A DNA stretch of 20,377 nt from a virus: the IMG/VR virus record IMGVR_UViG_3300042516_000108, positions 1 to 20,377 of that record; one strand, given 5' to 3'. This document shows, piece by piece, positions 1 to 20,377 of the stretch (within the stretch, counting starts at the first letter, position 1; the number at the start of each line of letters is the position of its first letter). Both the position numbers and the translations under genes were made by a program. The notes below the pieces were generated by a model. That model saw only the letters and a program-made list of their open reading frames with translations, did no database searches and was not told where the DNA came from.

Positions 1-210
1 AAACTGATGATACGCCCACATTAGTAAAACGAGGGCAATTGGAACATACCAGAATAACCAGCCATAGCTACAGTCTACAGAGTTGTTGGTTATATCATGC
101 TTAAGTTTCATCATAAGCACACTATCACCAGTAGTATCTGGGATAATCTTAGGGTCACTAGCACATCCTATAGATAACAAGGATATTAATAATAAATATA
201 GTTTAACCAT
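1..210 (-). CDS. Lipoprotein with second membrane segment, spanin-like candidate, 3'-truncated
   Basis: Translating from the ATG at 210 gives MVKLYLLLISLLSIGCASDP, a short lipoprotein signal with lipobox S-I-G-C (cysteine 16). Ala at +2 predicts transfer to the outer membrane. About 34 residues later comes a hydrophobic segment, WLFWYVPIALVLLMWAY (51-67), and the frame runs off the left edge. GAGGT lies 5 nt upstream of the ATG. A lipid anchor plus a C-terminal membrane segment is the plan of unimolecular spanins, which fuse inner and outer membranes at lysis. The visible spacer is short for that role and the end is missing, so the call is tentative. Gene reality is well supported. Confidence 0.78.
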   Translation of the reverse strand, partial: MVKLYLLLISLLSIGCASDPKIIPDTTGDSVLMMKLKHDITNNSVDCSYGWLFWYVPIALVLLMWAYHQF

Positions 211-217
211 AGTTACC

Positions 218-652
218 TCAGTTCTTATTACTTGCAGCGGATGATCCGAAGTAGAAACCTACGATGCTCACTAGTATCTGTCTTAGCTCAGATGAATAGA
301 GATACCCATTGAGTTCTACAAAGACCTTACTAGTAGATCCACCTATTAGGCCAAACAACTTATCTGACTCTACTTTATCTACTTCTACGAAGGTAGGTAG
401 ACCAAAGAAGGGTAAGACAAAGGGAGCGCAAAGAGCTGCAAACAATACAGTTAGGACGATTATCTGACGGATTCCCTTGCCGACATCTATGGGAACTCGC
501 TTAGCAGCTTTGTCATAATTCTCTTGCTGGACATTGTTTAATTGTAATAATCTATTAAACATCTCTTTCTGGTCTTGTCTTTTTTCAGCCATAAACCGAA
601 AGATAAATCCAACAACTCCACCACCTAGCATTGACAATAGTTCAGGAACCAT
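218..652 (-). CDS. Small membrane protein, holin-like (144 aa)
   Basis: The N-terminal Gly-rich amphipathic segment (LLSMLGGGVVGFIFRFMAEK), a charged helix (22-60), one clear membrane segment (63-84, QIIVLTVLFAALCAPFVLPF) and a C-terminal hydrophobic segment (124-139, RQILVSIVGFYFGSSA) give two or three membrane passes. The G-F-Y-F-G-S-S ending is a pattern I have seen in marine podovirus membrane proteins near the lysis genes, but I cannot name the family with confidence. Start ATG overlaps the upstream stop (ATGA), and GAGG lies 8 nt before. Likely acts in lysis or membrane association; no enzyme motif. Confidence 0.72.
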   Translation of the reverse strand: MVPELLSMLGGGVVGFIFRFMAEKRQDQKEMFNRLLQLNNVQQENYDKAAKRVPIDVGKGIRQIIVLTVLFAALCAPFVLPFFGLPTFVEVDKVESDKLFGLIGGSTSKVFVELNGYLYSSELRQILVSIVGFYFGSSAASNKN

Positions 653-1002
653 CAGTGTTTCCTCTTCTTTCTGGTCTTCTTATGTGTCTCTTGTTTCTTA
701 CTGATTATATAAGTATCAATAATAAACTCAAGACCCTTAAGACCTAGGAAGCCCATAGCAAAGGCTACGGCATACTTGCCATTTAACCGAACTGTTTCAG
801 GCATGTAGTTCAAAACGATGGGTGTCAAGTAGTTAGCACATGCAGTACCAGCCATGAGAGCTGCTAAAGATGTGCCAAGCTTTTGCCCCGACTTCCGTGA
901 TACTAGGAGCAATGCACCAAAGAAACCAGATAACAATAAACCAATGTCTATACCATATCTGGTTAGCATAGACTCCGTAGTATCAAAGATGTCGTTTCTC
1001 AT
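652..1002 (-). CDS. Three-TM small membrane protein, holin candidate (116 aa)
   Basis: Hydrophobic segments at about 18-35 (IDIGLLLSGFFGALLLVS), 44-66 and 76-100, followed by a strongly basic C-terminal tail (KKQETHKKTRKKRKH), the charge pattern of many class I-type holins. No signal peptidase motif. The function (timed membrane permeabilisation) is inferred from size, topology and position at the end of the late operon; no specific holin family was recognised. GGAG with 7-nt spacing precedes the ATG, 3 nt after the fibre stop. Its TGA overlaps the following gene's ATG by 4 nt. Alternatively it is an accessory membrane protein and the next gene is the holin. Confidence 0.72.
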   Translation of the reverse strand: MRNDIFDTTESMLTRYGIDIGLLLSGFFGALLLVSRKSGQKLGTSLAALMAGTACANYLTPIVLNYMPETVRLNGKYAVAFAMGFLGLKGLEFIIDTYIISKKQETHKKTRKKRKH

Positions 1003-1005
1003 GTA

Positions 1006-2994
1006 TTAACTCCAAGGACCAATAGCGGCCATAGTATTAGAACCGAAGGGAATAAAGCTGATATAGCTACCCATATTAACAAAATTACTATTACCCGGTG
1101 CAGCACTAAATGCAATCTGAGGGGTAATTGTAACTGAGTCTACGGTTGTAATCATACCTGTAATAACGGCGGTATAAGTATTGTTTGATATGGTAGAACC
1201 TGTTATATTACCGCCAGAGGTTGTAGTAAATGACGCACTGTCTTGAGTTCTTGTAGCACCACCGTTTGTACTTGGTGTACCGAGTACATTAAAGTTTATT
1301 GTTGGTAGATTAGTAACAAAACTTTCAGTAAACTTTAGAGCAATGTGTCTAGCAGTTGTAGTTCCCATTGTTAAATGAAGATAGCCACGAATAAGATATG
1401 TAGTATTAGCAGCTAAGGTAATAACATCTTGAGGAGTATTAAATATATTCTGGTCACCCGTAGCGTTAGAAATAGCTCTAGCAGATGTTAATAAGCTTGT
1501 TTGCTCTGTAACCATTACACCACGACCCGAAGCCGTGTTTGCATAGGTAACTTTACCATCATATTCTAAACAACCACCAACCGATGTGCTTGGAGTTGTA
1601 GTAGTCAAGGTAAATTTAGGACTCTGTAACTCAACTAAGGATTCTAAAACACCAGAACTAAGAGTTGTACCTTGGATAGTTGTTAGCCTTGCTCCAGTAC
1701 CTTTGCTTGTCATGTTAATGGATAAACCGAAGCTATTTGTAGTAGGAGCTGGAACAATATCTACTCTACCATTTACATTGTTTTTTATGGTTTCGCCGTT
1801 TTGCAAGAATATACTACTATTAGCAGTTAAAGAGCCTGTTACTAAGTCACCTGTTGACCACTCAAAAGAACTACCATCAATAGTACCAGTAGAAGGAGAA
1901 ATTATAAAATCATAACCATCACTACCTATAGAAATATCAGCAGCACTAATAACAACGCTACCTGCTCCATTATCTATTGATAAAACACTAGATCCCGGTC
2001 CAGTAATAGCCCCAGTAATATCCACACCACTAGTGAATGACTGCTTAGCGGTAAATGTCTGGGTGTCGCTTAAGTAAGCTGGAGACTGCCAATCTAAAGT
2101 TGCAGACTTACCAACTACTGACTGGATACCTAAAACTTGTTTAGCTGTGCCGACATCAGCAGGAAAAATAAAATTAATATCACTGGCTAAGGTGTCTGCT
2201 GGTCTTAGTCTTAAGTAGTTAGATGAGTCTAAATCGTAAAGACGAATACCATTGGCATCGTTGGTGTATAGTCCAGTTCTGGCAGTAATGGTGTTTGGAA
2301 CATCGTTACTACGGCCCGGACCCATTACTAGGATCTCGCCGTTGTTTCCTACATTTATAACCTTACCAATGTTTTGAATCAATGTAGTGGCTCCGGTTGG
2401 TCTAACATTGGTTAAACCACCAGTAGCTCCTACATATAAAGTTTCATTAACAGCGTAACCATTAGTATTAAGGTTCTTAGCTACACCTAGGATTGTATAG
2501 TGACCGTTGTTAGAATCAGCAATGTCAGTCTCTAGTAGACCAACAGCTGGCATTTTAGCTGAGTTATTAGCCTCAGCAGGAGCAATTAATACTCGGTTAC
2601 CTGAATAGCCTACTACATAAACAGGTGTACCTTTAGAAATAAGAGAACCTGTTTGATTGCGGCATTCTTGCTGGGTAGCCCCTAGCAAATAGCCTTTAAA
2701 ATACGGAGCATCAATTTGAATTGTAGACTGGATAGTTCCTGTTACAACTAAAGCATTAGTACCGGAATCAAAAGTAAAGTTAGAACTAGCTCCGAAAGCC
2801 CCGCTGTTGTTAAACTGGACCTGTGTATTAGATCCTGCTGGGGTTGTAGCAGTTGAAGGTGAAAGCTCATATACCGTTCCCCCGATGTTAGAATAAATTT
2901 TCTTATCGGCGGTATTAATAGCAATTTCACCATCAACCAAATTAGCGGTAGTTGGAGCAACAGAACCACGCTTTGGTTTGATGATGCTAGCCAT
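1006..2994 (-). CDS. Tail fibre / receptor-binding protein with C-terminal beta domain (662 aa)
   Basis: Residues 1-44 (IIKPKRGSVAPTTANLVDGE, then IAINTADKKIYSNIGG) form an Mtd_N-type domain. Residues 54-87 (GSNTQVQFNNSGAFGASSNF onward) and 116-234 (GSLISKGTPVYVVGYSGNRV, then MPAVGLLETDIAD, then NIGKVINVGNNGEILVMGPG, then GRSNDVPN) are modules I know from many tailed-phage fibre proteins. After a Ser/Thr-rich shaft, residues from about 500 to the end (SARAISNATGDQNIF, TYLIRGYLHLTMGTTTARHI, then FGSNTMAAIGPWS) look like a beta-sandwich tip of the kind that ends short fibre proteins. Two cysteines only (111 and 474). ATG preceded by GGAGG, 9-nt spacing. Likely contacts the host surface; receptor unknown. 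Confidence 0.88.
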   Translation of the reverse strand: MASIIKPKRGSVAPTTANLVDGEIAINTADKKIYSNIGGTVYELSPSTATTPAGSNTQVQFNNSGAFGASSNFTFDSGTNALVVTGTIQSTIQIDAPYFKGYLLGATQQECRNQTGSLISKGTPVYVVGYSGNRVLIAPAEANNSAKMPAVGLLETDIADSNNGHYTILGVAKNLNTNGYAVNETLYVGATGGLTNVRPTGATTLIQNIGKVINVGNNGEILVMGPGRSNDVPNTITARTGLYTNDANGIRLYDLDSSNYLRLRPADTLASDINFIFPADVGTAKQVLGIQSVVGKSATLDWQSPAYLSDTQTFTAKQSFTSGVDITGAITGPGSSVLSIDNGAGSVVISAADISIGSDGYDFIISPSTGTIDGSSFEWSTGDLVTGSLTANSSIFLQNGETIKNNVNGRVDIVPAPTTNSFGLSINMTSKGTGARLTTIQGTTLSSGVLESLVELQSPKFTLTTTTPSTSVGGCLEYDGKVTYANTASGRGVMVTEQTSLLTSARAISNATGDQNIFNTPQDVITLAANTTYLIRGYLHLTMGTTTARHIALKFTESFVTNLPTINFNVLGTPSTNGGATRTQDSASFTTTSGGNITGSTISNNTYTAVITGMITTVDSVTITPQIAFSAAPGNSNFVNMGSYISFIPFGSNTMAAIGPWS

Positions 2995-4109
2995 TAATAG
3001 GTTCCTCCGTCAACTAGAACATTCTCTAAAGGATAAGCCGAGTAACCAGCATCATAAGCCCCAAATAAAGAGATGTTATTTATCTTATATGTTTCACCTG
3101 AAAGTAAGTTTAAATCTTGGTTCATTGTCCAGCAACCAGTGCTGCTTAACCAAGTGATTGTCTTATCACCATCCACACCAGCTTCTAAGGAAATACCACC
3201 ACCATTTGCGGTGGTGTTTGTTGGGCTAGATACCTTACCTAGTTCAATTAAAGCATCTTCAACGGTTAGGTTTTGTGTATTAATTGTTGTGGTATCACCC
3301 TGTACAATCAGGTCACCAGCAATAGTCAAGCTACCCTGCATTGTTTTAACCCCAGTACCAGCTAGTGGTAGATAAACTGAGGATAGATCTGGGATATCTG
3401 TTGTGGTCAGTAGTCTAAATGTTGGGGTTGTGCCTACTCCAGCTGCGGGACCAACTAATACCTTATTGGCATCCTGAGCATTTAGAGTAATAGCAATCGT
3501 GCCTGTAGTTGTAACTGGAGAGTTAGCTACAGACATAATGTTAGGTACAGACACACCAACGCTATAGACGCTACCAATGGTATTGCTAGTAATACGATCA
3601 TCAATATAAGTCTTTAGTGACCCAGCATTAACAGTCTTCTTAGAACCAGCTACAATCAAGTCGGCAGCTAGGCTTGGTACAGTAACTTCAGTAGCATTCT
3701 GCATATTAACAGCAGCAGTACTCAGTGTAACCGAACCAGTTGAAGATAGCGATACAGTTGAAGCAAGGGTAATACCAGTTGAGTTCATGGTAATAACATC
3801 GGATGATCCGTTGTTATATACAAATGTAGTTAGTGGACCAACTGTTAGTTTCTTACCACCAGAACCGTTGAATAAGGTATTATCAGCAAATGTCTTAGTT
3901 CCAGCTACGGTCTGGTTTGAGGAAAGATCTAGGAAAGCGCCAAGACCACCAATAGCAATAACGCTTGCGGCAGTATTGCCACTGACTCCTAAACCATAAT
4001 AAAGTGTTTGTGTGTTTTCATTAAAAGCTAATTCTGCGTTAGAAAGAGTAGAGGGTGCTCCAGATCCACCAGCAGCTAGCTTTCGTTTAATTCGGATTGT
4101 TGATGCCAT
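2994..4109 (-). CDS. Tail fibre / adhesin protein (371 aa)
   Basis: Starts with a variant of the same Mtd_N-type unit (TIRIKRKLAAGGSGAPSTLS, then NAELAFNENTQTLYYGLG, 1-41). The middle is Ser/Thr/Gly/Asn-rich beta repeat, with DLSSNQTVAGTKTF at 61-74 and VYLPLAG at 245-251. Residues 265-320 contain GDLIVQGDTTTINTQNLTVE, DALIELGKV and GGGISLEAGVDGDKTITW, a block I recognise from tail fibres of marine T4-like phages. The C-terminus is PLENVLVDGGTY. One cysteine (326). ATG with AAGGAG, 6-nt spacing. Its TAA overlaps the following ATG (TAATG), so the two fibre proteins are probably made in a fixed ratio. Confidence 0.86.
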   Translation of the reverse strand: MASTIRIKRKLAAGGSGAPSTLSNAELAFNENTQTLYYGLGVSGNTAASVIAIGGLGAFLDLSSNQTVAGTKTFADNTLFNGSGGKKLTVGPLTTFVYNNGSSDVITMNSTGITLASTVSLSSTGSVTLSTAAVNMQNATEVTVPSLAADLIVAGSKKTVNAGSLKTYIDDRITSNTIGSVYSVGVSVPNIMSVANSPVTTTGTIAITLNAQDANKVLVGPAAGVGTTPTFRLLTTTDIPDLSSVYLPLAGTGVKTMQGSLTIAGDLIVQGDTTTINTQNLTVEDALIELGKVSSPTNTTANGGGISLEAGVDGDKTITWLSSTGCWTMNQDLNLLSGETYKINNISLFGAYDAGYSAYPLENVLVDGGTY

Positions 4110-4119
4110 TTAAGACTCC

Positions 4120-4419
4120 TTAAGAAAAGTTACCGCCGTCGAGCACATCAGCTCTACGCTCGTTTATCCATTTTGAACCACTCCAAGTTAACATATCATT
4201 AACAGCAAGACTTGTTAGCTGCACATCGGTTAAACCTGCGAATGTTGTAACATCTTGAACTACATAAGGTAATGCAGACCAAGTACTAGTTCCGTTACCT
4301 ATTTTAAACTTCATAGGAGAAAAGCTTGTATTAATACCAATTTCCCCTATGGCTAAAACGGGGTTACTGGTACTCCATTGGGTATCAGTACCCCGTCTTA
4401 GTTGAATTTGAACAGCCAT
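4120..4419 (-). CDS. Small fibre-tip-like protein with Mtd_N-type domain (99 aa)
   Basis: Residues 1-55 (QIQLRRGTDTQW, then LAIGEIGINT, FKIGNGTSTWSALPYV) are the beta-rich unit that begins many phage tail fibres and resembles the N-terminal domain of the Bordetella phage tropism determinant Mtd. It continues with VQDVTTFAGLTDVQLTSLAV and DMLTWSGSKWINERRADVLD, ending GGNFS. So it consists of an attachment-type domain and a short DGG-ending tail, with no long shaft. ATG with GGAGG, 7-nt spacing. Likely a structural component that trimerises with or caps other adhesins; that role is inferred. Confidence 0.82.
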   Translation of the reverse strand: MAVQIQLRRGTDTQWSTSNPVLAIGEIGINTSFSPMKFKIGNGTSTWSALPYVVQDVTTFAGLTDVQLTSLAVNDMLTWSGSKWINERRADVLDGGNFS

Positions 4420-4434
4420 AACAAGTCCTCCATA

Positions 4435-4710
4435 TTATGGGAATGAATTATAAAAACCACCACTAATGCTAACAGTTCCCCCATAAGTAGCATCTGGAGC
4501 ACCACCATCTAGGTTACCGTAAGTTATGGTTACGGAACCTAGGGTGGTATTTTTCCATGTTTTAGTTACTGAATCATAGCTTATGATTTGCTGATCTTGT
4601 TCGTTTGTTATTTCAAAATCAGGTATAGTATCATCAAAAGCATCAATAAGATCTACTACTTCATCTCTTGTAAGTGGTTGTCTGTTATAGTTACGCCTTG
4701 GTCCGGGCAT
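4435..4710 (-). CDS. Short adhesin-cassette protein with DGG motif (91 aa)
   Basis: Probable small virion or tail-tip protein. The basic N-terminus MPGPRRNYNRQPLTRDEVVD leads into an acidic helix, then ISYDSVTKTWKNTTLG, the short Tyr...Trp motif found in phage fibre proteins where it precedes a cap, and then NLDGGAPDATYGGTVSISGG near the C-terminus. The DGGAPD-x-x-YGGT pattern recurs in marine phage structural proteins as far as I recall. ATG with GAGGAG 9 nt upstream. No membrane segment or cysteine. Its mid and C-terminal layout matches the next protein, so both may be short versions of one module. Confidence 0.75.
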   Translation of the reverse strand: MPGPRRNYNRQPLTRDEVVDLIDAFDDTIPDFEITNEQDQQIISYDSVTKTWKNTTLGSVTITYGNLDGGAPDATYGGTVSISGGFYNSFP

Positions 4711-4822
4711 TGGGGTAGCTCCTCAGGGTATAATTAAATATAAGTATATGCAAGCACTTCTTGCAGCAGTCGTGGGATTTATGGATATACTGGGAGAACG
4801 GGATCGTTCTGAATTCATATTT
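4711..4822 (-). other. 112-nt gap after fibre gene with hairpin and AT-rich leader
   Basis: No gene found. Just after the fibre stop, AGAACG and CGTTCT (4795-4800 and 4805-4810) form a 6-bp stem with a 4-nt loop; there is no T-run, so not a clear terminator. Before the next ATG is a very AT-rich stretch (4729-4750 region) with TTGCAT and TATACC-like hexamers about 15 nt apart, a poor fit to a bacterial promoter. GAGGAG just before the next start is a good ribosome site. Confidence 0.4.
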
Positions 4823-7800
4823 TTATCCAATCACCATGAAACATACCGTATTAGAACTGTTGATTGGAGTCGCAGAGGCAGTATTAGCGAGAGCATGAGT
4901 AATAGTAAATGTATTATTGCCTGTAACATCACAGCAAACAGTACTTTTCAAGTTTACATCACTAACCGACTGACCCACACAACTAGCAACTACTGCCCAA
5001 TTTTGGTTACTAAATCCTTGAGTAAGTGTTACGGTGAATGTGTAACTGTTAGAAGTCGTTATGCTTGCAATATTTCCACTGCCATGGATTATTGGAGCAT
5101 TCGCTGATCCCTGTGAACTAAATGTTCCCCACGCTCGTACTCCAAATAGCGGAGCAGAACCAGACGGAGTATTCAGCGTTGCAGATCCTACAGTGATACT
5201 CGTGCTTGTCTTAATGGCTCCATCTACCTCCAGTTTGTTAGTGGGAGCAGTTGTGCCGATGCCCACATTACCACCACTTACTACAGTAACTCTGTCAGTT
5301 CCTTGAGTCTGAATTTTAAACGATCCAGAGTTTCCTGTGCTTGTGCCTAGTACCTGATCTCCAGAACCAAGGGTATTACCAGCAACATCCATCTTGCCGC
5401 TGATGTCTACACCACTAACAGCTGTATTTACATAAGCTTTAGTAGCGACTTCATCTGTGGCTACTGGATTAGCTGAAGAACTTTGTACATAGAATAACTT
5501 AGGTGTTTCTGCACCAGCTGGAGTAAGTCTCAGTACAGTATCGCCAATAGCACCATCTCCAGAAGCTGCGCTAAGTCTTTCAATGCTTAAACCATCATTG
5601 TTTGAAGAGCCTAGTAGTTTAATCTTAGCTGAATTACCAGTAAGAGTTAGGTCACCAGCCACTGAAAGGTTATCATCTACCTGAACAGTGCCACCAGTTG
5701 AGTCTAGTACTAGGTTACCACTGCTGGTATCAATCTCATTATCCGCAGTAACACCAACCCGAGTAGTACCTAAGGTAGCTCCAGCAAATGTTGGATTAGC
5801 TGCGGTATGAATGTCTTGTGGTAAGCTTAGGGTAACTGCTGCTGATTCTGAGCCAGAACCAGTTACAGTTACTTGATTGGTTGTACCAGCAATTGTAGCT
5901 ACATAGTTACCTGTGGTATCAGTACCAAGAGCTACTGAGTTAGCAGCAATAGTAGCAACGCCAGATGCATTGATTGTCACATCTCCACTAACTTTAGAGA
6001 ATGTATATTGAGGAATTCTAGTAACAGCTGATTTTCTATTTGCACCAGCTCCACCATCGTCTACTATAATAAGATCAGCATCAGCTAAATCTGCTCCAAT
6101 ATCTGTACCACCGTCAATATCAAGAGCAGCAATAGATACCTTATTAGCAGTAGCGATTGTGCTTAGCTTGCTATCTCCAATGCTACCTGCCAACATAGTG
6201 TTACTTACAGTACCAGTATCATTACTACCAATTAAAGTACCTGTTGTAGTTGGTAAGGTAAATGTAGTTGTACCAGCAGTTGCTTGAGCAACTATGGTAG
6301 AAGTACCGCTAGTTGAACCATTTAGGATTAGGCCGGTCTTAGCTTTAATTTCACCGTCTACATATAGCTTAACACCGGGGTCTGTTGCTGTACCAATAGC
6401 AAAGTTACCAGTTGTGTGGAACAGCATTGCTTTAATTACACCGTTGGTAGCTAATCTTAGATCCTGTGCGCCATAGCTAGTTAAAGTATAACCAGTAGTT
6501 GCATCAATTTGCAGTGGTTTGTTAAAATAAAACGAACCCCTATCTGTAATAAGATGGCCATGAGATGAGTTTTGTGCGCCTATTTCGACATAACCTGCAC
6601 CACTGGTAAAGCGTGGTACTGCGGTTTGCCCAGTATTTGTTGTAACTACATGTAGAACATGGCTTGGAGTGGCTGTGCCAATACCCACTCTATTATTTGC
6701 AGCATCTACAACTAAAGTATTGCTATCAAAGTTTAGACCGTTTGGTGTTGTAATAGCAGTGCCTGTAATTGTTAGGGTATCTGTATCAGCATCTCCCAAT
6801 ACAACAGCACCATTGACATTAAGAGCGCCTGTAACAGTACCACCAGCTAGTGGTAGAGCTGCGCTGGCTGTTCCCTGAGCTGTTACGGCAACATCATACG
6901 CTGTCTTAACAGCTGTGCTTGTGGCTAGGGTGTTGCTATCGGTTTGGTCCACAGCGTTAGAGCGGACTACACTAAGGGTTCCGCTGGTTAAAGCTAGGCC
7001 ATTATTAGCAGCGATCTTAACACCACCAAGAACAGAAGAGGTAGCTTCAGCTAAAGAAATATCACCGTTGTTGATATTAATACCACCATTTGCAGGTACT
7101 CTAACAAAGCCTAGAGCAGTCTGAGAAGCAACATTGCTTGTTAGAACGCGGCTTACACCAAAGTTCCGTAGTGTAGCTGTTAAACCAGATACTGAAGTAC
7201 CTGTTGTTAACCAGACTTGGAGAATCTTATTAGCTCCAGTAGAAATCCAGAACTTCTGATTCCCAATATCAGCAGAGTTAGCTGAAGGTCTATATGTTCT
7301 ATTTGAACTATCTGTTAATATCATTAACTCTGGATTTTCTCCAACTAGTGTATTAACAGTAAACTCATATCTATCAAAACCAGCTTGATTGGTTTGAGCA
7401 GCACTTCCAAAAGTTAAAGCAATTGATTGTGGAACAGCCTGACCGCCACCATATAATGAATAACCAGCAAGTGTATTTAGGTTTACAGCATCATAGGTAT
7501 TAACTGGATCTGCAACATTAATAATTTTCTTATTCTTAGCATCATAGTTGGTAGCCGATAAACCAAGGAACTGACCAACAGACCATTGTTTGTTTGCAGC
7601 ATCGTTAGAAAGAACTGGATCTGCAACGCCTCTAATGGTTTGGTTGCTTGAGTTTCTTAAGGCAACAAAGGTGTTATTAGTAGAGTCCCAATATACAGCA
7701 TTGCTTTGGATATTGGTAACTAAAGAAGAAGCAAGATCTCTATTAACAATACCGGTAATTCTACCTTTATTGGTTACGGTAATCTCTGGAATATTAAAAC

Positions 7801-9520
7801 CAGAGTTAGCATATGTTCCAGCAACAGCACCAGTATTAGTTAACTTAGCATCTGCTATTGCATCTGAACCAAGTCTATCAACTGATAGTGTACCAGTATT
7901 AATAGTATTAGCATCAAGAGCTGTAACTTGAATTGTAATATTAGCACCGCCATCAAACGAAGTGGCTGTACCAGTAGCACCACCACCAAGGCCAATTGTT
8001 CTGGCAGTCTGTAAAGTAGTTGCTGTACTTGCATTACCAGATAGGGCAGCTGTGATAGTACCAGCAGCAAAGTTACCACTGGCATCTCTGGCTACAACCT
8101 TATTAGCTGTGTTAGTTGTGGCTGCGTCTACAGCAAAAGTCTGAGCCGCTGATCCGTTATAATTATTACCAGTAAGGTAGTTACCTCGGGTTAAAGTATA
8201 TAGGTTACTACCAAGAGCAACACCAGAAATGGTGCTATTGGCTAGCTTTGCATTTGCAATGGTGCTATTAGCAATCTTATCATTAGTAACTGCAAGGTTA
8301 TTAATATTAGAAGTGTCTACTGCGTTTGTAGCAAGAGTTGTGCTAATACTGGTTGTACCTGAACCAGACACAGCACCGCTTAAACTAATAGACTGATTAC
8401 CTGTTAGGTAAGTATTGGTATCAATAGTTACAGTACCAGCACCATTCTTCTTAATAAAACCATTAGTACCAGCAGCTAGAGCAGCAATAGCAACAACTAA
8501 TGCAGTATTGGCTTGTGAACCGATGGTGATTAGATTACTTACATTTCCTGTAGCTGTACCAGCTAAGGTAGTTAGGTTTGCTGCTAGCGGTTGTTTGTTA
8601 GATAAAGTAGTATCTAAGGATGTAAATTTATTATAAAAGTAACTAGCTGGGTGGTCTGTGTAGTTCCAGTTAACAAGTGTCTCATCGTTTAGATAAGGAA
8701 TAAAGACCTGCTCTAAGAAGTACTTGTTAACAGCTGCTCTACCAACTCTATCTGCATCTTCTGGCTCTGTTTTAGCACTTGGTGGGAAGAAGTCACCCTC
8801 AAAACCGGGCATACCCATATTAATAATGGAGAATGTACCCATGTCTAGATCCTTGTTGCCAAGGAATGGACCGTCGATTGCTGATTCATCGAACTTAAGG
8901 ATAAACTCTTGGTCTACCTTCCACATAAGTTCTTGAATTAGATTAACAAGTTGGGATACCTGAAGGTTTAACTGACCACTTGTTAGGCGTGAACCGGGAG
9001 CAAAGTTCACAACCTTTTCAGTTGAGACTGTTCTTCTTCTGATAATGATATCATCCCCTTCATCTAAACCGGGAATAATAATTGTCTCATTTTCACCGGG
9101 AGGGGTGGCAGCAGCTAGTAACTTAAATGTTCTAGATGTACCTAGGTTAATATCATAATATGGTCCTGTGCTTGCAGCTGGGGCTGGTACATACTCATCA
9201 CTAGTTGCATTAGCAATATCCTTAATAGTAATTGTCTTATTGATAATATCCACAGTAAACCACTGCTTTGGTAGCTTGAACATAAGGCGACGGTCAGCAA
9301 TGGTTAGCTGAACACCTTCATACTTACTACTACCTAGGGTATTAACTGGGAAGATTCTTTCAATTTCCAATTGGTCTTGTGCAGGAATACCATCTAATAG
9401 TTCAACATCTGCAAAAGAGAATGTTCTTGTAACATAGTTATAATCGGGGTTAACTGTGTTAGCAATATTGCGGTATTCAATACTAGTTCTTACTAGATCT
9501 AAATTATCGTATGTAGCCAT
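4823..9520 (-). CDS. Tail fibre with T7 gp17-type N-terminal attachment domain (1565 aa)
   Basis: Trimeric receptor-binding fibre anchored to the tail. The first ~205 residues resemble the T7 gp17 anchoring domain, notably FAPGSRLTSGQLNLQVSQLV (173-192) and the following helix. From about 305 the protein is a chain of fibre modules: GNQSISLSGAVSGSGTTSIS (374-393), YLTGNNYNGSAAQ (448-460) with VVARDASGNFAAGTITAALSGN (475-496), two ADPV-x-x-x-DA units (633-641, 670-678), LPLAGGTVTGALNVNG (889-904), and three [VA]-[GA]-I-G-T repeats (945-949, 1040-1044, 1419-1423), two of them leading into KL-x-VDG. Residues 1459-1565 (FGVRAWGTFSS onward, with GSGNIASITTSNSYTFTVTL) form a compact beta-type tip known from many phage fibres. 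T7 gp17 has 553 aa. ATG with AAGGGAG, 4-nt spacing. It directly follows tail tubular B, without the core protein genes T7 has there. Confidence 0.92.
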   Translation of the reverse strand: MATYDNLDLVRTSIEYRNIANTVNPDYNYVTRTFSFADVELLDGIPAQDQLEIERIFPVNTLGSSKYEGVQLTIADRRLMFKLPKQWFTVDIINKTITIKDIANATSDEYVPAPAASTGPYYDINLGTSRTFKLLAAATPPGENETIIIPGLDEGDDIIIRRRTVSTEKVVNFAPGSRLTSGQLNLQVSQLVNLIQELMWKVDQEFILKFDESAIDGPFLGNKDLDMGTFSIINMGMPGFEGDFFPPSAKTEPEDADRVGRAAVNKYFLEQVFIPYLNDETLVNWNYTDHPASYFYNKFTSLDTTLSNKQPLAANLTTLAGTATGNVSNLITIGSQANTALVVAIAALAAGTNGFIKKNGAGTVTIDTNTYLTGNQSISLSGAVSGSGTTSISTTLATNAVDTSNINNLAVTNDKIANSTIANAKLANSTISGVALGSNLYTLTRGNYLTGNNYNGSAAQTFAVDAATTNTANKVVARDASGNFAAGTITAALSGNASTATTLQTARTIGLGGGATGTATSFDGGANITIQVTALDANTINTGTLSVDRLGSDAIADAKLTNTGAVAGTYANSGFNIPEITVTNKGRITGIVNRDLASSLVTNIQSNAVYWDSTNNTFVALRNSSNQTIRGVADPVLSNDAANKQWSVGQFLGLSATNYDAKNKKIINVADPVNTYDAVNLNTLAGYSLYGGGQAVPQSIALTFGSAAQTNQAGFDRYEFTVNTLVGENPELMILTDSSNRTYRPSANSADIGNQKFWISTGANKILQVWLTTGTSVSGLTATLRNFGVSRVLTSNVASQTALGFVRVPANGGININNGDISLAEATSSVLGGVKIAANNGLALTSGTLSVVRSNAVDQTDSNTLATSTAVKTAYDVAVTAQGTASAALPLAGGTVTGALNVNGAVVLGDADTDTLTITGTAITTPNGLNFDSNTLVVDAANNRVGIGTATPSHVLHVVTTNTGQTAVPRFTSGAGYVEIGAQNSSHGHLITDRGSFYFNKPLQIDATTGYTLTSYGAQDLRLATNGVIKAMLFHTTGNFAIGTATDPGVKLYVDGEIKAKTGLILNGSTSGTSTIVAQATAGTTTFTLPTTTGTLIGSNDTGTVSNTMLAGSIGDSKLSTIATANKVSIAALDIDGGTDIGADLADADLIIVDDGGAGANRKSAVTRIPQYTFSKVSGDVTINASGVATIAANSVALGTDTTGNYVATIAGTTNQVTVTGSGSESAAVTLSLPQDIHTAANPTFAGATLGTTRVGVTADNEIDTSSGNLVLDSTGGTVQVDDNLSVAGDLTLTGNSAKIKLLGSSNNDGLSIERLSAASGDGAIGDTVLRLTPAGAETPKLFYVQSSSANPVATDEVATKAYVNTAVSGVDISGKMDVAGNTLGSGDQVLGTSTGNSGSFKIQTQGTDRVTVVSGGNVGIGTTAPTNKLEVDGAIKTSTSITVGSATLNTPSGSAPLFGVRAWGTFSSQGSANAPIIHGSGNIASITTSNSYTFTVTLTQGFSNQNWAVVASCVGQSVSDVNLKSTVCCDVTGNNTFTITHALANTASATPINSSNTVCFMVIG

Positions 9521-9543
9521 TATGCTCCCTTTCTAAAGGTAAA

Positions 9544-9574
9544 CCCCCACACCCCTGTTAAGAGAATGTGGGGG
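9544..9574 (-). terminator. GC-rich hairpin between tail tubular B and fibre genes
   Basis: In the transcript sense CCCCCACA and TGTGGGGG form an 8-bp perfect stem around a 15-nt loop, followed by TTTACCTTTAG and then the fibre ribosome site AAAGGGAG. The downstream U-run is short and broken, so it could be a weak terminator or an mRNA processing or stabilising hairpin that adjusts fibre levels relative to the nozzle protein. Confidence 0.45.
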
Positions 9575-9592
9575 CAGGAGAACGGATTCTTT

Positions 9593-12550
9593 TTAATTCT
9601 CAAATGTTGAATACTTCTGCTTGAACTTACCCTTAAATTCCATGTTTGTAATATTACATGGTGTTGGGTAATCAGATTCAATAGAGATAGTGATATCGTC
9701 GTTATAACCAAAGATCTTGGCAACAAACTCACCAGAGCTTGTCTTAATTTCTAGCGGCAGTGGGTCTACGAAGACCGACTCATCTAGTCTTTGGTTGGTA
9801 AACGACGATCTATATGCTGGTCGCTTGTTTCTTGCCACGACAATATCATAATTGCCTGTGTCAAAGTGACGGAACAAACCAGTACGGATATTCAACACAC
9901 CGTCAACAATATTATTATTATCATCTCTGATATAAAGCGGAGACAACTCAGCTTTCATCAGGAACTTTTCGCCTATTGAAATATATCTGCCAGCTTTAGC
10001 AAAGCCTTCAACAACGCCGTTATAGCCGTTATTGAATACCGCAGATAGTTCACCAGATACAACAATGTCACAATACTTATAAGTTGTATTGTTGGTAATT
10101 GAGTCTGGCTTTAGGACTAAACTTTCATCATCACCCCAGTCAGAGCCTGTTAACACTACGACAACCTTTTCTATGTCTGTGTTATTTAACATATAAGGAA
10201 GTCTAAAAGTAGTTTCAGCCCGTAGTGGGTTATAAGTTGCATTACCATTCCATGAACCAGTAACTGGGTTAGTATTCTTAATTATCTTTACATTAAATAA
10301 TCTATCAATCCGTGGGATATAAGGATCTTCACTTCTTAATAGATGCTTTTCTAAGAAATAATAATACTCTGGATTACTAGTGTAAGTTTTCCGTGGTCGC
10401 TTAGTGACTGCATACAGATAGTTATCAACCACCTTCATAGATAATACCTCAGTTGTAGTATCTAAGACATATCTGAAGAAGGCTGATTGAATTACCCTGT
10501 CACCAGACCAGCGGTTGGTATACATATAAATAGTGTTCTTGTTATCCCGGTCCACGAACATGATCGTATCCTGAGCCTGAGCAACGGCTGTAGCGCCATA
10601 GTTCTCAGGGAGGTATCCGGGGCATACAAAGCTTGTCTCGACCGCCTGAGAGACATTAGCGCCCTGCTGACCGATCAATAGGTACAGCCGCTTCTTATCA
10701 AAGAAGTATAGCTGGGAAGACATCAACAGCGGGTTAACAAGCTTGGCTGTTGAATAGAATGTCATAGGGGAAATTGAAGCATTGAGTGGCGTGATATCTG
10801 TGTCTGTACCTGCCCCTAGTAGCTTATATTGAGAGCTGTTCTTAGCAATCACAAATAAGAAGTCTTGGAATGGGGTCAATGATTCAATTTCTGAGTAGGT
10901 ATTAGACGAAGCCCGTAGGTCAATAGGATCCGTAGCTGTTATACCAGACTTAGGGTCATTAATCCAAAGGTCCGTATAACTTCCTAACTTAGAAGAAAAC
11001 ACCACATCCTTAGCAGCAAAATATAAACGGTCTTTATATAATGTCATTGCTTCGATAGCAACTGGGTTTACTTCTCCATCTTCGTTGAGGAAGATAGAAG
11101 GACCGGGATTAGTTTCTAAGTTGCCTGTTGTTCTATGGCTCCAACTCATGGGCTTACAACTCCAGCTTTTATTCTGATTAGTATTTAATCTGAATTGTAA
11201 AACCTGTGGCATTCTATTGGCATCAATAACAGAACATTTATATGGTGTTCTAATCTTCTGTAAATAAGGGCCACCAGAGCCAAGGATTGTTGCTGTGTTT
11301 GGAGAAGCAGTCCAGTCAACCTGAGCAACATATGAAGGATCGGATTCTGAGAAAGAGATAACTCTATAGTAACCCTCAGTGACATCTAAATAAGAGTTCT
11401 TAAAGTAATATACCTTACCTCTTCCATCTGGTAAGAACCGATTACCAACCATTACATTATTAAACGGTGTGTCTTTATCGTACAGTGCTTTTAACATTTG
11501 TCTAGCAGTAGTATCGTCCGCAGTAACATCTGTTAATGGAAGATTATAAAGTGAGTTTAAATCAAACCAGTCACTGTTTGGAGGAGGTAATTTAAAATCA
11601 GCAAAGGAATTTAGAGACTGACCAAGAAAATCATATTGAGTGTCGTGGTACACATAGTCTGAAACTTCAATGTTTGCTCTTGTGTTTGTTGTTTGGGTTC
11701 CACTGTTTGGTTTATAACCTAAGAAGATATTATCAACTGCGTTGTTATAAACAACATCTACTCTTGAAGCCGAGTAATAAGTGACTGGTCTACCTGCAAC
11801 ATCTACGGTGTTTGACTTAGTACCGTCTAGATTAAACAAGTAACCGTCTTCATCTGAGCTAAAACCAGCCTTGACCAGTTTATTTAGTATAACAAGTTGA
11901 GTACCTAAGGCTGTTATTTGTAAAACATTATCTGGTTCATTTGTTTCTACATTAGATCCAAAAGTAATATAAGCTCTAGACGCAAGTTTAACACAACCAT
12001 CTGCTAGGGCTTGAGCATAAGTAATGCTTTGGCTATCAGCATAGCTTTTAACTTGCACTGACTTAGCGTTTCCAGCTGTATAAACGGATGGAATACTTGG
12101 ATCTTGGGGATCCCATTGTGGGAGGGGCGTGATATCTTGCCAAGTATTGTCTGGATTTACTTTAATAACATAGAATAAACTATCTGTTGTTCCTACTGCA
12201 TCGTAGTCAAGGCCCAGTAAGAAAGTATTATCAGAATTTATTACAAACCAGTAGAACCAAACCTTGTGGTCTGATGGGATGTTATTAAAGCGTGATATAT
12301 CTATTCTAGAAGTATCGTCTGTAAATGCATAGGATGTCTTATTATCGTATCCCGTTGGCTTCATTAACTTGAAACCACCACGCTTCTCAAAAGATTTTTC
12401 TAAACTGAGAAGAACATTATCAAGATTCTCTGCTTCGGATGGTAGTCTCTTGTTTGGTGCTTGTCTACCTACTCCGCTGCTGAGCGAGAATACGGGCAAG
12501 CGAGTTGAAATAAGAGAACCACGCGGTCCTTGTCTTCTAATTGGGGGCAT
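9593..12550 (-). CDS. Tail tubular protein B (T7 gp12 family, tail nozzle)
   Basis: Builds the conical nozzle of the short tail, below the adaptor ring and above the host surface. Length 985 aa, clearly longer than T7 gp12 (794). The N-terminus has the family hallmark GVGRQAPNKRLPSEAENLDN at 26-45, then LLSLEKSFEKRGGF. The body is beta-rich and poor in cysteine, with blocks such as MTLYKDRLYFAAKDVVFSSK and MSSQLYFFDKKRLYLLIGQQ that fit a beta-propeller-like body, and a C-terminal NITNMEFKGKFKQKYSTFEN. ATG preceded by AAAGGAGGT with 4-nt spacing. The extra length relative to T7 is spread through the body; which host structure it touches cannot be told. Confidence 0.93.
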   Translation of the reverse strand: MPPIRRQGPRGSLISTRLPVFSLSSGVGRQAPNKRLPSEAENLDNVLLSLEKSFEKRGGFKLMKPTGYDNKTSYAFTDDTSRIDISRFNNIPSDHKVWFYWFVINSDNTFLLGLDYDAVGTTDSLFYVIKVNPDNTWQDITPLPQWDPQDPSIPSVYTAGNAKSVQVKSYADSQSITYAQALADGCVKLASRAYITFGSNVETNEPDNVLQITALGTQLVILNKLVKAGFSSDEDGYLFNLDGTKSNTVDVAGRPVTYYSASRVDVVYNNAVDNIFLGYKPNSGTQTTNTRANIEVSDYVYHDTQYDFLGQSLNSFADFKLPPPNSDWFDLNSLYNLPLTDVTADDTTARQMLKALYDKDTPFNNVMVGNRFLPDGRGKVYYFKNSYLDVTEGYYRVISFSESDPSYVAQVDWTASPNTATILGSGGPYLQKIRTPYKCSVIDANRMPQVLQFRLNTNQNKSWSCKPMSWSHRTTGNLETNPGPSIFLNEDGEVNPVAIEAMTLYKDRLYFAAKDVVFSSKLGSYTDLWINDPKSGITATDPIDLRASSNTYSEIESLTPFQDFLFVIAKNSSQYKLLGAGTDTDITPLNASISPMTFYSTAKLVNPLLMSSQLYFFDKKRLYLLIGQQGANVSQAVETSFVCPGYLPENYGATAVAQAQDTIMFVDRDNKNTIYMYTNRWSGDRVIQSAFFRYVLDTTTEVLSMKVVDNYLYAVTKRPRKTYTSNPEYYYFLEKHLLRSEDPYIPRIDRLFNVKIIKNTNPVTGSWNGNATYNPLRAETTFRLPYMLNNTDIEKVVVVLTGSDWGDDESLVLKPDSITNNTTYKYCDIVVSGELSAVFNNGYNGVVEGFAKAGRYISIGEKFLMKAELSPLYIRDDNNNIVDGVLNIRTGLFRHFDTGNYDIVVARNKRPAYRSSFTNQRLDESVFVDPLPLEIKTSSGEFVAKIFGYNDDITISIESDYPTPCNITNMEFKGKFKQKYSTFEN

Positions 12551-12561
12551 TTAGACCTCCT

Positions 12562-13230
12562 TTAAACTGTTCTCCAGTAACGGAATCTTGATGGATCGGA
12601 CGAGAATGGGACACGGCTAATGGCTGATCTTACGGAGATATCACCACTGGTAAAGATATTTCTTTTCTTATCATTAATATCAGCAGCCTTTTGCTTAGCA
12701 GCAAACATCTGTTCTTGATAAGCAAGGAAAGCATCAGTAGCTTCATCACCTTGTGTAACAATCTGATAGTGACGCATTGCTGTTGTCATAATAGCCCGTT
12801 GCGCTGGGGTGTCTAGATTCTCCCACTTGATCTTCTGAATAATTTCCCAGTAATAATCTTTATCTTTTTTAAAGATATCAGTATCATCTGTAACATTCCA
12901 CATTCTTGGTGGAGATGAATTATATAAACGGGTTTGAATTAACATACCATCGTCATTAAAATGCTGGGACTTAAGTTCAATAGAAATAATACCCTCTTCA
13001 TCAGCGTCTGGCATAGGCAGAATAATCTTGCTAGATGTGTTGGGGTTTATTTTACGGATGTATTTATTATTAACTAGACCTCTAAGCTGATAGTCTAGGC
13101 TAGTATTCTCTAGGATTGTCAAAGCAATCTCAGTATCAATACCAGACTCGTTATCTAGGTCGGCTACTAGGGATTCACCAGCAGCCAAAAGCATGTTATT
13201 AACAGCTTGTAATTTAGTAATCATTCCCAT
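12562..13230 (-). CDS. Tail tubular protein A (T7 gp11 family, adaptor ring)
   Basis: Forms the ring that joins the portal to the tail nozzle. Length 222 aa (T7 gp11 is 196). The N-terminal helix MITKLQAVNNMLLAAGESLV, followed by SGIDTEIALTILENTSLDYQLRGL, is the family signature, as are the later WENLDTPAQRAIMTTAMRHYQ block and the C-terminal RSAISRVPFSSDPSRFRYWRTV tail. ATG preceded by AAAGGAGG with 6-nt spacing; an in-frame ATG two codons later would be an alternative. Starts about 17 nt after the terminator T-run and is followed 12 nt later by tail tubular B, the standard gene pair. Confidence 0.94.
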   Translation of the reverse strand: MGMITKLQAVNNMLLAAGESLVADLDNESGIDTEIALTILENTSLDYQLRGLVNNKYIRKINPNTSSKIILPMPDADEEGIISIELKSQHFNDDGMLIQTRLYNSSPPRMWNVTDDTDIFKKDKDYYWEIIQKIKWENLDTPAQRAIMTTAMRHYQIVTQGDEATDAFLAYQEQMFAAKQKAADINDKKRNIFTSGDISVRSAISRVPFSSDPSRFRYWRTV

Positions 13231-13246
13231 TAATAGCCTCCTTTGG

Positions 13247-13286
13247 AAAAAAAAGAAAACACGATAGCCCCAGTTAAGGGGCTACC
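13247..13286 (-). terminator. Intrinsic terminator after major capsid gene
   Basis: In the transcript sense GGTAGCCCC and GGGGCTATC form a 9-bp stem (one G-U pair) around the loop TTAACT (arms at 13263-13271 and 13278-13286), followed after GTG by TTTTCTTTTTTTT. It lies between capsid and tail tubular A, the counterpart of the T7 late terminator after gene 10. Read-through must be substantial, since the tail genes have no obvious promoter of their own in this gap. Confidence 0.88.
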
Positions 13287-13380
13287 GCGTAGATAATTAG
13301 ATCACCTCCCCTCAAGATTGTAAAACAAACAAAGACAACTTGTTTACCTCCTTTCTTGATGGGTTGGGATATTAATTTAA
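13287..13380 (-). other. Capsid-gene 3' gap with two strong ribosome-binding sequences
   Basis: In the transcript sense AAAGGAGGT (13346-13354) is followed 7 nt later by a TTG that opens only an 8-codon frame ending in TGA at 13312. GGGGAGGTGATC (13300-13311) then matches the 16S rRNA 3' end over about ten bases, yet is followed by no ATG, GTG or TTG with an open frame. No normal gene fits before the terminator. These may be ribosome-loading or mRNA-protecting sites, or remains of a lost gene. Confidence 0.5.
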
Positions 13381-14604
13381 TTAGGCAGTAACAACATACT
13401 CTGCGGTCATACCAGCTAGGGTGCGGAGTTCAGAACGCGCATCGCCTGAAGCGTTTGCAAGACCGCTGATTACCACTGCAAGTTCTGGACGGAGTACGCC
13501 AGTACCCTTGAACATGCTAGCAACGGTAAAGGTAGTGTTACGACGAACATCATCAACAGTGTCTACCTTTAGACCCTGTAGGCTGAGTGAAGCAACACAA
13601 TCCTTCTGGAAGATAAGAGCCTTAATCTTTGTAGCAACACCATCAATGTTGTAGCGAGCTTCGCCAATATTAGCACTTGCAGATGCATCATAATCAACAA
13701 CTGGTAGGTGGTTGCTCTTGATAATCATGCAGCCCTGATACTCTAGAGCATCAGAGACATTGTGCATACCCATAGCAAGAGGAGCACCAAGGCCACCAGC
13801 CTCAGCAACGCCACCAAACATTGGACGAGCAGGACCGTTACCAGTGCCTGAAGTCATTACGCCGTAGAGTTCGTTGTATGAACGAGCTACGCCAAGAGCA
13901 CGAATGTCTTGGAATGCGCGTGGAGTTACAACGCAGTAAACACCTTCGGTTGGTGCGTTGATTTCCTGTAGGTGAACCATGAAGTTTTCAATTGCTTGAA
14001 GAACCTTAAGAGCAGCTGTAGTTCTATCAGCAGCTGTAGCGGTAGAAAGACCAAAGTTATCAAATGCTGCATCAGTGAATAGATCCTGATCTGGAACAGT
14101 AAGGCCAGTTCTTGGATCGTTTGCTAGCAAATCTTCCATACCAGCACGGGCGATATAGGCAGCAATCTGCTTATCACGAGTGTTGGCTAGAGTTAGACCA
14201 GCCTGACGAGCTAGCTCAGCGCGGAATTCCCACTGAGTTAGAAGCTGGTCAACATTGTCAATTTCAAAGTGAGCGGCCATTGGGCGCTTGTCGAGCTTAA
14301 TGGCGAATGTCTTTGAAGTAGCTGTGCCACCAGAAAGTTCTTCACCAGCGTTCCAAGCAGCCTTAAGGTTAATTGTACCAGTGACTGGGAATTCGGCAGT
14401 AGTGCCGCTGGCAATAGTCTTCTGAGTGACTAAGCCTTCAAACATGTTGTAGTGATCGTATGCGTGAATAACTTCTCCGCTCCAAATTGGAAGCCAGAGT
14501 TTGTTAGTACCAGCCGCACCGCCTGAAGTACCGTCAGCAACTGCTGTACGGTACACCATGTCAGTTGCGCCTAAATTATTATTTCCTACTGGGTCTAAAG
14601 CCAT
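13381..14604 (-). CDS. Major capsid protein, T7 gp10A-like (HK97 fold)
   Basis: Main shell subunit of the icosahedral head. Length 407 aa, longer than T7 10A (345) and in the range I expect for marine T7-like phages. Recognisable blocks: LWLPIWSGEVIHAYDHYNMF (36-55) in the N-terminal arm, the FPVTGTINLKAAW region with GEELSGG leading into the E-loop, KRPMAAHFEIDNVDQLLTQW (106-125) at the start of the long spine-helix region, and the P-domain helix RTTAALKVLQAIENFMVHLQ. GVYCVVTPRAFQDIRAL is typical of the A-domain. ATG preceded by AAGGAG with 8-nt spacing. It has its own upstream structured region and a terminator after it, consistent with high, separate expression. No frameshift extension is visible after the TAA. 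Confidence 0.96.
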   Translation of the reverse strand: MALDPVGNNNLGATDMVYRTAVADGTSGGAAGTNKLWLPIWSGEVIHAYDHYNMFEGLVTQKTIASGTTAEFPVTGTINLKAAWNAGEELSGGTATSKTFAIKLDKRPMAAHFEIDNVDQLLTQWEFRAELARQAGLTLANTRDKQIAAYIARAGMEDLLANDPRTGLTVPDQDLFTDAAFDNFGLSTATAADRTTAALKVLQAIENFMVHLQEINAPTEGVYCVVTPRAFQDIRALGVARSYNELYGVMTSGTGNGPARPMFGGVAEAGGLGAPLAMGMHNVSDALEYQGCMIIKSNHLPVVDYDASASANIGEARYNIDGVATKIKALIFQKDCVASLSLQGLKVDTVDDVRRNTTFTVASMFKGTGVLRPELAVVISGLANASGDARSELRTLAGMTAEYVVTA

Positions 14605-14763
14605 TTTATATACTCCTTAGAGTTAGTGTTAATTTAAAAATTAAAAGTTACAATAGTGACTAACCAACTTATAGATTTTTCACAAGGAGTCTGTTAGTTG
14701 GTGTTTAAAGTGTGTAATTATATTCAGCCAAAGGGGGAACTTTATTACACAAACTAAACAATG
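14605..14763 (-). other. Structured 159-nt gap between scaffold and capsid genes
   Basis: No gene. Two inverted repeats are visible: an 8-bp one (14711-14718 with 14744-14751, TGTGTAAT/ATTACACA) and a 7-bp one (14663-14669 with 14696-14702, ACCAACT/AGTTGGT). In the transcript sense the first could enclose a small AAAG/CUUU inner stem. Neither is followed by a U-run, so they do not look like intrinsic terminators. T7 has a promoter and an RNase III site in the corresponding place, so control of capsid-gene mRNA here is a reasonable inference. Confidence 0.5.
14647..14665 (-). promoter_or_regulatory. Candidate phage RNA-polymerase promoter for capsid gene
   Basis: In the transcript sense the site reads GGTTAGTCACTATTGTAAC. 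Its core AGTCACTATTG matches the T7 late promoter core ACTCACTATAG at 9 of 11 positions. It lies about 43 nt ahead of the capsid ATG, where T7 places its strongest promoter. No second copy is seen in the other three gaps in the window, and the phage polymerase is not in view, so the call is weak. Confidence 0.22.
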
Positions 14764-15720
14764 TCAGAAGGGAAGACTTCGGAAGTCAGTCTTAGCCATA
14801 CGAGATTCAACAGCAGAACGGAACTTAGGGTCCGTGGTAAAACGGCTGTTGTTTCTGTCAGCATAGAACTCTCTCTTAGTCTTATAACCAGCCGTACCCT
14901 GTTGGGTACTGCCGACAGGAACTTGCTTACCCTTAGTTGGTTCCTTTGTTTTAACTGCGCCGCCAGTAGCCTTCTCATATTTGGAAGCTAAACCCATAAG
15001 AGCTACATCCCACGCTGGGGTAGCAAGAGCCGCATTAAGGCTTTTGATTTCATTTGGGTTCATAGTCTGGCTAGCCCAGCCAAAGAGTTCGGCAAGTCTT
15101 TCACGACCACCGATGATGTCAGCAGCTTTTCCGAAAGCTAGTTGAAGCTTGGCTTTCTGACCTTGCATGTATTCTTGAATTGCAAAGTCGGGAAGCTTTG
15201 TCTTTTGACGAATCTCATTCATAATCTCTTCATTAAGATCGCCCTTTACGGACAACTCGACTGACCACTTGTCCCAATCTTCCTTGGTAACAGTAGGAAC
15301 TTCAGCAGCCTTAGTCTCTACAGGAGCTTCTGGCTTATTTGGAATACGCAGTTCCTCTTTTACTGCTGCCTTAGGTTTCTCTGGCACAGCCTTTTCAGCG
15401 GGTTGTTTATAATTAGGGTTATCAGTAGTATCGCCAAACTTCTTTTTAAGTTCAGCAATCTCCTGACGAGACTGAGTGTACGCTTTCTGAGCGTTTCTTA
15501 AACTGTCAAACCAGCTACCAATATCCTTAAAGTTTTCCGGTACATTAATACCGTTAGTCTGAACATAGGTTTCAAATGCTTTCCGTTCTTTTGCTGCATT
15601 AACTTCATCAGGTGATGCAACAAGAGATTGTTCTGTCTGTTGAATCTCAGAGTCCACAGGGTTAACCTCTGGAGTGTTCTGATATTCAAACTCTGGAGTC
15701 TCTTGTCCGTTGTCGTTCAT
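14764..15720 (-). CDS. Capsid assembly (scaffolding) protein, T7 gp9 family
   Basis: Transient internal scaffold that guides procapsid assembly and leaves before or during DNA packaging. Length 318 aa (T7 gp9 is about 307). Composition is typical: acidic, Gln/Glu-rich N-terminus (1-45), helical middle (45-95), Pro/Lys/Glu-rich linker (about 105-145), then a helical region with IQEYMQGQKAKLQLAFGKAA (181-200), GGRERLAELFGWAS (204-217) and the conserved scaffold feature NPNEIKSLNAALATPAWDVAL (221-241), followed by a basic C-terminus that would contact the capsid protein. Position immediately before the capsid gene supports the call. Start ATG has only a distant AAAGG, about 12 nt away, so translation may partly depend on coupling with the gene upstream. 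Confidence 0.93.
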   Translation of the reverse strand: MNDNGQETPEFEYQNTPEVNPVDSEIQQTEQSLVASPDEVNAAKERKAFETYVQTNGINVPENFKDIGSWFDSLRNAQKAYTQSRQEIAELKKKFGDTTDNPNYKQPAEKAVPEKPKAAVKEELRIPNKPEAPVETKAAEVPTVTKEDWDKWSVELSVKGDLNEEIMNEIRQKTKLPDFAIQEYMQGQKAKLQLAFGKAADIIGGRERLAELFGWASQTMNPNEIKSLNAALATPAWDVALMGLASKYEKATGGAVKTKEPTKGKQVPVGSTQQGTAGYKTKREFYADRNNSRFTTDPKFRSAVESRMAKTDFRSLPF

Positions 15721-15725
15721 AATTG

Positions 15726-15839
15726 TTACTTGCCTTTCTTAGTGGTTTTTGTTGTAGCCTTAGGGCATGCCTTTGGCTGTGCGTCCTTACCAGTTAATCT
15801 GGTAGTAGTTCCGCAGTTGCATTTAAATTTTGATTTCAT
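15726..15839 (-). CDS. Tiny Cys/Lys-rich protein (37 aa)
   Basis: Starts MKSKFKCNCGTTTRLTGKDA and ends KATTKTTKKGK. Contains a C-x-C-G knuckle and one later cysteine, so a half zinc-ribbon is conceivable. A longer frame opens at 15914, but its first 25 residues lie wholly within the preceding gene and look like shadow sequence; the ATG at 15839 forms a 4-nt ATGA overlap with the preceding stop and is preferred. Function unknown. Last of the basic Cys-containing cluster; the scaffold gene starts 5 nt after its stop. Confidence 0.72.
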   Translation of the reverse strand: MKSKFKCNCGTTTRLTGKDAQPKACPKATTKTTKKGK

Positions 15840-16066
15840 TCCCAAGATACTCTCTTTCCTGACTTCTTGGCGCGTACACCCTTGGATGTACACATGGCCT
15901 TGGTAGGACGGCAAGCAGGGTAAGAACCCTTACCAGCCTTCTTACGGCCACAAGGACCGCCTGTCTTACAGTTAACCCAGCCCTTGCCATTGTTGCGGGA
16001 AAACCAGCCATGAAGACCCTTTTCTTTTTCAAGGGAAAAGTCAGCTTTCTTTTTCTTTTTAGCCAT
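15836..16066 (-). CDS. Small Lys/Cys-rich protein, GLHGWFSRNNGKGW type (76 aa)
   Basis: Function unknown. After a lysine run (MAKKKKKADFSLEKEK) comes GLHGWFSRNNGKGWVNCKTG, then GPCGRKKAGKGSYPACRPTK and AMCTSKGVRAKKSGKRVSWE. The order G-L-H-G-W-F-x-R-N-x-G-K-G-W-x-x-C-K, P-C-G-R, Y-P-A-C-R-P-T, C is a pattern I know from small conserved phage proteins (DUF level; number not certain). Four cysteines could coordinate a zinc ion. ATG start overlaps the preceding stop (TAATG), with AAAGGA 8 nt upstream; its TGA overlaps the following ATG (ATGA). It is third of four consecutive basic, cysteine-containing proteins. Confidence 0.85.
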   Translation of the reverse strand: MAKKKKKADFSLEKEKGLHGWFSRNNGKGWVNCKTGGPCGRKKAGKGSYPACRPTKAMCTSKGVRAKKSGKRVSWE

Positions 16067-16206
16067 TACTTTTTTCCTTTCTTCTTTTTACCCCAGTTAG
16101 CAGCACCTACTTTGCGGCACTTAACTAGGGAACCAGAAGCATAGGCTGAAGGCCACTTTTTATAAGAAGCCTTTACCTTGTTATAGCAAGCGTCTTTCTT
16201 AGCCAT
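16066..16206 (-). CDS. Very small Lys-rich protein, SAYASG-LVKCRKVGAANW type (46 aa)
   Basis: Translating from the ATG at 16206 gives MAKKDACYNKVKASYKKWPS, then AYASGSLVKCRKVGAANWGK and a poly-lysine end. I recognise the K-V-K-x-x-Y-K-x-W-P-S-A-Y-A-S-G-x-L-V-K-C-R-K-V-G-A-x-N-W-G pattern as a recurring small conserved protein of marine phages and some large DNA viruses (a DUF family, possibly DUF5872; not verified). Function unknown. Two cysteines, net charge strongly positive. Start overlaps the upstream stop (TAATG), so translation is probably coupled; its own stop overlaps the following ATG in the same way. The conserved pattern makes it a real gene despite its length. Confidence 0.85.
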   Translation of the reverse strand: MAKKDACYNKVKASYKKWPSAYASGSLVKCRKVGAANWGKKKKGKK

Positions 16207-16502
16207 TATTTCTTACACTTTCTATTCTTAGGACATGAAGCCTTTGAACCCTTGGGGCCAGCCCAAAGATCCTTACAAGCCCAGTGTTTAGCTGATAGCT
16301 TGTTAGTTGCGGAGTCACAACCATGCCGTGCTCGGAAAGACTTCCTTGCTGCGGGTGAGTAGTTATGACCATATCCAGTCGCGCCATAGTGGATAATCTT
16401 TTCTTTGCCATTGGCACAAGCTTTGACTACCCGCTTCTTACCAGCCTTGGGTGATTTCTGTGGACGATTACACGCCATCTTAGACTTATCCAATCGCTTC
16501 AC
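16206..16502 (-). CDS. Small basic Cys-rich phage protein (98 aa)
   Basis: Function unknown. Rich in Lys/Arg with six cysteines spread along the chain (CNRPQ, ACANG, GCDSA, WACKD, SCPKN, KCKK). The central stretch IIHYGATGYGHNYSPAARKSFRARHGC recalls a pattern I know from small phage and giant-virus proteins (I-H-[FY]-G-x-x-G-Y, then K-x-[FY]-x-x-R-H), a family assignment not checked here. Start choice: the frame opens with a GTG at 16511, but that codon lies within the AGGAGGT itself; the GTG at 16502 sits 7 nt after AGGAGGT and is preferred. An ATG at 16478 (MACNRPQ) is the other option, with weaker support. It overlaps the portal end by 17 nt and its stop overlaps the next start as TAATG. 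Cysteine spacing would suit metal binding or disulfides. Confidence 0.85.
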   Translation of the reverse strand: MKRLDKSKMACNRPQKSPKAGKKRVVKACANGKEKIIHYGATGYGHNYSPAARKSFRARHGCDSATNKLSAKHWACKDLWAGPKGSKASCPKNRKCKK

Positions 16503-18114
16503 TTGGGCCACCTCCTAGTAGTTGTGCGGGATTAATACCAGCCTGTTGCATTAAGGCTTGGATATTTTGTCCACCAGTTTGTTGTAGATCCTGAGTAGCA
16601 GCTTGCTGAGCCACAGCACCAGCAGTATTAACAACGGCATTACCTGCCTGTGCCTGCATTTGCTGTTGCATCTGCATTTGCTGCATCTGTTGCTGTTGCA
16701 TCATAATATCTTCCTCGCTCTTTACCCAGTTACGGGGATCAAAGCCTAAGGATGAAATTAAAGCTCGGGCATACTCGTCCCACTTAAAGGCTAAGTATGC
16801 TTGCTCAGGAAGATTCCGAACCATTTCTCCCATTTGCATTAAACGCTGTAGATCGGTATCTCTTGACAAGGCTTGCAATCCAGTAATAACCTGAGTTGTA
16901 AGCATGCCATTCTTATCAAAGAACTGGCTGTATAAACGCTTGTCAATATCCTTACTCTCTAACATAAGGAACACAGCTCGTTTTACAATTGGCTCAATTA
17001 GATCACGGGCAATGCTAGAGAAAGCACCACCTAGAACGGTTTCCAATTCGGAACCGATCATTCTAACTGCTGTAGCTGTTACACGATCCCCACTAGGAAT
17101 GGCTGAAGATGTCATAAGGAATGACTGGGAAATTTCCCTACGCATTGTTTCAACCGCAGCTTGGCATGCACTAATCTGTGCATTCATTGTTTGGGATGGA
17201 GATAGAACAGAGAAGTCACCGCCTCTCGCAGCAATGAATGAACCATTGGGCGCATCAGCGATATCGTCTATCTCAGTAATTCCTGTTGGGTCGATTGCTA
17301 GCCAGAATGTGGACGAGGCTGCTAGACCTTCGATCAAAGCTTTAGTATATGACTCAAGAGTTTGTAGGTCACCTAGGATATCTTCACAGTGCGATCTACC
17401 GTAGTTTTCCCCGGCAATACCATACCACCTTAAGACACCCATTGGAAGTACGGTGTATTCACCCTCTTCCAATAGATCACCTTCTTGAGTTTCTTTACGG
17501 ACATACCATACATCATCGGTTTTTAAATACCGACAATATATAGTTTGATATCCAGCTTTCTTTTCAATACCATACTCACTACCATATAGATGCTCAGTTG
17601 CATCTGGGTCAATAAGATGGTATTCAAGATTAATTATTTCTACTACATTACCTTCTACATCTCGCTGAACAACAAACTGATCTAGTCGTTGAATACGGAA
17701 TGTAAAATTGTCTTCCATAATAAAGAGAACATCTCCAACAATTACAGCATGCTGTAGTGCTTGATAGATTGTTTCTCTTAGATTAGTTCCATTTAGTTTA
17801 TTAAATACCTGATAAGAAAGAGTTTCTAAATAACTTTCTATTTCAGGAGTAGCTTCTACGCCAGACTTAAGGGCAAATCTAAAGAATGGAGTATCGTTCA
17901 GCGGAAGCAGGGCGCTTAATATGCGACTGCTCATGGCTGTGACACCCTTTGCTGCAACAGACGAATATGGCTGTGGCAAAGTCTGCTCTTCGTTCCAACC
18001 CTCAGGAGGTAGTACTGAAGGTACAGTAAGTCCGGCGCAGACTCTTGAGCGGTTTAGTTTAGCTTGTCTACCACTGTGTAGAATTCTAAACCTATCAGCA
18101 ATTGTCTGTTCCAT
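16486..18114 (-). CDS. Portal (head-tail connector) protein, T7 gp8 family
   Basis: Forms the dodecameric ring at one capsid vertex through which DNA is packaged and ejected, and to which the tail tubular proteins attach. Length 542 aa against 536 in T7. Family features: N-terminal HSGRQAKLNRSR (13-24), the LPPEGWNEEQTLPQPYSSVAAKGV block (35-58), GENYGRSHCEDILGDL (235-250) and GDRVTATAVRMIGSELE (342-358). The C-terminal part (471-488) is a Met/Gln-only tract followed by an Ala/Gln-rich tail, longer and less complex than the core. ATG preceded by AAGGAG, 6-nt spacing. It is followed by an overlapping small basic gene rather than directly by the scaffold gene as in T7. Confidence 0.96.
   Translation of the reverse strand: MEQTIADRFRILHSGRQAKLNRSRVCAGLTVPSVLPPEGWNEEQTLPQPYSSVAAKGVTAMSSRILSALLPLNDTPFFRFALKSGVEATPEIESYLETLSYQVFNKLNGTNLRETIYQALQHAVIVGDVLFIMEDNFTFRIQRLDQFVVQRDVEGNVVEIINLEYHLIDPDATEHLYGSEYGIEKKAGYQTIYCRYLKTDDVWYVRKETQEGDLLEEGEYTVLPMGVLRWYGIAGENYGRSHCEDILGDLQTLESYTKALIEGLAASSTFWLAIDPTGITEIDDIADAPNGSFIAARGGDFSVLSPSQTMNAQISACQAAVETMRREISQSFLMTSSAIPSGDRVTATAVRMIGSELETVLGGAFSSIARDLIEPIVKRAVFLMLESKDIDKRLYSQFFDKNGMLTTQVITGLQALSRDTDLQRLMQMGEMVRNLPEQAYLAFKWDEYARALISSLGFDPRNWVKSEEDIMMQQQQMQQMQMQQQMQAQAGNAVVNTAGAVAQQAATQDLQQTGGQNIQALMQQAGINPAQLLGGGPSEAIG
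16651..16704 (-). repeat. Low-complexity Met/Gln codon tract within portal gene
   Basis: Eighteen codons encode residues 471-488 of the portal, nearly all ATG, CAA or CAG with a single alanine near the end. On the plus strand this appears as interspersed TGCTGT, TGCATC and TGCATT units. It resembles a trinucleotide-type tract that can change length by slippage in steps of one codon without breaking the frame. It lies in the flexible C-terminal tail, after the conserved portal core. Confidence 0.75.
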
Positions 18115-18124
18115 AAGTTACTCC

Positions 18125-18469
18125 TTATTCTGGTCGTTGTTCTAAACCTTGATAAAGCGAACTATAGAAATCAAAAGCATCTTCATCTTCATCTTGTGAA
18201 GAACCTTCTGTTTGTTCTTGTCCGCTTTGAGCTGCTGCTTCTTCTTGCAACATTTCTTCAGCTCTTTCAACTTCAGCTATTTCAGCTTTTTCTTTTTGAG
18301 CTGCTTGTTGAGCTGTTTGTCTAGCTGTTTCTTCTTGCTTAAGTAGCTGTTGCTCATAGAATTCTCTCATTTGTTTTTCTTGCCGTTCGCTATAAGCGCG
18401 CTGTTCATCAAGTTGTGCCTGATATTCAGCCTGCGTCATACCGCCGCTAATACTTGGTGATCCACCCAT
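18125..18469 (-). CDS. Coiled-coil protein with acidic tail, upstream of portal (114 aa)
   Basis: Function unknown. A glycine/serine N-terminus (MGGSPSISGG) is followed from about residue 12 to 90 by a nearly unbroken helix rich in Gln, Glu, Ala and Lys (for example QKEKAEIAEVERAEEMLQEE), the signature of a long coiled coil. The C-terminal 25 residues are acidic and end in aromatic-containing DAFDFYSSLYQGLEQRPE, which could be a docking peptide. No membrane segment. Start ATG with GAGAGGT 5 nt upstream; its TAA lies 10 nt before the portal start, whose AAGGAG overlaps that gap. The position directly ahead of the portal and the shape suggest a small assembly or virion protein; this is inference. 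Confidence 0.8.
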   Translation of the reverse strand: MGGSPSISGGMTQAEYQAQLDEQRAYSERQEKQMREFYEQQLLKQEETARQTAQQAAQKEKAEIAEVERAEEMLQEEAAAQSGQEQTEGSSQDEDEDAFDFYSSLYQGLEQRPE

Positions 18470-18472
18470 GAC

Positions 18473-18664
18473 TTACCTCTCTTTCTGTTGTTGTTTAAGA
18501 ATAAGTTTAAGCTTTTCTACTACAGATATTTGCCCAGCTCTGTAAGCAGAGGCTCTGACAAATTCTTCGACAGATAAATCAGGATCGTAGTCAAGAGGTT
18601 TGTAAATTTTATCAAGCTTCTCTATCAACTCTGGGTCGATTCTTGGAAATTCTTTCGATGTCAT
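18473..18664 (-). CDS. Small acidic/basic helical protein of unknown function (63 aa)
   Basis: Not recognised. The ATG at 18664 has AAGGA 8 nt upstream, placed inside the preceding gene, and the stop lies 3 nt before the next start, so the spacing fits a compact operon. The residues suggest two helices: IDPELIEKLDKIY near the start and VVEKLKLILKQQQKER at the C-terminus, linked by DYDPDLSVEEFVRASAYRAGQ. No cysteine, signal peptide or membrane segment. The overlap of 53 nt with the upstream gene is unusual, but both frames have good ribosome sites and sensible composition. It may be a minor virion or assembly factor by position only. Confidence 0.68.
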   Translation of the reverse strand: MTSKEFPRIDPELIEKLDKIYKPLDYDPDLSVEEFVRASAYRAGQISVVEKLKLILKQQQKER

Positions 18665-18809
18665 TTACTTTGTCCTTTAGTTTCTTGACTTCTTCCTGAA
18701 GCACTTCTGTCTTTTTAAACACTTCGGTAAAGACTAGGGCCAGCTCTGCGTTAGACAGAGCCGACCCAATCTTGATCTTCGTAATAATTGTATTAAGCAT
18801 TGAATCCAT
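18612..18809 (-). CDS. Small coiled-coil protein of unknown function (65 aa)
   Basis: Not recognised. The ATG is preceded by AAGGAG with 6-nt spacing, starting 10 nt after the reductase stop, which supports translation in the same operon. The N-terminal half (MDSMLNTIITKIKIGSALSNAE) is moderately hydrophobic. Residues about 30-55 (VFKKTEVLQEEVKKLKDKVNDIERI) have heptad-spaced hydrophobics and alternating charges, typical of a short coiled coil that could dimerise or trimerise. The last 53 nt overlap the next gene in another frame. The position between reductase and portal is where T7 keeps small class II/III proteins such as gp6.7 and gp7.3, but I see no specific similarity to them. Confidence 0.72.
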   Translation of the reverse strand: MDSMLNTIITKIKIGSALSNAELALVFTEVFKKTEVLQEEVKKLKDKVNDIERISKNRPRVDREA

Positions 18810-18819
18810 GTTGTTCTCC

Positions 18820-20377
18820 TTAGACTAGTTCACAACCATTGGCAGTACATGCCATTGTGTGTGAAGACTTAGTTGTATCTTCTTTCTCATAATCTGACAG
18901 TTTATTAAAGTCAACATCTGGCTTGGGATGCATGTTGTATGTTCTTGCATCAATCTCTTCAAAGGGAGCTTGAGCGTAAACATGGTCTGACTTGGGCAGG
19001 AAAGAGATACCTGAAATTGAATCAAAGTTATCCCATACCCATTGACCTACTCCAATAAACTCATCGTCAGTATAATTGACAGTGATACTTGGTTTGTGAT
19101 TGCAGTAATGATCCTGATAGGCTTTCCATAGTTTAAGATGCTCAATAGCCGTCAGTTCTTTCTGGGTGATTGAACCTTGTGGGGCTTTCTGAGCAAAGGT
19201 AAACACGGCAGTACTAGCTGGATTCATTACGCAATCTTCTACTGGAATACCGCTATCGGCCATCATGTTATACAGTGGGTCTTTCTTATCAATGCGGACT
19301 CTACGATAATAGAATTCAGCATAGCGTGGGTGTAACCCACTGGATGCATCAGCTAGGCAGGAGGTTGTACCTTCTGGCTTAATGCATGTGATAGACTTAC
19401 TTGGGGTAATACCAAGCTTATCAGCCCACTTAAGGTTAGTGATAGTAGCAATGTCTCGGAGTTTTTCCAAGGCATACGCTAGCTTGGCATAACCTTCTTG
19501 GCCGCTAGTTAGTTTGTTATCAAAGATACCAGTCATGGATACGCCAAGTAGACGCTCTTCTTCAGAGTTCTTTCTGAATTCGTCATTCAGATAAGGGAAC
19601 TTGGTGAACATGCTCTGGATTGTTCCAATGATGGTAGCCTGTTCAATCTTTCTAGCCAGTGTTTCCACAGTATCTGTAGCCTTAACAACGATTGTTGATA
19701 GGTTGCAGAACTCGTTTGGCTTTAGAATGATCTCTGAGCAGGGGTTAGTACCGTAGTTGGACCAAGCTCTACCACTTTTGGCAGCAATTAGATTCATTGC
19801 TTCGCGGTTGCAAATACCACGCTCACCTGAATGTGAGTTATACAATGAAGTCCATTCTTCCAAGAACTGGCCTAGGGGTGGCTTGCAGTTGTAGATGGCA
19901 GAGTTATTAGCCAAGGCACGATGGCCTGCTGTTTCCCACCAAGCACCACTCTTGCAAGTAGCCATCTCTCTGTCCGATAGATCGCTGAGTGAGATCATTG
20001 CTGAGCGGCGCACACCACCAACAATAACAGACTGAGCAATCTTGCAGCAGATATCGTGGCACTCCAACGGAGTTAGTCTACGGCCTTGGGCCTTGTAGAA
20101 CACGCCTACGATAAACCGCATCACTTCCTCCAGCGGAGCAGGACCGCTTGCACGGCCTCCAAAGGTCTTTAGACGGCTTCCTGAAGGACGGACTAGGCTA
20201 GTGTCCCACTTGGGGTGCAAGCCGTCATATAGGCTGGACATCAGATGCTTGAGGGCATCGCACCAACCTTCACGGGAATCCTCAACAACAAACACGGTGT
20301 TGAAATCTTTTACAATATTCTTTGGAACAGCTGGTAGCTGCTCTACACAGCGGCGTTCCACAGAATAGCCTACGCCT
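18820..20377 (-). CDS. nrdJ: Adenosylcobalamin-dependent (class II, monomeric) ribonucleoside-triphosphate reductase, 5'-truncated
   Basis: Reduces ribonucleotides to deoxyribonucleotides for phage DNA synthesis, using a B12-generated thiyl radical. The reading frame is open to the right edge: GVGYSVERRC lies at the edge, so a start codon at 20361 (GTG) is only an internal valine. Counting that valine as residue 1, the active-site motif NPCSEI is at 206-211 and FCNLS at 218-222. N206, C208, E210 and C219 correspond to N406, C408, E410 and C419 of the Lactobacillus leichmannii enzyme, so about 200 N-terminal residues are missing, including the first cysteine of the redox pair. The C-terminus ends CTANGCELV: two cysteines five apart, matching the swinging-arm pair that re-reduces the active site in the monomeric RTPR type. 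VGGVRRSA is at 114-121. Stop TAA; the next gene begins 10 nt on. Such genes are common in marine podoviruses. The family is very secure; the preference for triphosphates is inferred from family. Confidence 0.96.
   Translation of the reverse strand, partial: GVGYSVERRCVEQLPAVPKNIVKDFNTVFVVEDSREGWCDALKHLMSSLYDGLHPKWDTSLVRPSGSRLKTFGGRASGPAPLEEVMRFIVGVFYKAQGRRLTPLECHDICCKIAQSVIVGGVRRSAMISLSDLSDREMATCKSGAWWETAGHRALANNSAIYNCKPPLGQFLEEWTSLYNSHSGERGICNREAMNLIAAKSGRAWSNYGTNPCSEIILKPNEFCNLSTIVVKATDTVETLARKIEQATIIGTIQSMFTKFPYLNDEFRKNSEEERLLGVSMTGIFDNKLTSGQEGYAKLAYALEKLRDIATITNLKWADKLGITPSKSITCIKPEGTTSCLADASSGLHPRYAEFYYRRVRIDKKDPLYNMMADSGIPVEDCVMNPASTAVFTFAQKAPQGSITQKELTAIEHLKLWKAYQDHYCNHKPSITVNYTDDEFIGVGQWVWDNFDSISGISFLPKSDHVYAQAPFEEIDARTYNMHPKPDVDFNKLSDYEKEDTTKSSHTMACTANGCELV

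Follow-up and report, generated by a model that had tools for sequence, protein, structure and literature searches.

Matched C-terminal tails and N-terminal heads point to end-to-end docking of successive phage fibre proteins

The window, by which we mean the whole 20,377-base virus record analyzed here, comes from a marine T7-like phage and contains a T7-like structural module with every gene on the minus strand. The genes run in the order portal, scaffold, capsid, two tail-tube proteins, T7-type fibre, four genes for proteins of 91, 99, 371, and 662 aa, holin, and a small gene. By the similarity of its portal protein, the virus falls near the pelagiphages and roseophages (~30% identity). The T7-type fibre (1,565 aa; 4823–9520, minus strand) matches PF03906 with an E-value of 3.6e-5, its score of 23.9 bits lying just below the curated cut-off of 25.2, and its end sequence carries no DGG tail; it is the sole match to this N-terminal attachment domain, which was found in none of the four smaller proteins. 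Contig L001, the one close relative that turned up, has a gene order identical to that of the window.

The four ORFs, all on the minus strand, agree with their description in an earlier sequence-only reading. The 91-aa protein (4435–4710), the putative first subunit of a chain, has no detectable head domain and ends with a long P-type tail, NLDGGAPDATYGGTVSISGGFYNSFP (4438–4515), recognized from its sequence and from the C-terminal occurrence of the same motif in other viral ORFs. The 99-aa adaptor (4120–4419) consists of an Mtd_N head of the R-R-G type (MAVQIQLRRGT..W; 4264–4419), a short linker, and a short N-type tail, VLDGGNFS, of the DGG-N-F class (4123–4146). The 371-aa middle subunit (2994–4109), whose C-terminal 126 residues are 44% identical to S-CBS2 gp051, has a K1-type head of the RIKRK-GAP type (MASTIRIKRKLAAGGSGAPSTLSNAELAFNE; 3975–4109), assigned by a profile match and by relatives, followed by a body and a short T-type tail, VLVDGGTY, of the DGG-T-Y class (2997–3020). 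The 662-aa distal subunit (1006–2994) has a K2-type (KPKRG) head (MASIIKPKRGSVAPTTANLVDGEIAINT; 2860–2994), a variable shaft, and a conserved C-terminal region, and it lacks a tail. Thus, the three tails of the window differ, and each precedes a gene with the matching head: Mtd_N R-R-G, RIKRK-GAP type, and KPKRG type, respectively.

The DGG lies 24, 6, and 5 residues from the C-terminus of the 91-, 99-, and 371-aa proteins, confirming its reported position at or near their ends; none of the three has a second DGG anywhere, and the 662-aa protein has none. In shuffled sequences, the chance of a DGG within the last 10 residues is 0.3–0.8% per protein. The DGG of the 91-aa protein is part of a longer 26-residue tail, NLDGG-x5-YGG-x(4-8)-xGG, a widespread motif. 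All three DGGs are kept in L001, at protein identities of 64–87%. The 662-aa protein and its L001 homologue are 86% identical over the head (residues 1–88) and 60% over the C-terminal region (residues 329–662; 1009–2010, minus strand), and the intervening 240 shaft residues (89–328) have no counterpart. Judged from its position, the C-terminal region is the probable receptor-binding end. Over its C-terminal part, a 123-aa protein of L001 shares 71% identity with the 91-aa protein, but the N-terminus is different.

That the 99-, 371-, and 662-aa proteins begin with the same type of beta domain, as had been proposed, is supported for the first at the family level and for the other two only at the level of profile and fold. 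The start of the 99-aa protein belongs to Mtd_N (PF18454) with an E-value of 4e-9 and 36.7 bits, against a curated cut-off of 26.3, and the PF18454 model does not match the starts of the 371- and 662-aa proteins. A profile of KRS/KRG-type starts, including that of the 662-aa protein, could be aligned by hhalign with 36 columns of the one for Mtd_N (E-value 1.9e-5, probability 78%). The AF2 model of the 99-aa head has a pLDDT of 89–96 and a Foldseek match to phage hyaluronidases with probability 1.00; matches of the same protein to 8pr-prefixed PDB entries resemble designed propellers and were judged spurious. The 662-aa head was predicted with a pLDDT of 87–95 over residues 1–40, and its best PDB matches, all with weak E-values, were hyaluronidases, Mtd, and collagen trimerization domains. 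These comparisons support, short of proof, that the heads of the window share a fold and are probably trimeric.

The tails are not peculiar to this virus. In 80 viral contigs picked for Mtd_N genes, the distance of DGG from the protein end shows two sharp peaks. Searching DNA for the pattern NLDGG-x5-YGG, with no reference to Mtd_N, gave at least 120 matching stretches; among the matches listed, all in viral contigs, the motif was C-terminal, 22–26 residues from the end, in 112 of 113 ORFs, and the bodies upstream, 45–2160 aa in length, were otherwise unrelated. The DGG end is indeed conserved independently of the shafts. A stricter tail pattern gave only four matches across bacterial and archaeal genomes totalling 257 billion bases; as a chance estimate is ~2, the tail is essentially a viral feature. 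At the invariant tail residues, all or most synonymous codons are in use, which argues for selection on the peptide. In many loci, on the other hand, GGAGG codes for the terminal DGG and is followed ~9 nt later by an overlapping ATG, and in the window, the DGG of the 371-aa protein is coded GGAGGA just before the 662-aa start, such that GGAGG (3004–3008) also fits as the ribosome-binding site of the 662-aa gene. Could the DGG be merely the next gene's ribosome-binding site, read in frame? The DGGs of the 91- and 99-aa proteins are coded GGTGGT and GGCGGT, and distinct ribosome-binding sites lie beyond the stop; third codon positions vary in the first NLDGG and YGG, located another ~40–65 nt upstream; and the P/A and F/Y letters of the tails would be left unexplained. 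A ribosome-binding site as the sole cause is thus mostly refuted and highly improbable, although in some joints such a role can coexist with that of the peptide.

A regularity is also found across the gene boundary. Among the matches listed, 100 long tails have sufficient sequence after them; an Mtd_N gene comes directly next in 98, as against 14 of 1239 gene ends without any tail (~1%). A short tail of the form D-[GAS]-G-x-[FY] ends the upstream gene in 57 of the 96 loci that were collected by KRS-type heads and had an upstream gene present; loci collected by BPP-1-Mtd-type heads had DYG tails upstream. In about 370 loci, the class of the tail goes with that of the next head: after xP tails come R[RN]G heads, after xA/S tails R[RN]D, after DGGx[FY] tails KRS, and after DYG tails BPP-1-Mtd-type heads. 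In a joint table, with the tail classes defined on the same loci as counted, Mtd_G heads were preceded by 86 long-P and 8 long-A tails, Mtd_D heads by 34 long-A and no long-P, K1 heads by 9 N[FY] and 17 T[FY], K2 heads by 67 T[FY] and no N[FY], and BPP heads by 46 DYG and 7 T[FY]; 3209 tail-less gene ends and 61 with a tail had no head after them. Most off-diagonal cells of this table are zero, and in it DGGN[FY] tails precede K1-type heads only. T[FY] tails are found before K1, K2, and sometimes BPP heads, and the orthogonality is therefore incomplete. In these terms, the window reads P to Mtd_G, N[FY] to K1, and T[FY] to K2, after which there is no tail.

Within the long-tail class, single letters match as well. 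Scoring the second residue after the first DGG (P/Y versus A/S) against head residue 10 (G/D), we found P/Y–G or A/S–D agreement in 145 of 153 distinct pairs and no P tail before a D head. The eight exceptions combine an A tail with a G head and come from two variant tail families, in which P or V-type endings come after the second GG. Head column 10 is the most informative on the tail letter (0.70), followed by column 14 (0.59), with the next at 0.37, and when letters were shuffled within clusters of similar heads, the observed agreement was reached in none of 5000 trials.

Covariation of this kind could also arise by ancestry and with no contact, if tail and head formed one inherited DNA cassette and recombination swapped the genes upstream. 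The unrelated bodies before the tail, among the matches listed, fit such a history, as does the head tree: on its 49 columns it is poorly resolved, and just two phylogenetically independent switches fall on supported branches, both pairs being concordant in nearly all of 200 pairings. Ancestry alone, however, would not readily give the concentration of the association in two head columns. With column 10 left out, 16 of the 41 D heads resemble a G head no less closely than they do another D head, and the tails nearly always switch along with column 10. The rule is also unchanged in isolated phages from five host phyla. We consider the cassette explanation unlikely, although shared ancestry may still contribute to the covariation.

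Matches to a hand-made composite query modelled on L107 were used only for choosing annotated phages. In isolated phages, six joints were examined after the P/A–G/D rule had been formed, and it held in all six: S-CBS1 (tail letter P, head RNG), PSS2 (S, RRD), Stenotrophomonas phage AXL_1 (A, RRD), a TM7 phage (V, RRG), and the Arthrobacter phages Ingrid (gp20–21; P, RKG) and Pointis (gp39–40; P, RGG). Ingrid gp20 and Pointis gp39 themselves have upstream neighbours without the canonical terminal tail, and Syn19, S-P4, OhMyWard, and ReqiPoco6 have Mtd_N-type proteins with no recognized tail upstream. Tails precede heads also in crAss001 (gp24 to gp25), S-CBS2, and BPP-1. The paper on the crAss001 structure does not mention gp24 or gp25, and the outer fibre proteins in it are poorly resolved.

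Several known systems show the same arrangement. S-CBS2 comes close to the window: in gp050–gp051–gp052, a ..SGGSF end is followed by a RIKKR-GAP head, whose protein ends EIDGGTF, and then by a tail-less KLRRS head; its gene layout is not T7-like, however, and gp051 is annotated as a head decoration protein. BPP-1 shares the Mtd_N (PF18454) head family, and the gene before mtd, bbp9, ends in the D-x-G tail ADLGGIA, but its head and tail are of another subclass and it carries a diversity-generating retroelement; in the main ORFs scanned in the window, itself a fragment, we noticed no reverse transcriptase with template and variable repeats. In HylP, the hyaluronidase of streptococcal prophages, an Mtd_N head of solved structure (6x3m, 2c3f, 2dp5) lies directly after a tail-protein gene, and in the Streptococcus pyogenes prophage 315.1, the Tal-like protein before hylP ends ILDGGNQ; HylP differs in its enzyme body, in having M as head residue 10, and in its siphophage baseplate setting. 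Finally, at a joint in the long tail fibre of T4, gp36 ends ..VQDFGYY, and the next gene, gp37, begins with a KRS head; two T4-like relatives have ..DYGTF and ..DFGAY as the upstream tails at this type of joint. A D-x-G-x-[FY] C-terminus followed by a KRS-type head is thus common to T4 and to the 99-to-371 and 371-to-662 joints of the window, although T4 has one joint with a D-F-G-x-Y tail, whereas three joints, each of a class of its own, are seen in the window, in a T7-like virion. No paper that we found names the tail peptide.

With a D-x-G core common to all tails, it is conceivable that they all bind a third partner, such as a chaperone, the baseplate, or the T7-type fibre, and that the adjacent head merely reflects an adhesin operon. 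In its favour, no tail–head contact was seen in an AF2 single-chain model of the 91- and 99-aa genes, read through the TAA, although this model, confident for the head, left the tail unplaced (pLDDT ~50) and is uninformative on binding; among PDB entries, we found no solved gp36, gp37 N-terminus, crAss001 gp24, bbp9–Mtd, or tail–head complex. A shared partner would not, however, make the tail letter follow the next head in its class and in single residues, nor give two joints with different letters within several genomes. In T4, moreover, the gp36 trimer is bound to gp37 at the N-terminal region of the latter (PMC3004832), which speaks against a third partner, and we regard this explanation as quite improbable.

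The pairing of classes, the covariation of single residues across genes, and the T4 precedent lead us to consider it probable that successive fibre subunits dock directly, tail to head and end to end, with several partly orthogonal specificities. The four genes of the window would then encode successive segments of one appendage, assembled in gene order, each C-terminal DGG tail docking on the small N-terminal beta domain of the next-encoded protein: the tail of the 91-aa protein would meet the Mtd_N head of the adaptor, the adaptor's own DGGNFS tail the RIKRK-GAP head of the 371-aa subunit, and the DGGTY tail of that subunit the KPKRG head of the 662-aa one, which would end the chain and probably bind the receptor. 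With tails and heads in matched classes, a subunit would mostly recognize only its proper neighbour. For the window phage itself, we infer that the subunits touch directly, that they are trimers, how they are ordered along the particle, and which of them binds the receptor.

Other genomes contain similar series. Among head-bearing proteins, 94 carry a tail with a head next in line, 26 carry a tail without a head after it, 16 lack a tail but precede a head, and 257 show neither, and many heads have no recognized tail upstream. Several genomes hold two such joints, and successive joints in one genome usually differ in their letters: a K1 head with a T tail leading to K2 was seen 28 times, a K2 head with a DYG tail leading to BPP 21 times, and an Mtd_G head with an A tail leading to Mtd_D 11 times; same-class series amount to 8 cases of K2 to K2 and 9 of BPP to BPP. 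The tail–head pairing strongly supports the earlier suggestion of separate, interlocking subunits with short adaptors. The accompanying idea of two receptor-binding fibres fared less well, as three alternating tails and heads suggest one chain, 91 to 99 to 371 to 662. The particle may nevertheless carry several receptor-binding proteins because the T7-type fibre is separate and without a DGG tail.

Overall, the individual domains and the T4 gp36–gp37 joint were already known; for the tail peptide, its classes, and its generality, we found no account in the literature searched, most subscription journals lying outside its coverage. Ordered joining of several fibre proteins is understood in few model phages only. 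Hundreds of other phages, T4 among them, have tails and heads matched in this way, and the order of fibres might be readable from sequence. We lean toward a general address code in tailed phages of many bacterial phyla, in which a few specificity residues of a short D-x-G C-terminal peptide match the class of the next head. If true, the composition and order of multiprotein fibres would be predictable from sequence alone, with T4 gp36–gp37, Mtd, and HylP all being instances. With a readable code, very many unannotated fibre genes could be assigned their place and their partners, the distal receptor-binding subunits could be recognized, and the exchange of shafts and tips with assembly left intact would be explained; T4 gp36–gp37, Mtd on its fibre, and HylP on the tail would become tests of one mechanism.

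The counterpart of the 371-aa protein (window 2994-4109) in S-CBS2, gp051 (11242-12366 of that phage's locus, L201), carries the database label 'head decoration protein'; it resembles a subunit of the fibre chain, with both the N-terminal head domain and the C-terminal tail peptide present, and the label is probably wrong. At the joint between the 371-aa gene and the 662-aa gene, GGAGG at window 3004-3008 encodes the DGG of the former and also forms a plausible ribosome-binding site for the latter, an overlap that is common among relatives. The 662-aa protein itself (window 1006-2994) has a 240-residue shaft segment (residues 89-328) without counterpart in the homologue of the nearest relative, L001; within that segment, residues 110-252 match proteins from phages of Synechococcus and Flavobacterium that are fibres or fibritin-like. 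Elsewhere in the window, next to the portal region, this T7-like phage carries a ribonucleotide reductase gene (18820-20376; phrog_367 match).

Among the other viral loci, the protein immediately upstream of the R[RN]G Mtd_N heads in L054 and L185 ends in ..SPFLLMGV, possibly one more tail class. The proteins preceding BPP-type heads end in ..EIYGFV in L308 and in ..FATAIAVALG in L319, L323, L337 and L344; these endings, too, may represent further classes of tail.

Follow-up and report, generated by a model that had tools for sequence, protein, structure and literature searches.

The question raised by this locus is what four small genes contribute when they lie between the portal and scaffold genes of a T7-like phage, an interval in which T7 is not known to have genes. 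The window, ie the whole stretch of DNA analysed here, is the 20,377-base virus record IMGVR_UViG_3300042516_000108, positions 1 to 20,377. Read along the minus strand it carries a ribonucleotide reductase-like gene, two small genes, the portal gene (16486..18114), genes A, B, C and D, the scaffold gene (14764..15720), the major capsid protein gene (13381..14604) and a tail gene. We take the gene at 18820-20361 to be a ribonucleotide reductase; it is two small genes upstream of the portal, and it recurs in that position in related loci. The flanks proposed in the original prediction are the correct ones, the portal (head-tail adaptor) matching phrog_449 and the scaffold or head assembly protein matching phrog_1052 and phrog_1018; the major capsid protein matches phrog_267. 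The portal, scaffold and capsid profiles of P-SCSP2, an Autographiviridae record, were compared with those of the window itself, and the group is called T7-like because the two sets match equal numbers of ORFs (92, 92 and 86).

The four predicted ORFs, all on the minus strand, were confirmed. Gene A (16206..16502, 98 aa, GTG start at 16502) encodes a basic module, gene B (16066..16206, 46 aa) the 'PSAYASG' module, which is part of DUF5872-like and phrog_727 proteins, gene C (15836..16066, 76 aa) the 'GLHGWF...PCGR...YPACRPT' module, also part of DUF5872-like proteins, and gene D (15726..15839, 37 aa) the 'KCNCGTTTRLTGKDA' protein. The ribosome-binding site of gene A, AGGAGG as read from the sequence (16511..16516, minus strand), lies within the 3' end of the portal gene with a spacer of 8 nt to the GTG, and the portal gene and gene A overlap by 17 nt. 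The junctions are TAATG for A/B and for B/C, and ATGA for C/D, as had been predicted, and 5 nt separate the end of gene D from the scaffold ATG. The proteins range from 4.0 to 10.8 kDa and are all basic, again as foreseen (pI 10.4, 10.3, 10.4 and 10.2 for A, B, C and D). The description of each as having several cysteines suits A, C and D, which contain 6, 4 and 3, respectively, but is generous for B, which contains 2. Comparison with relatives (at least 60% identity and 80% coverage, identical proteins counted once) gave pN/pS values of 0.24 for A (88 pairs), 0.26 for B (52), 0.25 for C (64) and 0.20 for D (18); for A-C, pS was close to saturation. Such low values argue against chance ORFs; A-D are real genes under purifying selection.

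The order portal-A-B-C-D-scaffold was found in 28 of 40 distinct portal-scaffold intervals, the window's own included. The remaining intervals contained A D (5), A B C (2), A (2), B A C D (1), B C D (1) or none of the four (1). Since most loci had been found by searching with A or C, these two are to some extent bound to be present; this does not apply to B, to D or to the order. The overlapping stop and start of A/B is kept in 26 of 30 cases and the ATGA of C/D in 23 of 30, which upholds the predicted coupling at these junctions; the B/C overlap is less conserved, being present in about half (16/31). Among the loci gathered with the other queries, gene D was seen in 72 sequences (38 distinct ORFs, counting the window and its copy L001), and T7-like head genes are on the same stretch in all 72. 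The expectation that the four would be conserved as a group holds only in part: 28 intervals contain them all, but A, B and C also travel more widely, often away from head genes. In the T7-like cyanophage P-SCSP2 (L009:5579-6557) a C ORF was located by tblastn between the scaffold and major capsid protein genes, and B-like and DUF6321-like small ORFs were seen by eye in the same interval, which looks like a shifted version of the A-D cassette.

The three motifs noted originally do recur in other phages, many of them marine. By tblastn against 50,697 phage records (E 0.01), A was found in 109, B in 366 and C in 12. An HMM census of 339 sequences (338 loci and the window, some contigs being present more than once) gave free ORFs of A (149), B (125), C (117) and C-like (24), together with the fused ORFs A-protease (81), portal-A-MuF (1), C-like-B-DUF6321 (47), B-C (9), C-like-B (7), C-like-B-A (4), B-DUF6321 (3) and B-A (1). 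By hhalign (probability 99.7) the profiles of C and C-like belong to a single family. In the long fusions the modules run from C-like through B to DUF6321 or A, opposite to the order in the window; the B-C fusions have B before C, as the window does. Phage CRP-902 carries B and C. Judged by these profiles, A, B and C are portable modules that are fused or separate in other phages.

Window A scores 11.3 bits (E 0.36) against DUF5754 (PF19058), or Tlr6F, below the Pfam gathering score of 27.4, and 42 of 50 A-family members give weak matches to it (E up to 1, best 3e-4). The likeness to DUF5754/Tlr6F lies in these weak matches and perhaps in the match of the A model to a Tunisvirus protein, described below; the difference is that window A is under the cut-off. 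The Tlr6F family is reported from polinton-like and giant viruses (PMC4642659). For DUF5872 (PF19197, cut-off 27.5 bits) B and C score 18.9 and 18.0, both below it singly, and cover profile positions 6-48 and 38-88, respectively, while a fused B-C relative, L077, passes with 30.5 bits; the window differs in encoding the two parts as separate genes. A and DUF6321 exchange in the same C-terminal place of the fusions, and homology between them is not claimed because hhalign gave a probability of 16% over 12 columns only. A weak match to DUF6321 (E 0.036) was seen for the A-type protein of Vibrio phage D274.

Module A occurs as a domain of head proteins. At least 599 IMG/VR relatives were found with the query from Roseobacter phage CRP-6, and in all 80 loci kept A is N-terminal to an XkdF-type protease (Peptidase_S78_2) on one ORF. 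A profile grown from CRP-6's A recovers window A. Both CRP-6 gp55 (65.2 bits) and Aeromonas phage 4L372XY gp107 (73.6 bits) pass the Pfam Peptidase_S78_2 cut-off of 24 bits. CRP-6 gp55 is upstream of gp54 and of the annotated capsid protein; gp54 is coiled and scaffold-like, with a weak match to a head maturation protease family over the rear part of that family. In 58 of the 80 loci a gp54 homologue is no more than about 300 nt downstream, and a CRP-6 capsid homologue is on the stretch in 63, many of the contigs being short. The 4L372XY gene is upstream of an annotated decoration gene. Module A is therefore the N-terminal domain of the XkdF protease in CRP-6-type phages; a profile search of window A-D found no protease domain. 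In Aphanizomenon phage CL131, A is part of a protein of 1,393 aa, flanked by a portal domain on one side and by InPase and MuF domains on the other. It has been proposed that such InPase domains are themselves packaged and perhaps injected (PMC5512222). CL131 thus has a multidomain form of the portal/MuF/InPase type of polyvalent protein. Polyvalent proteins join several disparate domains in one long chain, and the window proteins differ in being 37-98 aa. An extra N-terminal region matching part of a phage cytidyltransferase/DUF5824 protein was seen in 40 of the 81 A-protease ORFs (L200 and L203 among them).

The neighbourhood of A was compared in 13 named phage records. It is fused to head proteins in three (CL131, CRP-6 and 4L372XY) and free in the other 10, none of which has an annotated portal neighbour. 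In elemo free A comes directly after the GroEL gene on the other strand, and in ctfjg026 a few genes after GroEL/GroES. It adjoins an annotated peptidase gene in HTVC106P, and is one gene from the lysozyme gene in S-EIVl and two genes from the terminase small subunit gene in CRP-738. In pelagiphage HTVC008M (L175:2929-5120) it directly follows a cytidyltransferase + DUF5824 gene. In SIO1, D274 and P12053L it lies in a gap without annotation or closes a run of genes, and in GR7B it is among unnamed genes. These contexts are compatible with late expression and are by themselves no argument for a place in the head. As a separate observation on the HTVC008M neighbour, cytidyltransferases are reported in several cyanophage virions.

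The T4-like cyanophages carry the modules in a bead-like form. A P-SSM2 gp114-type protein contains C-like, B and DUF6321 in 271 aa, and its gene is between the tail sheath stabilizer gene and gp16. With this protein tblastn found 487 phage records at E 1e-5, in 269 of which a single place accounts for 80% or more of the query. Among the matches listed, related IMG/VR proteins are up to 1,076 aa long and appear to consist of many short modules with acidic linkers between them. Homologues of P-SSM2 gp3, gp16 or gp17 are on the same stretch for 59 of the 64 fused proteins that are 240 aa or longer. No title among the literature matches listed describes a cyanophage polyprotein. Two fused module proteins (L283 and one relative) begin MK(T/P)FSQF(F/I)(L/S)EA, a start which we take to resemble the T4 capsid-targeting peptide.

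The motif of the T4 prohead protease is L/I-x-E (PMC9026906). Its frequency within 20 aa upstream of each module was compared with that in random windows of the same proteins (500 draws), using the 31 of these 64 fused proteins that were left after a redundancy cut, 26 of them on stretches with P-SSM2 gp3/gp16/gp17 homologues; since the proteins are related, the counts are not independent events. The motif [LI]xE precedes B in 25 of 31 cases (random 6.1±2.0) and DUF6321 in 13 of 19 (random 3.0±1.6), values reached by none of the 500 draws in either case. Before A it was found in 3 of 4 (random 1.3±0.8, 33/500 draws). Before C-like there was no enrichment of [LI]xE (6/26, random 4.3±1.8), although the motif with a wider hydrophobic class was enriched there (17/26, random 10.3±2.5, 3/500 draws). 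Inside the module bodies [LI]xE is found in 0 of 31 B, 0 of 28 C-like and 4 of 19 DUF6321 modules, counts that carry no control for body length. Some control motifs were raised too, but far less than [LI]xE. Before B, [LI]xD was found in 2 of 31 (random 3.9), [LI]E in 10 (6.8, 60/500 draws) and [LI]xxE in 10 (5.7, 20/500); before DUF6321 the figures were 5 of 19 (2.2, 30/500), 7 (3.0, 11/500) and 3 (3.0), respectively. When the wider hydrophobic class was compared with shuffles, ΦxE preceded B in 30 of 31 cases (13.5±2.6) and DUF6321 in 18 of 19 (11.2±2.1); also raised before B were ΦxxE (21/31, 12.9±2.5) and ΦxD (12/31, 5.9±2.0), and over whole linkers the enrichment of ΦxD equals that of ΦxE.

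Published virion data bear on the fused forms. In CsCl-purified virions of S-CREM2, gp160 is reported from 7 unique peptides, covering 13.1% of it, and gp137 from 4, covering 4.1% (PMC10665884, Table 3). HMM searches place C-like at 140-199 and B at 255-293 of gp160, and DUF6321 at 409-490 of gp137; the positions of the peptides relative to the modules are not given, and gp160 is encoded outside the head cluster. The authors of that study point out that abundant proteins may co-purify with virions (PMC10665884). No module A was found in the 100 kb searched of the 174.9-kb S-CREM2 genome. The C-like-B-DUF6321 protein gp29 of S-SCSM1 is annotated 'virion protein' by its depositors, a label presumed to rest on peptides; 45 virion proteins of this phage are reported from mass spectrometry (PMC9602691). 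S-SZBM1 gp192 carries DUF6321 (50 kb of 177.8 kb searched), and it is absent from the part of the mass-spectrometry table covered for that phage (PMC9146016). For window A-D, or for any phage with module A, the literature searched gave no virion data. P-SS2 has a virion proteome in print (PMC2784084) and is uninformative on location because A-D are absent from the 90 kb searched of its 107.5 kb. A cryo-EM study of P-SCSP1u, in the parts available, reports no decoration (PMC10575957); this phage is not established as a carrier of the modules and so provides no test.

We put at about 0.5 the probability that A-D are small internal head proteins which are packed into the procapsid, associate with DNA and are probably ejected; this we infer for these four, and that the window's own A-D are virion-internal also stands at about one half. 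The virion role suggested originally is favoured by the proteins in which A is joined to portal-MuF or to the maturation protease, and by the B+C and DUF6321 proteins of S-CREM2 virions. Gene order, overlaps and selection suggest shared expression, in which A-D would probably be made from one putative polycistronic message in step with portal and scaffold. The two kinds of A fusion suggest that A-D would be taken into the procapsid during scaffold-directed assembly. They would then stay inside with the packaged DNA, their lysines offsetting its charge, as is suggested by the pI above 10 and by the precedent in T4 for lysine contact with packaged DNA (PMC3012670), and would probably leave with the DNA on ejection. 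In T4-like cyanophages C-like, B and DUF6321 (or A) would be made as one long protein and, from the placement of the L/I-x-E sites, the prohead protease probably cuts it after L/I-x-E into separate modules; the window phage would encode the modules as separate genes instead.

The internal proteins of T4 are basic, about 8-20 kDa in size, targeted to the head, cleaved after L/I-x-E and ejected (PMC9026906). IPI, IPII and IPIII, which are processed by gp21, resemble the window proteins in that these are small and basic, and resemble the cyanophage versions in the L/I-x-E sites before B and DUF6321 and in the reported virion detection. Unlike them, window A-D have, by inspection, no L/I-x-E targeting peptide in the first 20 residues. 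A further difference is that the T4 proteins are described as separate proteins, whereas the modules recur in several phage groups and fusions.

Part of the same evidence would suit assembly cofactors that bind scaffold, portal or nascent capsid, with A targeting the protease, and that depart or are broken down before the virion is complete. The cassette is placed between portal and scaffold and A is fused N-terminally to the maturation protease, as this explanation would have it, but the B+C protein and the DUF6321 protein are reported in CsCl-purified S-CREM2 virions, and in CL131 the neighbours of A are the portal and a domain for which injection has been proposed. We consider it rather unlikely. 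The chance that A-D are late cytoplasmic proteins of host takeover, anti-defence or lysis timing, encoded in the late operon and unpackaged, seems to us slimmer. The proximity of free A to GroEL or GroEL/GroES (elemo, ctfjg026) and to peptidase or lysozyme genes (HTVC106P, S-EIVl) would agree with such a role, as would the occurrence of the weakly similar Tlr6F in polinton-like viruses and giant viruses, which have capsids unlike those of tailed phages. The portal-MuF and maturation-protease proteins that include A speak against it, as does the detection of the B+C protein in virions.

Decoration or cement proteins on the exterior of the shell might be expected as small genes in a head cluster, which is where A-D are found. 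Maturation proteases and MuF domains, however, act inside the procapsid, and a pI above 10 suits contact with DNA, so an exterior position is very improbable.

Two strands and two helices make up the model of A, which was built from an alignment of 50 rows and has a mean pLDDT of 81.7. Among solved structures the best Foldseek/PDB match had an E of 1.1 and VIA-align placed 0 of 281 chains at Z of 2 or more, and sequence searches of solved structures with A, B and C gave nothing credible; a solved structure of A would therefore be informative. In BFVD the A model matched 11 proteins at E up to 0.001 (Foldseek, 3Di + amino acids, a score that uses sequence as well as structure), including a 1,393-aa protein (the length of that of CL131), Vibrio phage ICP1 ORF125 and an XkdF protein. 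The recurrence in large DNA viruses noted originally is supported, for A, by the match of its model to Tunisvirus V9SE36 (95 aa; E 6.9e-3, prob 1.00, TM 0.59/0.61), a candidate DUF5754/Tlr6F member. The model of the L077 B-C fusion is of low confidence overall (pLDDT 66, pTM 0.31) and C is poorly predicted, while B is confidently modelled as a helical hairpin with one cysteine in each helix (blocks 41-60 at 92-93).

The HxC and WxC cysteines of A were counted by pattern matching in 236 domains, redundant sequences included. Both are present in 225, both absent in 10 and one alone is present in 1, a linkage that fits a disulfide or a shared metal; from the sequences the two may be a disulfide or metal pair. 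The first core cysteine of A (KAC) varies independently and is missing in all 81 protease fusions. Zinc binding was considered as a theme common to the modules and rejected, because the A pair is absent in 10 of 236 domains and the B-like proteins of C72C1 and CRP-2, assigned by motif and not by profile, are without the two B cysteines; C of C72C1 has two of the four cysteines, which also counts against it.

A wider reading, which we offer tentatively and think possible rather than probable, is that the phages infecting aquatic bacteria draw on a common kit of interchangeable modules for the inside of the head. Of these phages, the T4-like cyanophages would make the modules as a polyprotein cut into beads by the prohead protease, others would carry one bead on a protease or portal-MuF, and the T7-like group of the window would have separate coupled genes; an A-type fold would also occur in giant and perhaps polinton-like viruses. 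Internal head proteins are best known from T4, in which IPI protects the infecting DNA from restriction (PMC9026906). A kit common to T7-like, T4-like and other phages would suggest widespread co-packaging of small basic proteins, and would supply working hypotheses for DUF5754/Tlr6F, DUF5872, DUF6321, phrog_727 and phrog_7595. Were the kit to include the giant-virus A fold, Tlr6F/DUF5754 would be a virion-internal, DNA-associated factor. One protein of 590 aa (L142:6516-8288) holds C-like, B and a window-like A together, and in it an intein-like insertion of about 250 aa, judged by eye, splits B just before the conserved SAYA motif.
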